Under the pieces are notes generated by a model that had not been told where the DNA came from, did not search any database, and worked only from the letters and a program-made list of their open reading frames with translations. This document shows positions 1 through 64,000 of a DNA stretch of 64,000 nt, piece by piece; position 1 is the stretch's first letter, and the number at the start of each line of letters is the position of its first letter. This DNA comes from an uncultured Polaribacter sp. Its GTDB lineage: Bacteria > Bacteroidota > Bacteroidia > Flavobacteriales > Flavobacteriaceae. The stretch covers positions 788,258-852,257 of the forward strand of contig CALSRX010000004.1 in the NCBI GenBank assembly GCA_943788865.1. The letters run 5' to 3'. A program made the translations under genes and the position numbers.

Positions 1-458
1 GCTTTTATCTCTGAGGGATTTAAAATATGCAAAATTCGATCGGAACTTTTTTGTTTAAATGATTCTATATAATTGGAATAGGGGTGCACTTCCAATCCAC
101 TTTTCTCAGCATCACGCAGAATAATCTTCAATAATTTTAAGAGCTGACCGCAGTAATTATCACTATACTGCTGCTCAATTTTTAGAAACGTGTAAATGAT
201 TCAGCAGTATATTTATCGATACTGTTGATATACAATTTCTCTGATTTTTCAAACTCATAGACTTTATAATTCTGAGTAAAGATTTGTAAGTCCGAATGGT
301 ATTATGTGCCAAACCCACCGTTCCATATCCTTGCACTCTTTTTGTAGCAGAATTGGAAATAAAATGTGCTAAATAGTCTAAAAATAAGACGATTTTTCTA
401 CTTTTAGAGGTGTCTTATGTGTCTTTATTTGTGGTTTTTGATAGAAATTAACGTGCAT
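1..458 (-). pseudogene. Decayed tyrosine recombinase (phage-type integrase), N-terminal part, running off the left edge
   Basis: No single frame is open, but joining three frame changes on the minus strand gives a continuous integrase-like N-terminus. It starts at an ATG at 458-456 (MHVNFYQKPQIK), moves to a second frame (SRKIVLFLDYLAHFISN, then GLAHNTIRTYKSLLR), a third (KLYINSIDKYTAESFTRF), and a fourth stretch (FLKIEQQYSDNYCGQLLKLL, then SNYIESFKQKSSDRILHIL). The start and the helical SAM-like core-binding region fit Bacteroidota tyrosine integrases. The catalytic R-H-R-Y domain would lie left of position 1 and is not visible. At least three frameshifts in 450 bp mean that this part cannot encode a working protein. 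The assignment rests on pattern recognition, so integrase is likely and the exact family unknown. Confidence 0.6.
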
Positions 459-1035
459 ATAACGTATGTTATTTTAATTATTTAACATGAAAATAACGTT
501 ATTAAATTTATATTTTAACAAATAAACTAAAATTATTTAACAGTTATTTCTATATCAATATACGTTATTTTTTTAAAATAAAAAAGTTAAAATACTGATA
601 AATAAAGGTTAAAATCGATTTATTTTTGAAAAGACTACGGACTGTAGTCTCAATTAGTTTATAATTAACTGATATTCAGTTATTAAATTTTTAAAAACCC
701 TTAAACGGCCATGAAACGGCCATTAGTTTTTCAAATTCATAAACTTACTGAGTAACTTAAAAGGTTCTCTTATAGTTTTTGATTTTATGAATCATAACCA
801 CAATCTTCAACAGATTTTACTCTCTTTGTTAAACTTTCTGAGTTACCTTATCATATCACCTTCCTTTTGTCTAGAAAATTGATTTTTTTATACATAATGA
901 TAATTCCGATAAATTTCACATATTTACTAAAGGTTCAAAAAAATCTTTACAGGGTTTGTTAATAGTAGACCAATACAAGAAATAATTAAATATTCTTTCA
1001 ACCCTTTTTTTTGAAAAACTTACAACCTAAGAAAA
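459..1035. other. Gene-free AT-rich stretch with several short inverted repeats
   Basis: No believable gene is seen. The stretch holds a cluster of ATAAC/GTTAT-type inverted repeats (459-472, the perfect palindrome AATAACGTTATT at 492-503, TAACTGA-tat-TCAGTTA at 666-682) and a tandem direct repeat AAACGGCCAT at 703-712 and 714-723. These lie just upstream of the integrase relic and could be leftovers of a mobile element's regulatory or attachment region. That role is inference. Confidence 0.45.
666..682. repeat. Inverted repeat TAACTGA-tat-TCAGTTA
   Basis: Two perfect 7-bp arms are separated by 3 bp, about 200 bp upstream of the integrase relic. A protein-binding site is possible, but nothing in the sequence identifies the protein. 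Confidence 0.4.
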
Positions 1036-2121
1036 TTAAGGGATTTCCAATATAGCCATTAATTTATGGTTAAGATATAATTTTTCTTTACCCACTTTTT
1101 CAGAAATTAAAAAACCAAATTTTTCTAATTCCATCAAATAATTACCTACGGTTTTTGGTGTCCCTAATTTAGCATCAATTAAAAACTGTCGTTTCGTATA
1201 AGGCAACCTAAATAGTATTTCAACCAATTCTTTAGTATATACTTTAGGGTTTGTTTCCTTAATCTCTGTTGCCATTTGATCCATTAATAAAGTAACATTT
1301 TTTAAGCGTTCTAGTCCTTTATTAGCTGTATATTCAACCATTTCAAGCATGTAAAGTATCCACCCTTCCCAATCATTATTTTCAGTTACCTTTCTCAGTT
1401 TCGTATAATAATCTATCTTATTTTTAATGATATATTCACTTAAATAAATAGCAGGTGTATCCAACAGTTTTTCGAGTTTTAGATATAATAACAACAATAT
1501 GCGTCCTGTTCTACCATTACCATCACTAAAAGGGTGTATCGCTTCAAATTGATAATGCATTAAAGCCATTTTAATTAATGGATCAATAGCATCGTCATCA
1601 TTTATAAAAGTTTCGAGATTATGTAACTTTTCTCTTATAATAGCTTCCCCTGAAGGTGGTGTGTAAATGGTTTTACCATTCGTATTTTTCAAAGCAGTTC
1701 CTGGCGTTGTTCTAATACCTGCAGTATTTTTTTTAATGCTTTGTACAATTTCAACACATAAGTTTGTACTTATAAAAGGTCTCGTTTCTATTTGTTGTAA
1801 ACCATTCCAAAGTGCTTCTTTGTAGCTTATGACTTCTTTTGTAGCTGGATTATCAAACTTTTTGTCTGCTACTAAAGATCTATATAAATCATCATTTGTT
1901 GTGATGATATTCTCTATTTCTGAACTTGCTTTAGCCTCTTGTAAATGAATCGTATCCAAAAACAACGTTGGATTTGGTAAATTGGTAAGCATACCATTAA
2001 GTTTTGCTAGCGCTCTACTAGCATCAATAGTCTTTCGTAACACTTTAGTAGTTTCTAAATTTGTTGTAGGAGGTAATATTGGTAAACTATTATAAGGTAT
2101 ATTTCTATTAAATTTTGTCAT
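1036..2121 (-). CDS. Fic family protein (probable AMP-transferase with internal inhibitory helix)
   Basis: The 361-residue protein carries the Fic catalytic motif HPFSDGNGRTGR at about residues 196-207. Its histidine is the catalytic base and the glycine/asparagine loop binds the nucleotide phosphates. Fic enzymes typically transfer AMP from ATP to a hydroxyl side chain of a target protein. Upstream, SSEIEN at residues 66-71 fits the inhibitory motif (S/T)xxxE(G/N) placed N-terminal to the Fic core, so this looks like a self-inhibited class II Fic. The last roughly 90 residues look like a winged-helix DNA-binding domain, as in many stand-alone Fic proteins. It starts at ATG 2121, stands alone, and sits between an integrase relic and a repeat field, which fits accessory DNA. 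No antitoxin partner is visible and the target is unknown. Confidence 0.9.
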   Translation of the reverse strand: MTKFNRNIPYNSLPILPPTTNLETTKVLRKTIDASRALAKLNGMLTNLPNPTLFLDTIHLQEAKASSEIENIITTNDDLYRSLVADKKFDNPATKEVISYKEALWNGLQQIETRPFISTNLCVEIVQSIKKNTAGIRTTPGTALKNTNGKTIYTPPSGEAIIREKLHNLETFINDDDAIDPLIKMALMHYQFEAIHPFSDGNGRTGRILLLLYLKLEKLLDTPAIYLSEYIIKNKIDYYTKLRKVTENNDWEGWILYMLEMVEYTANKGLERLKNVTLLMDQMATEIKETNPKVYTKELVEILFRLPYTKRQFLIDAKLGTPKTVGNYLMELEKFGFLISEKVGKEKLYLNHKLMAILEIP

Positions 2122-2630
2122 TTTAAATAAGGGTACATATTACTCACGTAATCTTAACGAGGGTAAATATACTAAAAATTTACCTTTATACTGCTAATAG
2201 ATGTAATTATTACGTTCAATAAACAGATCATAAAAAAATTAGGCGTTACGAATTACTATAGTAATCAGGAATTATTTGATATTTTATCAAAATACTTGAT
2301 GTCCTTAGAAATGTATAAAAAGTCGATTTTTTGAAAAAAATTACCAAAATTTTCAAAACTGATTTTCCAAGTTTTTTTAATTGATTAGGTTTTGTGGAGA
2401 AAACAGTTCGGGATTGAAGAAAATATCTGAATCCCCTTTTATAACACCTAAAAACGTTTAAGCAAGTTGGGATACGGGAGTCCGGCCGGGGGTCCCCTCA
2501 TACTATATTAATGTGCCGATAACAATAATACTAATCACCATCGTGATGGTGATCCATTACAAAATATTATCCGCACAAGAAAATTACAGCGAGCTCAGTA
2601 ACATTTAAGTTAATTCATCTGAGATTTTAA
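2122..2630. other. Gene-free region with a short ORF remnant, a GC-rich spike and a hairpin
   Basis: No convincing gene is present. From about 2175 to 2335 a short plus-strand open stretch without a good start ends in ...SLEMYKKSIF and may be a gene remnant. Around 2476-2497 there is a run of G and C (gtccggccggggg) unlike the surrounding AT-rich DNA. At 2534-2553 a hairpin has perfect 8-bp arms ATCACCAT/ATGGTGAT with a 4-base loop. Confidence 0.4.
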
Positions 2631-2843
2631 TTGGCAAGAAGGAAATTAAATCAAGATTTAAAATACTCTTTTGAAAAGAAAATTAAATTAAAAGAAAACT
2701 TGTTGTACGAAATAGATTCAGGTATTATCGTTAGTAAAAGCTATATGGAAAGTATAAGAAACTTAGTTTTTTGTAATTCTCCAGGTAAAGAAGATGTTAC
2801 CATGAAATTATTTTCAAGAATCATGAATAAATACATTGACTAA
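2631..2843 (+). CDS. Small hypothetical protein (70 aa), possibly a remnant
   Basis: This lysine-rich 70-residue open frame begins with TTG directly after an in-frame stop. There is no ATG before residue 39, so the start is weak. It has no signal peptide, membrane segment or motif I recognise. It lies 76 bp before the GlcNAc-kinase-like gene on the same strand, and a good promoter lies between them, so they are probably not one operon. It could be a small accessory protein or the tail of a broken gene. Confidence 0.3.
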   Translation: MARRKLNQDLKYSFEKKIKLKENLLYEIDSGIIVSKSYMESIRNLVFCNSPGKEDVTMKLFSRIMNKYID

Positions 2844-2869
2844 CTAAAACAATGTAGTTTAAGTATTCA

Positions 2870-2900
2870 TTGCTTATTCTGTTTTGATGTAATATATTTG
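2870..2900 (+). promoter_or_regulatory. Bacteroidota-type promoter for the BadF/GlcNAc-kinase gene
   Basis: A -33 TTG at 2870-2872 and a -7 element TATATTTG (TAnnTTTG) at 2893-2900 are separated by 20 bp, within the 17-23 bp known for Flavobacteriia. Transcription would start about 12 bp before the ATG at 2920. Confidence 0.55.
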
Positions 2901-2919
2901 AAAGCTTATAGATATAAAT

Positions 2920-3768
2920 ATGATATTAATTGCAGACGGAGGTTCTACAAAAGCAGATTGGATAGCCTTAAATACAAATAAAGAAGAAGTTTTTAGAACC
3001 AGAACCTTAGGGTTAAATCCTGCTGTTGTTGCTGAGACCGAATTGCGGAATAGAATCATTAACATGTTTCAGTTAATGCAAGTGAAAGAAACAGTGAAAG
3101 AAATTCATTTCTATGGGGCTGGTTGTGGAACACCAAAACCCGTTGCAATTTTAAAAACGTTGTTGGAATCTATTTTTGTAAATGCCAAGATATTTGTCTC
3201 AGAAGACTTGTTAGCTGCAGTGTATGCATCTTCTGGAGATTCTGAAGCAATTGTATGTATTTTAGGGACTGGATCTAACAGTTGCTTTTACGATGGTAAA
3301 AACGTACACGTAACCTCACCATCTTTAGGATATACAGTTATGGATGAAGCCTCTGGCAACTATTTTGGAAAAATTTTATTGAGAGATTTTTACTATCACA
3401 AAATGCCTAAAACAATTGCGAAAGCGTTTGTAAAGCAATTTGATTTAGAGGTTGACGAGGTTAAGTTTAATTTGTATAGACAGCAGAATCCGAATATGTA
3501 TTTAGCAACCTTTGCAAAGTTTATGTTCGATTTTAAAAATGAAAAGTACATTCAAAAAATGATCAAAAAAGGATTTGAAGCTTTTTTTGAATATCGAATT
3601 TTACCTTTTCAAAAAAGTGTAGATATTCCGATCTATTTTATAGGATCTATCGCTTTTTATTTTAAAGATATATTAGATGTTGTAGCTTCAAAACACAACC
3701 TTAAAATTACGGACGTTATTCATAGGCCTATTGATAACCTTGTTGCATATCATAAGAATAAATTATGA
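2920..3768 (+). CDS. BadF/BadG/BcrA/BcrD ATPase family protein, N-acetylglucosamine kinase-like
   Basis: The 282 residues show the ASKHA (actin/hexokinase-like) fold signature. The phosphate-1 loop DGGSTKADW lies at residues 6-14 and the second phosphate loop LGTGSNSC around 115-122, followed by DEASGNYFGK near 142-151. The length and motifs match the Bacteroidota branch of BadF-type proteins related to eukaryotic GlcNAc kinase, which phosphorylate amino sugars at O6 using ATP. It is probably a cytoplasmic enzyme of amino-sugar or cell-wall salvage, but the substrate is inference. It is monocistronic, has a clear promoter 20 bp upstream, and is followed by nearly 2 kb of repeats. Confidence 0.8.
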   Translation: MILIADGGSTKADWIALNTNKEEVFRTRTLGLNPAVVAETELRNRIINMFQLMQVKETVKEIHFYGAGCGTPKPVAILKTLLESIFVNAKIFVSEDLLAAVYASSGDSEAIVCILGTGSNSCFYDGKNVHVTSPSLGYTVMDEASGNYFGKILLRDFYYHKMPKTIAKAFVKQFDLEVDEVKFNLYRQQNPNMYLATFAKFMFDFKNEKYIQKMIKKGFEAFFEYRILPFQKSVDIPIYFIGSIAFYFKDILDVVASKHNLKITDVIHRPIDNLVAYHKNKL

Positions 3769-3833
3769 GATTTATCGAAAAGGCTTATATTAATTTATGT
3801 GTAGATAAGTAAGATTGCAGCAACAAACCAACT

Positions 3834-3892
3834 GTCATTCCTGCCTTTCGACTCCGCTCAAGATAAACTTCGGTAGGAATTTTGTCATTAAT
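3834..3892. repeat. Short intergenic repeat B, copy 1
   Basis: It starts GTCATTCCTGCC and contains TTCGACTCCGCTCAAG. It recurs at 5507-5563 with only a few differences. The ends can fold back (TTCCTGCC against GGCAGGAA, one mismatch in this copy). Confidence 0.8.
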
Positions 3893-3908
3893 AATGCTAT
3901 ATACATAG

Positions 3909-3958
3909 AGATTTCTCGACTTCATTTCTTTTCTCTCCATTTCGCTCGAAATGACAGT
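3909..3958. repeat. Short intergenic repeat D, divergent copy
   Basis: AGATTTCTCGACTTCATTTC through CGAAATGACAGT is a diverged version of the second half of the 94-bp repeat at 3963-4056. Confidence 0.65.
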
Positions 3959-3962
3959 AAGG

Positions 3963-4056
3963 TGTCATCTCGACCTTGTGGAGAGATCTATATTAATTCT
4001 TGTAGATTTCTCGACTTCATTTCGTTCCACTCCATTTCACTCGAAATGACAGTTTT
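3963..4056. repeat. 94-bp repeat C+D, copy 1
   Basis: It begins TGTCATCTCGACC and ends CGAAATGACAGTTTT. It matches 5643-5736 base for base except at one position (3976, T versus C). Such recent identity 1.68 kb apart suggests duplication or gene conversion. Confidence 0.85.
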
Positions 4057-4115
4057 ACGTAGTTTGAGTTTTGGTTGTTCAATAATCAATACTATTTGTT
4101 TGAGAGTTGTTACAA

Positions 4116-4142
4116 TGTCATCTCGACCCTGTGGAGAGATCT
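4116..4142. repeat. Repeat C, partial third copy
   Basis: TGTCATCTCGACCCTGTGG and the next 8 bases match the first 27 bp of the 94-bp repeat. The D half is absent here. Confidence 0.7.
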
Positions 4143-4190
4143 CACTTCAGTATTCCTATTACAAATACACAGCCTGCAACTCTTTATTTC

Positions 4191-4344
4191 TTAACTTTTT
4201 CTTGATAAAAAGTTACAAACCTGCCTGCCGGCAGGCAGGAATCAAACCCTGCCACAGGAAATTCTTGCGGATCCTTCACTATCAACACTTCATGCATAAA
4301 GCTCCGCTTTGCACTTCCGTGTTTTCGCTCTTTATTTCTTTGAC
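4191..4344. repeat. Palindromic repeat A, copy 1
   Basis: The 154-bp unit contains a perfect 20-bp palindrome at 4220-4239 with CCGG at its centre, then a decayed CAGGAA/TTCTTG pair, then the hairpin AAAGC-TCC-GCTTT. It shares nearly all of its sequence with the copies at 4648-4830 and 5126-5286. Confidence 0.85.
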
Positions 4345-4647
4345 CGACTGACTGCTTAAAAATGTATTGCTAAATAAAAAGATGATAAGATTCACTAAAT
4401 CCAAATGTCCATAATCGTTGCAGACGAGCTTCAATAAGAGATAAATGCGAAGCAGCAAAAGCTGTTTGAGGCTTTAGCCGAGTTCTTTTGGAGCAGCTTT
4501 TTTCTCGTTAATTGAACGTCGAAACGTAAAGGACTAGACTTTTTTGGTTCTTTTTTCGGCAATGGAAAAAAGAATAAGAGATTACTTCGTAGGTATTCTC
4601 CTTATAATTTCGACATAACGAAGCATGACAGAGACGATTTTTATTCT

Positions 4648-4830
4648 TTAACTTTTTCTTGATGAATACTTCGACATGCTCAGCACAGGCGTTACAAACC
4701 TGCCTGCCGGCAGGCAGGAATCAAACCCTGCCACAGGAAATTCCTGCGGATCCTTCACTATCAACACTTCATGCATAAAGCTGCGCTTTGCACTTCCGTG
4801 TTTTCGCTCTGTATTTCTTTGACAGGATGC
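4648..4830. repeat. Palindromic repeat A, copy 2 (with a small internal replacement)
   Basis: This is the same unit as at 4191, with the palindrome at 4699-4718 and an intact CAGGAA-A-TTCCTG hairpin. Between 'cttgat' and 'gttac' the usual AAAAA is replaced by about 27 bp containing TTCGACATGCTCAG, which resembles part of repeat B, so one repeat family appears to have landed inside another. Confidence 0.85.
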
Positions 4831-5125
4831 CTTTAATAAAATACAGAAATTTATATCAGCATCTAACTCGGCATCTATACTTTTTCGCTATAAAACAACA
4901 AGTCCTTTAGCAAGGGATGAAGCAGTGTCCAAAGAGTGAAACGGTCTGGGCGCGGAGGATAAAAGGAGTTGGTAGTTTTAACGTAAAAGAATGAAAGCCT
5001 AGATTTTTGGTTCTTTTCAGCGATGGAAAAGAACAGAATAAAAATTTTTTTCTCTTTATATAATATTCATTTATTAAATAATAGCTTAAAATGAACGAAA
5101 TAGAAAAAACATCTCTTTATGTCTT

Positions 5126-5286
5126 TTAACTTTTTCTTGATAAAAAGTTACAAACCTGCCTGCCGGCAGGCAGGAATCAAACCCTGTCATAGGAAATTCC
5201 TGCGGATCCTTCACTATCAACACTTCATGCATAAAGCTCCGCTTTGCACTTCCGTGTTTTCGCTCTGTATTTCTTTGACAGGATGC
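5126..5286. repeat. Palindromic repeat A, copy 3
   Basis: The third unit has its perfect 20-bp palindrome at 5155-5174 and an intact CAGGAA-A-TTCCTG-type hairpin arm (first base changed). It shares the extra tail AGGATGC with copy 2. Confidence 0.85.
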
Positions 5287-5455
5287 TTACAATCTATATG
5301 AAGAACAAAACATCAGTATCAAACACGGCACCTATACTTTTTTGCTTAAAACCTGTACCGAACTTGATTCGGTATTTTCGGCAATGGAAAAAAGAACATA
5401 ACCATTGAGAATCTTTCAATCATAATAATTTAATCTCTCTCTTAACTTTTATCTA

Positions 5456-5490
5456 TAAGATTACTTCGTCGAAACCTCCTCGTAATGACG
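5456..5490. repeat. Half-copy of the 'GTCATTGCGA' repeat family
   Basis: Read on the minus strand this starts GTCATTACGAGGAGG and ends AAGTAATCTTA, a diverged half of the palindromic element found whole inside prmC at 56838-56909. Confidence 0.5.
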
Positions 5491-5506
5491 TTGCTTAATA
5501 TGTATT

Positions 5507-5563
5507 GTCATTCCTGCCTTTCGACTCCGCTCAAGATAAACTTCGGCAGGAATCTTATCATTA
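5507..5563. repeat. Short intergenic repeat B, copy 2
   Basis: It matches 3834-3892 closely. In this copy the outer arms TTCCTGCC and GGCAGGAA are perfectly complementary. Confidence 0.8.
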
Positions 5564-5642
5564 TAAACATCACCCTAGAGATTTCTCTATTCCGCTTCGC
5601 TCTAACTGTCTGTCGAAAGACAGGCTCGAAATGATGGTACAA

Positions 5643-5736
5643 TGTCATCTCGACCCTGTGGAGAGATCTATATTAATTCTTGTAGATTTCTCGACTTCAT
5701 TTCGTTCCACTCCATTTCACTCGAAATGACAGTTTT
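5643..5736. repeat. 94-bp repeat C+D, copy 2
   Basis: Identical to 3963-4056 except for one base. It ends 15 bp before the stop codon of murF, which reads in from the right. Confidence 0.85.
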
Positions 5737-5750
5737 CGATTCGATAAAAA

Positions 5751-7010
5751 TCAATTTATAAAATCTAAGATTCTCTCTAAAGCCATTCCTCTTGAGCCTT
5801 TGATCAATAGGTGTTGGTTTTTGAAAGGCGAATGCTCTAAATAGTTTTTTAGCAACTCAAATGATTGAAATTTTTTAAATTCGGTGGTTGTTTGATTAAA
5901 CAATTCACCCACAAAAAGCACATTTTTTAAACCTAGTTTTTTACAGTAATCACAAATAAATTGATGTTCTTTTTCGCTATCTTTTCCTAGCTCAAACATG
6001 TCGCCAAGAATTGCAATTTTGGCATCCGATTTTAGTGCGCTAAAATTATCTAAAGCAGCTTTCATGCTTGTTGGATTTGCATTATAGGCATCTAAAATAA
6101 TGATATTGTTGTTTTTTGTCTTTAGTATTTGAGATCTATTATTGGTGGGTTCGTAATTCTCTAAGGCATTTTTTGTGTTTTCTAAAGAGATGTTAAAATG
6201 TTCTCCAATGGTTATTGCTACAGCAATATTACTAAAGTTGTAATTTCCAATTAAATGTGTTTGTATACGTTCATTTTTAAATTGAATTTTTACAAACGGA
6301 TTTGCATCTACAAACTCTACTGAATTACTGAGTGGAACGACATTCATTGCTGTTGTTTTTTCTACTTGAATTTTGTCATTTGTGTTTACAAAAACAGTTT
6401 TATGATTCTTTTTAAGATAGGTATACAATTCAGATTTTGCTTCAATAACGCCTTCAACACTGCCGAAACCTTCTAAATGCGCTTTTCCAAAATTGGTGAT
6501 ATATCCAAAATCAGGGTTCGCAATAGAACATAAGAATTCAATTTCTTTATGATGATTTGCGCCCATTTCTACAATGCCAAATTCCGTTTGTGGTGTCATT
6601 GAAAGAAGGGTTAAAGGAACTCCAATATGATTGTTTAAGTTTCCGGTTGTAGCCGTGGTTCTATATTGGGTTTCTAAGATGGCATTGATCAATTCTTTAG
6701 TGGTAGTTTTACCATTACTACCCGTTAATCCGATAATTGGAATGTTTAATGTTTTTCTATGATAACTAGCTAATTGTTGCAATGTTTCTAAAACATTATC
6801 TACTAAAATAATAGTATCTTTTGTTGCATATTCTTTTTCATCAACAATGCTGAATAAGGCGCCTTTTGAAATGGCTTCTTCTGCAAAAACATTCCCATTA
6901 AAGTTTTCTCCTTTCAAAGCAAAATAAAGGGTGTTTTTCCTAATTTTTCTAGAATCTGTATCAACACGATAATGTTGAGAATAAATCTTATATAATGTTT
7001 CGATATTCAT
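5751..7010 (-). CDS. murF: UDP-N-acetylmuramoyl-tripeptide--D-alanyl-D-alanine ligase
   Basis: The enzyme adds the D-Ala-D-Ala dipeptide to UDP-MurNAc-tripeptide with ATP, the last cytoplasmic step of the peptidoglycan precursor pathway. The 419 residues are slightly short for the family but carry all landmarks. An N-terminal uridine-binding region includes DSRKIRKNTLYFALKGENF (about 19-37), the P-loop GLTGSNGKTTTK is at 94-105, EMGANH lies in the central domain, and DAYNANPTSMKAAL is the Mur ligase motif typical of MurF. It starts at ATG 7010. A terminator-like hairpin separates it from the upstream gldJ, so it may have its own promoter. Its 3' end abuts the repeat field. Confidence 0.95.
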   Translation of the reverse strand: MNIETLYKIYSQHYRVDTDSRKIRKNTLYFALKGENFNGNVFAEEAISKGALFSIVDEKEYATKDTIILVDNVLETLQQLASYHRKTLNIPIIGLTGSNGKTTTKELINAILETQYRTTATTGNLNNHIGVPLTLLSMTPQTEFGIVEMGANHHKEIEFLCSIANPDFGYITNFGKAHLEGFGSVEGVIEAKSELYTYLKKNHKTVFVNTNDKIQVEKTTAMNVVPLSNSVEFVDANPFVKIQFKNERIQTHLIGNYNFSNIAVAITIGEHFNISLENTKNALENYEPTNNRSQILKTKNNNIIILDAYNANPTSMKAALDNFSALKSDAKIAILGDMFELGKDSEKEHQFICDYCKKLGLKNVLFVGELFNQTTTEFKKFQSFELLKNYLEHSPFKNQHLLIKGSRGMALERILDFIN

Positions 7011-7020
7011 TTTTTAAATA

Positions 7021-7054
7021 TAAAAAACCTCATTGTAATATTGATACAATGAGG
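7021..7054 (-). terminator. Rho-independent terminator after gldJ
   Basis: On the minus strand a perfect 10-bp stem CCTCATTGTA/TACAATGAGG with a 7-base loop is followed by a run of T. It lies 26 bp after the gldJ stop. Confidence 0.8.
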
Positions 7055-7079
7055 CAGTATTATTTTTTAAAAGAAAAAA

Positions 7080-8756
7080 CTATCTACTAGGGTTTCTAGC
7101 TGTTTTTTTCTTGTATGTCATCGGACCAATTCTATCTGTTACACATCTAAAACCAATAAAATTAGTTGACATGTATTCTGGTAAATACCTTCTTTGAGCA
7201 GGATCTAGCCAATATTCTCTATCGCTCCAAGAAGCCCCTTTGTAAACTCTTGTGTTATCACTAATTAATGTAGATCTAAATTTAGAATCGTATTTAGTGA
7301 CAATGTTTCCTAAGCTATCTCTTTCAATTTTAATCGCTTTTGGAGAGTTATACATTGATGGATTGTTATTAGAATCAGATTGAAAATATCTTGACGAGTT
7401 TTTATCTCCATCTCCTAAATTAGAGTTGTCACCTTTTGTGTAATTTCTTCTTAAGTAGGTATCGTTCTTTGTAACAGGAGTTGATTTTATAGTTCCTGGT
7501 AAATACAACGGAATTACTTTTCCGTTAGGTAATGTATCATACACAATAGAATTTTCATCAACAACAACAACCTTACCATCCTTACCAATCACTTTTTTAG
7601 AAAAGATATTCCCTCTAAAATAGTTCAAATCATTTGCTTCTGTATCAATATTGGGTCTGTAAACATCAGCAACCCATTCTGCTACGTTACCAGACATGTC
7701 ATATAAACCAAAAGCATTTGGTGGATATGATTTTACCTTAATAGGAATGTCAGATCCATCGCTACTCCAACCAGCAATTCCACTATAGTTTCCTTTAGCT
7801 TGTTTAAAGTTGGCTAATTGATCCCCTTTGTATCTTTTAGATTTAGCTCTGGTGTATTTTCCTGCCCAAGTATATTTTTTTCTCCCTCTAATATTATTGT
7901 ATTCTCTATTTTCTATGTTAGCTTTAGCTGCATATTCCCATTCAGCTTCAGTAGGTAAACGAAATTTCTGTGCTAAAATACCATCAGAAGAAGTAATATG
8001 TCTACCTGTAAAACTTCCTTTAGTAGGTCTAGACTCACCCTTTTTTCTAGGAACAGGCAATCCTTTTTTGTAGATCGTAGAATCACCATCAAATAATGCA
8101 TAGGGTTTTTCTAAATACACTTCTGTGTCAAAAACATCTTTTCCATTAAAAGCAATTGAATCCATTTTCCAGATGTTGTTAATTACACCTTTATCCATTA
8201 AAATCTTTAAATTCACGGCATTTGTTCTCCATTTACAATATTGGTTTGCTTGTAACCAACTAACACCAACAACAGGATAATCTGCATAGGCAGGGTGACG
8301 TAAATAATTTTCTGAAAGTAAAGCTGTATTCCCTAATCCTTTTCTCCAAACCAAGGTGTCTGGTAAAACAGAAGTATAAATATGTTTAAATTTTGGATCT
8401 TCTGGAGGAAACACATCTTTAGTGTATTGCACAAACAACAAATACTCTGAGTTTGTTACTTCTGTTTCATCCATATAAAAAGAACGAATGTGCATGTTAT
8501 TAGGAGTAGTATTCCAATCATACATGACATCATCTTGAACGCGGCCCATAGTAAAAGTACCGCCTTCTATAGCAACCATACCACTAGGTGGTTTATCGTC
8601 TTTAGAAGATTTTCCTTTAATATAGTTTCCGTAATCTGGATTGTTAAATTTCCATCCGGTTAATGTGGACGTATTTCCGCCACGAGATTTAGATTTACAT
8701 TGTGTAAGCGTTAAACTAACAATTACTAAAAAAGAAAATTTTAATAAGTTTTTCAT
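7080..8756 (-). CDS. gldJ: Gliding motility lipoprotein GldJ
   Basis: GldJ is an outer-membrane-associated lipoprotein needed for gliding and for stability of the GldK/type IX secretion complex in Flavobacterium. The 558-residue protein starts with a lipoprotein signal (hydrophobic stretch, then TQC with Cys20). It continues with a formylglycine-generating-enzyme/sulfatase-modifying-factor fold: MVAIEGGTFTMG near residue 60, LPTEAEWEYAAKA near 266, MSGNVAEWVADVYRP near 354, and FIGFRCV near the end. GldJ, GldK and SprF-linked proteins share this fold but lack enzyme activity as far as known. It is divergent from porU, another component of the same system, across a 200-bp gap, the arrangement seen in other Flavobacteriaceae. 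It ends with TAG. Confidence 0.95.
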   Translation of the reverse strand: MKNLLKFSFLVIVSLTLTQCKSKSRGGNTSTLTGWKFNNPDYGNYIKGKSSKDDKPPSGMVAIEGGTFTMGRVQDDVMYDWNTTPNNMHIRSFYMDETEVTNSEYLLFVQYTKDVFPPEDPKFKHIYTSVLPDTLVWRKGLGNTALLSENYLRHPAYADYPVVGVSWLQANQYCKWRTNAVNLKILMDKGVINNIWKMDSIAFNGKDVFDTEVYLEKPYALFDGDSTIYKKGLPVPRKKGESRPTKGSFTGRHITSSDGILAQKFRLPTEAEWEYAAKANIENREYNNIRGRKKYTWAGKYTRAKSKRYKGDQLANFKQAKGNYSGIAGWSSDGSDIPIKVKSYPPNAFGLYDMSGNVAEWVADVYRPNIDTEANDLNYFRGNIFSKKVIGKDGKVVVVDENSIVYDTLPNGKVIPLYLPGTIKSTPVTKNDTYLRRNYTKGDNSNLGDGDKNSSRYFQSDSNNNPSMYNSPKAIKIERDSLGNIVTKYDSKFRSTLISDNTRVYKGASWSDREYWLDPAQRRYLPEYMSTNFIGFRCVTDRIGPMTYKKKTARNPSR

Positions 8757-8956
8757 GTATCTTATTTAAATTTATTTAAGGGTTTTTATTAAGCATTGCA
8801 ATTTACAATAATTATGTTTTCTACCAAGATAATTTACTTTTTTTAAAGCCTGCTTTATTTATTCAAATTATAAACGATTGTTTTTTCGCTTTATTATAAG
8901 TATTCTTGTATTGGCTTAAAATATCGTGCTAATTAGAGCGTTATTTTGATTAAGAA

Positions 8957-11900
8957 ATGAGAAAAACAACATTCCTTTTTGTATTGTTTATGGGTTTAAG
9001 TACCATAACCTTTTCACAAACTACAAATTCAGTACTTTCTGCTGGAGAATGGTATAAGTTTTCTGTAGATACAACAGGTGTTTTTAAAATTGATGCTGCA
9101 TTGCTTCAAAAAATGGGAATCAATACTTCACAAATCAACCCTAAAAACATTCGAGTTTATGGAAATGGAGGCGCAATGTTGCCGCAAAAAAATAGCGATT
9201 TTAGGTATGCTGATTTACAAGAAAACGCTATTTATATAGAAGGAGAAGACGATGCTGTTTTTAATGCGGATGATTTTATTCTGTTTTATGCAAAAGGCCC
9301 TCACGATTGGGATGTAAATCCAAACCTTGAAGCGGCAACGCATCGACAAAATATTTTTTCAGATAAAGCCTATTATTTTTTAACCATCGCTCAAACAACC
9401 GGAAAAAGAATTTCAGCGATCCCAGATGTTCCCGGCACAGCTACAAAAACCATCACTACTTTTGATGACTTTGTCTTCTACGAAAAAGAAACTAGAAACT
9501 TATTCGCCGTCGGAACTCAATGGTTTGGGGAAGATTTTAGTGTAGAAAATGTTCAAAATTTTACAGTAGACTTTAGTTCTGTTGTTGTAAATTCTCCTAT
9601 AAAAGTAACTGTAGGCGGAGCAGCAATTTCGGCACTTTCATCAACCATGGAGGTAAAGGTAAACAATCAAAATGCCTTTTCAATTAGTTACCCTGCTGTT
9701 ACTAGCGGGTCATTAACCTTGGGTTGGCCTAATTTTAATTCTTCTCAGCTACAAGTAAGTTCTTCTAATTTAGACATCTCTATTACCTATAACAACAATG
9801 GAAATCCTGGTGCAAAAGCCTACTTAGATTATATAGAAGTGGTTGGAAAAAAACAATTAACAGCTACCAATCAGCAGTTTTCTTTTCGGAGTTTTGAAGC
9901 TTTTAAATCAATCGGAATTGTAGAATATCAACTGCAAAATGCCACAAATATTTCTCAATTGTGGGATGTTACAGATCATATCAATCCGAAAAGGATTTCG
10001 AATGTGTCAAACGGAAGCAATTTTACATTTAAAGCAAATGGTGGGACTTTAAATGAATACATTGTTTTACATCAGGCAGATTATTTTACGCCAGAAGTAG
10101 AAAGTAATTCCTTGGTGAAAAACCAAAATTTGCATGCGGTAAAAGACATTAACTATATCGTAATTACCAACGAAGAATTGTTTTCTCAAGCACAACGTTT
10201 GGCAGACTATCATCAAACTAATTCTGGGCTTACAACAAGAGTAGTACAACTTTCAGAAATATATAATGAGTTTGGTTCAGGTTCTCCAGACATTACCGCG
10301 ATAAGAGATTTTATCAAACAGGTGTATACTACAAACACCAATGCTTCAAGCAAATTAAATTACGTTTGTTTTTTTGGTGATGGTTCTTATGATTATAAAG
10401 ACAGAATAACAGGCAATACAAATATTGTTCCTGTTTTTGAGTCTTTTCAAAGTTTTAATTTGGCAACTTCGTATGTTACAGACGATTATTTTGTGATGTT
10501 AGATTCCAACGAAGGAAGTATGCTAACAACAGATACTATTGACGTTGCTTCTGGTAGAATTCCGGTTTCAACTGTGCAACAAGCAACAGAAGTTGTAGAT
10601 AAAATTTTAAGTTATTACAATACGTCAACTTTTGGAGATTGGAGAAACACCATCACCTTGATTGCAGATGATATTGATGAAACTGGAGAGGAAACATTAC
10701 AGTTAGGTTTAGAGAGAATTGCAGATTCTATCAAAAAAAACAAACCAGTTTTTAATGTCAATAAAATTTATGCAGATGCTTTTAAACAAGAAAACTCCTC
10801 TGGCGGCGAACGATATCCGCAAGTAAATTTAGCGTTGACAAATGCGATAGAAAAAGGAACTTTAGTGCTAGATTATTTTGGTCATGGAGGTGAAGATGGT
10901 TTTGCAAGTGAGCGAATTCTAGAAGTACCCCAAATACAATCTTTAAATAACAAAAAAGCATTACCCTTATTTATAACGGTAACCTGTGAGTTTTCTAGAT
11001 TTGACAACCCTTTGAGAACAACGGCAGGTGAGTTGGTTTTATGGAATAAGAATGGTGGAGCAACCAGTTTAATTACTACCACAAGAGAAGTTTTTATATC
11101 TACAGGGCAAAATTTTAATGAACGTTTGTTGAAAATTTTACTGCAATTTAATAATGAAGATTTATCAATTTCAGAATCGTTAATGGCAGCGAAAAATGGT
11201 TTCTCAAGCTTTCAGAAATTCTTTATTTATTATTTGGGTGACCCAGCAATGAAATTAGCAATTCCAAAGCCAAACATTCAAATAACTAAAATGAATGGTA
11301 TAGGCATTACGCAATCGTTAGATACCTTAAAAGCGTTATCTAAAGTAAGTTTTGAAGGAATTGTAACCGATAATTCAAATCAAGTGTTAAGCAACTTTAA
11401 TGGTACATTATCGACTACGGTTTTTGATAAGCCCATAAATAAGACCACCTTAGACAATGATAATTTTGGTATTAAAATGAATTTTGATTCTAGAGAAAGT
11501 AAATTGTTTAGAGGAAAATCTAGTGTTACAAATGGAGCCTTTAAATTCGATTTTATTGTTCCAAAAGATATCAAAGTTGAATATGGAAAAGGAAAATTAA
11601 GTTTCTATGCTTCCACTGCAAATGAAGATAAATCTGGAGCAAATTTTGATGTTGTTGTTGGAGGTATAAATCCGAATGCAACTAGTGATACGGTTGGGCC
11701 AGACTTGTCAATTTATATGAATGACGAATCTTTTATTGAAGGAGGAAACACCAATACCTCTCCAAATTTAATCGTTTCCTTGTCAGATTTAAGTGGTATC
11801 AATACTTCGGTTACGTCTATTGGTCATGACATCGTCGCTATTTTAGATGGTGATCAGGCAAACCCTATTGTTTTAAACGATTATTATGAAACCGAATTAA

Positions 11901-12349
11901 ATGATTTTACCAAAGGAAAAGTAGTCTATCAATTAAGAGATTTATCGGTTGGAAATCATACCATAAAAATAAAAGCTTGGGACACATATAATAATTCGTC
12001 AGAAGCAACGTTAAATTTCATGGTTGTTAGTGATAGCGGACTTGTGTTAGATAATGTATTAAACTATCCAAATCCGTTTGTAAATTATACAGAGTTTTGG
12101 TTCAATCATAACAAACCAAATGAACCATTAGAAGTGCAAGTTCAACTCTTTACCATTTCTGGTAAAATTATCAAAACAATTAATCAGACAGTACAAACTT
12201 CTGGAAACCTTTCTCGGAGTATACATTGGAATGGTTTAGATGATTTTGGGAATAGAATAGGAAAAGGAGTTTATATATATAAGTTAAAAGTAAAATCAAC
12301 GATTAGTAATCAATATTCAGAGAAATATGAAAAATTAGTCATACTTTAG
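8957..12349 (+). CDS. porU: Type IX secretion system sortase PorU (C25 gingipain-type peptidase)
   Basis: PorU sits on the cell surface, cleaves the C-terminal sorting domain of type IX cargo, and joins the cargo to anionic lipopolysaccharide or another acceptor. The 1130-residue protein has an N-terminal signal peptide (about 1-20). A long beta-rich N-domain is followed by a C25 cysteine protease domain of about residues 395-760. The expected catalytic pair is visible: His643 in DYFGHGGEDG and Cys677 in VTCEFSRFDNP. The last 100 residues (YPNPF ... GKGVYIYKLKV) resemble the FlgD-like/type IX C-terminal beta-sandwich. It starts at ATG 8957. It is followed 35 bp later by porV, its partner in the attachment complex. 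Confidence 0.95.
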   Translation: MRKTTFLFVLFMGLSTITFSQTTNSVLSAGEWYKFSVDTTGVFKIDAALLQKMGINTSQINPKNIRVYGNGGAMLPQKNSDFRYADLQENAIYIEGEDDAVFNADDFILFYAKGPHDWDVNPNLEAATHRQNIFSDKAYYFLTIAQTTGKRISAIPDVPGTATKTITTFDDFVFYEKETRNLFAVGTQWFGEDFSVENVQNFTVDFSSVVVNSPIKVTVGGAAISALSSTMEVKVNNQNAFSISYPAVTSGSLTLGWPNFNSSQLQVSSSNLDISITYNNNGNPGAKAYLDYIEVVGKKQLTATNQQFSFRSFEAFKSIGIVEYQLQNATNISQLWDVTDHINPKRISNVSNGSNFTFKANGGTLNEYIVLHQADYFTPEVESNSLVKNQNLHAVKDINYIVITNEELFSQAQRLADYHQTNSGLTTRVVQLSEIYNEFGSGSPDITAIRDFIKQVYTTNTNASSKLNYVCFFGDGSYDYKDRITGNTNIVPVFESFQSFNLATSYVTDDYFVMLDSNEGSMLTTDTIDVASGRIPVSTVQQATEVVDKILSYYNTSTFGDWRNTITLIADDIDETGEETLQLGLERIADSIKKNKPVFNVNKIYADAFKQENSSGGERYPQVNLALTNAIEKGTLVLDYFGHGGEDGFASERILEVPQIQSLNNKKALPLFITVTCEFSRFDNPLRTTAGELVLWNKNGGATSLITTTREVFISTGQNFNERLLKILLQFNNEDLSISESLMAAKNGFSSFQKFFIYYLGDPAMKLAIPKPNIQITKMNGIGITQSLDTLKALSKVSFEGIVTDNSNQVLSNFNGTLSTTVFDKPINKTTLDNDNFGIKMNFDSRESKLFRGKSSVTNGAFKFDFIVPKDIKVEYGKGKLSFYASTANEDKSGANFDVVVGGINPNATSDTVGPDLSIYMNDESFIEGGNTNTSPNLIVSLSDLSGINTSVTSIGHDIVAILDGDQANPIVLNDYYETELNDFTKGKVVYQLRDLSVGNHTIKIKAWDTYNNSSEATLNFMVVSDSGLVLDNVLNYPNPFVNYTEFWFNHNKPNEPLEVQVQLFTISGKIIKTINQTVQTSGNLSRSIHWNGLDDFGNRIGKGVYIYKLKVKSTISNQYSEKYEKLVIL

Positions 12350-12384
12350 TCTCAATCTTGATTCAACCAAACCTAAAAGATCAA

Positions 12385-13500
12385 ATGAAAAAAAGTTACG
12401 TATTACCTATAGTAGTCTTGTTTTTTATGGTGGTTAATACCATTCAAAGTCAGTCTAATTCAATAACAACAGCAGCCCCATTTTTATTAATTACACCAGA
12501 TGCTAGAGCAGGAGGAATGGGAGATATGGGAGTAGCAACATCATCCGATGCTTTTTCTTTATTTCACAATCCATCTAAAATCGCATTCAATACAAATCAA
12601 ATAAGTATTGGAGCCAATTATACACCATGGTTGCGCAACTTGGTTGATGATATTTTTGTGGGAGGATTGTCTTATGTGAACAGGTTTAGTGAAAATGCAG
12701 CTTGGGCTGTAGATTTTAAATATTTTTCTTTGGGTAAAATAGAATTAACAGATTCTAGTGGAAATCCAATTGGAACTGAAAATCCAAATGAACTATCGGT
12801 TTCTGGAGCTTATGCCTTAAAATTAAGTGAAACTTTTTCTATGGGAGTTGGGTTGCGTTATATTCATTCAAATTATAAACTGAGTGTTCAAAATCCGAAT
12901 ATCAAAGCAATCAACTCGTTTGCTGTAGATGTTTCTGGGTATTACAGATCTCCAGAAGAAAATTATGGAACCTTTAATGGTAGATATCGACTAGGGTTTA
13001 ACATTTCTAATATTGGGCCAAAAGTATCTTATGTCCCAGGAAATGAAGATTTTATTCCGACAAACTTAAGATTGGGTGGAGGTTTTGATTTTATTTTAGA
13101 TGATTATAATATTATCGGAATTAACATAGAAACCACCAAGTTATTAGTGCCATCTCCACAACCAGATAATTCTGATAAAGATAAAGGTTGGTTGTCTGGG
13201 ATGTTTTCATCTTTTGGTGATGCACCAGGAGGCTTTAGCGAAGAAATAAAAGAATTTACCTATGCTCTAGGAGCAGAATACTTATATAACAAAGCCTTTG
13301 CGTTAAGAACTGGATATTATCACGAAAGTGAAATTAAAGGGAATAGACAATACTTTACAATGGGTGGCGGATTTAAAGCAAGAGCTTTTTCGTTAGATTT
13401 GTCTTACTTGATGAACGCCTCTAATGTAAATCATCCTTTAGAAAATACTTTACGTTTTTCATTATCATTTGATTTAGGGGAGATTTATGAAGATTATTAG
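12385..13500 (+). CDS. porV: Type IX secretion outer membrane protein PorV (LptO)
   Basis: PorV is a 14-strand FadL-like outer-membrane barrel that shuttles type IX cargo from the translocon to the PorU sortase. I chose ATG 12385 because it gives a standard signal peptide (MKKSYVLPIVVLFFMV ... QSQ). The frame stays open upstream to a TTG at 12358, but that start would add nine polar residues in front of the signal. The mature protein opens with the family hallmark PFLLITPDARAGGMGDMG and SSDAFSLFHNPSKIAF, and continues with alternating beta strands to an aromatic end. The 371-residue length fits. It is in an operon with porU (35-bp gap) and probably with cdd. Confidence 0.95.
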   Translation: MKKSYVLPIVVLFFMVVNTIQSQSNSITTAAPFLLITPDARAGGMGDMGVATSSDAFSLFHNPSKIAFNTNQISIGANYTPWLRNLVDDIFVGGLSYVNRFSENAAWAVDFKYFSLGKIELTDSSGNPIGTENPNELSVSGAYALKLSETFSMGVGLRYIHSNYKLSVQNPNIKAINSFAVDVSGYYRSPEENYGTFNGRYRLGFNISNIGPKVSYVPGNEDFIPTNLRLGGGFDFILDDYNIIGINIETTKLLVPSPQPDNSDKDKGWLSGMFSSFGDAPGGFSEEIKEFTYALGAEYLYNKAFALRTGYYHESEIKGNRQYFTMGGGFKARAFSLDLSYLMNASNVNHPLENTLRFSLSFDLGEIYEDY

Positions 13501-13532
13501 TATCTTCGTTAGCACACCAGTTTACAACAACT

Positions 13533-14015
13533 ATGAAAAAAATTGATGTAGTAGCTACTGCAACTATTTATGAAGATGTTTCAGAATTACCTTCAGATGT
13601 TCAAATACTAATGAATAAAGCGGTTGAAGCTCGAAATCAAGCCTATGCGCCCTATTCTAAATTTAAAGTTGGAGCAGCCTTGTTATTAGAAAACAATCAA
13701 GTTATTTTAGGGAATAATCAAGAAAATGCAGCCTATCCATCGGGAATGTGTGCAGAAAGAGTTGCTATCTGGAAAGCGGGTTCGGATTATCCAGGAGTTA
13801 AAGTAAAACAACTGGTTATTACTGCAAGTTCTACCAATACTAAAGTTGATAGACCTGTTGGACCCTGTGGTGCTTGTAGACAAACATTATCGGAATACGA
13901 AATAAACCAAAAAGAACCGATAGAAATTTATTTTATGGGAGAAGTTGGTAAAGTTGTAAAAACAGCATCGTTGTTGTCTTTATTGCCTTTTTCATTTGAT
14001 AGCACTTATTTATAA
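13533..14015 (+). CDS. cdd: Cytidine deaminase
   Basis: It hydrolyses cytidine and deoxycytidine to uridine and deoxyuridine in pyrimidine salvage, in the cytoplasm. The 160-residue protein has the small homotetrameric type of active site. Cys73-Ala-Glu75 lies in GMCAERVA and Cys112-x-x-Cys115 in PCGACRQ, giving three cysteine zinc ligands and the proton-shuttling glutamate. The region AYAPYSKFKVGAALL (about 38-52) is the substrate-binding part. The gene is 32 bp after porV and overlaps the next gene by one base (TAATG), so translation of the haemoglobin is probably coupled to it. Confidence 0.95.
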   Translation: MKKIDVVATATIYEDVSELPSDVQILMNKAVEARNQAYAPYSKFKVGAALLLENNQVILGNNQENAAYPSGMCAERVAIWKAGSDYPGVKVKQLVITASSTNTKVDRPVGPCGACRQTLSEYEINQKEPIEIYFMGEVGKVVKTASLLSLLPFSFDSTYL

Positions 14016-14395
14016 TGCAACAAGACATTTCTTCTAGAGAAGATATACATTTTATCATTACAGAATTTTATAAAAAGTTAATTTCTGATTCAGAAATGCT
14101 TCCTTTTTTTGAAGAAATAGTGCAACAAAATCACTTAGAAAAGCATATAGAGATCATCACAGATTTCTGGCAAGATATTTTGCTTCATACAAATTCGTAT
14201 CAGAACAATGTTTTGCAAAAACACTTAGATTTTAATAAAAAAAAGCGTTTTAAAAAAGAACATTTTAAGAAGTGGTTGTTTTATTTACAAACTACAATTG
14301 ATGCTTTTTTTGAGGGTCAAGTTGCTCAAAATATGAAAGATAGAGCCAATTCAATAGCTATGGTAATGCAAGTAAAATTGAAACTTTACGATTAG
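14015..14395 (+). CDS. Group III truncated haemoglobin
   Basis: This is a small haem protein of 126 residues. The sequence IITDFWQDILLHTNSYQ (about 47-63) followed by QKHLDF matches the group III branch, with His70 as the likely proximal haem ligand. The conserved phenylalanines of the B helix and CD region (FYKKL, PFFEEI) are present. Family members bind oxygen or nitric oxide and are thought to help with nitrosative or redox stress. The role in this organism is inference. The start codon overlaps the cdd stop by one base, so the two form a coupled pair. No other start is plausible. Confidence 0.88.
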   Translation: MQQDISSREDIHFIITEFYKKLISDSEMLPFFEEIVQQNHLEKHIEIITDFWQDILLHTNSYQNNVLQKHLDFNKKKRFKKEHFKKWLFYLQTTIDAFFEGQVAQNMKDRANSIAMVMQVKLKLYD

Positions 14396-14551
14396 TTTAA
14401 ATTATCTCTTTTATAATTCGTTTTTAGTAAAAATATCTAGAAATTTTATAAAATGCATAAAAATTAATAAAAGTATGTGCTATTTATATTTATACAAATT
14501 AAAATGTGTTTCTTTGTTTAGGTTAAACAAAATAGCAATTAACTTATTAGG

Positions 14552-15616
14552 ATGATTAATTCAAAAATTACAGGGACTGGTTGTTATATTCCAACAATTA
14601 TTCAAGGGAATGATGCTTTCTTAGAGCATGAGTTTTTAAATGAAGATGGATCTAAATTTGAAACGAGTAATAAAATAATTATTGAAAAGTTTAAATCTAT
14701 TACAGGAATAGAAGAAAGAAGATATGCTTCTAGCAACTATTCAACTTCAGATTTGGCTTTTTTTGCTGCTCAAAAAGCAATTGAGACCTCGGGTGTAAAT
14801 CCAGAAGAATTGGATTACATTATTTTAGCACATAATTTTGGAGATGTAAATAAGCCTGCAGGACAGAGTGATATTTTACCAAGTTTAGCTACCAGAGTTA
14901 AACACAGTTTAAAAATTGAAAATCCAAATTGTGTTGCGTACGATATCTTATTTGGATGTCCAGGTTGGATTGAAGGTATTATCCAAGCACATGCCTTTAT
15001 AAAGTCAGGGATGGCAAAAAAAGTATTGGTTATTGGAGCAGAAACCTTGTCTAGAGTTGTAGATAAAACAGATAGAGATTCTATGATTTTTAGTGATGGG
15101 GCAGGAGCTTGTATTGTAGAAGCGCATGAAGATGATACCATCGGAATTTTAAGTCACGCTACTCAAACCTTTTCGAAAGAAGAAGCCTATTACTTGTATT
15201 TTGGAAAATCAAACGCTACAGATTCTTCAGAAGATGAAAAGTATATTAAAATGGATGGTCGTAAAATTTACGAGTTTGCTTTAAATCATGTTCCGAATGC
15301 AATGAAATCTGCTTTAGATAAAAGTGGTATAGCTATTAATGATGTGAAAAAAGTATTTATTCATCAAGCAAATGAAAAGATGGATGAGGCAATTATAAAA
15401 CGATTTTACAGATTGTTCAAACAGCAAGTCCCAGAAGGAGTGATGCCAATGAATATCCATGAATATGGAAATAGTTCTGTGGCAACGGTGCCTACTTTGT
15501 TAGACTTGGTTTTAAAAGGACAGATAAAAAATCAAGAAGTTCAAAAAGGAGATGTAGTTATTTTTGCTTCAGTAGGTTCTGGAATGAACATCAATGCCAT
15601 TGTATATCGTTTTTAA
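14552..15616 (+). CDS. 3-oxoacyl-ACP synthase III family protein (FabH-like ketoacyl synthase)
   Basis: The 354 residues show the thiolase fold of FabH-type condensing enzymes. The full triad is visible: Cys136 in ILFGCPGW, His271 in IHQANEKMD and Asn307 in EYGNSSVAT. Enzymes of this type join an acyl-CoA starter to malonyl-ACP in the first condensation of fatty-acid or related lipid synthesis. It differs from canonical FabH by a longer N-terminal part (SKFETSNKIIIEKFKSITGI) and by Gly-Cys-Pro instead of Ala-Cys-Ala/Ser around the nucleophile, so it may be a paralogue with another starter. It is monocistronic, upstream of guaA, with no fatty-acid genes nearby. Confidence 0.85.
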   Translation: MINSKITGTGCYIPTIIQGNDAFLEHEFLNEDGSKFETSNKIIIEKFKSITGIEERRYASSNYSTSDLAFFAAQKAIETSGVNPEELDYIILAHNFGDVNKPAGQSDILPSLATRVKHSLKIENPNCVAYDILFGCPGWIEGIIQAHAFIKSGMAKKVLVIGAETLSRVVDKTDRDSMIFSDGAGACIVEAHEDDTIGILSHATQTFSKEEAYYLYFGKSNATDSSEDEKYIKMDGRKIYEFALNHVPNAMKSALDKSGIAINDVKKVFIHQANEKMDEAIIKRFYRLFKQQVPEGVMPMNIHEYGNSSVATVPTLLDLVLKGQIKNQEVQKGDVVIFASVGSGMNINAIVYRF

Positions 15617-15673
15617 CAGAAATTAAATACCTAGATTTTCGTTTTTTTAAGACACGAAAAAAAATGAAAATAG

Positions 15674-15707
15674 TTGTAAAAAAATCTAAATTCTTGTAGT
15701 ATTTTTG
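15674..15707 (+). promoter_or_regulatory. Bacteroidota-type promoter for guaA
   Basis: TTG at 15674-15676 and TATTTTTG (TAnnTTTG) at 15700-15707 are separated by 23 bp, the upper end of the accepted range. The -7 element ends only 3 bp before the ATG at 15711, so the mRNA would be nearly leaderless, or the true ATG use depends on this start. Confidence 0.45.
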
Positions 15708-15710
15708 CAC

Positions 15711-17246
15711 ATGCAACAACACAATGTACTTATATTAGATTTCGGTTCGCAATACACACAGCTTATTGCGCGTAGAGTTAGAGAGTTAAACATTTATTGT
15801 GAAATTCATCCCTACAACAATCCACCTAAAGATTTAACAAATTATAAAGCAGTCATCCTTTCTGGGAGCCCCTCTTCTGTTCGTTCAGAAGATCCACCGC
15901 ATCCAGATTTATCAGAAATTAGAGGTAAAAAACCTTTGTTAGCTGTTTGTTATGGAGCTCAATATTTAGCTCATTTTTCAGGCGGTTTGGTTGGCCAATC
16001 GAACACCCGAGAATACGGAAGGGCAAACTTATCTTATGTAAAAGAGAATGAAGTTTTCTTTGAAAATATTACAACAGGAAGTCAAGTTTGGATGAGTCAT
16101 TCGGATACGATTAAAGAATTACCTACCAACGGTTTGCGTTTAGCAAGTACAAATGATGTTGAAAATGCAGCCTATAAAATTGAAGGAGAACAAACATTTG
16201 CTATTCAGTTTCATCCAGAAGTATATCATTCTACAGACGGAAAAAAACTATTAGAAAACTTTTTAGTAAAAATTGCGGGTGTTGCACAAACTTGGACGCC
16301 AGATTCATTTGTTGAAAGTACAGTTGAAGCAATCAGAGAAAAAGTAGGCACAGAAAAAGTAGTCTTAGGGCTTTCTGGGGGAGTAGATTCTACCGTGGCA
16401 GCAGTATTATTACACAAAGCAATTGGAAAAAATCTACATTGTATTTTTGTAAACAATGGCTTACTTCGTAAAAATGAATTCACCGATGTGTTAAAGCAAT
16501 ATGAAGGAATGGGCTTAAACGTAAAAGGTGTAGATGCATCAGATCGTTTTTTAGATGCTTTAAAAGGATTAACTGATCCAGAAGCCAAAAGAAAAGCCAT
16601 AGGAAAAGCTTTTATAGAAGTTTTTGATGATGAATCACATAAAATTGAAGATGCAAAATGGTTGGCACAAGGAACTATTTATCCTGATGTAATAGAGTCT
16701 GTTTCTGTAAATGGAGGACCATCAGCAACTATTAAAAGTCACCATAATGTTGGGGGATTACCAGATTTTATGAAGTTAAAAATTGTAGAACCATTACGAA
16801 TGATTTTTAAAGATGAGGTAAGAAGAGTTGGGGCATCTATGGGAATTGATAAAGAATTGTTAGGTAGACATCCATTTCCGGGTCCAGGTTTAGGGATTCG
16901 AATTTTAGGAGATATCACAAAAGAAAAAGTAAGAATTTTACAAGAAGTTGATGCTATCTTTATAAACGGATTGAAAAAGAGCGGTTTGTATGATAGTGTA
17001 TGGCAAGCAGGAGCAATGTTATTGCCAGTAAATTCTGTAGGAGTTATGGGCGATGAGAGAACTTACGAAAAAGTGGTCGCTTTACGAGCTGTTGAAAGTA
17101 CCGATGGTATGACCGCAGATTGGGTAAATTTACCTTATGAATTCTTGCAAAAAACATCAAACGATATTATCAATAAAGTAAAAGGTGTTAATAGAGTAGT
17201 GTACGACATTAGCTCTAAACCACCTGCAACAATTGAATGGGAATAA
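15711..17246 (+). CDS. guaA: GMP synthase (glutamine-hydrolysing)
   Basis: It converts XMP to GMP using ATP and glutamine in purine synthesis. The 511-residue protein has a class I glutamine amidotransferase domain first: [15 protein letters not shown] at about 11-25, the nucleophile Cys80 in AVCYGAQY, and the triad His in [12 protein letters not shown]. An ATP pyrophosphatase domain follows with the PP-loop [14 protein letters not shown] near 218-231, then the dimerisation domain ending [17 protein letters not shown], the usual GuaA C-terminus. I chose ATG 15711 ([14 protein letters not shown]). An in-frame TTG two codons earlier lies inside the predicted promoter. Confidence 0.97.
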
Positions 17247-17329
17247 CATACTAAGCTGGCATATTTTATGTTATACTATACATAATAGCCAACGTTAGAA
17301 TTTTTTCAAAAAGTAGAAATATATATTAG

Positions 17330-18964
17330 ATGAAGCATTTTAAATTAGTAGTTCTTTTTTTCGTTTTTACCATTGCTATTTCTTGTGGACAGCAAAAAAA
17401 GTACATTACGTATAAAGTAAAGAAAGGTGAAACCATGCGAATGATCGCTAAAAAATTGGACATCGATACGAAAGATTTATTACGCTTAAACCCAGATGTT
17501 GGTAGAAGACCAAAACCAGATACAGAAATCTTTATTCCAAGTAAAAACTCACGTAATCTTATAGATATAAATGACACCCCTAAAGATCGTATCGTAAAAG
17601 ATACTATTCAAATTGATAGTATCAAAAAATTAGATGATATAGAAGGTTTAGATGAAAAATATCTTTTACACACCGTAAGTAAAGGAGATACTTTTTATAG
17701 TTTAACTAGATATTATAATGTTTTAAAATCAGATTTATTAGCCTTAAACCCAACCTTATCAGAAGGATTAAAGTTAGGAGCTATTATAAAAATTAAAGAA
17801 AGAGTTGAAGGAGAGAAATTGGATGTAATCTATAAGGACACTATTTCTGATATTGATGCAATTAAAGTAGCATTGTTATTGCCATTTAGAGCCAAGGTTT
17901 TTGATACGGTTCCATCACAAGATATCTTTAAAACAAGAGCCCTGCCAAATATTGTTACAGATTTCTATTTAGGTGCAGCTTTAGCAATAGATTCATTAAG
18001 AAATCAAGGAGTGCAAATCGATTTTTCTGTTTTCGATACTGAAGATAGAAACACCAAAATTGACGAAATCATTACAGATAATTCGCTAGAAGATAAAGAT
18101 GTTATTATTGGTTCAATCTATTCTGATGAAACCATAAAGTTAGCAAACAGTGTAAAAGCGCCCTTAGTTTTCCCTATTTTTTCTAAAGCACAAACTTCTT
18201 TTTCATCTCCTAGAATTGTTAAAACATCTCCAGATAAACATTTGTATAAAGAGAAATTGTTGTCTTATGTTTCTAAACAATACAAAAATGAAAATATTAT
18301 TATCGTTGGCGATTCTACCGCTGCTTCTATTACAGAAATAAATCAGATTGCAAATATTTTAAAGCAACACGACTCTATTAAAGAAGTGCATCAAATAATA
18401 CCACATTACGGTTATATTGCTCAAGAACGTTTTTTAAAGATGATGAAACCTGATTCTACTTTAGTAAATAATTGGGTAATTATTGCAACCAATAATGATG
18501 TGATAGCTTCTGATGCAATTAATAGTTTGATTAGTTTTCCGGATCCTCCAGAACCAGAAGAAGGGGAAGAACCGGAAGAAAAAATCAATTATAAGGTGAA
18601 ATTGTTTGGATTTGACAAGTATGATTATGTGGCTTATAATAAGTTAGCACAATTACAGTTTGTCTACGTTACAGATACCTATGTAGATGAATCTTCTTTG
18701 GCAGCGAGAGTTTTTAACAAACAATATTTACAAAAAAACAAAGCCTTACCTTCTTTTTATGCTACTCGTGGTTTTGATGTCACTTATGATGTACTTATGA
18801 GATTGGCTTCGGGAAAAGAGCTGTATGATACTTTTAAAGATGGTGTTTCTTATCGAGTTGAGAGTAAATTCGATTTTGATAAAAGACTTTTCGGTATTTC
18901 TCAAAACCGGGGATTGTATCTGTTAGAGTTTCAAACAGATTTAAGCCTAAAAAGAATTGAGTAA
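17330..18964 (+). CDS. Lipoprotein with two LysM domains and a type 1 periplasmic-binding-like domain
   Basis: The 544-residue protein starts with a lipoprotein signal (MKHFKLVVLFFVFTIAISC, Cys19). LysM peptidoglycan-binding modules follow at about 24-70 (YKVKKGETMRMIAKKLDID ... FIPSK) and 110-160 (HTVSKGDTFYSLTRYYNV ... IKIKE). The rest (about 175-540) reads as a type 1 periplasmic-binding fold related to amino-acid or LivJ-type receptors: IKVALLLPF, then FYLGAALAIDSLRNQG, then DVIIGSIYSDE. It is probably tethered to the outer membrane and bound to the wall. No ligand or transporter is encoded nearby, so its role is unknown and it may be structural. It lies between guaA and a strong terminator. 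Confidence 0.85.
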   Translation: MKHFKLVVLFFVFTIAISCGQQKKYITYKVKKGETMRMIAKKLDIDTKDLLRLNPDVGRRPKPDTEIFIPSKNSRNLIDINDTPKDRIVKDTIQIDSIKKLDDIEGLDEKYLLHTVSKGDTFYSLTRYYNVLKSDLLALNPTLSEGLKLGAIIKIKERVEGEKLDVIYKDTISDIDAIKVALLLPFRAKVFDTVPSQDIFKTRALPNIVTDFYLGAALAIDSLRNQGVQIDFSVFDTEDRNTKIDEIITDNSLEDKDVIIGSIYSDETIKLANSVKAPLVFPIFSKAQTSFSSPRIVKTSPDKHLYKEKLLSYVSKQYKNENIIIVGDSTAASITEINQIANILKQHDSIKEVHQIIPHYGYIAQERFLKMMKPDSTLVNNWVIIATNNDVIASDAINSLISFPDPPEPEEGEEPEEKINYKVKLFGFDKYDYVAYNKLAQLQFVYVTDTYVDESSLAARVFNKQYLQKNKALPSFYATRGFDVTYDVLMRLASGKELYDTFKDGVSYRVESKFDFDKRLFGISQNRGLYLLEFQTDLSLKRIE

Positions 18965-18970
18965 ATAAAA

Positions 18971-18999
18971 AAAGCTTCTGAATTATCAGAAGCTTTTTT
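18971..18999 (+). terminator. Rho-independent terminator after the LysM lipoprotein gene
   Basis: A perfect 11-bp stem AAAGCTTCTGA/TCAGAAGCTTT with a 4-base loop is followed by a T run. A-rich DNA precedes the stem, so it could also serve the convergent gene at 19021. Confidence 0.9.
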
Positions 19000-19020
19000 T
19001 AATATATTATTTAGTAGCAA

Positions 19021-19536
19021 CTAGATTTTTTTCATCTGTTGTTTCATCATTTTTATTTGTTCGTTCAACATACCTTGTTTGTCAAGTTTTTTAGCTTCAT
19101 TCATTAACATGGTTGCTTCACGTTTTCTTCTTTTTGTCATTGCAATTCCGGCCAATTGTAGTTTTGCCATGGCTAAATCATGCCCCATAGACAAACCTAG
19201 TTTTACCGCTTTCTTTAAATATTTTTCGGCTTGGGTAATATTGGTTTGTGATAACATAATTCCGTGTAAAAAATTATAGTATCCTTCTTGCTTTCTTGTT
19301 AAAGCTGCACTCGGATTTTTAATATAGTTCAGCCATTTTTGAGCTCCAGGAAAATTTTGTTTACGCAATTGTAAAAATGCCAATAAGATAAATTCGTTTT
19401 TAAAATACAACAGAATAAACATTCCGGCTAATAATAAAATGGAAATACCATTCATGATATGACCTTGAGCAAATTCATATACAGACCAAGCTGTAATTAA
19501 TACGGCAATAATTAATTTAAAATTTTTATGAAACAT
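19021..19536 (-). CDS. Small membrane protein with a TPR-like cytoplasmic tail
   Basis: The 171-residue protein has two hydrophobic helices near the N-terminus (about 8-24 and 29-46), resembling the DUF2892-type membrane hairpin. A helical tail follows with repeats of tetratricopeptide character: QEGYYNFLHGIMLSQTNIT, AEKYLKKAVKLGL, then DLAMAKLQLAGIAMTKRR. The tail ends in a lysine- and methionine-rich helix. This design suggests a membrane-anchored protein-protein adaptor, but the function is unknown. It is convergent with the LysM gene, and shares the minus strand with ccsBA upstream across a gap that carries a short intergenic repeat. Confidence 0.7.
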   Translation of the reverse strand: MFHKNFKLIIAVLITAWSVYEFAQGHIMNGISILLLAGMFILLYFKNEFILLAFLQLRKQNFPGAQKWLNYIKNPSAALTRKQEGYYNFLHGIMLSQTNITQAEKYLKKAVKLGLSMGHDLAMAKLQLAGIAMTKRRKREATMLMNEAKKLDKQGMLNEQIKMMKQQMKKI

Positions 19537-19589
19537 AATTTGTTATTTTAATTTTAAGAAAGCAAAAATACAGCTTTCATTTGATTTTT

Positions 19590-19660
19590 GTTTGTCTCTT
19601 CGAGTGAAATTCCTGTAAAGAAATTTAATACTTCGACTTAGCTCAGTAGAACTATCGAGA
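19590..19660. repeat. Short intergenic repeat related to repeat B
   Basis: Between ccsBA and the next gene, 'ctcttcgagtgaaattcctg' and TTCGACTTAGCTCAGTAG (from 19632) resemble the TTCGACTCCGCTCAAG core of the repeats at 3834 and 5507 and the TTCGACATGCTCAG insert at 4670. Confidence 0.5.
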
Positions 19661-19662
19661 AG

Positions 19663-22600
19663 TTATTTTTTATAATATTTTTTATACTTAAACCAGGCAA
19701 AAGTTCCTAAGATAGCTACAAAACCAACTGAGTAATATACAGAAGTCGGAGTTATTACTTTATCTCCACTAGCATACGAATGCAGTCCAGATAAATAAAA
19801 GTTTACCCCAAAGTACGTCATCATAATAGAAGCATAGGTAATAATAGACCACAAGTTAAATGTAAACCTGCTTCTTAAACCCGGAATTAAACGCATGTGT
19901 AAGACAAAAGCATACAGCATAATACTAATTAATGCCCATGTTTCTTTTGGATCCCAACCCCAATAGCGTCCCCAACTTTCATTCGCCCACATTCCACCTA
20001 AAAAGTTACCAATGGTCAACATGATTAAACCAACGGTAATAGACATTTCGTTAATAATTGTTAACTCTTTGATAGCTAAATCTAATTTCTTTTTATTCTT
20101 TTTGGTTGTAAAAGCTATTAAGAATAACGAGAAAATTCCTAAAATCATCGCTAAAGAAAACGGACCGTAACTAGCTACAATGATAGAAACGTGAATTAAC
20201 AACCAATACGAATTTAACACAGGCTGTAAGTTTGCAATTTCTGGATCTAGCCAATTTTGGTGTGCGAATGCTAAAATAACTGCTGTTAAAAATGTTGTTG
20301 CCGCAATGGTTAAAGCAGATTTTCTTCCAAAATACAAACCAAATAACATGGTTGCCCAAGCTACATAAATAATGGATTCGTAGGCATTACTCCAAGGTGC
20401 ATTTCCGCTAATATACCAACGCGCTCCTAATCCTAAGGTATGAAAAACAAACAATCCAATGATAATTGCAATCAGTCCTTTTACGATGTAATTAAACACT
20501 TTTCTGTCAGAAAAAATTTGTGCGACAACTACAAAAATTAATAAGGCTCCTGCGAAACCTAGATATTTTGCCAATCGACTAAAAATACTGAACTTATTGT
20601 AAGCGATTTCTAACTCAATTTTATCATCAGCAGGAATAACTTGTGCACCAAATTTCTTTTGGAAATTTTTAATTCCGGTTAACACTTTATTTGCTTGTGT
20701 ATAATCGTTTGTCTCTTTAGATTTTTGCAACATTTGTATGTAAACAGGCATCACCTGACGCACGAAAACAGAATCAGTTCCTTTAAAGCCAGCATTTAAT
20801 GTTTCCGGTTGAGAAACCCATTTGTTATTTGGGTCATTCGGAATTGGGAAAATCTTAAATATTTGTCCCCCAATAGCACTGTAAAGTAAACCAACTCTTT
20901 TGTCGATGTTGATTAAATCTTTTTCGAACTTATTTTTTACATTTTTCTTTTGAGATTCATCAACTCTTGTACGTATTTTATAAACACCGTCCTTTGTCAA
21001 AAAATCGGATAGCCTCGCATGTGTAGCGTCTTTAGGAACTCCAATTATCTCTCTTACTTGCGTGTTTCCTTTTTCTAAATACACCATCGGAACTTCAATC
21101 CAAAATCTTGGGTTTTCTATGATTGACAACAACACTTGACTTGGATTCATTCCTTTAAAAACCTCTTGGTGGGTTACTTTTCTAACCAGCTGAGAAGCAA
21201 AAGTATGTGCAGGTTTCATTCTTCCACCAGCATCTTGAATCACCAAACTATTAAACAAATCTGCATGTTTAGCATCTACAATATTGGCATTTAAAATAGA
21301 ATCTATTTGTTGTTCTGAAATGGCATGTTCTTGGTGTTGTGCAGAAACAGTAACAGAGAAAAACAACAACCCTAAAAGAGATAAAGCTGCTTTTTTACTT
21401 CTAATTTTTTTCAACGTATTTTTTAAATAATCAAAACGTGTATTTTTTGCGAATAAAATAGAAATCAACCCAAAGTACAACATTGAATAGCCAATATATG
21501 TAAAAAGGGTTCCCCAGAAATCGTGATTTACAGATAGGTGGGTTTCTTCAACCTCTTTAGTATTGTCATAACTTGATTGGAAGAATTTATATCCTTTAAA
21601 ATCTAAAATATGATTCATAAATATTCGATAATCAAAGGTCTCTTCTTTTGTAATAACGGTTACCTCACTGGCATAGGATGCAGCGCTTTCTGAACCCGGG
21701 TATTTTTCTAGCTGAAAATCCCTTAATTTGATGTGAAAAGGAGTTTCTAGGGTGTTAGAACCGTATAAGAGTCTAAAGTTTAAATTAGCAACAGATACTT
21801 GTTCAGAGTTTTGTGTATTGTATTTACCTCCTAATAATTCTACCCTTTCTGTTTTGTTGTTTGTGGTAATTTCCAACACAATTACATCATGCTTTTGATC
21901 GTTTTTAGGACCACTTACCATTTTTAAAATCCCTTTTTCTGCAGGTTTCGGAATTACAAATTGCAATCCAGAAATGTTGTGTAGCGATAAATAGTTAAAC
22001 GTAGCTAGAGAATCCTTAGTCACTGTTCCTCTTTTTTGATCAGCCATACGTAACCAAGATCCATCTTCTTTAGAGTTTATTTTCAGCTCACCATCTACAG
22101 TTGTAAAATTAATGGTCGCATTGTTTCCTGTATCAAACCCCACTAGAACATTATGAATGTTTTGAGTAGTTCCCTTTTTAATATAATGCTCGTGTCTTGT
22201 ACCTTCACTAGATTCTACAAAGAATAAATACTCATCGCCATTTTCATCTTCGATTAATTTTTTTTCTGCCCACGGGATGTATTCTACCAATTTAAAAGCT
22301 ACATCTTGCTGTTTAAATTTAGTTGAAAACCCCCAGTTATTACTGCCCCAAGCAGATAATAATATGGGTTGATGTATGGTTGGTTTTTGCTGATTGTTAT
22401 CATCAATAACAACATTTAGATAGGTGGTTTCTGAAATAAATTTATTGGTAACTTCACCTTCTTTGATGATCATTAAACCTTCATATCCAATATAACGCGT
22501 AATACCAGCCCCAATTAAAATGAATAAAAAGGCAGTATGAAATAGTAATACTGGCCATTTCTCTTTTTTATACAATCTGTATCTAAAGATATTTCCAAAA

Positions 22601-22782
22601 AAATTAATGACAAAAAAGATCATAATGGCTTCAAACCACCAAGTATTATAAACTAAGGCTTTAGAAGTTTGTGTACCAAAATCATTTTCTATAAAAGTGG
22701 CTACACCCATTGCTGTTGCAAACAGGAAAAATAAAACAGCCATTAAACGTGTTGAGTAAAGAATATTGAAGATTTTTTTCAT
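19663..22782 (-). CDS. ccsBA: Fused cytochrome c maturation protein CcsB-CcsA (system II)
   Basis: The protein exports haem and attaches it to apocytochromes c outside the inner membrane. At 1039 residues it is a fusion of two usually separate proteins. The N-terminal half is ResB/CcsB-like, with a membrane helix near residues 12-30 (MAVLFFLFATAMGVATF), a large periplasmic part, and a helix around 435-455. The C-terminal half is CcsA-like, with many membrane helices and the tryptophan-rich haem-handling WWD motif WGRYWGWDPKETW at about 940. Conserved histidines flank it, for example in AFAHQNW and LLIHVSI. Such fusions are usual in Bacteroidota and Epsilonproteobacteria. It starts at ATG 22782 and has a plausible -7 element 25 bp upstream. 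Confidence 0.95.
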   Translation of the reverse strand: MKKIFNILYSTRLMAVLFFLFATAMGVATFIENDFGTQTSKALVYNTWWFEAIMIFFVINFFGNIFRYRLYKKEKWPVLLFHTAFLFILIGAGITRYIGYEGLMIIKEGEVTNKFISETTYLNVVIDDNNQQKPTIHQPILLSAWGSNNWGFSTKFKQQDVAFKLVEYIPWAEKKLIEDENGDEYLFFVESSEGTRHEHYIKKGTTQNIHNVLVGFDTGNNATINFTTVDGELKINSKEDGSWLRMADQKRGTVTKDSLATFNYLSLHNISGLQFVIPKPAEKGILKMVSGPKNDQKHDVIVLEITTNNKTERVELLGGKYNTQNSEQVSVANLNFRLLYGSNTLETPFHIKLRDFQLEKYPGSESAASYASEVTVITKEETFDYRIFMNHILDFKGYKFFQSSYDNTKEVEETHLSVNHDFWGTLFTYIGYSMLYFGLISILFAKNTRFDYLKNTLKKIRSKKAALSLLGLLFFSVTVSAQHQEHAISEQQIDSILNANIVDAKHADLFNSLVIQDAGGRMKPAHTFASQLVRKVTHQEVFKGMNPSQVLLSIIENPRFWIEVPMVYLEKGNTQVREIIGVPKDATHARLSDFLTKDGVYKIRTRVDESQKKNVKNKFEKDLINIDKRVGLLYSAIGGQIFKIFPIPNDPNNKWVSQPETLNAGFKGTDSVFVRQVMPVYIQMLQKSKETNDYTQANKVLTGIKNFQKKFGAQVIPADDKIELEIAYNKFSIFSRLAKYLGFAGALLIFVVVAQIFSDRKVFNYIVKGLIAIIIGLFVFHTLGLGARWYISGNAPWSNAYESIIYVAWATMLFGLYFGRKSALTIAATTFLTAVILAFAHQNWLDPEIANLQPVLNSYWLLIHVSIIVASYGPFSLAMILGIFSLFLIAFTTKKNKKKLDLAIKELTIINEMSITVGLIMLTIGNFLGGMWANESWGRYWGWDPKETWALISIMLYAFVLHMRLIPGLRSRFTFNLWSIITYASIMMTYFGVNFYLSGLHSYASGDKVITPTSVYYSVGFVAILGTFAWFKYKKYYKK

Positions 22783-22807
22783 CTCTAAATTTGATTGTAA
22801 AAGTTCA

Positions 22808-22815
22808 CAAATTTA
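22808..22815 (-). promoter_or_regulatory. Possible -7 element for ccsBA
   Basis: On the minus strand TAAATTTG fits TAnnTTTG, 26 bp before the ATG. No clear TTG lies at the expected -33 distance. Confidence 0.35.
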
Positions 22816-22992
22816 AGGATAAAAGCTTGAATAACCTTTTGGAATTGACTGTTTTTTAAGTTGTAGAAATGTTAAAAAAAACAGTTTTTTAAATGCTTTT
22901 TATAGGCTTTTCCTGAAAATGTTTATGATTAAGAAGTAATCAATTTAAAACTAATTTCTTAGTGTTTAACAAATTAAAGAAGCTATAATAAA

Positions 22993-23543
22993 TTAAGATT
23001 CAAATACACCTTCGAAAAAAGTTCCTTTTCCTTTAGCAACAATCTTACAAGATGGTAACCGATTTGAAAGAGCTAATAAGGTATTATAATCTTCAACATC
23101 ATTACTGTCAACAAAAAGTTCTTCTAAATGAGCTAAGTTTAGATTAGCCATATCTTTTCCAGAAATATTAGTTTCATGCACTTGCAATGAAATTAAATGA
23201 GTCATTTGGTTAAAATATTGAATACTTTTTTTACTAATATTAGTTTTTTTTATCGAAGGTGTTTTATACTATTTAGATTTACTAAATGTGAGATACCTTT
23301 ATCGGTAATATTCGTAAAAGTTAAGTTTAAATTTGTAATCGTAGAGCATTGCCCTATGTATTGTAAACCAATATCGTTGATATTTGTTCCATTAAGTGAG
23401 ACGGATTCTAAATTTGGAAATTCCTGGAGCTTTTTAAGCTCCTTCATATTCCCAATTTGCTTAAATCTTGTTTCAAAAGAAAAATGAATTCTTTTTGCTT
23501 TAAATACTTCGCCGAAAATGATTATGTCTTTTTTATTGCCCAC
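22993..23543 (-). pseudogene. Leucine-rich-repeat protein, interrupted by one frameshift
   Basis: The first frame (GTG at 23543) runs MGNKKDIIIFGEVF ... NLESVSLNGTNINDIGLQYI ... LNLTFTNITDKGISHLVNLN ... KHLR and stops near 23250. A second frame resumes at once with IKKTNISKKSIQYFNQ and continues MTHLISLQVHETNISG ... to 22993. Adding one base in CGATA (minus strand) would give KHLRIKKTNIS, exactly the LxxTxIs repeat rhythm of the other units, so a single base is missing. The repeats are of the short type found in F-box-like and surface proteins. No signal peptide is present. It overlaps the end of the LprI-like gene by 11 bp, so they formed one operon. True decay or a sequencing error are both possible. 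Confidence 0.65.
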
Positions 23544-23949
23544 TTATTTCTTCATAAAGTTCTTTTAAATAGATAACACGTTCTCTTAAATATCTCTTGT
23601 CATGGCTAAGGGCAGCAGCGCGAGCCATTGTTCCACCTTGATATTGAATTTGGTAATAAGAATAGTAAAATTGAACTTGTTTTTTATGAAAGGCAAGCTA
23701 TTTTGTTTGAGTTTCCTCAAGTAATTTTATGTCGAGAAGCTTTTCATTTTCTTTTAATAATTTGAGTGTCGTTTCCATTTCAGATTCCCAAGCTTTTAAA
23801 GCTTCTTTTTCACAAATAATAGATCCAATGGTTGTTGGAACAGCTTCTTCTAAACATTTCTGATTTTTTACATCTATCGGATGTTTTTGCTGCTGTGCAA
23901 ATGTTTGAAAAACCTGAAATATAATGAGTAGTAGTATTAAATTTTTCAT
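23533..23949 (-). pseudogene. LprI/DUF1311-family secreted protein, interrupted by an in-frame TAG
   Basis: A signal peptide (MKNLILLLIIFQVFQTFAQ) is followed by HPIDVKNQKCLEE, then TTIGSIICEKEALKAWESEM and LLEETQTK, then a TAG stop at 23700-23698. The same frame continues LAFHKKQVQFYYSYYQIQ, YQGGTMARAAALSHDKR and YLRERVIYLKELYEE to a TAA at 23535-23533. The joined 138-codon product follows the DUF1311/LprI layout, whose pattern expects a tryptophan where the TAG is (TGG to TAG is one change). Family members inhibit lysozyme in some bacteria. The gene sits in front of the also broken LRR gene. Readthrough seems unlikely; loss of function or a base-call error is more likely. Confidence 0.65.
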
Positions 23950-23976
23950 TTAATCATAAATGCTTTTGTATTCATA

Positions 23977-26040
23977 TTATTCAGCTACAGAATCAATTAA
24001 AATAGTCAGCATATCAATAGCGGCTTGTGCAATTTTGGTTCCTGGACCAAATACGCCCACAGCACCAGCATCAAATAAAAATTGATAATCTTGCGCAGGT
24101 ATTACGCCACCAACAATCACCATAATATCTTCACGTCCGTATTTTTTTAATTCATCAATTACTTGTGGAACCAAGGTTTTATGTCCGGCAGCTAAGGATG
24201 AAATCCCTAATATATGCACATCATTTTCTACAGCTTGTTTAACGGCTTCTTTTGGTGTTTGAAATAACGGACCAATATCTACATCAAATCCTAAATCTGC
24301 ATAACCTGTTGCTACCACTTTCGCTCCTCTGTCATGACCATCTTGCCCAAGTTTGGCAATCATAATGCGCGGACGTCTTCCTTCTAATTCAGCAAATTGA
24401 TCTGCCAATTTAGTTGCTTCTTTAAAGGTTTTGTCTTCTTTTATTTCTTTGCTATACACGCCAGATATGGTTTTATGAACTGCTTTATGTCTTCCAAAAA
24501 CTAACTCTAAAGCATCAGAAATTTCGCCTAATGTAGCTCTGTTTCTTGCTGCAATAATAGCCAATTCTAACAAGTTTTCTTTTCCAGACTTTGCAGCTTC
24601 AGTCAAAGCTACTAAAGATTTTTTTACTTCAGAAGTATTTCTTTTAGATTTTAATGCATTTAGTCTTTCAATTTGAGATAGACGAACGGCTTCATTATCT
24701 ACTTCTAAAATATGTAATGGATCTTCTTCTTTTAGTTGATATTTATTAACGCCAACAATGATGTCTTGTCCACTGTCAATTTTTGCTTGTTTAATAGCTG
24801 CTGCTTCTTCAATGCGCATTTTCGGAATTCCCTTTTCAATTGCTTTGGTCATTCCGCCCAAATTTTCTACTTCTTTAATTAGTTCCCAAGCTTTGTTTGC
24901 AATGTCTTCAGTCAATTTTTCAACATGATAACTTCCTGCCCAAGGATCAACCGTTTTGGTAATATGTGTTTCTTCTTGTAAATAGATTTGTGTATTTCTA
25001 GCAATTCTTGCAGAAAAATCTGTAGGTAATGCAATGGCTTCATCCAGCGCATTTGTATGTAAACTTTGAGTTCCTCCAAAAGCTGCTGCCATCGCTTCAA
25101 TGGTAGTTCTGGCAACATTGTTAAACGGATCTTGTTCTGTTAAACTCCAACCACTTGTTTGGGAATGCGTTCTTAAAGCTAATGATTTTTGATTTTTTGG
25201 ATTGAATTCTTGCACAATTTTCGCCCATAACATTCGTGCTGCTCTCATTTTTGCAATTTCTCTGAAATGATCCATTCCGATTGCCCAGAAAAAAGAAAGG
25301 CGAGGCGCAAAGGTGTCAATATCCATACCTGCTTCAATTCCTTTTTTAATGTATTCTAGTCCGTCTGCTAAGGTATATGCCAATTCAATTTCTGCTGTAG
25401 CACCAGCTTCTTGCATATGATAACCAGAAATAGAAATAGAATTAAATTTTGGCATTTTATTGCTAGTATATTTAAAAATATCAGCAATAATTTTCATGGA
25501 CGGAGTTGGTGGATAAATATAAGTATTACGCACCATAAACTCTTTTAAAATATCATTCTGAATGGTTCCAGAAAGATTTTCTGGAGATACACCTTGTTCT
25601 TCTGCGGCAACAATATAAAAAGCTAAAATGGGTAAAACAGCACCATTCATGGTCATAGAAACCGACATTTTATCTAACGGAATTTGGTCAAATAAAATTT
25701 TCATATCCTCAACAGAATCGATAGCAACACCAGCTTTACCAACATCCCCTTGCACACGTTCATGATCTGAATCGTACCCTCTGTGAGTAGCCAAGTCAAA
25801 TGCAACAGAGAGCCCTTTTTGACCAGCTTCTAGGTTTCTTCTATAAAAAGCATTGCTTTCTTCTGCGGTAGAAAAACCAGCATATTGTCTAATTGTCCAA
25901 GGTCTACGAACGTACATAGTAGAATAAGGTCCACGTAAAAATGGCGGAATTCCAGCAACAAAATCTTCATGAAAAAAAGTATTTTCACCATCAACTTCTT
26001 GATTTTTAATTGCAATATTTTGAAGATTTTTTCTGCTCAT
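23977..26040 (-). CDS. scpA: Methylmalonyl-CoA mutase, large (catalytic) subunit
   Basis: This is an adenosylcobalamin-dependent enzyme that interconverts succinyl-CoA and methylmalonyl-CoA (propionate metabolism). The 687 residues begin with the TIM-barrel substrate domain: [19 protein letters not shown] at about 37-55, [16 protein letters not shown], then [12 protein letters not shown]. They end with the B12-binding Rossmann domain, whose cobalt-ligating motif D-x-H-x-x-G is seen in [12 protein letters not shown], followed by [11 protein letters not shown] and GGVIPAQDY. The small subunit MutA is encoded just upstream with one small membrane gene between. The gene could also be called mutB; the large-subunit call is firm. 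Confidence 0.95.
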
Positions 26041-26042
26041 TT

Positions 26043-26357
26043 TTATTGAAGCTTCATTCTTTGATACATTTTTTCACCTAATAATTTAATCTCTTTTTTA
26101 ATGGAGTTCATTTTAATAATAATTGTAATCATATAAATGATAACTATTGACACTAAAAATACACTAATAACCAAGATTAGGTTATAGCTATCTCCTAAAT
26201 ACTTGTATATTTTTCCTTCTATTAAATAAACAAGCACAAAACTAAAGCAAACTAAAAGAAGAATAGAATAAGGTATTTTCTTTTTAAATCTTCTTAATTC
26301 TTTTTTAAGTTTGGTTTGCTTAATCTCATCTTTAATGACGGATTTATCTTTTTTCAT
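26043..26357 (-). CDS. Small two-helix membrane protein between the mutase subunits
   Basis: This protein of 104 residues has a lysine-rich N-terminus ([20 protein letters not shown]), two hydrophobic helices (about 31-47 and 58-84) and a charged tail. It matches no family I know. It is placed 2 bp before scpA and 11 bp after mutA, so it is in the same transcript and interrupts a subunit pair that is often adjacent. Whether it has a role in the mutase or is a lineage-specific insert cannot be told from the sequence. Confidence 0.65.
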
Positions 26358-26368
26358 TTAACGCAATT

Positions 26369-27718
26369 TTACTCAGATTCTAATTTTTTAATTTCGTTGG
26401 CTTCTGCCAAACGTTTTTTTATAATGGGGGGTAGCAATGTTTTTATAGGATTTGATTTTGCAAAAGGATAAATTTCAATTTCATTTTTCATGAAATCATT
26501 TTTATTCATTTGTTTGTTTGTTCCCAATAAAACAATTTCTTCTTTGTCAAATTTTTCTTGCTCTCTATTAGCGTTTTCAGTAATTTTTCGTTGGATAACC
26601 CCTTTTTTTAATTGTGTTAAAAAACCACCAGATTTTTCGATGTCTTTAAATATTTGTATAGCCTTTTCAGCTAATTGTTCTGTAATGCTATCTATATAAT
26701 AAGATCCATTTGCAAAGGTGTTTGCATATTCTAAATAACTTTCTTGCTGTAAAATAAGTAATTGATTTCGAGCAATTCGTTCTCCAAATTCATTTTTCTT
26801 ATGAAAAACACTATCATAAGATACATTGTTAACGGTATTTGCTCCACCCAAAATAGCACTCATACATTCAGATGTTGTTCTCAACATATTTACGTTGTAG
26901 TCATAAATTGTTTTGTTTCTTAATGTAGGTTGTGCAAAAATATGAGCAGTAGTCTCTTTTGCATCATATGCTTCTAAAAGTGATTTCCAGAGAATTCTAA
27001 ATGCCTTTAATTTTGCAATTTCGAAAAAATAATTGCTTCCAACAGCAAAGTTAAAATGAAACTTAGAAGCAATGTCTTTACCAAAATGATTTAAATATTC
27101 ATTTGCATGAGCTAGGGTATAGGCTAATTGCTGCGTTATTGTTGCTCCAGCATTTTGATATAAAGTAGCATCAACACCAACAGAATTATCACAATGATTA
27201 ACAATACTTTCTAATTGTAGGTGATCTGATTTTAAATTGTGAAACCAATTTCCTGATTGTACTAAATTATTGATAATGTCAACTTGAATGTAGCAGTTTT
27301 TTGAATTGATGAAACTAACAACCTCTTTAATAAACTCTGAATCTAAAAACAGAAACCTAAAATAGATTATTGTATTTTCAATATCTATATTTTGAAGCAA
27401 TATTTTATAGTCGAATTGTTTATTCGCAGTAAATTCTATAGCAGTTGCCCCTTTTTTCAAAGCATTTAATGCAATGTAGTTTGTTATTTTCTCATCATTT
27501 ATAAAAATTGATTGAGAAATATCAAACCTAAATTTAGCTTCTGTATCTATGTTATTTTTTCGATCTTCTTTAGTGTAAAAAGGTTTTACAACAATATCTT
27601 CATCTGTTTTCCACAACAGGGTTTCGTTATAATCAGCACCTTTTAAGTCAACTTGAATTTTCTGTTTCCAAGCTGCAGCCGAAGTAGTCTTAAAATCTTT
27701 AAATAATGGTGTATTCAT
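26369..27718 (-). CDS. mutA: Methylmalonyl-CoA mutase, small subunit (no B12 domain)
   Basis: This is the non-catalytic partner of the large subunit in the heterodimeric mutase. The 449 residues carry a diverged TIM barrel: TTSAAAWKQKIQVDLKGADY at about 11-30, FNFAVGSNYFFEIAKLKAFR, then TLRNKTIYDYNVNMLRTTSE. No DxHxxG cobalamin motif follows, so the C-terminal B12-like domain of longer family members (over 600 residues) is absent. Shortened small subunits like this are usual in Flavobacteriia, to my knowledge. Its ATG overlaps the divIC stop (shared base at 27718), which points to coupled translation within the udk operon. Confidence 0.9.
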   Translation of the reverse strand: MNTPLFKDFKTTSAAAWKQKIQVDLKGADYNETLLWKTDEDIVVKPFYTKEDRKNNIDTEAKFRFDISQSIFINDEKITNYIALNALKKGATAIEFTANKQFDYKILLQNIDIENTIIYFRFLFLDSEFIKEVVSFINSKNCYIQVDIINNLVQSGNWFHNLKSDHLQLESIVNHCDNSVGVDATLYQNAGATITQQLAYTLAHANEYLNHFGKDIASKFHFNFAVGSNYFFEIAKLKAFRILWKSLLEAYDAKETTAHIFAQPTLRNKTIYDYNVNMLRTTSECMSAILGGANTVNNVSYDSVFHKKNEFGERIARNQLLILQQESYLEYANTFANGSYYIDSITEQLAEKAIQIFKDIEKSGGFLTQLKKGVIQRKITENANREQEKFDKEEIVLLGTNKQMNKNDFMKNEIEIYPFAKSNPIKTLLPPIIKKRLAEANEIKKLESE

Positions 27719-28035
27719 TATTTTTTTATCGTATCAAATTCTATAATATAAATGTCTTCATTCTCACGCTTCATCAAATATTTTTCACGCGCAAATTTTT
27801 CTATTTGCAAAGAATCCTCTAAAGTTTTAATAGTTAACTTGTCTTCTTCTATTTTTTTCTTATAAAAATCGATAGCAATTTCTAATTCTTCAATTTCTTT
27901 ATCAAACTCTTTATGTACAAGATAAGAGTTTTCATCAAAAAAGAGCATCCAAACAGTAAATACTATTAGTATTATGACATATCTGTTTGTAAAAAACTTG
28001 ACAAACTTATTTTTTTTTAACTGTTTTAAAGTCAT
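27718..28035 (-). CDS. Septum formation initiator family protein (DivIC/FtsB-like)
   Basis: The 105-residue protein has a short basic cytoplasmic end, one membrane helix (about 16-31, RYVIILIVFTVWMLFF) and a periplasmic coiled coil (IEELEIAIDFYKKKIEEDK). It ends with REKYLMKRENEDIYIIEF, the pattern typical of DivIC/FtsB. These proteins bridge FtsL and FtsQ in the divisome. Its start overlaps the udk stop by one base, and its stop overlaps the mutA start, so it is embedded in a tightly coupled operon of metabolic genes. Confidence 0.88.
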   Translation of the reverse strand: MTLKQLKKNKFVKFFTNRYVIILIVFTVWMLFFDENSYLVHKEFDKEIEELEIAIDFYKKKIEEDKLTIKTLEDSLQIEKFAREKYLMKRENEDIYIIEFDTIKK

Positions 28036-28640
28036 TATAATTTATTGCTAATTACCGTTCTAAGTATATCAATTGCAACAGTATTATGTCTGTCATTTGG
28101 AATTATAATATCTGCAAAGTTTTTTGTTGGTTCAATAAATTGTTGATGCATTGGTTTTAAAGTGTCTTGATATCTACTCAATACTTCATTAATGTCTCTT
28201 CCTCTTTCATTAATATCTCTGCGGATTCTTCTAATGAGCCTTTCATCTGTATCGGCATGTACAAATATTTTGATGTCAAAAAGATCTCTTAGTTCTTCAT
28301 TGTTAAAAATTAAAATTCCCTCTACAATTACTACTTTTCTTGGATGCGTTTTTACAACATCTTTTGTTCTGTTATGGGTTACAAAAGAGTACACTGGTTG
28401 ATCAATTGTTTTGCCTGCTTTTAACTTTTTTAAATGCTTGATAATTAATTCGAAATCAATAGCTCGTGGGTGATCAAAATTTATTTTTGTTCGCTCTTCG
28501 TAACTTAAATTATCGGTCGCTTTATAATAAGAATCTTGAGAGATGACACATACCTCATCAGATGGAAGTTCTTTTATTATTTTTGTAACCACAGTAGTTT
28601 TTCCACTTCCTGTTCCTCCAGCAATTCCAATTATAAGCAT
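28035..28640 (-). CDS. udk: Uridine kinase
   Basis: It phosphorylates uridine and cytidine to the monophosphates in pyrimidine salvage. The 201 residues have the P-loop GIAGGTGSGKTTV at about 5-17, ISQDSYYK near 34, and INFDHPRAIDFELI. YSFVTHNRTK near 83 is the substrate-binding region. IRRDINERGRDINEVLSRY near 138 is the lid. This is a complete, typical family member. First gene of the operon udk–divIC–mutA–(small membrane gene)–scpA, with all gaps at or below 11 bp or overlapping. Confidence 0.95.
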   Translation of the reverse strand: MLIIGIAGGTGSGKTTVVTKIIKELPSDEVCVISQDSYYKATDNLSYEERTKINFDHPRAIDFELIIKHLKKLKAGKTIDQPVYSFVTHNRTKDVVKTHPRKVVIVEGILIFNNEELRDLFDIKIFVHADTDERLIRRIRRDINERGRDINEVLSRYQDTLKPMHQQFIEPTKNFADIIIPNDRHNTVAIDILRTVISNKL

Positions 28641-28674
28641 GATAATAAGGTTGTATTTGTATAGTAATTGTGAA

Positions 28675-28682
28675 CAAATTTA
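28675..28682 (-). promoter_or_regulatory. Possible -7 element of the udk–scpA operon
   Basis: On the minus strand TAAATTTG fits TAnnTTTG, 35 bp before the udk ATG. No TTG is found at the expected upstream distance. Confidence 0.35.
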
Positions 28683-28706
28683 ATGAAAATTCGTTCAAGT
28701 TAAAGC

Positions 28707-28738
28707 ATAAAAAAAGTCCTTTCTTTTGAAAGGACTTT
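28707..28738 (-). terminator. Terminator after tRNA-Thr
   Basis: A perfect 11-bp stem AAAGTCCTTTC/GAAAGGACTTT with a TTTT loop is followed on the minus strand by a T run, 5 bp beyond the tRNA end. Confidence 0.8.
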
Positions 28739-28742
28739 GAAG

Positions 28743-28816
28743 AGCCGATGAAGGGACTCGAACCCCCGACCTGCTGATTACAAATCAGCTGCTCTAGCCA
28801 GCTGAGCTACATCGGC
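28743..28816 (-). tRNA. tRNA-Thr (anticodon TGT)
   Basis: A 74-nt cloverleaf: the acceptor stem GCCGATG pairs with CATCGGC, the D arm contains AGCTCAGCTGGCTAGAGC, the anticodon stem GCTGA/TCAGC encloses loop TTTGTAA with TGT at its centre (reads ACA, Thr), and the T arm holds GGTTCGAGTCC. The CCA end is not encoded. Confidence 0.96.
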
Positions 28817-28926
28817 TTTTGCTTTATTTTTAAGCGAGGCAAATATATTATGATTTATGATATTGACAAACTATTTTTTATTTTTTTTAATAATAAAAAA
28901 CCTAGTTTAAAAAAGCAAGACTTTGT

Positions 28927-28947
28927 ATTTGTTGGGGTGGCAGGATT
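28927..28947. repeat. Duplicate of the tRNA-Pro 3' end
   Basis: ATTTGTTGGGGTGGCAGGAT plus one more T matches the end of the tRNA-Pro gene and its first downstream bases (29110-29130) at 20 of 21 positions. It lies 183 bp away, outside any complete tRNA, and resembles an attachment-site scar. Confidence 0.6.
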
Positions 28948-29073
28948 ACCTTCTTTCAGTCGGTGATCCTGATTAGCGAAGCTGCAAATAAAAACCTTAT
29001 TCGTTGTCACTCATTTAATGCTTTTTGTTTTTTATAATCATTCCTAAACAAGTTCAAGAATGTATTAAAAACA

Positions 29074-29109
29074 AAAAAACCTCTATAATTTTAATTATAG
29101 AAGTTTTTT
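29074..29109 (-). terminator. Terminator after tRNA-Pro
   Basis: A long AT-rich stem (arms 29074-29090 and 29093-29109, one mismatch) ends in a T run on the minus strand, 5 bp beyond the tRNA-Pro 3' end. Confidence 0.6.
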
Positions 29110-29114
29110 ATTTG

Positions 29115-29189
29115 TCGGGGTGGCAGGATTCGAACCTGCGACCTCCTCGTCCCAAACGAGGCGCGATGACCGGGCTACGCTACACCCCG
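29115..29189 (-). tRNA. tRNA-Pro (anticodon TGG)
   Basis: A 75-nt cloverleaf: acceptor CGGGGTG/CACCCCG, D arm TAGCGTAGCCCGGTCATCGC, anticodon stem CCTCG/CGAGG around loop TTTGGGA with TGG (reads CCA, Pro), and T arm GGTTCGAATCC. The CCA end is not encoded. Confidence 0.96.
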
Positions 29190-29320
29190 AAATATTTTTC
29201 TGGTAGTGTCGTTTATCTCGATTGAAATCGAGAGGTTACACCTTTAAATATTTGGATTGCAAACATACTATATTATTTCTATATTGTAAAGCATTTCTAT
29301 TTTAAAAAACAAACAGCAAA

Positions 29321-30433
29321 ATGAAGAATTTAAAAGTAATTTTCGGAGTAGTATTAATGAGTGTATTGTTACTGAGTTTTATCAATTTTAACAAAGAAGA
29401 AGCCAAAATAAATAAAGAATATGATTTGGTTGTACCGGACTTAACTATCCCATGGGGATTTACTTTTTTACCAGATAATTCAATGCTAATTACTGAGAAA
29501 GAAGGGAAGTTAATTCATTTTAAAAATGGCAAGAAAATTAATATTACAGGACTGCCAAAAATAAAGGTACAAGGTCAAGGAGGATTGTTGGATATAGAAT
29601 TGCATCCAGATTACAAAAAAAATGGATGGATTTACTTTACATATGCTTCAGATACGGGAGAAGGAGAAGGAGCAAATACAACTTTAATGAGAGCAAGGCT
29701 TAATAACACTAGGTTAATCAATCAAGAAGTATTGTATAAGGCAAGCCCTAATACTAAAAGAGGGCAACACTTTGGTTCTCGAATTGCTTTTGATAAAGAA
29801 GGGTATCTCTATTTTAGTTTAGGAGATAGAGGAAATAGAGATGTAAATCCGCAAGATATTACTAAAGATGGAGGTAAAATTTATAGATTACACGACGATG
29901 GTAAAATTCCAAAAGACAATCCGTTTGTTACTATAGATAATGCGAAAACTGCAATTTATAGTTTCGGACATAGAAATCCACAAGGAATGGAAATCAATCC
30001 TTTTACAGGAGATATTTGGACTCATGAACACGGACCAAGAGGCGGAGATGAAATAAACATCATTAAAAAAGGAAAAAACTATGGTTGGCCAACAATAAGT
30101 TACGGAATCAATTATAGTGGAACAAAGTTTACAGATAAAACTGCTTTACCAGGAATGGAGCAACCTTTGCATCAATGGACTCCTTCTATAGCTCCAAGCG
30201 GAATGGCTTTTGTAAATTCTGATAAATACCCTGGCTGGAAAGGAAATTTGTTAGTAGGTTCTTTAAAGTTTCAATACATCTCATTTTGCACTTTAAAAAA
30301 TGGAAAAGTAATTAAAGAGGAAAAAATTTTAGAAGGCTTAGGAAGAGTTCGTTCAATAGAACAAGGAAATGATGGTTATTTATATGCAGGAATTGAAAGA
30401 TTGGGAATTGTAAGAATACTTCCCAAGAAATAA
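29321..30433 (+). CDS. PQQ-dependent sugar dehydrogenase family protein (aldose dehydrogenase/YliI-like)
   Basis: The 370-residue protein has an N-terminal hydrophobic segment (about 4-22) that acts as a signal or anchor. A six-bladed beta-propeller of the glucose/sorbosone dehydrogenase family follows: DLTIPWGFTFLPDNSMLITE at about 44-63, GQGGLLDIELHPDY near 85, then GQHFGSRIAFDKEGYLYFSLGD around 147. GHRNPQGMEINPFTGDIW and HEHGPRGGDEINII near 217-250 complete the family pattern. Members oxidise sugars in the periplasm, with PQQ as electron acceptor. No PQQ synthesis gene is visible here, so the cofactor and substrate are inference. It is monocistronic, between the tRNA genes and trxB. Confidence 0.88.
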   Translation: MKNLKVIFGVVLMSVLLLSFINFNKEEAKINKEYDLVVPDLTIPWGFTFLPDNSMLITEKEGKLIHFKNGKKINITGLPKIKVQGQGGLLDIELHPDYKKNGWIYFTYASDTGEGEGANTTLMRARLNNTRLINQEVLYKASPNTKRGQHFGSRIAFDKEGYLYFSLGDRGNRDVNPQDITKDGGKIYRLHDDGKIPKDNPFVTIDNAKTAIYSFGHRNPQGMEINPFTGDIWTHEHGPRGGDEINIIKKGKNYGWPTISYGINYSGTKFTDKTALPGMEQPLHQWTPSIAPSGMAFVNSDKYPGWKGNLLVGSLKFQYISFCTLKNGKVIKEEKILEGLGRVRSIEQGNDGYLYAGIERLGIVRILPKK

Positions 30434-30512
30434 ATTTAATCACTATCGATTTTTGTTATAAAACTATTTTAATTTATCGTCTTATATCTTTCAAAAAACG
30501 GTTTAAAAAAAA

Positions 30513-30520
30513 TACATTTG
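30513..30520 (+). promoter_or_regulatory. Possible -7 element for trxB
   Basis: TACATTTG fits TAnnTTTG, 20 bp before the trxB ATG. The -33 part is not clear. Confidence 0.45.
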
Positions 30521-30540
30521 CACTTACAAAATTTAGAATA

Positions 30541-31479
30541 ATGGCAGAAAAAATAAAATGTTTGATAATTGGTTCTGGACCTGCTGGATATAGCGCGGCA
30601 ATTTATGCAGCTAGAGCAGATATGAAGCCAGTTATGTATACAGGAATGCAAATGGGGGGTCAGCTAACTACAACTACAGAAGTAGATAATTTTCCAGGAT
30701 ATCCAAATGGTACGGACGGAACTGCAATGATGAACGATTTACAAAAACAAGCAGAACGTTTTGGAACTGAAGTACGTTTTGGAATGGTAACTAAAGTTGA
30801 GTTGAACGACAAAATAGGCGGAATTCATAAAGTTATTGTTGATGAATCTATTGAAATTGAAGCACAAACAGTAATTATTTCTACAGGAGCTACAGCAAAA
30901 TATTTAGGAATAGAAAGCGAACAACGCTTAATTGGCGGAGGAGTTTCTGCATGTGCAACATGTGATGGATTCTTTTACAAAGGACAAGATGTTGTGGTTG
31001 TTGGCGCTGGAGATACAGCAGCAGAAGAAGCAACTTATTTAGCAAATATTTGTAAAAAAGTTACGATACTAGTTCGTAAAGATTTTATGAGAGCTTCAAA
31101 AGCAATGCAGCATAGAGTTCATAAAACAAAAAATATTGAGGTTTTATATAATACCGAAATTGACGAAGTTCTAGGAGATAACGTTGTTGAAGGAGTTAGA
31201 GCTGTAAACAATCAAACTAAAGAAAAAATTGAAATTCCTGTAACAGGAGTATTTATAGCAATTGGTCACAAACCAAATTCAGATTTGTTTAAAGGTGTTT
31301 TAGACATGGATGAAGTAGGTTATTTAATTACAAAAGGAAAATCTACAAAGACAAATTTACCAGGTGTTTTTGCAGCTGGAGATATCCAAGATAAAGAATA
31401 CAGGCAAGCAGTTACTGCAGCTGGTACAGGTTGTATGGCAGCTTTAGATGCAGAGCGTTATTTAGGTGCTTTAAAATAG
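30541..31479 (+). CDS. trxB: Thioredoxin-disulfide reductase
   Basis: It uses NADPH and FAD to reduce thioredoxin in the cytoplasm. The 312 residues have the FAD motif GSGPAGYSAAIYAARA at 11-26, the redox pair Cys138-Ala-Thr-Cys141 in SACATCDGFFY, and the NADPH motif GAGDTAAEEA near 155. The FAD-closing motif GVFAAGDIQDKEYRQAVTAAG lies near 280. It is complete and typical. A thioredoxin that it could serve is encoded at 45541. It has its own promoter and a strong terminator. Confidence 0.96.
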   Translation: MAEKIKCLIIGSGPAGYSAAIYAARADMKPVMYTGMQMGGQLTTTTEVDNFPGYPNGTDGTAMMNDLQKQAERFGTEVRFGMVTKVELNDKIGGIHKVIVDESIEIEAQTVIISTGATAKYLGIESEQRLIGGGVSACATCDGFFYKGQDVVVVGAGDTAAEEATYLANICKKVTILVRKDFMRASKAMQHRVHKTKNIEVLYNTEIDEVLGDNVVEGVRAVNNQTKEKIEIPVTGVFIAIGHKPNSDLFKGVLDMDEVGYLITKGKSTKTNLPGVFAAGDIQDKEYRQAVTAAGTGCMAALDAERYLGALK

Positions 31480-31544
31480 CAAGATAGTAGTAAAGAATGT
31501 AAATAGAGATTTGACATTGTTGTGATCTTTGTTTTTTCATATAA

Positions 31545-31575
31545 AAAGACCGTTAGAAATTTTCTAACGGTCTTT
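31545..31575 (+). terminator. Rho-independent terminator after trxB
   Basis: Perfect 15-bp complementary arms AAAGACCGTTAGAAA and TTTCTAACGGTCTTT lie around a single base. A-rich flanks on the other side suit a bidirectional terminator facing the acyl-CoA dehydrogenase gene. Confidence 0.8.
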
Positions 31576-31680
31576 AACAAACAACTAAATTCTAAAACTT
31601 ATAAAGTTTAAGAAGCTTATTAAAGGTTTATAATTTTTATCTTAGAGTATTTCTTAGAAAAGATTATTCACCTTATTATT

Positions 31681-33489
31681 TTAAAAACAATATTTGTTTT
31701 CTGATTTTATTTTTTCAGAAATTTCTTTACGTAAATCAACAATATCTGGGTAATTAGCGTATTTAGTGAAACGCTTTAATCCCATTAGCATCATGCGTTG
31801 TTCATCTCCTTCGGCAAAAGAAATAATACTTTCTTTTCCTTTTTCTTCAATAATATCTACTGCGTGATACAAGTACAATTTAGACATGGCAATTTGTACA
31901 GATTGTTCTTTTTCTCCAAAACGCTTGGCATTCTTTTCAGTTCTTAAGATTGCAGATTCTGCCATGTAAATTTCAATTAAGATGTCTGCAGCAGCAATTA
32001 ATAATTGTTGATGTTGTTCTAAATCTGGCCCATATTTTTGAACAGCAGCTCCTGCAACCATCAAAAATGTTTTTTTCATCTTCGCTATCATTTCTTTTTC
32101 TTCAGAAAATAGTTCAGAATAATCTGGCGTATCAAAAGAAGGTATTCCCATTAAGTCTTCTTGAACTTTCATTGCAGGACCTAATAAATCTACATGACCT
32201 TTCATCGCTTTTTTAACTAGCATTCCTACAGAAAGCATTCTGTTAATCTCATTGGTTCCTTCATATATACGAGCAATTCTAGCATCTCTCCAGGCAGCTT
32301 CCATCGGAGTTTCCTCTGAGAATCCCATTCCTCCAAAAATCTGAATTCCTTCATCTGCAGAATTTTGTACATCTTCAGAAACAGCAACTTTTAGAATAGA
32401 ACATTCTATTGCATATTCTTCAACACCTTTTAACTCTGCTTCTTGGTGCGTGTTTCCAGCTTCAACTCTTAAAGCAATTCTGTCTTCTATATCTTTAGCA
32501 GCTCTATAGGTTGCAGATTCTCCAACATATGCATTTGTTGCCATTTCAGCTAGTTTTACTTTGATAGCACCAAAATTTGAAATAGGAGTTTTAAATTGTT
32601 TACGCTCATTGGCATAATTTACAGCTGTTGTTAATATTCGACGTTGCGAATCTAAACAAGCACCAGCCAATTTAATACGACCAACATTTAATGCATTCAT
32701 GGCAATTTTAAAACCTTCACCACGACCGGCTAACATATTTTCAATTGGAACTACAGTATCATTAAAAAACACTTGACGAGTAGAACTTGCACGAATTCCT
32801 AATTTATGCTCTTCTTCACCCAATGTAATTCCGTTTGGATTTTCTTTATCAAATTCGATAATGAATCCAGTAATATTTTTATCATCTTCAATACGAGCAA
32901 AAACAATCATCAAACGACAAAAACCTGCATTAGAAATCCACATTTTTTGACCGTTGATTTTGTAACTTTTCCCCTCTTCGGATAAGGTTGCAGTTGTTTT
33001 ACCAGAATTAGCATCAGAACCTGCTCCAGGCTCAGTTAAACAATAAGATCCAAACCATTCACCAGAGGCTAATTTTGGAACATATTTTTGTTTTTGTTCT
33101 TCTGTTCCGTACAACGTAATTGGTAAGGTTCCAATTCCGGTATGGGCACCAAAAGCTGTACTAAACGACCCAGTTCCACTAGAAATATAGTCACAAGTTA
33201 ATAAGGTAGAAACAAAGCCCATTCCCAATCCACCATAAGCTTCTGGAACAGCAACACCTAAAAACCCTAACTCACCAGCTTTACGCATCACTTCTTCAGT
33301 TAAGGCATATTCTTTTGCTTCGAATCTTGCTTTGTATGGAATGATCTCACGATCATTAAATTCCATCACAGCTTCTTTCATCATGGTTTGTTCTTCAGAA
33401 AAATCTTCTGGAGTAAACACATCGTCACAACTTGTTTCTTTTACGAGGAATTGTCCTCCTCTTAGTAATTCTTTTTTTTCTGTGCTCAT
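31681..33489 (-). CDS. Acyl-CoA dehydrogenase (long form with C-terminal extension)
   Basis: It catalyses the first, FAD-dependent step of fatty-acid beta-oxidation (acyl-CoA to trans-2-enoyl-CoA). The core of about 390 residues shows FLGVAVPEAYGGLGM near 73, YCLTEPGAGSDANSGKTTA near 150, and KMWISNAGFCRLMIVFAR near 183. GFSEETPMEAAWRDARIARI leads into YEGTNEINRMLSV near 415, whose first glutamate is the usual catalytic base. A helical extension of about 180 residues makes 602, as in VLCAD-like enzymes. It follows the thiolase gene on the same strand after 137 bp, so it may be the last gene of the fad operon. Confidence 0.95.
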   Translation of the reverse strand: MSTEKKELLRGGQFLVKETSCDDVFTPEDFSEEQTMMKEAVMEFNDREIIPYKARFEAKEYALTEEVMRKAGELGFLGVAVPEAYGGLGMGFVSTLLTCDYISSGTGSFSTAFGAHTGIGTLPITLYGTEEQKQKYVPKLASGEWFGSYCLTEPGAGSDANSGKTTATLSEEGKSYKINGQKMWISNAGFCRLMIVFARIEDDKNITGFIIEFDKENPNGITLGEEEHKLGIRASSTRQVFFNDTVVPIENMLAGRGEGFKIAMNALNVGRIKLAGACLDSQRRILTTAVNYANERKQFKTPISNFGAIKVKLAEMATNAYVGESATYRAAKDIEDRIALRVEAGNTHQEAELKGVEEYAIECSILKVAVSEDVQNSADEGIQIFGGMGFSEETPMEAAWRDARIARIYEGTNEINRMLSVGMLVKKAMKGHVDLLGPAMKVQEDLMGIPSFDTPDYSELFSEEKEMIAKMKKTFLMVAGAAVQKYGPDLEQHQQLLIAAADILIEIYMAESAILRTEKNAKRFGEKEQSVQIAMSKLYLYHAVDIIEEKGKESIISFAEGDEQRMMLMGLKRFTKYANYPDIVDLRKEISEKIKSENKYCF

Positions 33490-33626
33490 AATCTTTTTGA
33501 TTTAAGAAACAAGAAACGAGAACCAAGACGCGTACTTTTTTGTCTTGACCGAATTCTTGAAATCATTTTTTATTTTTATTTTTTGAATTTGCCACTTTGT
33601 GACTCTGATACTTTGTTACTCTTTAA
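33490..33626. other. Intergenic spacer with short purine-rich repeats
   Basis: Between the acyl-CoA dehydrogenase and thiolase genes the bases 'aagaaacaagaaacgag' and following form near-repeats of (C)AAGAAAC, followed by loosely repeated 'tttgtgactctgatac'/'tttgttactc'. No gene is seen. Confidence 0.4.
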
Positions 33627-34817
33627 CTACTTTAAAAATTCATAAACCCCTGCAGCACCTTGCCCAGTTCCAACACACATGGTAACCATACCGTATTTTC
33701 CTGTCATATTTCTTTTGCGCATTTCATCAAATAATTGCACTGATAATTTTGCGCCAGTACAACCTAAAGGATGACCTAACGCTATTGCACCACCGTTTAC
33801 ATTAACGATGTCTTGATTCAAATTTAATTCACGCATTACAGCTAACGATTGAGAAGCAAATGCTTCGTTCAATTCAATCAACTCAATATCGTTTTGTTTC
33901 AATCCTGCTTGTTTTAATACTTTCGGAATTGCAGCAACAGGTCCGATTCCCATAATTCTAGGTTCTACACCGGCTGCAGCATAATTTACCATACGAGCAA
34001 TCGGTTCTAGATTTAACTCTTTCACCATGTCTTCACTCATGATTAAAACAAAAGCGGCTCCATCACTCATTTGAGAAGAGTTACCAGCGGTTACGCTTCC
34101 TCCTTGAGCAAACACAGATCTTAGTTTAGCCAACGCTTCTTTGCTTGTTCCTTCTCTAGGTCCTTCATCTTTAGTAACAGTATACGATTTTGTAGCTTTT
34201 TTACCATTGCCATCAATATAGGTTTGTGCTACATTGATAGGAACAATTTGATCTTGGAAACGATTTTCTGCCTGCGCTTTTAACGCTTTCATATGTGAAT
34301 TGTATGCAAATTCATCTTGGTCTTCTCTAGAAACCTTAAATTGGTTTGCAACTGCTTCAGCTGTATTTCCCATTCCCCAGTAATATTCTTCATGGCCTGC
34401 ATTTACGAGATCATAATTCAGTTCTGGTTTAAATCCAGTCATTGGAACTGCACTCATACTTTCTGCTCCACCTGCAATGATGCAGTCTGCCATACCAGCT
34501 TGAATTTTAGCTGTTGCCATTCCGATGGTTTCTAATCCTGATGAACAAAAACGATTTACGGTTACACCAGGAACATCTACGATGTCTAACCCCATTAAAG
34601 AGATTAATCGTCCCATGTTTAATCCTTGAGAGCCTTCTGGCATTGCATTACCAACAATTACATCATCAATACGAGTTTTGTCAAAGTTTGGCAATTCATC
34701 CATCATGTATTTAATGGTCTCAGCAGCCAATTCGTCGGTTCTTTTAAAACGGAAAACACCTTTAGGAGCTTTTCCAACTGCGGTTCTGTATGCTTTTACT
34801 ATATATGCTGTTTTCAT
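33627..34817 (-). CDS. fadA: Acetyl-CoA C-acyltransferase (3-ketoacyl-CoA thiolase)
   Basis: It cleaves 3-ketoacyl-CoA with CoA to release acetyl-CoA, the last beta-oxidation step. The 396 residues carry all thiolase motifs: the acyl-accepting Cys91 in VTVNRFCSSGLETI, IAGGAESMSAVPM near 115, NEAFASQSLAV near 305, GGAIALGHPLGCTGA near 342 with the active-site His, and the second catalytic Cys in MVTMCVGTGQGAAG. It is part of the beta-oxidation operon between the multifunctional enzyme and the acyl-CoA dehydrogenase. The fadA name is by function. Confidence 0.95.
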   Translation of the reverse strand: MKTAYIVKAYRTAVGKAPKGVFRFKRTDELAAETIKYMMDELPNFDKTRIDDVIVGNAMPEGSQGLNMGRLISLMGLDIVDVPGVTVNRFCSSGLETIGMATAKIQAGMADCIIAGGAESMSAVPMTGFKPELNYDLVNAGHEEYYWGMGNTAEAVANQFKVSREDQDEFAYNSHMKALKAQAENRFQDQIVPINVAQTYIDGNGKKATKSYTVTKDEGPREGTSKEALAKLRSVFAQGGSVTAGNSSQMSDGAAFVLIMSEDMVKELNLEPIARMVNYAAAGVEPRIMGIGPVAAIPKVLKQAGLKQNDIELIELNEAFASQSLAVMRELNLNQDIVNVNGGAIALGHPLGCTGAKLSVQLFDEMRKRNMTGKYGMVTMCVGTGQGAAGVYEFLK

Positions 34818-34916
34818 AATTTTTATGCTTTTGGCTAATTGCTTTTAGCTGTTAGCGCTTTTTTATTAAATAATTTTCCATTAGCTAATTGCTAAAGGCT
34901 AATAGCTTGAGTAACT

Positions 34917-37322
34917 TTAGTTGCGCAATGGTTTACCAGTTTTTAACATGTGTTGAATTCGTTCTAATGTTTTTCTTTCTGTACAAAGACTTAAGAAAGC
35001 TTCGCGCTCAATATCTAATAAGTATTGTTCAGAAACTCTAGTTGGTTCAGATAAATCTCCACCAGCCATTACATACGCCAACTTGTTGGCTATTTTCTGA
35101 TCGTGTTCTGAGATATAGTTACTAGCCTCCATAGAGTCAGTACCTACTAAGAACATTCCCAATGCTTGTTTTCCTAGAACCAATATATCTTTACGTTTTA
35201 CAGGTTGTGTATAACCAGCTTCAGCCATTAATACTGCGTGCTTTTTAGCTTCGGCAATTTGTCTGTCTTTGTTTACTACCACAATATCTTTTCCTTTTTG
35301 CAAAATTCCCAAATCAAAAGCTTCATAAGCAGAAGTGGCTACTTTAGCCATTCCAATTGTTAAGAAATGTTCTTGTAAAACGTTTAGTTGTACATCTCCT
35401 TTGTGAAATAAATCTTGAGCTCTTAAAGCCATTTCCTTAGATCCACCACCACCAGGGATTACACCAACTCCAAATTCTACCAATCCGATATAAGTTTCTG
35501 CTGCTGCAACTACTTTGTCTGCGTGCATAGATAATTCACATCCACCACCTAAAGCCATTCCATGAGGAGCAGATATAGTAGGAATAGAAGAATAACGCAT
35601 ACGCATCATGGTATCTTGAAAATATTTGATAGCCATATTGAGTTCATCATATTCTTGCTCAACAGCCATCATAAAAATCATTCCAATATTTGCTCCAACA
35701 GAGAAGTTGGCTGCTTGATTTCCAATCACTAACCCTTGAAAATCTTTTTCAGCTAAATCTATTGCTTTATTGATTCCTGCCAACACATCACCACCTATGG
35801 TGTTCATTTTCGATTGGAATTCACAGTTTAAGATTCCGTCTCCTAAATCTTCAATTACGACTCCAGAGTTTTTAAACACTTCGTTTGATTTACGAATATT
35901 ATCTAAAATGATAAAGGCATCTTGCCCAGGTTTTTTTGTTTGAGTTTTAGCAGGGATATCATAATAATAGGTTGCTCCCTCTTTAACAGAATAGAAAGAT
36001 GTTGAGCCATTTGCTAACATATCTGTTACCCAAGATGCAGGAGTTTTACCTTCTGCTTTCATAATTTCAATTCCTTTTTCTACACCAATGGCATCCCAAA
36101 TTTCGAAAGGTCCATTTTCCCAACCAAAACCAGCTTTCATGGCATCATCAATTCTGTATACTTCATCAGAAATTTCTGGAATTCGATTCGAAACATATTC
36201 AAACATTGCTGAGAAATTTTTTCTATAAAATTCCCCAGCTTTGTCCTTACCAATAACCAATACTTTAAATCTATCAATCGGTTTATCGATTGTTTTTGTC
36301 AACTCTAAGGTTGCAAATTTTGCTCTTTTATTTGATCTGTATTCTAAGGTCTCTAAATCTAATGTTAAGATTTCTTTTTGACCATTGGCGTCTACAGATT
36401 TCTTATAAAAACCTTGCCCTGTTTTACTTCCTAACCATTTGTTTTCCATCATGGTTTTAATGAAACTTGGAAGTTTGAATAATTCATGCGCTTCATCTTC
36501 AGGACAGTTTTCATAAATTCCATTTGCAACATGAACTAAGGTGTCTAAACCAACAACATCTACAGTTCTGAAGGTTGCCGATTTTGGACGACCAATAACC
36601 GGACCCGTTAATTTGTCAACTTCTTCAACAGTTAATCCTAATTCTTTTACTTGATGAAACAACGATTGGATTCCGAAAATTCCAATTCTATTCCCAATAA
36701 AAGCCGGAGTATCTTTTGCTAAAACCGAAGTTTTACCTAAAAATTTAGACCCGTAATTCATTAAGAAATCGGTAATTTCTGGTTTACAATTTGGACCTGG
36801 AACTACTTCAAAAAGCTTTAAATATCTAGGTGGATTGAAAAAGTGAGTGACAGCAAAATGCTGTTGAAAATCATCACTTCTTCCTTCATTCATAAAATGA
36901 ATAGGAATACCAGAAGTATTAGAAGAAATAATTGTTCCTGGAGTTCTAAATTTTTCAATTTTTTCAAAGACTTGTTGTTTGATGTCTAAACGCTCAACAA
37001 CAACTTCCATTACCCAATCTACCTCTTTTATCAAATGCAAATCATCCTCTATATTTCCAGTGGTAATTTTATCTGCAAATTTTTGAGAATATATAGGTGA
37101 AGGCTTCGACTTTAATGAAGTCATTAACGCATCGTTTACTAAACGATTACGAACAATTTTATCTTCTAAAGTCAATCCTTTTGCTTTTTCTTTGTCGTTT
37201 AATTCTCTTGGAACGATGTCTAATAAAAGCACTTCTACACCAATATTGGCAAAATGACAAGCAATACCGCTTCCCATAATCCCAGAACCAATGATGGCAA
37301 CTTTTTTAATTCTTCTAGTCAT
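34917..37322 (-). CDS. fadB: 3-hydroxyacyl-CoA dehydrogenase / enoyl-CoA hydratase
   Basis: This multifunctional beta-oxidation enzyme (801 residues) has the domains in the order dehydrogenase first, hydratase last, the reverse of E. coli FadB. The N-terminal NAD fold has KVAIIGSGIMGSGIACHFAN at 7-26. The dehydrogenase core has ISSNTSGIPI and AVTHFFNPPRYLKLFEVVPG near 170. The C-terminal crotonase domain has APHGMALGGGCELSMHAD near 582 and VEFGVGVIPGGGGSKEMAL near 612, with the oxyanion glycines and catalytic glutamate region. This layout is standard in Bacteroidota. It is preceded by marR (9-bp gap) and followed by the thiolase gene. The gene symbol is functional rather than orthologous. Confidence 0.93.
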   Translation of the reverse strand: MTRRIKKVAIIGSGIMGSGIACHFANIGVEVLLLDIVPRELNDKEKAKGLTLEDKIVRNRLVNDALMTSLKSKPSPIYSQKFADKITTGNIEDDLHLIKEVDWVMEVVVERLDIKQQVFEKIEKFRTPGTIISSNTSGIPIHFMNEGRSDDFQQHFAVTHFFNPPRYLKLFEVVPGPNCKPEITDFLMNYGSKFLGKTSVLAKDTPAFIGNRIGIFGIQSLFHQVKELGLTVEEVDKLTGPVIGRPKSATFRTVDVVGLDTLVHVANGIYENCPEDEAHELFKLPSFIKTMMENKWLGSKTGQGFYKKSVDANGQKEILTLDLETLEYRSNKRAKFATLELTKTIDKPIDRFKVLVIGKDKAGEFYRKNFSAMFEYVSNRIPEISDEVYRIDDAMKAGFGWENGPFEIWDAIGVEKGIEIMKAEGKTPASWVTDMLANGSTSFYSVKEGATYYYDIPAKTQTKKPGQDAFIILDNIRKSNEVFKNSGVVIEDLGDGILNCEFQSKMNTIGGDVLAGINKAIDLAEKDFQGLVIGNQAANFSVGANIGMIFMMAVEQEYDELNMAIKYFQDTMMRMRYSSIPTISAPHGMALGGGCELSMHADKVVAAAETYIGLVEFGVGVIPGGGGSKEMALRAQDLFHKGDVQLNVLQEHFLTIGMAKVATSAYEAFDLGILQKGKDIVVVNKDRQIAEAKKHAVLMAEAGYTQPVKRKDILVLGKQALGMFLVGTDSMEASNYISEHDQKIANKLAYVMAGGDLSEPTRVSEQYLLDIEREAFLSLCTERKTLERIQHMLKTGKPLRN

Positions 37323-37331
37323 TTGTATAGT

Positions 37332-37790
37332 TTATTGAGCAGATTTTTTTGATTTTTCGTAAATCATTTTATCTGCTATTAATTTATTTATTGTTTCCGT
37401 TACTTTAAAAAAGCTTTCTAATTCTTTTTCTGTAACATGATCTCTAACTACATTGTTAAATTGATAAACAGAGTTTTTAGAGATTTCTCTCATTTCTTTT
37501 CCGTAAGCTGTCAATTTGATTAAAACCCCACGACCATCTTCCGGATTCTTCTCTCTACTAATAGCTCCTTTGTCTTCCATGCTTTTTAATATCCTTGAAA
37601 GACTTGTTGGTTCCATTCCCATTAAAGGCCCCAAAGCTGTTGATGGTGTTCCGTTTTCATAATCAATATTTAATAACACAAAAGCGGTTGCCATTGTGCT
37701 ATCATGCTTTGCTGCCTGCTCATTATACAATTTAGCAACGGCTTGCCAGGTTGCTCTTAATTGATGATCTATAGAAAACGTTTTATCCAT
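37332..37790 (-). CDS. MarR family transcriptional regulator of the beta-oxidation operon
   Basis: The 152-residue protein has the MarR winged-helix layout: an N-terminal dimerisation helix (LRATWQAVAKLYNEQAAKH), a DNA-recognition part near residues 54-75 (LGPLMGMEPTSLSRILKSME), and the wing KNPEDGRGVLIKLTAYGKE. It is the first gene of a run encoding 3-hydroxyacyl-CoA dehydrogenase, thiolase and acyl-CoA dehydrogenase. Two identical 16-bp sequences lie directly upstream. The likely role is a repressor of fatty-acid degradation released by acyl-CoA; the ligand is inference. Confidence 0.9.
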   Translation of the reverse strand: MDKTFSIDHQLRATWQAVAKLYNEQAAKHDSTMATAFVLLNIDYENGTPSTALGPLMGMEPTSLSRILKSMEDKGAISREKNPEDGRGVLIKLTAYGKEMREISKNSVYQFNNVVRDHVTEKELESFFKVTETINKLIADKMIYEKSKKSAQ

Positions 37791-37795
37791 AAATA

Positions 37796-37803
37796 CAAAT
37801 ATA
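37796..37803 (-). promoter_or_regulatory. -7 element of the marR–fad operon
   Basis: On the minus strand TATATTTG fits TAnnTTTG, ending 6 bp before the marR ATG. The first operator copy (37814-37829) covers the spacer just upstream, where a bound repressor would block RNA polymerase. Confidence 0.5.
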
Positions 37804-37813
37804 TGAAAAAATA

Positions 37814-37829
37814 TTATGCACGCATAGTA
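37814..37829. promoter_or_regulatory. Probable MarR operator, copy 1
   Basis: TTATGCACGCATAGTA contains the near-palindrome TATGC-AC-GCATA. It repeats exactly at 37842-37857, 28 bp away, between marR and the divergent ABC transporter gene. Confidence 0.6.
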
Positions 37830-37841
37830 AATTGTAAAAAA

Positions 37842-37857
37842 TTATGCACGCATAGTA
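37842..37857. promoter_or_regulatory. Probable MarR operator, copy 2
   Basis: Exact second copy of TTATGCACGCATAGTA, 28 bp (not quite three helical turns) from copy 1. It lies where the -33 region or activator site of marR would be. Confidence 0.6.
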
Positions 37858-37904
37858 TTTTTTATTTTTAAGACGTGAAATAATTGACAAACAATTAGAG
37901 AGTA

Positions 37905-37938
37905 TTGCCTAGGAGTAAAAGAATATTACTTAATTTTG
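37905..37938 (+). promoter_or_regulatory. Promoter for the ABC transporter operon
   Basis: TTG at 37905-37907 and TAATTTTG (TAnnTTTG) at 37931-37938 are separated by 23 bp. The ATG follows 48 bp later. Confidence 0.45.
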
Positions 37939-37986
37939 TTTGATGTCAAAAACCACGATTATTAGTTTAATTATTAAAATAAATCA

Positions 37987-38916
37987 ATGAGTAACTTATT
38001 AGAAATAAATAATGTAACTAAAAAATACGGAGAATTTACGGCTTTGAATAATGTAACTTTAAATATTCCAAAAGGAAGTGTTTTTGGGTTGTTAGGTCCA
38101 AATGGAGCAGGGAAAACATCCTTAATTCGAATTATCAACCAAATTACTTTGCCAGATAGCGGAACCATTTTGTTAGATGGAGAACCATTAGAACAAAGCC
38201 ATATTGAACAAATAGGATATTTACCAGAAGAACGTGGTTTGTATAAAAGCATGAAGGTTGGTGAACAAGCTTTGTATCTAGCCCAATTAAAAGGATTGTC
38301 TAAAATAGAAGCTAAAAAACGTTTAAAATATTGGTTCGATAAATTTGAAATTGGAGCTTGGTGGGATAAGAAAATTGAAGAACTTTCAAAAGGAATGGCA
38401 CAAAAAGTGCAATTTATTGTAACGGTGTTACATCAACCAAAATTATTGATTTTTGACGAGCCATTCTCTGGATTTGACCCAATTAATGCGCAATTAATTG
38501 CCAAGGAAATTTTACAATTGAGAGATGAAGGAGCCACCATTATTTTTTCTACTCATCGGATGGAATCTGTAGAAGAAATGTGTGATTATATCGCTTTGAT
38601 AAATAAATCGAATAAAATTGTAGACGGAAAATTAGATGACATTAAAAGACAATATAGAAGTAATACTTTTCAGATTGGATTGAAAACTTCTAATTCTAAA
38701 GAAATAGAAACTATTTTAAAACAACAATTTGAAGTAACACCCACAGATTATAGAATGTTAAATGAAGGTTTTACAGCCAATGTTAAAATTCCTGAAAATG
38801 AATCTCCCAATGGATTAATTTCGCTTCTAATGAAATATGGAGAGCTGCAACATTTTTTAGAATTAGTACCGAGTGCAAATGATATTTTTATTCAAGCAGT
38901 ACATAAAAACAGCTAA
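37987..38916 (+). CDS. ABC transporter ATP-binding protein (ABC-2/NatA type)
   Basis: The 309 residues form an ABC ATPase. Walker A GPNGAGKTS is at 37-45, the signature is EELSKGMAQKVQF near 132, and Walker B with the catalytic glutamate is LLIFDEPFSGFDP near 154. The H-loop lies in IFSTHRMESVEEM. A DUF4162-like C-terminal domain follows (about 215-305). It pairs with the permease encoded 3 bp downstream to make an ABC-2 exporter. The closest known theme is the Na+-efflux NatAB family, but the substrate cannot be read from the sequence. Confidence 0.93.
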   Translation: MSNLLEINNVTKKYGEFTALNNVTLNIPKGSVFGLLGPNGAGKTSLIRIINQITLPDSGTILLDGEPLEQSHIEQIGYLPEERGLYKSMKVGEQALYLAQLKGLSKIEAKKRLKYWFDKFEIGAWWDKKIEELSKGMAQKVQFIVTVLHQPKLLIFDEPFSGFDPINAQLIAKEILQLRDEGATIIFSTHRMESVEEMCDYIALINKSNKIVDGKLDDIKRQYRSNTFQIGLKTSNSKEIETILKQQFEVTPTDYRMLNEGFTANVKIPENESPNGLISLLMKYGELQHFLELVPSANDIFIQAVHKNS

Positions 38917-38919
38917 GCT

Positions 38920-40245
38920 ATGAAGAAGTTAAAATTAATTATTAGAAGAGAATTCTTAGCGAAAATAAAAAATAGATCCTTTATAATGATGACTTTTTTA
39001 AGTCCGTTATTGATGGTTGGAATTGGATTTTTAGTGTTCTTTTTAAGTAAAAAGAATGATGAAAATGTTAAGAACATAGTTTACGTAGATGAGTATCAAT
39101 TGTTCTCTAAAGACGATTTCGAAGATTCTAAATCGGTTCATTATTCAGATTATACAGTATTAGGGATTGAAGAGACTAAAAAGAAAGTTGAAGCTGGTGA
39201 TTATTATGGAGTTTTATACATTCCAAAAAAAGATAGTTTAGAGGTCTTGGCAAATTCTATTGAGTTTTACTCAAAAGATTCACCAAGCATGTCTGTTATT
39301 GGAAATTTAGAAAGTAAAGTATCAGCAAAATTACGTCATTTGAAGCTAGATCAATTAGGAATTGATTCAGAAAAAATTAAAGCCTCAAGGATTTCTACAG
39401 GGATTAAAATGTATAATTTCTCAGGAGAGCAGTCTTCAAAATTAATTAATGGGTTAAAGATTGGAGTAGGAGTAATTGCAGGTTATTTATTAATGATGTT
39501 TGTAATGATTTATGGTACTTCTGTAATGCGAAGTGTTATCGAAGAAAAAACAAGTAGAATTATAGAAATCATTGTTTCGTCTGTAAAACCTTTTCAATTG
39601 ATGTTGGGTAAAATTATTGGAAATGCTTCTGCCGGATTATTGCAATTCTTTATTTGGGGTATTATCTTGTTATTAATTAGTCTTGTTTCATCTTATGTTT
39701 TCGGAATAGATATGACAGAAGTACAAGCATCTAAATTATCACCAGAACAAATTGCAACAATGAAAGCAGCCGCAGGAAATGGAGAAATGCAAAAGGTTAT
39801 ACAAGAATTTTTTAGATTGCCTTTAGTAACCAATTTTATATTATTTATTTTTTACTTTTTAGGAGGTTTCTTTTTGTACAGTTCTTTATTTGCGGCAGTT
39901 GGTGCAGCAGTAGATAGCGAAACAGATACTCAACAGTTTATGTTGCCAATAATGTTGCCCTTAATTTTAGGCGTTTATGTTGGTTTTGCAACGGTTATTA
40001 ATGATCCTCACGGACCTATTTCTACCATCTTTTCTATGATTCCATTTACATCTCCAATTGTAATGTTAATGCGTGTTCCGTTTGGTGTTCCGTGGTATGA
40101 AATTGCTATTTCTATGGCATTATTATTGTTCACTTTTGTGTTTATGGTTTGGATGGCAGCTAAAATATATAGAGTAGGTATTTTAATGTATGGCAAAAAA
40201 CCAACCTATAAAGATTTGTATAAATGGATAAAATATAAAGGATAA
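38920..40245 (+). CDS. ABC-2 type transporter permease (NatB-like)
   Basis: The 441-residue membrane partner of the preceding ATPase. One membrane helix lies at about 21-42 (SFIMMTFLSPLLMVGIGFLV), then an extracytoplasmic domain of about 130 residues, then five more helices from about 184 on. The stretch RSVIEEKTSRIIEIIVSSVK near 205 is the family's conserved cytoplasmic coupling motif. LPIMLPLILGVYVG and SMIPFTSPIVMLMRVPFG near 345-390 are also typical of ABC-2 permeases. It starts 3 bp after the ATPase stop, so they are co-transcribed with the MscS channel gene. Confidence 0.92.
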   Translation: MKKLKLIIRREFLAKIKNRSFIMMTFLSPLLMVGIGFLVFFLSKKNDENVKNIVYVDEYQLFSKDDFEDSKSVHYSDYTVLGIEETKKKVEAGDYYGVLYIPKKDSLEVLANSIEFYSKDSPSMSVIGNLESKVSAKLRHLKLDQLGIDSEKIKASRISTGIKMYNFSGEQSSKLINGLKIGVGVIAGYLLMMFVMIYGTSVMRSVIEEKTSRIIEIIVSSVKPFQLMLGKIIGNASAGLLQFFIWGIILLLISLVSSYVFGIDMTEVQASKLSPEQIATMKAAAGNGEMQKVIQEFFRLPLVTNFILFIFYFLGGFFLYSSLFAAVGAAVDSETDTQQFMLPIMLPLILGVYVGFATVINDPHGPISTIFSMIPFTSPIVMLMRVPFGVPWYEIAISMALLLFTFVFMVWMAAKIYRVGILMYGKKPTYKDLYKWIKYKG

Positions 40246-40261
40246 AATGTATCTTTAAAAC

Positions 40262-41086
40262 ATGGAAAAAATAAAAGAACTTTTTAATTATACGTTTTCC
40301 TTTGGTGAAAAAGTACACATCAGTGTTTTGGCAATTATAATATTAATTCTAGCTTTTATAATTACTGCTTTTCTATTAAAGGTACTGCGGAAATTTATCA
40401 CTAGAAAACTTCCAGAGAATGATAAAGTAAAATTTGTTTCGGTTTTTAGTTACTTAAAGTGGCTGGTGTATATTATTATTTTTTTAATAACAATGCATAC
40501 CGCAGGAGTAAATGTTACTGCAATATTTGCTGCATCAGCAGCATTATTGATTGGTGTTGGTTTGGCATTGCAAACTTTGTTTCAAGACATTATTTCCGGA
40601 ATTTTTATTTTAATAGATCAATCTGTACACGTTGGCGATATCATCGAGTTAGAAGGAAAAGTTGGTAGAGTAGAAGAAATAAATTTAAGAACAACCAGAG
40701 CAGTTACAGTAGATAATAAAGTGTTGGTTATACCCAATCATTTGTATTTAACAAATAGTTTATATAACTGGACAGAGAATGGGGTTGAAACAAGAGAGGG
40801 AATAAATGTTGGAGTCGCTTATGGGAGTGATGTTAAACTCGTAGAAAAGTTGTTGTTAGATGCGGCTAAAGGAAATACGTCTGTGTTAAAGTATCCAGAA
40901 CCAAAAGTATTGTTTATGAATTTTGGAGATAGTTCTTTAGAGTTTAGAATTGCATTTACCATCAAAAATAGTTTCGAAGTGCGTTTTGTTCAAAGTGATA
41001 TTCGTTTTGAAATAGATAGATTGTTTAGAGAAAACGATATTAAAATTCCTTTTCCACAAAGAGATATTCATATTATAGAAAAATAA
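40262..41086 (+). CDS. Mechanosensitive ion channel family protein (MscS)
   Basis: The 274 residues have three membrane helices (about 17-41, 60-80 and 86-118). The pore-lining third helix is rich in Gly and Ala: FAASAALLIGVGLALQTLFQ, then DIISGIFILID. It is followed by the MscS beta domain (HVGDIIELEGKVGRVEEINL, RTTRAVTVDNKVLVIPNHLY) and the alpha/beta C-terminal cage domain. Family members open under membrane tension to release solutes during osmotic downshock. The gene follows the ABC permease by 16 bp and precedes the response regulator by 8 bp. Confidence 0.94.
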   Translation: MEKIKELFNYTFSFGEKVHISVLAIIILILAFIITAFLLKVLRKFITRKLPENDKVKFVSVFSYLKWLVYIIIFLITMHTAGVNVTAIFAASAALLIGVGLALQTLFQDIISGIFILIDQSVHVGDIIELEGKVGRVEEINLRTTRAVTVDNKVLVIPNHLYLTNSLYNWTENGVETREGINVGVAYGSDVKLVEKLLLDAAKGNTSVLKYPEPKVLFMNFGDSSLEFRIAFTIKNSFEVRFVQSDIRFEIDRLFRENDIKIPFPQRDIHIIEK

Positions 41087-41094
41087 AAATACAG

Positions 41095-42258
41095 ATGCCA
41101 AAGATTTTAATCATAGAAGACGAAGCAGCAATTAGAAGAGTATTAAAAAAAATTATTTCTGAAGAAAATGAGGCACATAATGTAGAAGAAGCAGAAGATG
41201 GCCTGCAAGGCATAGAAATGATTATGAACACCGATTATGATTTGGTTTTTTGTGATATTAAAATGCCAAAAATGGATGGAGTGGAAGTACTTGAAAAAGC
41301 AAAAAAAATAAAACCTGAAATTCCGATTGTAATGATTTCTGGTCATGGAGATCTAGAAACTGCTGTAAATACAATGCGTTTGGGAGCTTTTGATTATATC
41401 TCTAAGCCACCAGATTTAAATCGTTTGCTAAACACTGTTCGAAATGCTTTGGACAGAAAAGAATTGGTTGTTGAGAACAAACGATTAAAGAAAAAAGTTA
41501 GTAAAAGCTATGAAATGGTAGGAGAAAGCAAAGCCATTTCTCATATTAAAGACATCATTGAAAAAGTAGCAGCAACCGATGCGCGTGTCTTAATTACTGG
41601 GCCAAACGGAACAGGAAAAGAATTGGTTGCACATTGGCTCCACGAAAAATCTGATCGTTCTAATGCACCAATGGTAGAAGTTAATTGTGCGGCTATTCCT
41701 TCAGAGTTGATTGAGAGTGAGTTATTTGGTCATGTAAAAGGTTCTTTTACAGGTGCCAATAAAGACAGGGCAGGTAAGTTTGAAGCTGCAAATGGAGGAA
41801 CTATTTTTTTGGATGAAATTGGAGACATGAGTTTGTCTGCACAAGCAAAAGTATTGAGAGCTTTACAAGAAAATAAAATTACTAGAGTTGGTTCAGATAA
41901 AGATATTAGTGTAAATGTTAGAGTAGTTGCAGCAACCAATAAAAACTTAAAAGAAGAGATTTCTGAAGGACGATTTAGAGAAGATTTATATCATAGATTG
42001 GCTGTAATTTTAATACAAGTTCCTGCTTTAAACGATAGAAGAGAAGACATTCCGTTATTGGTAGATTTCTTTTCTCAAAAAATTACAGAAGAACAAGGCG
42101 GTGCTAAAAAGGCTTTTTCGAATGAAGCTATTCAACTATTGCAAGAATACGATTGGACAGGTAACATTAGAGAATTAAGGAATGTTGTAGAGCGCTTAAT
42201 TATTCTTGGAGAGAATGAAGTGTCTAAAAAAGACATTACCCTTTTTGCAAGCAAATAG
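41095..42258 (+). CDS. Sigma-54-dependent response regulator (NtrC-like, without a Fis DNA-binding domain)
   Basis: The 387-residue protein has a receiver domain (phospho-acceptor Asp54 in FCDIKMPKMDG) and an AAA+ sigma-54 activator domain. Walker A is GPNGTGKE at 169-176, the sigma-54-contacting loop is GSFTGA at 216-221 (GAFTGA in most homologues), and Walker B is IFLDEIGD near 237-244. The arginine-rich NIRELRNVVERLII motif comes near 365. The protein stops about 20 residues later, so no C-terminal HTH is present and it must act without classical DNA binding or via another factor. No histidine kinase gene is adjacent. It ends the ABC/MscS transcript before a strong terminator. Confidence 0.93.
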   Translation: MPKILIIEDEAAIRRVLKKIISEENEAHNVEEAEDGLQGIEMIMNTDYDLVFCDIKMPKMDGVEVLEKAKKIKPEIPIVMISGHGDLETAVNTMRLGAFDYISKPPDLNRLLNTVRNALDRKELVVENKRLKKKVSKSYEMVGESKAISHIKDIIEKVAATDARVLITGPNGTGKELVAHWLHEKSDRSNAPMVEVNCAAIPSELIESELFGHVKGSFTGANKDRAGKFEAANGGTIFLDEIGDMSLSAQAKVLRALQENKITRVGSDKDISVNVRVVAATNKNLKEEISEGRFREDLYHRLAVILIQVPALNDRREDIPLLVDFFSQKITEEQGGAKKAFSNEAIQLLQEYDWTGNIRELRNVVERLIILGENEVSKKDITLFASK

Positions 42259-42274
42259 GATACTATTCGTAAAT

Positions 42275-42304
42275 AAAAAAGGGAGGTAAATACCTCCCTT
42301 TTTT
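42275..42304 (+). terminator. Bidirectional terminator between the NtrC-like gene and katG
   Basis: 14-bp perfect arms AAAAAAGGGAGGTA/TACCTCCCTTTTTT around AA, with A and T runs, suit termination on both strands. The katG gene ends 14 bp further on. Confidence 0.9.
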
Positions 42305-42317
42305 GTTTGAATGGAAT

Positions 42318-44564
<2,247 letters not shown>

Positions 44565-44786
44565 TTAAAAATAATTTTTATCTATATTATTTATTTAAAT
44601 ATAGTTAAACTTATAAGAAAGTTTCCGTTGCTCATGCGAATTCGTTTTTTTCTATTACCTCAACCTTGTTGGCTCTTTTTCAGAGGAATAAAATCAAAAA
44701 AAAATCCTTAAAAGAACATATAAAAAAACCTTATAGTTCTATAAGTAAAAAGGCTCGCTATGCTTTTTTAATCCTGCTATGTATGG

Positions 44787-44794
44787 TATTTTTG
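44787..44794 (+). promoter_or_regulatory. -7 element for the peroxiredoxin operon
   Basis: TATTTTTG fits TAnnTTTG, 34 bp before the ATG at 44829. No TTG is found at the expected distance, which would be usual for an activator-dependent promoter. Confidence 0.5.
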
Positions 44795-44828
44795 CAGGAT
44801 AAAAAAATCACTAAATTAAAAACAAAAA

Positions 44829-45471
44829 ATGGCAACAACAGTAGGTAAAAAATTTCCAAATTTATTTGTAGATGCAATGAATGAAATGGGAGATACATTT
44901 AAAGTAAATGTATTAGAAGAGGCAGTTAGCAACAAAAAGAAAGTTGTATTGTTTTGGTACCCAAAAGATTTTACATTCGTTTGTCCAACAGAGTTGCATG
45001 CTTTTCAAGCAGCAATTAGGTGAGTTCGAAAAAAGAAACACTATAGTAATAGGAGCTTCTTGTGATACTCCAGAAGTACATTTTGCTTGGTTGAGTACAG
45101 CAAAAGATAATGGTGGAATTGAAGGTGTAACTTATCCAATTTTAGCAGATAGCAATAGAAATTTGTCATCAATTTTAGGTATTTTAGACATTACTAACGA
45201 AACTTTTGATGAGGCTTCACAAACGATTCAAGTTGAAGGAGATAATGTAACCTATAGAGCAACTTATTTAATTGATGAAGAAGGAACTGTTTTTCATGAA
45301 GGAATTAATCATATGCCAGTAGGTAGAAATGTAAATGAATATTTACGTTTAATTGATGCCTATGCTCATGTGCAATCTCATGGAGAGGTTTGTCCAGCTA
45401 ACTGGGAAGAAGGTAAAGATGCAATGAAAGCAAATGCTAAAGGAACTGCAGAATATTTAGCTTTTCACTAA
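44829..45471 (+). CDS. Peroxiredoxin (AhpC/Prx1 type), interrupted by a one-base insertion
   Basis: A thiol peroxidase that reduces hydrogen peroxide and organic peroxides. The first frame gives FPNLFVDAMNEMG, then WYPKDFTFVCPTELHAFQAA with the peroxidatic Cys52, then runs into TGA. The frame shifts by +1 at 45011-45020 (AGCAATTAGG) and continues LGEFEKRNTIVIGASCDTPE to the resolving Cys in GEVCPANWEEG and ends at 45471. Removing one A at 45014-45015 restores QAALGEFEKRN, the expected family sequence, for a 213-residue product. The span is one base over a multiple of three. Either the gene is inactivated or the base is a sequencing error. It leads an operon with thioredoxin and a small protein. 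Confidence 0.85.
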
Positions 45472-45540
45472 AAAGTTAATTACGAATTATGAATTACGAG
45501 TTTTAAACTCTCAATTTATAACTTAAAATTTATAATCATT

Positions 45541-45849
45541 ATGGTACAAGAATTAAATCAAGATAACTTAGGGCAAATTATAGCAGATAACAAAACAGTT
45601 GTCGTTCAATATGCAGCTACTTGGTGTGGAAACTGTAGAATTATGAAACCAAAATTTAAGAAGCTAGCTTCAGAAAATGAAAACATGGTTTTTGTAATTG
45701 CAGATGCAGAAAAATTTCCAGAAAGTAGAAAATTAGCAGATGTAAGTAATTTGCCAACTTTTGCAACTTTTGTAGAGGGTGCTTTTGTAAATCAAACCCA
45801 AACAAACAAGTTCGAAGTTTTAAAAGAACTGGTAAACGAAATAGCATAG
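45541..45849 (+). CDS. Thioredoxin family protein
   Basis: The 102-residue thioredoxin fold has the active site Cys29-Gly-Asn-Cys32 in ATWCGNCRIMKPKF and the cis-proline loop NLPTFATFVEG near 74. CGNC differs from the usual CGPC, which should alter its redox potential. It follows the peroxiredoxin gene by 69 bp and is 2 bp from the next gene. The likely role is electron supply to that peroxiredoxin, with trxB (30541) as possible reductase; this pairing is inference from gene order. The spacer before it contains short AATTACGAATTATGAATTACG-like repeats. Confidence 0.9.
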   Translation: MVQELNQDNLGQIIADNKTVVVQYAATWCGNCRIMKPKFKKLASENENMVFVIADAEKFPESRKLADVSNLPTFATFVEGAFVNQTQTNKFEVLKELVNEIA

Positions 45850-45851
45850 TT

Positions 45852-46109
45852 ATGAAATTACCAATTATAAAACACCTTACTAATTTTATCGAAGAGAACG
45901 ATCAAGATTATGTCATTGAAACTATAGAAACTTTAGAAGCTTTAACAGAAGTATCATCTTTAAAAGATGAAGAATTAGATGTTATTGGAGAACTTATTTC
46001 GAATATGTATGGGGCTATAGAAGTAGATAAAATGATCAAAGAAGGTATGCCGAAAAAAGAAGCACTGAATGCTTTTATGAAACGTGTACTAGGTTCTATT
46101 GATACTTAA
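45852..46109 (+). CDS. Small conserved protein of the peroxiredoxin–thioredoxin operon (DUF6952-like)
   Basis: This acidic, helix-rich 85-residue protein (LPIIKHLTNFIEENDQDYVI ... LDVIGELISNMYGAIEVDK ... GMPKKEALNAFMKRVLG) has no signal or membrane segment. I believe that it matches the small family found right after such thioredoxins in Flavobacteriia, whose function is unknown. It starts 2 bp after the thioredoxin stop and ends 21 bp before a strong terminator, so it is the last gene of the operon. A regulatory or adaptor role is speculation. Confidence 0.75.
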   Translation: MKLPIIKHLTNFIEENDQDYVIETIETLEALTEVSSLKDEELDVIGELISNMYGAIEVDKMIKEGMPKKEALNAFMKRVLGSIDT

Positions 46110-46130
46110 TTTTAGTATATAAATTATAAC

Positions 46131-46163
46131 AAAAATCCCGAGTTTAATAACTCGGGATTTTTT
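46131..46163 (+). terminator. Rho-independent terminator of the peroxiredoxin operon
   Basis: 14-bp arms AAAAATCCCGAGTT/AACTCGGGATTTTT with a TAAT loop are followed by Ts. It may act in both directions because a minus-strand small gene ends here. Confidence 0.9.
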
Positions 46164-46323
46164 ATGTTAATTTGTTTTGTTCTTCATTAGCTTTTCTAAT
46201 AATTGCTTTTAATTTTTCTTGTTGCGCAATTTTTTCTTGCTTTACCTTATTAATTTTTCGATTCATTAATTTGGTATGTTTGGCTTTGTTAACGGTATTT
46301 TTTGCCTTTCCTTTTTTAGGCAT
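46162..46323 (-). CDS. Small basic protein (53 aa)
   Basis: An ATG at 46323 opens a 53-codon frame starting MPKKGKAKNTVNKAKHTKL and continuing as a charged helix (NRKINKVKQEKIAQQEKL) to TAA at 46164-46162. It is very rich in lysine, with a start style (MPKKGK) common to small nucleic-acid-associated proteins of this phylum. It lies 23 bp after the histidine kinase stop on the same strand and ends exactly at the terminator stem. The function is unknown. Confidence 0.55.
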   Translation of the reverse strand: MPKKGKAKNTVNKAKHTKLMNRKINKVKQEKIAQQEKLKAIIRKANEEQNKLT

Positions 46324-46346
46324 TTAAATGATGAGAATAAGAGTTT

Positions 46347-48023
46347 TTAAGAATTTGCATTGATCATTTCTTCTATTTTATTAAGAAGGTCTTTAGGGTC
46401 AAATGGTTTATAAACAAAACCATCCATACCACTATCACGAATTTTATTTTTTACTTCAACAAAAACAGAAGCTGAAAGTGCTAAAATCGGAATTTTAGTG
46501 TTAAATTTTCTTATTTCAGTAGAGGCGGTATACCCATCCATAACAGGCATTTGAATGTCCATAAGAACAGTGTCGTAATGATTTTCTTTTACCATATCTA
46601 CTGCTTGCTGACCATCATTAGCTACAGATATTTCTAAACCAGCTTTTTCCAATATTTGTTTACCAACCATAACGTTGATAAGGTTGTCTTCTACCAGTAA
46701 AACTTTTTCACCTTTGAAACCATATTCTTTCTTTTCGATTTGTTTTTCTATTTCATGATCTGAAACTGTGTTTAATTCTAAATCAAAATAAAATCGACTT
46801 CCTTCATTCAGAGTACTATCAATAATTACTTTAGAATTCATAGCTGTTACAATTCCTTTCACAATAGAAAGTCCTAGCCCAGTTCCACCATATAATCGAT
46901 TTGTGCTACTAGATGCTTGGGTAAATGCTTCCCAAATTTTCTCTTGTTGTTTTTGCGTTAAGCCAATACCAGTATCTCTAACTTCGGTGTGTAAAATGAT
47001 ACTTTTATCTGTGGCTGATTTTTTCTTAATTAATAAGGTTACACTCCCTTTATCAGTAAACTTTATAGCATTAGAAACAAGGTTGTTAATTACTTGGTTA
47101 AAACGAACAACATCTAATAAAACTACAGGAATGTCTTCATCAATTTCTAATTCTAATTCAATCCCTTTCTTTAAACAAGATGATTCGTGTATTTTTTTGA
47201 TTTGCTTTACAACGCCTGATATATCAGCGGGGATTAGATCTAATTCTATACTTTTAGACTCCATTTTACTAAAATCCAAAACGTTGTTTAGTAAGTTTAA
47301 TAAAATTTTACCTGAATAATTTAATGCTTCGATATTTTCTTTTTGATCTGGACGTGGATTCGATTCATTTAAAATATACGACAATCCTATAATAGCATTT
47401 AAAGGCGTTCTAATTTCGTGACTCATCGTACTTAAAAACTGAGACTTAGCATTCTATGCTTCAATAGCTTCCTCTTTTTTAGTATGAATTTTAGAAAAAT
47501 AGCGTGCATTTAAATAAGAAAAATAAACCAATTGAAAGGTTACCAAAACGATTGTACTAATTACTGAAACTGGATAAACAGTATGTATTGCTAGTTCACG
47601 ATCCATTTGAGTATCCGTAAAAAGCTTAAAATTTGTAAAGTGTAAAAGAATCCAAAATATTCCCGGTAAAATAGAAAACAGACCTACATAGATCTTCTCT
47701 TTTCTAAAAGAAAATAGTAAAAAGGGTAATCCAATTGCAAACATTAATACAAATTCTACACTCCCACCTTTGCCTATAAAAGAGGCCGTTAAAGAAACAC
47801 TAAAGTTTAAAGCAATCAGGTAAATCACTCTAGCAACCGTTAAATTACCATACCTAGAAAGTAAACAAGAAATAACAAATAGAACCGCTGTAATTCCTAA
47901 ATAGTTACTTAACTTTGGCATATCAATAGCTCTCGCTATAAAAAACCAAATAAGTGTAATTACTGTTGTTAAAATAGAAAGCGAAAAAACTAATTTTACT
48001 CTTGTTTGGGAGAAGTCAGCCAT
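46347..48023 (-). pseudogene. Hybrid sensor histidine kinase with an in-frame TAG stop
   Basis: From ATG 48023 the frame encodes six membrane helices (about 8-180, FSLSILTTVITLIWFF ... VSVISTIVLVTFQLVYFSYL) and a linker HTKKEEAIEA, then TAG at 47456-47454. The same frame resumes NAKSQFLSTMSHEIRTPLNA (phospho-acceptor His in the H-box) and runs through the HATPase domain (NNLVSNAIKF, VRDTGIGL, YGGTGLGLSIVKG) to a receiver domain (VLLVEDN, LMDIQMPVMDGY) and TAA. The 559-codon span is uninterrupted apart from that one codon, where alanine or asparagine-like residues precede NAKSQFL in homologues. A frame open upstream to 48215 overlaps the divergent penicillin acylase gene and is not needed. As read, the kinase is split; a single-base error or a real nonsense mutation are both possible. 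Confidence 0.85.
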
Positions 48024-48135
48024 ACAAAATGATATATGTTTAGTTGCTAAGTTATTAATTTTAATTTTAAAATCAAATGCTATTGAAATATTACTAACTA
48101 TTTCAAACTCCTTATATTTACACAAATAATTTTTT

Positions 48136-50232
48136 ATGAGAGTTGTATTCTTTTTTCTAGTCTTACTGTCTGTAAGTTGCACCACTAAACCAGAAGCAAT
48201 AGAATTTTCTGCCATTAAAATTGCTAGAGATACTTATGGTGTTCCACACATCATCGCAAAAACAGATGCAGAAGTTGCTTACGGCTTGGCTTGGGCACAA
48301 TGCGAAGATCAATTTATAACCTTGCAAGAATTAATGGCAGCCTGTAAAGGCATGTTGGGTGAAATAAAAGGAAAAGAAGGATTGGTTGCGGATTTCGGCA
48401 TTAAATTTATGGGCTTGCAAGAAATTGCAAAAGCCAATTATAAAAGAGATGTCACAGGTAAATTTAAAACCTATTTAGAAAGTTTTGTTGCAGGTGTTAA
48501 CGCATATGCAACTTTACATCCTGAAGAAGTGGTGTTAGACGATTTGTTTCCAATTACGGGTCAAGATGTAATTGTTGGTTATTTACTAGGGAATTTAGAA
48601 GTATCACACGCAGGAAAAGATTTGGCAAAAATTTTAAACGGAACTATTTTAAAAGAGTTGAATACTGATGTTCCAAAAGGTTCTAATGCAATTGCTATTT
48701 CGAAAAGAAAAACTACTGATGATAAAACCTATTTAGCAATCAATTCACATCAACCATTAGAAGGTTGGTATTCATGGTATGAAGCACATTTAGTTAGTGA
48801 TGAAGGTATGAATATTTTGGGTGGTACCTTTGCTGGTGGAATTTGTATTTTTCATGGAGCAAACGAAAATTTAGCTTGGGCACACACCGTAAATCATGCA
48901 GATTTTTCGGATGTGTATCAATTAGAAATGAATCCAAAAAACGACAATCAATATAAATTTGACGGAGAATGGTTAGAGTTGAAAAAAAAGAAATATACTT
49001 CTTGGTTTAAGTTAGCTGGCCCCATAAAGTTTCCAATAAGTAGAACTATTTATGAAAGTAAATATGGACCCACCTTTAAAACAGAACAAGGAGTTTTTGC
49101 TTGGAATTTTGTGGTAGGTCGCTCAATAAAAATGGCAGAGCAGTGGTACGAAATGAATAAAGCGACCAACTTTAAAGAGTTCAAAAATGCACTTGAAATA
49201 CTTGGAATTTCTACGCTAAACTTTGTGTATGCAGATAGAGAAGACAATATTTATTATGTAAGTAATGGTGGTTTTCCGTATCGAAATCCTAAATACAATT
49301 GGAGTGGAATTTTACCAGGAAATACCTCTGAGACATTATGGGGCGAAAAGACAATTCCTTTAGATAGTTTGCCTCAAGTTTTAAATCCGAAAGGCGGATG
49401 GGTTTTTAACACGAACAATACCCCGTATTCTGCAACAGATTCTTTATCTAATTTTAAAGAAACTTCGTTGAATAAAATTATGGGCTATCAATCTAAAGGT
49501 TTGGAAAACAATAGGAGTTCTCGGTTTTTAGAATTGATTTCTCAATACGATTCTTTGTCGTATTCTGATTTTAAACGCATTAAGTACGACAATCAATATC
49601 CTTCTAAAATGACAACACCAAAAGCCATCAATTTAGAAGATTTAATGCATTTAGACGCTTCTAAATATCCAGATATTTCTGATGCAATTACACAGTTAAC
49701 GAATTGGAATCGGAAGTCTAATTTAGAAAATACTACTGCGGCATTATTTATTATTTCTTGGTTAGAAATTGATCGCATTAGAACTGAATCTGGAAGAAAT
49801 ATTCTTTACGGAACAGTGACCGAAGAAGATTGTGTGGCGGGAATTAGAAAGGCAAAAAAAGAACTGCTAGAAAAATATGGGAGCTTAGAAGTTCCACTAA
49901 AAAAAGTGCAACGGCTAATTAGAGGAGATGTAAATTTACCCATGGCTGGAATGCCAGATGTTTTGGCAGCAATGTACAGCAAAGAACATACAGATGGCAC
50001 ATATAAAGCTTTTGCTGGAGAGTCGTATATAGAATTAGTTCGTTTTGGAAAAAATGGAGTAGAGATAGAAAGTGTAAATACCTTCGGAGCTTCAGAAAAA
50101 CCAACTAGCAAGTATTATACCTCAGAAATGAAATTGTTTGCGAATCAACAACTGAAAAAAATGACATTAAATAAAAAGGAAGTATTAAAAAATGCTGTTC
50201 GAATTTATTCTCCTTTTGGGATAAAAAAATAA
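48136..50232 (+). CDS. Penicillin acylase family lipoprotein (N-acyl amidohydrolase)
   Basis: This 698-residue Ntn-hydrolase is normally self-cleaved into two chains. It has a lipoprotein signal (MRVVFFFLVLLSVSC, Cys15) and an alpha-chain region ARDTYGVPHIIAKTDAEVAY near 31-50. The new beta-chain N-terminus would be Ser183 in KGSNAIAISKRKT, the usual nucleophile. HGANENLAWAHTVNHADFSD near 239 and YVSNGGFPYRNP near 375 are typical. Substrates of the family include penicillins, acyl-homoserine lactones and aculeacin. The substrate here is unknown, so quorum-signal hydrolysis is only a possibility. It is divergent from the histidine kinase gene. Confidence 0.9.
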   Translation: MRVVFFFLVLLSVSCTTKPEAIEFSAIKIARDTYGVPHIIAKTDAEVAYGLAWAQCEDQFITLQELMAACKGMLGEIKGKEGLVADFGIKFMGLQEIAKANYKRDVTGKFKTYLESFVAGVNAYATLHPEEVVLDDLFPITGQDVIVGYLLGNLEVSHAGKDLAKILNGTILKELNTDVPKGSNAIAISKRKTTDDKTYLAINSHQPLEGWYSWYEAHLVSDEGMNILGGTFAGGICIFHGANENLAWAHTVNHADFSDVYQLEMNPKNDNQYKFDGEWLELKKKKYTSWFKLAGPIKFPISRTIYESKYGPTFKTEQGVFAWNFVVGRSIKMAEQWYEMNKATNFKEFKNALEILGISTLNFVYADREDNIYYVSNGGFPYRNPKYNWSGILPGNTSETLWGEKTIPLDSLPQVLNPKGGWVFNTNNTPYSATDSLSNFKETSLNKIMGYQSKGLENNRSSRFLELISQYDSLSYSDFKRIKYDNQYPSKMTTPKAINLEDLMHLDASKYPDISDAITQLTNWNRKSNLENTTAALFIISWLEIDRIRTESGRNILYGTVTEEDCVAGIRKAKKELLEKYGSLEVPLKKVQRLIRGDVNLPMAGMPDVLAAMYSKEHTDGTYKAFAGESYIELVRFGKNGVEIESVNTFGASEKPTSKYYTSEMKLFANQQLKKMTLNKKEVLKNAVRIYSPFGIKK

Positions 50233-50264
50233 GCTATCAAAGTAGATTTTGATAGCTTGTTTTT
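50231..50264 (+). terminator. Rho-independent terminator after the penicillin acylase gene
   Basis: Perfect 11-bp arms AAGCTATCAAA/TTTGATAGCTT are followed by a T-rich run, starting directly at the stop codon of the gene. Confidence 0.85.
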
Positions 50265-50274
50265 TATATTACTA

Positions 50275-51441
50275 TTATTTTAATAGTTCGTCAAGTTTTT
50301 CGAATGCCTTTTCTCCACTCCCTAAGTAGCGTTGTATAATTTTGCCTTCAGGGTCAATAATAAACTTTGTAGGAAAACCAGCTACATTAAATTTTAACAC
50401 CAAGTTATCAGTGTCTTTTCCAGATTGTACTTGTTGCCAATCATATCCTTTTTCTTTTAGGAAATTGACCATTTTTTCTTTAGAGTCACCACTATTAATT
50501 CCTAAAACAGTCATCTTGTTGGCATATTTATCTGCATATTCTTTTACTTTAGGCATTTCTGCAACACAGGGACTACACCAAACTCCCCAGAAATCAATCA
50601 ATACATATTTTCCTCGTAATGAGCTAAATGTGAAATCTGAACCATCTATGGTTTTGTTACTTGTAAAATCGGGTACAGTTTTGCCAATTAAGGTAGATTC
50701 TATGCCTTTAACTCTTGATGCTAGCTCTTTGTAATACGTAAAATTCTCTAAGCTTTTATCAAATTTATTAAATGTGGCAACAGCTTCTTCATTAGAAATT
50801 TGTCTTCTAACCATCATGTCAGATAAATACCAAACAGCAGCTTCTGAAGTTGGATTCTTTTTTATAAAATCACTCTTCAATCGAATTACTTCTTCGTCTA
50901 ATTGCACAATAGAATCTGTAATGATTTTGAACCGAGGGGCTTCTTCTTCTAATTTATTTTTCTTTAATAAATAGTTTACAGAAGCATTCATCAACGGAAA
51001 TATCTTGCTGTTAATTTTTGCTAAATCATCATTTGTTTTTGTTCCTGTTGGATATGCATTGATAAAATCAGTCACCTCTCCTTTAAACACGATTTGGTCA
51101 CCAGGTTTTGCAATAAAAGCAAATTGTGATGATTTTGCAGGATAATAGCCTCTGCCAGATCTTTTGATAGTACGTTCTACATTTGGCCAAAAAATAATAT
51201 GTTCAGCTTTGTTGATTTTTGCAGTATAGGTAAATTTACCATCTTTTACGAAAATAGAATCTGTAACCCTTTTCCCAGAACTATCATACACGCTTCTAGA
51301 CATGTAGTTAGTTTCTAAACCTTTGATATCTCCACTAACAGTAAAGGAATCTGCGGGTGTTTTTGATTCTTGATTGCAGGAAACTAGTAATGCTATCGCT
51401 ATTAGTAAAAAACTATTTTTTAGATTGTTTTTTGTTGTCAT
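50275..51441 (-). CDS. TlpA-like disulfide reductase lipoprotein with N-terminal DUF4369 domain
   Basis: The 388 residues begin with a lipoprotein signal (SFLLIAIALLVSC, Cys22). A beta-rich DUF4369-like N-domain of about 35-240 residues (FTVSGDIKGLETNYMSR, YTAKINKAEHIIF) is followed by a C-terminal thioredoxin domain. The redox motif Trp-Cys-Ser-Pro-Cys lies in VLIDFWGVWCSPCVAEMP near 285, and the cis-proline region is FNVAGFPTKFIIDPEGK. Such proteins reduce disulfides on the outer face of the membrane, often for cytochrome maturation. Its start overlaps the end of the DUF1456 gene by 29 bp; the signal peptide argues for this start. Confidence 0.92.
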   Translation of the reverse strand: MTTKNNLKNSFLLIAIALLVSCNQESKTPADSFTVSGDIKGLETNYMSRSVYDSSGKRVTDSIFVKDGKFTYTAKINKAEHIIFWPNVERTIKRSGRGYYPAKSSQFAFIAKPGDQIVFKGEVTDFINAYPTGTKTNDDLAKINSKIFPLMNASVNYLLKKNKLEEEAPRFKIITDSIVQLDEEVIRLKSDFIKKNPTSEAAVWYLSDMMVRRQISNEEAVATFNKFDKSLENFTYYKELASRVKGIESTLIGKTVPDFTSNKTIDGSDFTFSSLRGKYVLIDFWGVWCSPCVAEMPKVKEYADKYANKMTVLGINSGDSKEKMVNFLKEKGYDWQQVQSGKDTDNLVLKFNVAGFPTKFIIDPEGKIIQRYLGSGEKAFEKLDELLK

Positions 51442-51703
51442 TTGATTTGGTTTTTTGTTGAGGTTTTTCTCCTTTAGAAGGCATTGGTCCTCGTAAATGA
51501 ATAATTAACCCGTTTAAAAAATTACGTAAAATTTGATCTCCACATTCCATGTACTTTGGATGCTCTTCGTTTCTAAAAAAAGCACCAAGCTCTCCTTTAG
51601 AAACTTTAAAATCTACCAAAGCGCAGATTTCAATTATATCTGTATCTCTCAACTTGTGAGCTACACGTAATTTTTTAAAAATATCGTTGTTTGTTAATCC
51701 CAT
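51413..51703 (-). CDS. DUF1456 (YehS-like) family protein
   Basis: The 96-residue protein fits the YehS/DUF1456 family in its start TNNDIFKKLRVAHKLRDTDI and in FKVSKGELGAFFRNEEHPKY, with a lysine- and glutamine-rich tail added. The function of the family is unknown. The gene overlaps the start of the TlpA-like gene, so translation of the two may be coupled. Confidence 0.85.
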   Translation of the reverse strand: MGLTNNDIFKKLRVAHKLRDTDIIEICALVDFKVSKGELGAFFRNEEHPKYMECGDQILRNFLNGLIIHLRGPMPSKGEKPQQKTKSNDNKKQSKK

Positions 51704-51778
51704 ATAGCAAATGTATGTTATTTAAAAATAAAATAAATATCAGTTTAAGTGAAATGTAGATTATTTTTTAATGAAGTA

Positions 51779-52399
51779 CTAATCTACCATTTGAAAAATA
51801 GCCAAAGCATATACGGCAAAACGAGCAAAACGAAATAAGCCAAAAAGCATCACGCCTTTTAAAGGGTATTTTATCAGTCCGCCAGCCATACAAGTAATAG
51901 AAAATGGTATTGGTAATAAAGCGCCAACTACAATTAAAAAACCACCCCATTTACTAGTGTTTTTTAATTGTTTTGCCATTTTTACTTCTAAGAAATTTTT
52001 AACCTTTTCAATTTTTAATGCTGTTTTTCCGATAAAAAAAGAAATAATTCCACCTAAATACGATAAAGTAGCAAGAATTGCAAGGGTAATTACTGGATTA
52101 CTTGTTTTTTTAGACCAAGCAATAAATATTTCAGGCGGAATTAACCCTAAAACAGATTCTGAAACAAAGAAAACTGACAGCACACCAATGGTAGAAAAAG
52201 TTTCGGTCATGTGTTGCAAACCATCATTAATGTTGTAGACATATTTATTAAAAAGCAATAAGCCAACCACTACCAACGCAATCGGAATAATCGACTTGCG
52301 TAAGCTAACTCCAATAAATTTATAAAACCCAGTATATGAATAATACTGGTGTAATAATTGGTATTTTGGTTTTTTTCTAACTCTTTTTCTTTTACTCAT
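51779..52399 (-). CDS. VTT/DedA-like integral membrane protein
   Basis: The 206-residue protein has a basic N-terminus (SKRKRVRKKPKYQLLHQYY) and about five membrane segments, with ESVLGLIPPEIFIAW near 81 and YLGGIISFFIGK near 113. VVGALLPIPFSITCMAGGLI near 156 matches the re-entrant G-x-x-x-P-x-P region of SNARE-associated/DedA proteins. These are flippases or transporters for lipid carriers or phospholipids in the families studied. It is a single gene on the minus strand upstream of DUF1456. Confidence 0.8.
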   Translation of the reverse strand: MSKRKRVRKKPKYQLLHQYYSYTGFYKFIGVSLRKSIIPIALVVVGLLLFNKYVYNINDGLQHMTETFSTIGVLSVFFVSESVLGLIPPEIFIAWSKKTSNPVITLAILATLSYLGGIISFFIGKTALKIEKVKNFLEVKMAKQLKNTSKWGGFLIVVGALLPIPFSITCMAGGLIKYPLKGVMLFGLFRFARFAVYALAIFQMVD

Positions 52400-52497
52400 T
52401 TAGTTGCTTGATAGTTTCTTTTTTAGCAGCAGCAAATATACAGTATAATTCAATTTTACACGAATATTACCTTCAGTTTTAACGAAAAATTAATAGC

Positions 52498-54054
52498 TTA
52501 GAATTTAGCAATGGCAGCTTCTGCACATCGTTCTCCATCCATAGCTGCAGAAACAATTCCGCCAGCATAACCGCCACCTTCGCCACAAGGAAATAATCCT
52601 TCAATTTCTGGGTGTTCTAGATTCTCTTTTCTTGGGATGTTAACTGGAGATGAGGTTCTAGATTCTACACCAACAACATTAGCTTCAGCCGTATAGTAAC
52701 CATGCATTTTTTGCCCGAATGCTTCAAAACCTTTTCGTAACCTTCCACCAATTATTTTAGGTAATAAAGAGTGTAGTGGAGCTGATTTTAATCCGGGTTG
52801 ATAAGATGTAGCATTTAAATCTATAGATAAATTTCCTTCTACAAAGTCTGTTAAACGTTGAGCTGGCGCTGTTTGACTTCTACCGCCAGAGGTAAATGCC
52901 AATCGTTCTAAATCTTTTTGAAATTCCAATCCTTTTAAAGGACCGAATTTCTCATATTTAGCAAAATCTTTGTCGATATTTAACTCAACAACAATTCCAG
53001 AATTTGCATACAAATTATTTCGTCTGCTTGGCGACATTCCGTTTACTACCACTTCGCCATTTGCTGTTGCAGCGGGAACGATGAATCCACCTGGACACAT
53101 ACAGAAAGAATATACACCTCGATCATTTACTTGCTGCACTAAGCTATATGCCGCAGCAGGCAATAATTCATCACGTTTTCCTTCACAATGATATTGTATA
53201 GAGTCTATGATATGTTGCGGATGTTCTACACGAACTCCCATGGCAAAAGATTTTGCTTTTAGAGAAATTTCTTTTTTATGGAGCAATTCATAAATATCTC
53301 TAGCAGAATGCCCAGTGGCTAAAATAACAGCATTTGCAGTCATTTCTGTTCCGTTTTGCAATTGAATAGCTTTAACTTTATTGTGTTGAATTATGAAATC
53401 GGTTACTCGAGTTTCAAAATGAATTTCGCCACCGTGATTTAAAATTGTTTCACGAATGTTCTGGATTATTTTTGGCAATTTATTAGTTCCAATATGCGGA
53501 TGTGCATCGATTAAGATTTGTTCAGAAGCTCCATGAAACACTAAGTTTTCAAAAATTCTACGAACATCGCCACGCTTTAAACTTCTAGTATATAATTTTC
53601 CATCAGAATAGGTTCCTGCACCACCTTCACCAAAGCAATAGTTAGAATCTTCGTTTACAAAATGTTCTTGGTTGATGGCTCTTAAATCTCTACGTCTGTC
53701 TTGAACATTTTTACCGCGTTCTAGCACAATTGGTTTAAATCCTAATTCTAAACAACGCAGTGCAGCATACATTCCGGCTGGCCCAAAACCAACGATATGA
53801 ATCTCTTTCGCATTAGAAACATCTTTATATTCAAATTGATATGCAGAAGTTTCTGGTATTGGTTCATTAATATACACAGCAACTTTGTAATTAAAGTAAA
53901 TTTGAGGTTTACGAGCATCAATAGATTTTCGCAATACTTTTACGCTAGAAATAGTAGAAGGTTTAATGCTTAAATGGTGTGCCGCTTTTTTAAGCAGGAT
54001 ACCTGTAACATTTTCTTCTTTTAATTGGATTCGAAGCTGTAATTCTTTTACCAT
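52498..54054 (-). CDS. NAD(P)/FAD-dependent oxidoreductase (uncharacterised FAD-dependent dehydrogenase family)
   Basis: The 518 residues have an N-terminal ferredoxin-like/ACT-like stretch (about 1-85, ISSVKVLRKSIDARKPQIYF). The FAD motif HIVGFGPAGMYAALRCLELG starts near 91. YCFGEGGAGTYSDGKLYTR near 144, VILATGHSARDIYELL near 243, FCMCPGGFIVPAATANGE near 319 and LFPCGEGGGYAGGIVSAAMD near 488 complete the pattern. This is the COG2509-type family, whose substrates are not known; it is often compared to electron-transfer flavoproteins and to HI0933-like proteins. It is monocistronic. Confidence 0.88.
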   Translation of the reverse strand: MVKELQLRIQLKEENVTGILLKKAAHHLSIKPSTISSVKVLRKSIDARKPQIYFNYKVAVYINEPIPETSAYQFEYKDVSNAKEIHIVGFGPAGMYAALRCLELGFKPIVLERGKNVQDRRRDLRAINQEHFVNEDSNYCFGEGGAGTYSDGKLYTRSLKRGDVRRIFENLVFHGASEQILIDAHPHIGTNKLPKIIQNIRETILNHGGEIHFETRVTDFIIQHNKVKAIQLQNGTEMTANAVILATGHSARDIYELLHKKEISLKAKSFAMGVRVEHPQHIIDSIQYHCEGKRDELLPAAAYSLVQQVNDRGVYSFCMCPGGFIVPAATANGEVVVNGMSPSRRNNLYANSGIVVELNIDKDFAKYEKFGPLKGLEFQKDLERLAFTSGGRSQTAPAQRLTDFVEGNLSIDLNATSYQPGLKSAPLHSLLPKIIGGRLRKGFEAFGQKMHGYYTAEANVVGVESRTSSPVNIPRKENLEHPEIEGLFPCGEGGGYAGGIVSAAMDGERCAEAAIAKF

Positions 54055-54221
54055 TTGGCAAAAATAAGGAAATTAAGTTTGTAAAACTTGGTTGCTTTTT
54101 TGAGAATTTTACAATTAAAAACTACTGATTTAAAAATAGTTATCTTTATTTTAACATTTTTTTAACTATATTAGAGAGAGCTAAAACTTAAATCCCCTTT
54201 TTAACTCAATTAATAACAAAA

Positions 54222-54764
54222 ATGAAAAACGCAGCTTTTATTTTTACGATTCAAATTTTTGAAAATAGTCAATCTCAAATGGTGTTTGATTATATTGAGT
54301 ATTTAATACTTCTAATTTGTTTTATGGCAGCTTCGATTTTAATGATGTTAATTCCAATTATTTTATGCTATTCGATGCTAGATAATTTTATTAGAATGAA
54401 TGGCTACAAAAAAGATATAAAAGAAAGAACAAAAAGTGAAGAAGCAAGTTCTAAGTACCTAAAAGCTATTTGTATTGAATACAATAAGGCTTCTTCTAAG
54501 TTTTTTAAAAATTTAAGCGCACTTGTAACTTGGAATATTTTCTCTTTTATTTATGTTTTTTTTGGTTTTGAAAACTTTAATGATGGTTTAAAGGAGTATT
54601 TTTATTTTCCATTCGCAGTATTACAATCGCTCAGTAAAGAAGAGATTTTTGACTCGATCTATAAATTTCAATCAAATTGGTTGTTTATGGGCGCTATTGT
54701 GTTGGCTACCTTTTCCTTTTCATTTTTTGGAAAATATATTGGTAAGAATATCGCTAAAGTATAA
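54222..54764 (+). CDS. Hypothetical membrane protein (180 aa)
   Basis: Three membrane segments are visible (about 23-52, YIEYLILLICFMAASILMML; near 103-120, WNIFSFIYVFFGF; and 152-172, LFMGAIVLATFSFSFFG). A charged cytoplasmic stretch lies between the first and second (DNFIRMNGYKKDIKERTKSE). I do not recognise the family. It stands alone between two convergent or divergent genes. Start at ATG 54222 is supported by a stop in frame just before. The function is unknown. Confidence 0.6.
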   Translation: MKNAAFIFTIQIFENSQSQMVFDYIEYLILLICFMAASILMMLIPIILCYSMLDNFIRMNGYKKDIKERTKSEEASSKYLKAICIEYNKASSKFFKNLSALVTWNIFSFIYVFFGFENFNDGLKEYFYFPFAVLQSLSKEEIFDSIYKFQSNWLFMGAIVLATFSFSFFGKYIGKNIAKV

Positions 54765-54784
54765 TTGAAAAAAATGGAGTAAAA

Positions 54785-55933
54785 TTAACTTTTTAAAGCT
54801 TTCCATTTCTTCAAAATCTCTTCTTCATTCATTAAAACTCCTTTTGGGTTCTTTTCAACTACATCTCTTTTTTCTTGGGTAATTGCATCAGAATACCACC
54901 AGTCGTGCATTTCTTTAACCGAAGTTTTTAAATCCCTAAAAGTTAGCCCTGCTGTTATTGCTTTTTTATTTGAAGCTCTAGATGAACCATAATTTTTTCC
55001 GATAGGAGGAATCCAAGGGACTAAATATTGTATACCATTTTTTTCTAAAAAATCATAATCATCAATGGCAACAATATTTGTATTAACATTAAAAGCTCCT
55101 TTGGCTTCATTAACAAACTCTAACATGGTTTGTTGATTTGTAGGCCCTACTATATTAAATTTACCAGTAAGTTTATTTTCAGCTAGTCTAATCATAAATT
55201 CAGCAACATCTCTAACATCTGCATATTGTACCAAATCTTCTTTTTTGCCAGGAACTAAAACATCACCACCTTTTGCTAAACGAATTGGCCAATGAATAAA
55301 TCGGTTGGTTTTATCTCCAGGACCAAACATATAGGTGGGTCTAGCAATAATCGTTCTATCTACTCCAAATGCTTTGATGGCTGCATTTTCTGAATTGGTT
55401 TTCATTACGCCATACCAATATTCTAATTTTTCGTCTGGATGATCTAAGGTTTCAGGTTCTTTTGTTAAGGTTACAGTTTCTTCGGTAATATGGTCTCCTA
55501 AATACGGATAATAAACTCCAGTTGATGAAATATATAAATAATATTTAACTCTATCTTTTAATAGTTCAGCTGTATCTGTAGTCCATTTAACATTTTGTCC
55601 AGAGTTGTCGATTACCAAATCCCATTCACCAGTTTCTAATGCTTTTAAATTGTTATTTCTATCTCCAATTAAATGTTCAACTTTATCAAATACTTCTGGA
55701 TGCACAGTAGATTTTGTTTTTCCTCTTGTAAAAATTGAAACTGAATGTCCTCTTTCTAAAGCATATTTAATTTGATGCGGTCCTAAAAAACTGGTTCCAC
55801 CTAAGATTAGGATTTTCATTTTTTTACTTTCTTCAGTATCACAAGCTAACAAACTTGTTCCTAAAAACGGAATTGCAATTCCGGCTGCGATACTTTTTTT
55901 GATAAAATCTCTTCTACTTTTAGAACTTTCCAT
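54785..55933 (-). CDS. Exported NAD-dependent epimerase/dehydratase family protein
   Basis: The 382-residue protein begins with a twin-arginine signal (SRRDFIKKSIAAGIAIPFLG) and a possible lipoprotein Cys31, so it is probably exported folded with its cofactor. A Rossmann domain follows: ILILGGTSFLGPHQIKYALE near 41-60 and SIFTRGKTK near 70. DLVIDNSGQNVKWTTDTAEL, YLYISSTGVYYPY and NSENAAIKAFG follow in the pattern of short-chain (isoflavone-reductase-like) dehydrogenases. The usual YxxxK is less clear. The substrate is unknown. It is monocistronic. Confidence 0.82.
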   Translation of the reverse strand: MESSKSRRDFIKKSIAAGIAIPFLGTSLLACDTEESKKMKILILGGTSFLGPHQIKYALERGHSVSIFTRGKTKSTVHPEVFDKVEHLIGDRNNNLKALETGEWDLVIDNSGQNVKWTTDTAELLKDRVKYYLYISSTGVYYPYLGDHITEETVTLTKEPETLDHPDEKLEYWYGVMKTNSENAAIKAFGVDRTIIARPTYMFGPGDKTNRFIHWPIRLAKGGDVLVPGKKEDLVQYADVRDVAEFMIRLAENKLTGKFNIVGPTNQQTMLEFVNEAKGAFNVNTNIVAIDDYDFLEKNGIQYLVPWIPPIGKNYGSSRASNKKAITAGLTFRDLKTSVKEMHDWWYSDAITQEKRDVVEKNPKGVLMNEEEILKKWKALKS

Positions 55934-56007
55934 GCAAGTAATTTTTGATAAATTAATTGGAAAGATAGAAATTATTTAAAAGAAATAAAAATTGATTTTT
56001 TTTTGAC

Positions 56008-56529
56008 TTAAAAGTATGCTGTTGGCGGTTCCCAAGTTTTGTCGCTTCCAACAATATTTCTTGGCGGACTAACAATTTCCATCCAAATAGGAATAACTTT
56101 TATCAATATATAACTCTCTTTTTTATTGGGATAAAATGATTTCCAAGTTTCTTTCCAATGCTTGTTTTTTTCTTGTTGATTGTCAACTAAAGTTGCTTTG
56201 CCGTGAATAGTTACGTAACCAGAATCATCTTTGTCTCTATAATAAATGGTGACCAACTTATTTTGTTTGATTTGTGCCACTTTTCTGCTTGTTGGATTTG
56301 TGCCAAACCATACCGCTAAATTTTCTTCTGGCGGAAAGGGATCCATCATTCTAACTCTAGAAATTCCGTTTTTATCTTGAGTAATCAATGCACAAATTCC
56401 GGTTGAATTCATGATTTCTTTTGCCGCTTTTATCAATACTTCTTTTGAGAAAGAAGTGTTTTTGGTTTGTGTAAACCCAACAAATGAAACTGAAAATAGT
56501 ATAAATAGGAGTAGATTTTTTTTTATCAT
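56008..56529 (-). CDS. Exported pyridoxamine 5'-phosphate oxidase-like (flavin-binding) protein
   Basis: The 173-residue protein has a signal peptide (MIKKNLLLFILFSVSFVGFTQ) and a split-barrel flavin-binding fold: GICALITQDKNGISRVRMMD near 43, NLAVWFGTNPTSRKVAQIKQ near 69, and KLVTIYYRDKDDSGYVTIHG near 91-110. It lacks the C-terminal signature of true PdxH. Such proteins bind FMN, F420 or haem and act on varied substrates; a secreted one is unusual. Its start overlaps the prmC stop by 4 bp (ATGA), so it is translationally coupled to prmC. Confidence 0.75.
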   Translation of the reverse strand: MIKKNLLLFILFSVSFVGFTQTKNTSFSKEVLIKAAKEIMNSTGICALITQDKNGISRVRMMDPFPPEENLAVWFGTNPTSRKVAQIKQNKLVTIYYRDKDDSGYVTIHGKATLVDNQQEKNKHWKETWKSFYPNKKESYILIKVIPIWMEIVSPPRNIVGSDKTWEPPTAYF

Positions 56530-57443
56530 AATACTGTAGATTTTGTCATTCTATCGTTTCCGAAAATATCTTTTCTTAATTCTGTTTGAAATCCTTTTTT
56601 AGTTAATAGACTTACAGTTTCATTCCCTAAATATTGATTGATTTCAAAATACAAAACACCATTTACTGTTAAGTGGTTTTTAGCTAATTCTGCTATTTTT
56701 TTATAAAATACTAAAGGGTTTTCGTCATCAACAAATAATGCCAAATGTGGTTCATTTTCTATAACGTTTGGCTGTATTTCTTTTTTTTCCAATTCACGAA
56801 CGTAAGGCGGATTGGAAACGATAATGTCAAACTGTTTGTCGTTGCGAGGAGTTTTCGACGTGGCAATCTCATTGCTATTTTGAGATTGCTTCATTTCATT
56901 CGCAATGACGTTTAGCGAGGTTGCTCTTAAAATATCTTGCTCAATAAAATTAATTTGAACATCATTTAATTCAGCATTTTCTTTTGCAATTTTGATTGCT
57001 TTTGATGAAATGTCAATTGTTGTAATGTCTGAGTTTGGTAAATTTTTAGCTAAAGCAATAGGGATGCATCCAGTACCTGTACCAATTTCTAAAATAGATA
57101 AAGAAGCGTTTTTTTTAGAATCATTTATAATCCATTGTACTAATTCTTCGGTTTCTGGCCTTGGAATTAAGGTATCTTTTGTAACTTTAAAAGGTAAGCC
57201 ATAAAATTCAGTTTCTCCTAAAATATACTGAATTGGTTCTTGATTTTTTAAACGTGATAATGAATTGTATAAGTGTTTGAATGTATCTTCGGAAATGCTT
57301 ACTTGATTGTTTAAAGCAACATCGATTCGTTGCAATCCAAGCTCTTTTTCTATCAATAAAAAAAAGAAAGAGTCAATTTCTGTTTGAGGAAAAACCGCTA
57401 ATAATTCTTTATTAAAATGATTTCTGAATTCTTTTATAAACAT
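56526..57443 (-). CDS. prmC: Peptide chain release factor N5-glutamine methyltransferase, with a repeat-derived 24-residue insert
   Basis: PrmC methylates the glutamine of the GGQ motif in release factors RF1 and RF2. The 305-residue protein has the N-terminal helical domain (EPIQYILGETEFYGLPF near 69-85), the SAM motif ILEIGTGTGCIPIALA at 117-132, and the catalytic NPPYV at 211-215 after FDIIVS. Family members are about 277-290 residues. Residues 179-202 (VIANEMKQSQ ... TPRND) do not belong to the fold and are encoded by a 72-bp palindromic repeat, still in frame, in the loop before the strand carrying NPPY. It overlaps the next gene by 4 bp and starts 1 bp after the GNAT gene. Confidence 0.92.
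   Translation of the reverse strand: MFIKEFRNHFNKELLAVFPQTEIDSFFFLLIEKELGLQRIDVALNNQVSISEDTFKHLYNSLSRLKNQEPIQYILGETEFYGLPFKVTKDTLIPRPETEELVQWIINDSKKNASLSILEIGTGTGCIPIALAKNLPNSDITTIDISSKAIKIAKENAELNDVQINFIEQDILRATSLNVIANEMKQSQNSNEIATSKTPRNDKQFDIIVSNPPYVRELEKKEIQPNVIENEPHLALFVDDENPLVFYKKIAELAKNHLTVNGVLYFEINQYLGNETVSLLTKKGFQTELRKDIFGNDRMTKSTVL
56838..56909 (-). repeat. 72-bp palindromic repeat inside prmC
   Basis: On the plus strand it starts GTCGTTGCGA and ends TCGCAATGAC, one mismatch short of perfect 10-bp terminal inverted repeats. Inside is a perfect 9-bp inverted repeat GCAATCTCA (56863-56871)/TGAGATTGC (56881-56889). Its length, a multiple of three, keeps the prmC frame open. Diverged half-copies occur in the intergenic field near 5456-5490. 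Confidence 0.85.
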
Positions 57444-57444
57444 G

Positions 57445-57936
57445 TTATAAATCTTTTAACATCCAAACATTACAAGAATAATGTCCGGTGTTTCCTACAG
57501 GTTTATCTAGAGAGATAAAGCCGTTTTTTTTATACAAAGCTGTTGCAGCATGCATGTACGGCATGGTTTCTAAATAGCATTTTTCGAACCCAAATTCTTT
57601 GGCTTTTTGTAAACAAGCGGTTATCATTTTACTTCCTAAACCTAAACCTCTTGCTTCTGGTAAAAAGTACATTTTTTGAAATTCGCAAATGCTCCCTTCA
57701 TAATTGTCAAGTTGAGCAACACCAGCTCCGCCAATAATTTTTCCATCAAGGTCAATTACATAATAGGCAGAAGTAGGTTTGTTGTAGGTTTCAAACATGT
57801 CATCTAGGGCTTTATCTTCATATGCTGTACCAACTTTTGGAACTCCAAATTCAATTAAAACATCTCTGATTACTTTTTTAATCTGCTGATTGTCTTTTGA
57901 TTGAATCTCTCTAAGTATCGGTTGTTTTGTTTTCAC
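57445..57936 (-). CDS. GNAT family N-acetyltransferase
   Basis: The 163-residue protein has the GNAT fold: VIDLDGKIIGGAGVAQLDNY at about 61-80, the acetyl-CoA-binding motif A with MYFLPEARGLGLGSKMI near 89-105 (R-x-x-G-x-G/A pattern in EARGLGLG), and ETMPYMHAATALYKKNGFIS near 139. The acceptor is unknown. Because it ends 1 bp before prmC, it is probably co-transcribed with it, and protein modification is one possible theme. Confidence 0.88.
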   Translation of the reverse strand: MKTKQPILREIQSKDNQQIKKVIRDVLIEFGVPKVGTAYEDKALDDMFETYNKPTSAYYVIDLDGKIIGGAGVAQLDNYEGSICEFQKMYFLPEARGLGLGSKMITACLQKAKEFGFEKCYLETMPYMHAATALYKKNGFISLDKPVGNTGHYSCNVWMLKDL

Positions 57937-57954
57937 TTTAATACACTATTTTTG
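57927..57954 (+). promoter_or_regulatory. Promoter for the ribD operon
   Basis: A TTG at 57927-57929 and TATTTTTG (TAnnTTTG) at 57947-57954 are separated by 17 bp, and the ATG of ribD lies 31 bp beyond. This is one of the best matches in the window to the Flavobacteriia consensus. Confidence 0.6.
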
Positions 57955-57985
57955 CAGGAGCAAGTTATCATTTTTAATTAAAATA

Positions 57986-59038
57986 ATGCACATTTCTAAA
58001 CACGAAAAATACATGCAACGTTGTTTGCAAATCGCTAAAAACGGTATTGGATCTACACGTCCAAATCCGTCTGTTGGCGCTGTTGTTGTGTTGAATGATG
58101 AAATTATTGGAGAAGGGTATACAAGTGCATACGGAGAAAGTCATGCAGAGGTAAATGCTATCAATGCAGTAAAGGATAAAACATTGTTAAATGAGGCTAC
58201 TATCTATGTCACTTTAGAGCCTTGTTCTCATGTTGGAAAAACACCGCCCTGTGCAGATTTAATTGTAAAACATCAATTTAAGAATGTAATTGTTGGCTGT
58301 GTAGACACTAATAGTTTAGTTGCAGGTAAAGGAATAGAACGCTTAAAAGGTGCAGGAATTAATGTGGTGGTTGGTGTTTTAGAAACTGAATGTTTGGAGC
58401 ATCATAAACGTTTTTTTACAGTTCAGAATAAAAAGCGTCCCTATATTATTTTAAAGTGGGCAGAAACTAAAAATGGATTTATTGCTCCTTTAAAAAGAGA
58501 TGATAAAAATCCGGTTTGGATTTCAAATCAATATTCTCAACAATTGGTGCACAAATGGAGAAGTGAAGAGCACGCTATTTTAGTTGGAACAAATACGGTT
58601 ATTGAAGACAATCCGAGATTGACTGTGAGAAGTTGGAGCGGAAATAATCCGATTAGAATTGTGTTGGATAGAAATTTAAGAATTCCGAAAACAGCATCTA
58701 TTTTTGATGAGTCTGTAAAAACAATTGTTTTTACAGAAACAAGAATGGTGCATCAAGATTCAAGAGAATCTTTAATTTTTGAAATAATTGATTTTTCGAA
58801 ACAACTTGCTCAACAAATTTGTGATATGTTGTGTAAACATCAAATTCAGTCTTTAATTATTGAAGGAGGAACGCAAACAGTACAAACTTTTATAGATGCA
58901 GGTTTGTGGGATGAAGCTAGAATTTTTATAGTTAAAAAGGAGTTTGTAGACGGAATTAACGCTCCACTTGTTTCTGGTAAATTAGTTTCAGAAAACACAA
59001 TAAAAGGTGATGTTTTAAAAATAGTAAAGAATGATTAA
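57986..59038 (+). CDS. ribD: Bifunctional riboflavin biosynthesis deaminase/reductase RibD
   Basis: It carries out the second and third steps of riboflavin synthesis: deamination of the pyrimidine from GTP cyclohydrolase II, then NADPH reduction of its sugar. The 350-residue protein has an N-terminal deaminase domain with zinc ligands His53 (with catalytic Glu55 in SHAEVNAIN), Cys80 (LEPCSH) and Cys89 (TPPCADL). The C-terminal reductase domain begins with RPYILKWAETKNGFI-like sequence near 151 and contains EHAILVGTNTVIEDNP and SLIIEGGTQTVQTFID near 290-305. It leads an operon with HAD, EamA and YigZ genes whose reading frames overlap. Confidence 0.95.
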   Translation: MHISKHEKYMQRCLQIAKNGIGSTRPNPSVGAVVVLNDEIIGEGYTSAYGESHAEVNAINAVKDKTLLNEATIYVTLEPCSHVGKTPPCADLIVKHQFKNVIVGCVDTNSLVAGKGIERLKGAGINVVVGVLETECLEHHKRFFTVQNKKRPYIILKWAETKNGFIAPLKRDDKNPVWISNQYSQQLVHKWRSEEHAILVGTNTVIEDNPRLTVRSWSGNNPIRIVLDRNLRIPKTASIFDESVKTIVFTETRMVHQDSRESLIFEIIDFSKQLAQQICDMLCKHQIQSLIIEGGTQTVQTFIDAGLWDEARIFIVKKEFVDGINAPLVSGKLVSENTIKGDVLKIVKND

Positions 59039-59642
59039 AAACATCATTTTTGATTTTGGAGATATTTTTCTAAACTTAGATAAAAATGCAACTTTTGTCG
59101 CGTTAGAGAAATTAGGAGTAAATGAAATTACTAATGAAATGATGTTAATTGCACATCAGTATGAAAAAGGAGAAATTACTACAGATAATTTTGTGAATTA
59201 TTTTAATGATACATTTGATATTTCTAAAGAAGAATTGGTTTTTGCATGGAATGCAATTTTATTAGATTTTCCAAACCATCGATTGCAATTTTTAAAACAA
59301 TTGGCTGCAAGTAAAAAGTATCGATTATTTTTATTGAGTAACACCAATGAGTTGCATATTTCTTGGGTGCAACATCAGTGGGGAGAAGAGCTGTATACTG
59401 AATTTAAAAATTGTTTTGAACAGTTTTATTTGTCACACGAAATACATTTTAGAAAACCCAATTCAGATATTTATAAATATGTGTTGCAAGAAAATAAGTT
59501 AAATGCTGTAGAAACTTTTTTTATTGATGACACCAAAGAAAATACGGATGCTGCAGAGAGATTAGGAATACAAACTTGGAATTTAATTCCAGCTAAAGAA
59601 GATGTTGTAGATTTATTAACTAAAAAGGAATTTAAAGCGTGA
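59031..59642 (+). CDS. HAD family hydrolase
   Basis: The 203-residue HAD-IA type phosphatase has nucleophile Asp8 in IIFDFGDIFLNLD (the second Asp of DxD is Gly, as in several family members), a cap, LLSNTNELHISWV near 103 (motif II Ser/Thr), the Lys in HFRKPNSDIYKYVL near 149, and the acidic ETFFIDDTKENTDAAERLG near 165. Substrate unknown; a phosphatase step of the riboflavin pathway that lacks a dedicated enzyme in many bacteria is an attractive idea given that it overlaps ribD by 8 bp, but that is inference. Confidence 0.88.
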   Translation: MIKNIIFDFGDIFLNLDKNATFVALEKLGVNEITNEMMLIAHQYEKGEITTDNFVNYFNDTFDISKEELVFAWNAILLDFPNHRLQFLKQLAASKKYRLFLLSNTNELHISWVQHQWGEELYTEFKNCFEQFYLSHEIHFRKPNSDIYKYVLQENKLNAVETFFIDDTKENTDAAERLGIQTWNLIPAKEDVVDLLTKKEFKA

Positions 59643-60502
59643 TTTATTTACTGTTAAGTATTGTTTTTTCAACATTGATATTTGTTATTTTTAAATACTT
59701 TGATGTTTTTAAAATAGATACTTTAAAAGCCATAATTGTAAACTATGTTGTTGCTTTTATCTTAGGGTTTGTACTTGCTGAAATTGATTTTTCTGTAAAA
59801 GAGCTACCAAATCTACCTTGGTTTTTTGGGGCAATTACGTTGGGTTTGCTATTTGTTTCTATCTTTTTTGTGATGGCATTAACAGCGCAGCGAAACGGCG
59901 TTTCTGTGGTTTCGGTAGCAGGAAAAATGTCGGTGGTGATTCCAATAATTTTTGGAGTTGTTTTATACAATGAGTCTTTGTCAGCTATAAAAATAATTGG
60001 AATTGTTTTAGCAATAATTGCCGTGTATTTGGCATCGGTAAAAGAAGATTTAAAAAAACATGAGAAAGCTGGATTGGTTTTGCCAGCTATCCTTTTTTTA
60101 GGCTCAGGTGCTATTGATACTATCCTGAAATTTGTCGAAATTAATTATGTAAAAGAAAATGAAGTTTCACTTTTTTCAGGAAGCTTATTTGGATTTGCTG
60201 CACTTTTTGGATTGCTCATTTTAGGATTTAAAACCATTCGAAAAAGAGAGGCATTTGGAATTAAAAATGTCATTGCAGGAATTGTATTAGGAGTTCCAAA
60301 TTACTACTCAATTGTATTTTTGATAAAAGCATTGCAAAATAAAAACTTAGAAAGTTCAACCTTGTTTACCATTAATAATGTCGGAATTGTAGTAGTTTCT
60401 ACATTAATTGGTTTGTTGCTTTTTAAAGAGTCGTTTAGTTTGAAAAATAAAATCGGAATTGCATTGGCAATAACCGGAATCATTTTAGTTGCAATTGCTT
60501 GA
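59639..60502 (+). CDS. EamA/DMT family transporter
   Basis: The 287-residue protein has about ten hydrophobic segments in two EamA repeats, for example ILGFVLAEIDFSVK, FGAITLGLLFVSIFFVMALT, VVIPIIFGVVLYNESLSAIK near 100-119, and the repeat VVVSTLIGLLLFKESFSLKN near the C-terminus. The xxxxNESLS and LFKESFS elements mark the two halves. DMT transporters export amino acids, nucleosides or other metabolites; the substrate is unknown. It overlaps the HAD gene by 4 bp and the next gene by 1 base, so it is translationally coupled to both. Confidence 0.9.
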   Translation: MIYLLLSIVFSTLIFVIFKYFDVFKIDTLKAIIVNYVVAFILGFVLAEIDFSVKELPNLPWFFGAITLGLLFVSIFFVMALTAQRNGVSVVSVAGKMSVVIPIIFGVVLYNESLSAIKIIGIVLAIIAVYLASVKEDLKKHEKAGLVLPAILFLGSGAIDTILKFVEINYVKENEVSLFSGSLFGFAALFGLLILGFKTIRKREAFGIKNVIAGIVLGVPNYYSIVFLIKALQNKNLESSTLFTINNVGIVVVSTLIGLLLFKESFSLKNKIGIALAITGIILVAIA

Positions 60503-61107
60503 TGGAAGATACCTATAAAACTATAGAAAAACAATCAGAAGAAACACTGTTTAAAGATCGAAATAGTAAGTTTTTTGGATATGCTTTTCCGGTTTTAAAT
60601 GAAGAGGATATTAAAAATGCGCTAGAAGAATTGAAAAAGAAACATCATTCTGCAAGACATTTTTGCTATGCTTGGCAATTGGGAGTTGAAGCCATTTCTT
60701 ATCGTGCAAATGATGATGGAGAACCTAATAATTCAGCAGGCATGCCAATTTATGGACAAATTCAGGCTTTTGAGGTGACCAATATTTTAATTGTTTCTGT
60801 CCGTTATTTTGGAGGCACTAAACTATGTGTTGGTGGACTGATCAATGCCTATAAAAATTCTGCACAATTAGCATTGGAAGCTTCGAAAATTATTACCAAA
60901 ACAATAAATATTCAATTTCAATTATCTTTTGGTTACGATGTAATGAATAAGGTAATGCGTATTGTCAAGGAAAAACAATTAACGTTAGTTTCTCAAACTT
61001 TAGAATTAGATTGTCAATACATTATTTCAGTTCGTAAAAAAGAAGCTGAAGCAATTTTAGAAATCTTTACCAGCCTGTATAAAGTAGAAGTTAAAAGATT
61101 AGATTAA
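60502..61107 (+). CDS. YigZ/IMPACT family protein
   Basis: The protein belongs to the YigZ/IMPACT family: FKDRNSKFFGYAFPV near 17-31, LKKKHHSARHFCYAWQLG near 44-61, ANDDGEPNNSAGMPIYGQI near 70, and VSVRYFGGTKLCVGGLINAY near 96. The family is thought to bind nucleic acid or regulate translation; a function is not firmly established. I chose ATG 60502, whose A is shared with the preceding TGA stop (TGATG), over the TTG one codon earlier. It is the last gene of the ribD operon and is convergent with the thioesterase gene, sharing 9 bp at their ends. Confidence 0.9.
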   Translation: MEDTYKTIEKQSEETLFKDRNSKFFGYAFPVLNEEDIKNALEELKKKHHSARHFCYAWQLGVEAISYRANDDGEPNNSAGMPIYGQIQAFEVTNILIVSVRYFGGTKLCVGGLINAYKNSAQLALEASKIITKTINIQFQLSFGYDVMNKVMRIVKEKQLTLVSQTLELDCQYIISVRKKEAEAILEIFTSLYKVEVKRLD

Positions 61108-61494
61108 TTTTTCTAAAATATAATCCGGACAACGCATTGGTTTATTTGTTTTCATATTGATAAAAGCTAACATTGTATATCCGGTTGTTAAAAGTTCTTT
61201 TTTTTGATTGAAAATTTCGTACTCAAACTCAATCTTAACAGTAGGAATTTTTTTTAATGTAGTTTTTACCGTAATTTCATCGTCGAACTCAGCCGATTTT
61301 TTAAAATTGCATTGTAAAGATACAACTGGAAGCATTACATTATTTTCTTCCATGTTTTTATAAGAAATACCGAAAGACCTTAGCCAGTCTATTCTTCCGA
61401 TTTCAAAAAACTGCGCGTAGTTACCATGATAAACAACACCCATTTGGTCTGTTTCTCCGTAACGTATTCTAAATGAGATAGATTGTGTAAACAA
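61099..61494 (-). CDS. Acyl-CoA thioesterase (4HBT/YbgC-like)
   Basis: The 131-residue hotdog-fold protein shows the 4-hydroxybenzoyl-CoA thioesterase pattern: RYGETDQMGVVYHGNYAQFF at about 11-30, with the active-site Asp in TDQMGVVYH and the adjacent acyl-CoA-binding YHGNYAQFFEIGRIDWLR. It hydrolyses acyl-CoA thioesters in the cytoplasm. The YbgC name would imply a Tol-Pal link that the context here does not show. It is convergent with the YigZ gene. Confidence 0.9.
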   Translation of the reverse strand: MFTQSISFRIRYGETDQMGVVYHGNYAQFFEIGRIDWLRSFGISYKNMEENNVMLPVVSLQCNFKKSAEFDDEITVKTTLKKIPTVKIEFEYEIFNQKKELLTTGYTMLAFINMKTNKPMRCPDYILEKLI

Positions 61495-61665
61495 GAATTT
61501 TATTTTTTTGTGGTTCTTACTTTACGAAAAAAAAAATTAATAATCAATAGCAATTTCATTTTTTTATACTGAATTTTATTCACACTTTTGTAAGGCTCTT
61601 TTGAAAAGGTAAAAAAACCAAAATATAGAGCAAATTAATTAACCCAATTATCTGCATAAATAAGA

Positions 61666-63094
61666 ATGACTAAAACTGCTGACTCAGTTTGGAATGAGTG
61701 CCTCTCTTTTATTAAAGACAATATAAAACCGCAAGCATATAAAACTTGGTTTGAACCTATCAAACCAATTAAAATTTCTGGCGAAGCTTTAACAATTCAG
61801 GTACCTAGTAAATTCTTTTATGAGTGGTTAGAAGAGCATTACATTAAATTACTTAGAGTTTCTTTGCAGAGAGAGTTAGGAAAAGAAGCAAAGTTAATTT
61901 ACGATGTACGTATGGAAAATACGTATAGCAGTAATAGCCCACAGACTGTAAAAATACCAAGTTCTAATAGAGACCCATTAAAACCACAAAGAGTTACGGT
62001 TCCTTTAGAAACTAAAGATAGAGAGTTGAGAAACCCATTTGTAATCCCAGGATTTGCAAAAAGTAAAAATAGAATCTCAACTAAATCCAAATTACAATTT
62101 TAATAATTTTGTTGAAGGAGATTCAAATCGTTTAGCGCGTTCTGCAGGAATGGCTGTTGCCAACAAACCTGGTGGAACTTCTTTCAATCCGTTGTTGATT
62201 TATGGTGGAGTAGGATTAGGAAAAACACATATTGCACATGCAATTGGAGTAGATATCAAAGATAAATACCCAGACAAAACTGTGTTGTATATATCGTCAG
62301 AAAAATTTACACAACAGTTTATAGACTCTGTAAAGTCAAACACGAGAAACGATTTTATTCATTTTTATCAAATGATTGATGTGCTGATTATTGATGATGT
62401 ACAATTTTTATCGGGTAAAACTGGAACTCAAGATGTATTCTTCCATATATTTAATCATTTACATCAAAATGGAAAGCAAGTAATTCTAACTTCAGATAAA
62501 GCTCCTGTAGATATGCAAGATATCGAACAGCGTTTATTATCTCGTTTTAAATGGGGATTGTCTGCTGAATTACAGGCGCCAGATTATGAAACTAGAATTT
62601 CTATTCTTCAAAATAAATTGTTTAGAGACGGAGTAGAAATGCCAGAAGATATTGTAGAATATATTGCAAAGAATATCAAATCTAATGTTCGTGAATTAGA
62701 AGGTGTTATAATTTCTATGATTGCTCAAGCATCATTTAATAGAAGAGAATATACGTTAGAATTAGCAAGACAAATTGTAGATAAGTTTGTAAAGAACACC
62801 AAAAAAGAAGTTTCTATAGATTACATTCAAAAAGTAGTTTCTAAATACTTTGATATGGATGTGGCAACACTGCAATCTAAAACAAGAAAACGTCATATTG
62901 TTCAAGCACGTCAATTAGCGATGTTTTTCGCGAAAAGAATGACCAAGTCATCTTTAGCTAGTATTGGTTCACAAATTGGTCATAGAGATCATGCAACCGT
63001 TTTACATGCTTGTAAAACAGTAGATAACTTAACGGAAACTGATAAGCAATTCAGAAAATACGTTGATGATTTAACCAAGAAGTTAACTTTCTAA
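61666..63094 (+). CDS. dnaA: Chromosomal replication initiator DnaA, interrupted by a +1 frameshift
   Basis: DnaA binds boxes at the origin, opens it with ATP and loads the helicase. From ATG 61666 the first frame covers domain I (VWNECLSFIKDNIKPQAYKT, then WFEPIKPIKISGEALTIQVP) and the linker, reaches NPFVIPG, then leaves the frame and stops at 62103. The other frame continues QKVKIESQLNPNYNFNNFVE, Walker A GGVGLGKTHIAHAIG, Walker B VLIIDDVQFLSG, sensor and domain IV with GHRDHATVLHACK, to 63094. Deleting one T of the TTT at 62053-62055 restores NPFVIPGLQKVKIESQLNPN and a 475-residue protein; the span is one base over a multiple of three. As the gene is essential, a sequencing error is the simplest reading. 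Confidence 0.9.
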
Positions 63095-63104
63095 ACTTCA
63101 AATT

Positions 63105-63554
63105 ATGAGAATTTTAATGGTTTGCTTGGGGAATATTTGCCGTTCTCCATTGGCAGAAGGTATTTTGCAATCAAAAGTATCAGCAGATGTAAAAGTAGAT
63201 TCAGCAGGTACAGCAGCTTATCATGTAGGAGAGTTGCCAGATAGTCGCTCTATTGCTGTGGCTAAAAAATATGGAATCGATTTAACAAATCAACGTGCAA
63301 GAAAATTTACAGTAAATGATTTTGATACTTTCGATTTGATTTATGCTATGGATGAAAGTAATTATCAGGATATTTTAACATTAGCAAGAAATACTGAAGA
63401 GAAGCTAAAGGTTAAACTTATTTTAAATGAAGTTGACCTAAATTCAAATCAAAGTGTTCCAGATCCTTATTATGGAGGAAACAACGGTTTTGAAAATGTT
63501 TACCAACTATTAGATGAAGCCTGTCAAATTATTGCCAATAAAATAGAAGAGTAA
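63105..63554 (+). CDS. Low-molecular-weight protein-tyrosine phosphatase
   Basis: The 149-residue protein has the signature loop Cys7-x5-Arg13 in MVCLGNICRSPLAEG and the catalytic Asp in VPDPYYGG near 117. Together with the middle motif GTAAYHVGELPDSRSI these are the standard family features. It hydrolyses phosphotyrosine and possibly phosphoarginine. It is 10 bp after dnaA and shares one base (TAATG) with the next gene; this dnaA–phosphatase–methylase order occurs widely in Flavobacteriia, to my knowledge. Confidence 0.93.
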   Translation: MRILMVCLGNICRSPLAEGILQSKVSADVKVDSAGTAAYHVGELPDSRSIAVAKKYGIDLTNQRARKFTVNDFDTFDLIYAMDESNYQDILTLARNTEEKLKVKLILNEVDLNSNQSVPDPYYGGNNGFENVYQLLDEACQIIANKIEE

Positions 63555-64000
63555 TGAAAGGAAAGTTATATTTAATTCCAACTACTTTAGGAGATAATGA
63601 ACCGCTAGAAGTCATGCCAATTTCTGTGAAAAAAGTTATTGAGCAAGTAGATTATTTTATTGTAGAAAATGAAAAAACAGCGAGACGTTTTATAAAAAAA
63701 ATTACACCAAAAAAATCGCAGCCATCACTAACAATTATGATGTTAGATAAGTATGCTGATGAACTGGAAACTAGAGGTTATTTAGATGTTTGTAATGATG
63801 GAATTTCGGTAGGATTATTATCAGAAGCGGGTGTTCCAGCAGTTGCAGATCCTGGAGCAACTATTGTAAAATTAGCTCACGACAAAGGAATTCAAGTTGT
63901 TCCGTTGGTTGGGCCATCATCCATTTTAATGGCCATGATGAGTTCTGGAATGAACGGACAAAGTTTTGCTTTTAATGGATATTTACCAATTGATAAATCG
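63554..64000 (+). CDS. SAM-dependent tetrapyrrole-methylase-family protein (RsmI-like), partial
   Basis: From the ATG (63554, overlapping the previous stop by one base) the frame stays open to the window end with MKGKLYLIPTTLGDNEPLE, YFIVENEKTARRFIKK near 35, and SVGLLSEAGVPAVADPGAT near 88. LVGPSSILMAMMSSGMNGQS near 118-137 continues the tetrapyrrole/RsmI methylase fold, in which GVPAVADPG is the SAM-binding loop. RsmI 2'-O-methylates C1402 of 16S rRNA, but this shorter flavobacterial version may have another target. At least 149 codons are present; the C-terminus lies beyond position 64000. Confidence 0.85.
   Translation, partial: MKGKLYLIPTTLGDNEPLEVMPISVKKVIEQVDYFIVENEKTARRFIKKITPKKSQPSLTIMMLDKYADELETRGYLDVCNDGISVGLLSEAGVPAVADPGATIVKLAHDKGIQVVPLVGPSSILMAMMSSGMNGQSFAFNGYLPIDKS

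Follow-up and report, generated by a model that had tools for sequence, protein, structure and literature searches.

Rickettsia are obligate intracellular alphaproteobacteria. In-frame palindromes within genes are best known from this genus, and scattered cases from elsewhere are in print (PMC3733652, PMC2996958). The Rickettsia palindromic elements (RPEs) are described as palindromic repeats of about 150 bp (PMC10969869), which Ogata and colleagues found in frame in unrelated housekeeping genes; they encode a recurring peptide, typically in non-structured segments, and belong to several families per genome (PMC10969869, PMC2996958, PMC3733652). They are cited as an example of in-frame palindromes (PMC10969869, PMC6649704). 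Protein-coding palindromes are also mentioned from Wolbachia and Methanocaldococcus jannaschii, so that the kind does not appear to be confined to Rickettsia (PMC2996958). A 2024 review describes the frequency of in-frame palindromes in Rickettsia as unusually high and considers similar protein evolution in other prokaryotes conceivable (PMC10969869).

REPs are defined in one source as seldom overlapping coding regions (PMC12306157). The account of the CGTC-tagged REPs by Di Nocera, De Gregorio and Rocco (2013; PMC3733652) places them in five phyla including Bacteroidetes, with G. forsetii as a carrier. As described there, the terminal tag is CGTC, often TGTC, the stem measures 8-9 bp with a loop of 4-5, and the unpaired tail is mostly CCA. 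Head-head dimers predominate and most copies are intergenic; in-gene copies are reported from several species, with the most in R. conorii, and many of them code for 20-30 residues. RPE-4 and RPE-6 are equated with this super-family, and the CGTC repeats are described as lacking an associated transposase. In-gene cases from Bacteroidetes may already stand in the published per-species list of this source.

In-frame fusions by MITEs are called not unusual (PMC10969869). The QMITE of Coxiella are described as short, palindromic, non-autonomous, gene-overlapping repeats, some of them in frame in hypothetical proteins; those in annotated functional genes lie at 3' ends, and full-size QMITE2 shows 7-9 bp direct repeats (PMC5896051). 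In Nematomorpha mitochondria, palindromes are reported to be translated within conserved genes and to have been gained and lost. They are long perfect inverted repeats, apparently actively maintained, and the passages dealing with them do not describe a dispersed sequence family, unlike the element reported here (PMC6649704). In the literature searched, which mostly excluded subscription papers, none of the titles listed dealt with in-frame palindromes of Flavobacteriaceae.

The element that we describe from a Polaribacter prmC gene has in common with the RPEs, by their description, that a palindromic repeat lies in frame within protein-coding genes. It differs from them in size, its in-gene copies measuring 66, 69 or 72 nt, and in its hosts, which are marine Bacteroidota (Polaribacter and other Flavobacteriaceae). 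Unlike the RPEs, it is read in one frame only among the cases found here, and the same PurL linker is occupied in ten genera and also holds other repeats. With the Coxiella QMITE, as these are described (PMC5896051), it shares the short, palindromic, non-autonomous and gene-overlapping character. The element appears to work like the RPEs and resembles the CGTC-type REP dimers, a known kind in a new form.

The element inside prmC and its site in relatives

The window, that is the whole 64-kb stretch of DNA analysed, contains the following features:

56526..57443, minus strand: prmC, release factor N5-glutamine methyltransferase, which carries the insert (305-aa ORF; TIGR03534; fold match 2b3t)
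56838..56909, minus strand: palindromic element, in-frame insert of prmC, 72 nt, coding for VIANEMKQSQNSNEIATSKTPRND, residues 179-202
56838..56847, no strand assigned: outer inverted-repeat arm GTCGTTGCGA
56900..56909, no strand assigned: outer inverted-repeat arm TCGCAATGAC
56863..56871, no strand assigned: inner inverted-repeat arm GCAATCTCA
56881..56889, no strand assigned: inner inverted-repeat arm TGAGATTGC
5419..5489, plus strand: second, degenerate match to the element, 41.4 bits, E 1.8e-7 (E-values are rough)

The 305-aa ORF scored above the curated cut-off of TIGR03534 (PrmC; E 1.5e-72) and contains the whole 72-nt element, which adds 24 residues (179-202) and leaves the frame intact. 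Read in the coding direction, the element runs GTC ATT GCG ... AAC GAC and lies closely upstream of the NPPYV motif. The earlier note had proposed just this arrangement, a 72-bp palindrome with near-perfect outer and 9-bp inner inverted repeats inside prmC, ahead of NPPYV and without damage to the frame, and both the sequence and the profile match bear it out: the outer arms GTCGTTGCGA and TCGCAATGAC form Watson-Crick pairs at 9 of 10 positions, the remaining pair being G-T, and the inner arms GCAATCTCA and TGAGATTGC are paired at 9 of 9. Folded as single-stranded DNA, the plus strand reached -13.2 kcal/mol (z = -3.8) and none of 200 shuffles was equally stable; for the minus strand 2 of 200 were as stable. 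The tetranucleotide AAAC flanks the insert on both sides, which we read as chance. An Rfam scan of the window at gathering thresholds gave two tRNAs only and no family at the element; three sub-threshold matches were to unrelated families and were disregarded. Judged from its sequence, the insert would be translated as part of PrmC.

An AlphaFold2 model of PrmC from a 58-row alignment had an overall pLDDT of 89, and its closest fold match was 2b3t, the E. coli PrmC-RF1 complex. Residues 181-198 fell below a pLDDT of 50 and were modelled without secondary structure, so the suggestion that residues 179-202 form a loop holds in the model, where the insert is predicted to be a disordered loop on an otherwise normal PrmC fold. 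The named relatives of this PrmC come from Polaribacter and other Flavobacteriaceae, the top one from a Polaribacter MAG (89%), and the family assumed in the earlier note is right. Two side observations concern other PrmC sequences. In one genome (G013:C1:4135927-4136845) PrmC was matched as two overlapping pieces in different frames, one of them with internal stops, which may be a frameshift, a pseudogene or a sequencing error. A contig titled as a Bifidobacterium breve MAG (CALPIE020000072.1) codes for a Flavobacteriaceae-type PrmC and is probably mislabelled.

The empty site, which the earlier note expected an alignment of PrmC sequences to reveal, is common. Among 54 aligned rows, 32 have exactly 4 residues at this position (LPQQ and similar) and our sequence has 28. 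Full inserts are present in 11 rows, eight of 28 residues (a net gain of 24 codons) and the others of 27, 29 and 48, the longest, from G080, made up of a full copy plus a partial one. Among the 11 rows two pairs are identical, leaving nine distinct sequences; besides our own insert, ten rows thus carry eight more distinct inserts at the same site. Nine rows are of intermediate length, which we guess to be decayed inserts, and two distant outgroup rows have 8 residues. On the PrmC tree our sequence clusters with L042 and L131, all with the insert (SH-aLRT 99), and this clade is adjoined by L018 and L043 with the empty 4-residue site (86). The tree is weak, with 22 of 46 inner branches below 80 in its quick version, and its counts of changes, 8 for full inserts or 11 with intermediates, are not usable as event numbers.

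Could the insert be an old functional extension of PrmC that is palindromic by chance, or ordinary variation of a PrmC loop? The intermediate lengths in 9 of the 54 rows and the constraint on the surrounding gene (pN 0.056, pS 0.29 against G124) would suit such an origin. However, almost the same DNA recurs at intergenic places and in genes unrelated to prmC (see below), the tree neighbours L018 and L043 have only the 4-residue site, and AlphaFold2 gives the insert no structure; we find this explanation hardly credible. Ordinary PrmC sequence had been characterized beforehand as residues carried by all relatives together with a repeat found nowhere else. Neither description holds, with 32 of 54 sites empty and tens of matches in the genome.

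A repeat family in Polaribacter

The prmC palindrome belongs to a family of repeats of which this Polaribacter genome (here G000; 2.37 Mb, 5 contigs, completeness 91.6%) has tens of copies. A BLASTN search of the genome with the element and 10 flanking bases per side, the comparison proposed at the outset, found the repeat elsewhere, with 10 matches including the query. A covariance model built from 27 copies, the prmC element among them, gave 63 matches in the same genome and 25-140 in each of 12 Polaribacter genomes, this one and 11 others (E 0.01); in these counts one palindrome may score on both strands, and they are possibly low as 150 candidates were scored per genome. The degenerate match at 5419-5489 of the window is intact only in the half AGATTACTTCGTCG..CTCCTCGTAATGAC. 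With a profile of the 24-residue peptide, 69 of 116 genomes of the genus had matches at E 0.1, many of them short and partial, and 47 had none.

The consensus of 27 aligned copies, selected as near full-length and without a count of single units, has outward GTC/GAC ends. In 61 of 68 intergenic copies GTC is preceded by a pyrimidine (all bases at this position: C 26, T 35, A 6, G 1), and in 62 GAC is followed by a purine. Two REP-like half units that point outwards, with ends YGTC ... GACR, would make up the element. The CGTC/TGTC ends, the outward-facing pair and the intergenic majority accompanied by in-gene copies are shared with the CGTC REPs. Unlike these, the element lacks the CCA tail, its first half finishing CAATCT in the consensus. 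RNAalifold gave 5+2 pairs in one half.

Other arrangements and other repeats were seen alongside this family. In G109 (G109:C1:155550-156413) and at two loci of G091 (L238 and L248) the element forms tandem arrays of many copies spaced 83-109 bases apart. Positions 3833-5736 of the window hold several other repeat types (GTCATTCCTG..., TCGAAATGAC...) and direct repeats of 165 and 113 nt. In the TrpF of this genome (L008 1905-1979; G000:C2:285977-286051) a stretch of 25 residues, CHFEQSEKSYQKNLKHPLESARGDN, has the look of a second type of palindromic repeat (GTCATTTCGA...) inserted in frame but read in another phase. The TrpF match exceeds the matched part of the profile by 27 residues, and the TrpF copy was absent among the matches listed for the short-pattern repeat search.

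Matching intergenic copies differed less than their 100-base flanks (0.062 against 0.104, pooled over 16 overlapping pairs). This, together with the stable hairpin, is what would be seen if the copies were held by a function of the DNA or RNA, as a protein-binding or structural site, and the coding copies were tolerated by-products. Yet the element is more diverged than its flank in 4 of the 16 pairs, its loop and length vary freely, and the peptide profile is without a match in the 47 genomes mentioned above; such a function seems to us rather unlikely.

From the copy number, the empty sites and the patchy distribution we infer that the element is mobile, presumably through an enzyme acting in trans. 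The more specific proposal that a transposase mobilised it found no support. At the exact ends of the 68 intergenic copies, directly adjacent direct repeats of 2-9 nt showed no excess over re-paired flanks, unlike a MITE with target-site duplication, nor did inverted flanks, and the 7-9 bp direct repeats described for QMITE2 (PMC5896051) were not seen. When both ends were shifted outwards by one base, there were 3, 3 and 2 direct repeats of 4, 5 and 7 nt against 1.0, 0.3 and 0.2 expected, but the two 7-nt cases belong to one tandem array of G109. A rare or eroded target duplication is possible, the remaining shifted-end cases being too few to build on. The GTAG-tagged REP/RAYT system, with its Y1 transposase, is also different: the ends here are GTC/GAC, and a profile search for the Y1 family (Y1_Tnp) found no match in 8 of 17 element-rich genomes, including our own. 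Over 116 genomes the association of element and Y1 was not significant (both 36, element only 33, Y1 only 18, neither 29; p 0.18). A Y1/RAYT mobiliser was rejected on these two grounds, the absence from the own genome and the missing association.

In-gene copies, reading frame and hosts

The earlier note supposed that selection keeps the length a multiple of three and the frame open. Because a peptide search favours one frame by construction, we ran a frame-unbiased test, in which any ORF of at least 120 aa in any frame that spans a copy was accepted. It covered 88 copies from 12 genomes. The starting set was 97 places, the best-scoring among more covariance-model matches, from which at least G091:C1:1513032 and a second-strand duplicate of G000:C4:595392 had been left out. 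Nine places lacked a covering stretch and were dropped; as all nine are in-gene copies of prmC or topB, the 19 in-gene copies found are an undercount. One copy near an ORF start (G100:C1:2084578) was set aside as ambiguous.

All 19 in-gene copies are in sense orientation and in phase 0, with lengths of 72 nt (14 copies), 69 nt (1) and 66 nt (4). The 68 intergenic copies are spread over the length classes 0, 1 and 2 modulo 3 (24, 21 and 23). Both supposed properties hold for the in-gene copies: lengths divisible by three in 19/19 in-gene against 24/68 intergenic copies (Fisher 1.1e-7), and an open sense frame in 19/19 against 11/68 (Fisher 7.8e-12), bearing in mind that the 19 copies represent 12 gene sites and are partly dependent. 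The in-gene copies are mostly open in two antisense frames too, 13 of 19 in each. Hand-composed profiles of two other stop-free frames recovered the same elements; the matches listed included no full-length one within an ORF exceeding 205 aa and a few partial ones in ORFs of 337-460 aa. From the sequences, the accepted frame appears charged and polar and the antisense frames rich in hydrophobic residues.

When intergenic copies were removed exactly in silico, none of the 68 joined an ORF with at least 60 aa on both sides, whereas all 19 in-gene copies did so in the control (threshold 24 aa). Gene disruption by out-of-frame copies was therefore rejected as a source of these 68, within the reach of exact removal. 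Taken together, the removal and frame tests mean that gene-breaking insertions were unseen here and that, among the matches listed, a single reading of the palindrome was found in proteins.

The profile search of the same-genus genomes, in which the matches listed are part of the total, yielded 47 distinct in-gene sequences spanning profile position 1 to at least 22. Host genes, named by NCBIfam or Pfam from one example per gene, are DNA topoisomerase III (TopB), PurL, LeuS, MenD, HisA, HemW and GltX, followed by a Type ISP-like restriction-modification enzyme, an HsdS-like subunit and two unnamed proteins. The HsdS-like copy is near the ORF start and perhaps 5' of the true start. Partial copies are found in a YdiJ-like dehydrogenase and in a 2-oxoacid dehydrogenase E2. 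In topB there are three insertion sites, all filled in G015 and likewise in G005 with the third decayed; our own genome has the third filled. Up to three element copies per gene were observed in the topB of G015, G005 and G102 (L122, L129, L137). Of 397 genomes sampled across the family, 28 had matches at E 1e-4, three of them Polaribacter; in-gene cases were again seen in PurL, GltX and Mfd among others and, identified by their flanks, in LeuS, HemW, HsdS and the unnamed membrane protein. By their positions relative to domain matches the PurL and E2 inserts lie in linkers: in PurL of G015 the element occupies residues 977-1000, just ahead of the glutaminase domain match that begins at 1003, and the E2 copy sits between the E3-binding and catalytic domains.

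We consider it very probable that this palindrome is a small, non-autonomous repeat which spreads through Polaribacter and other Flavobacteriaceae and that the copies in genes are those that pass a filter for length, frame and loop. In such a process the element would insert at many places without a clear target duplication. Intergenic copies differ in length, and most have stops in the coding frame. Within a gene, a copy would survive only if its length is a multiple of three, in one orientation and in the phase giving the stop-free, hydrophilic peptide V-I-A-N/S-x-x-K-Q-S ... I-T-S-S ... P-R-N-D, and it would also need a tolerant loop or domain linker. In our genome one copy would have satisfied this in prmC and another in topB. 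For PrmC the insert would be near-neutral.

Re-use and upkeep of filled sites

The PurL linker was read in 30 sequences, from 31 loci of which one (L325) had no match to the motif used. The element fills it in 12, a decayed form is present in 2, and 3 contain other repeats, which belong to two types or more; the 40 genomes had been picked to include filled cases, and 12/30 is thus no frequency. Nine genera besides Polaribacter have the linker filled. The other repeats recur in their own genomes: the one of G105 has 18 pattern matches including the PurL copy (up to 2 mismatches), with up to 1 mismatch that of G344 has 92, both PurL arms among them, and that of G223 has 16, among them the PurL arm, and the reversed control patterns gave 0 matches. 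Those of G223 and G344 may be one type, as they have a common motif. The linker thus carries at least three repeat types, which require independent insertions. REPs at about the same recB site in two Xanthomonas species (PMC3733652) offer a precedent, as they are reported, for such re-use.

A single old insertion could likewise account for inserts at one site, provided that gene conversion (concerted evolution) or transfer of gene segments kept them alike; this is compatible with the filtered spread favoured above. Among the points in its favour is a deficit of silent change. In six pairs of sequences that share a filled site (three pairs from topB, two from menD and one from prmC; each sequence used once, some genomes in two genes) the inserts showed 2.5 synonymous differences against 31.3 expected from the host genes, about twelve times fewer (Poisson 1.3e-11, computed at 2). 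Non-synonymous differences were near the host level (13.5 against 17.0 expected). The deficit was unexpected, and a merely neutral passenger handed down together with its host gene would not show it; the inserts may be younger than the split of the host genes, or homogenised, or constrained at the DNA level.

Inserts at the same site are also more alike (0.822, 117 pairs) than inserts that differ in both site and genome (0.751, 932 pairs), the pattern expected of descent; menD (0.92) and topB site 3 (0.855) drive the excess. The two topB inserts of G102 are 0.96 alike and reach at most 0.94 with the counterparts listed from other species, pointing to conversion or duplication inside this gene. 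The residue N precedes the prmC site in 10 of the 11 full, 6 of the 9 intermediate and 0 of the 32 empty rows; to judge by this residue, shared ancestry of the prmC inserts is possible, and we count it, like the likeness within sites and the silent deficit, against our preferred explanation. On the other hand, the eight prmC inserts compared, that of G091 being left out as a partial profile match, average 0.73 (28 pairs, one near-identical), not above the 0.75 of different sites and genomes. A single clade of filled prmC rows was rejected (p-AU 2e-4 for full inserts, 1.7e-44 with intermediates), and our own clade with G031 as one clade was not rejected (p-AU 0.28). One common ancestor of all filled sites is therefore rejected in the form of one clade; losses or transfers could still fit. 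The three or more repeat types of the PurL linker also need separate insertions. A single old insertion per site, kept alike in this way, appears possible but doubtful.

We tentatively put forward, as a minority possibility, that there is a family-wide set of sites where the palindrome returns to the same codons of essential proteins in different genera, either by fresh insertion or through gene conversion; the in-gene copies would then keep close to the consensus as their host genes diverge. If this is true, the element would act as a natural linker-scanning agent and would have equipped TopB, PurL, PrmC, GltX and MenD with replaceable disordered linkers.

The Flavobacteriaceae with the element are not known to be intracellular parasites. 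In-frame palindromes are here widespread in core enzymes of this family, with empty sites, a measurable frame filter and one linker that is re-used. At each filled site an enzyme apparently puts up with an additional 22-24 residues, and the existence of related species with filled and empty sites makes both the movement of CGTC-type repeats and the neutrality of the inserts directly testable.
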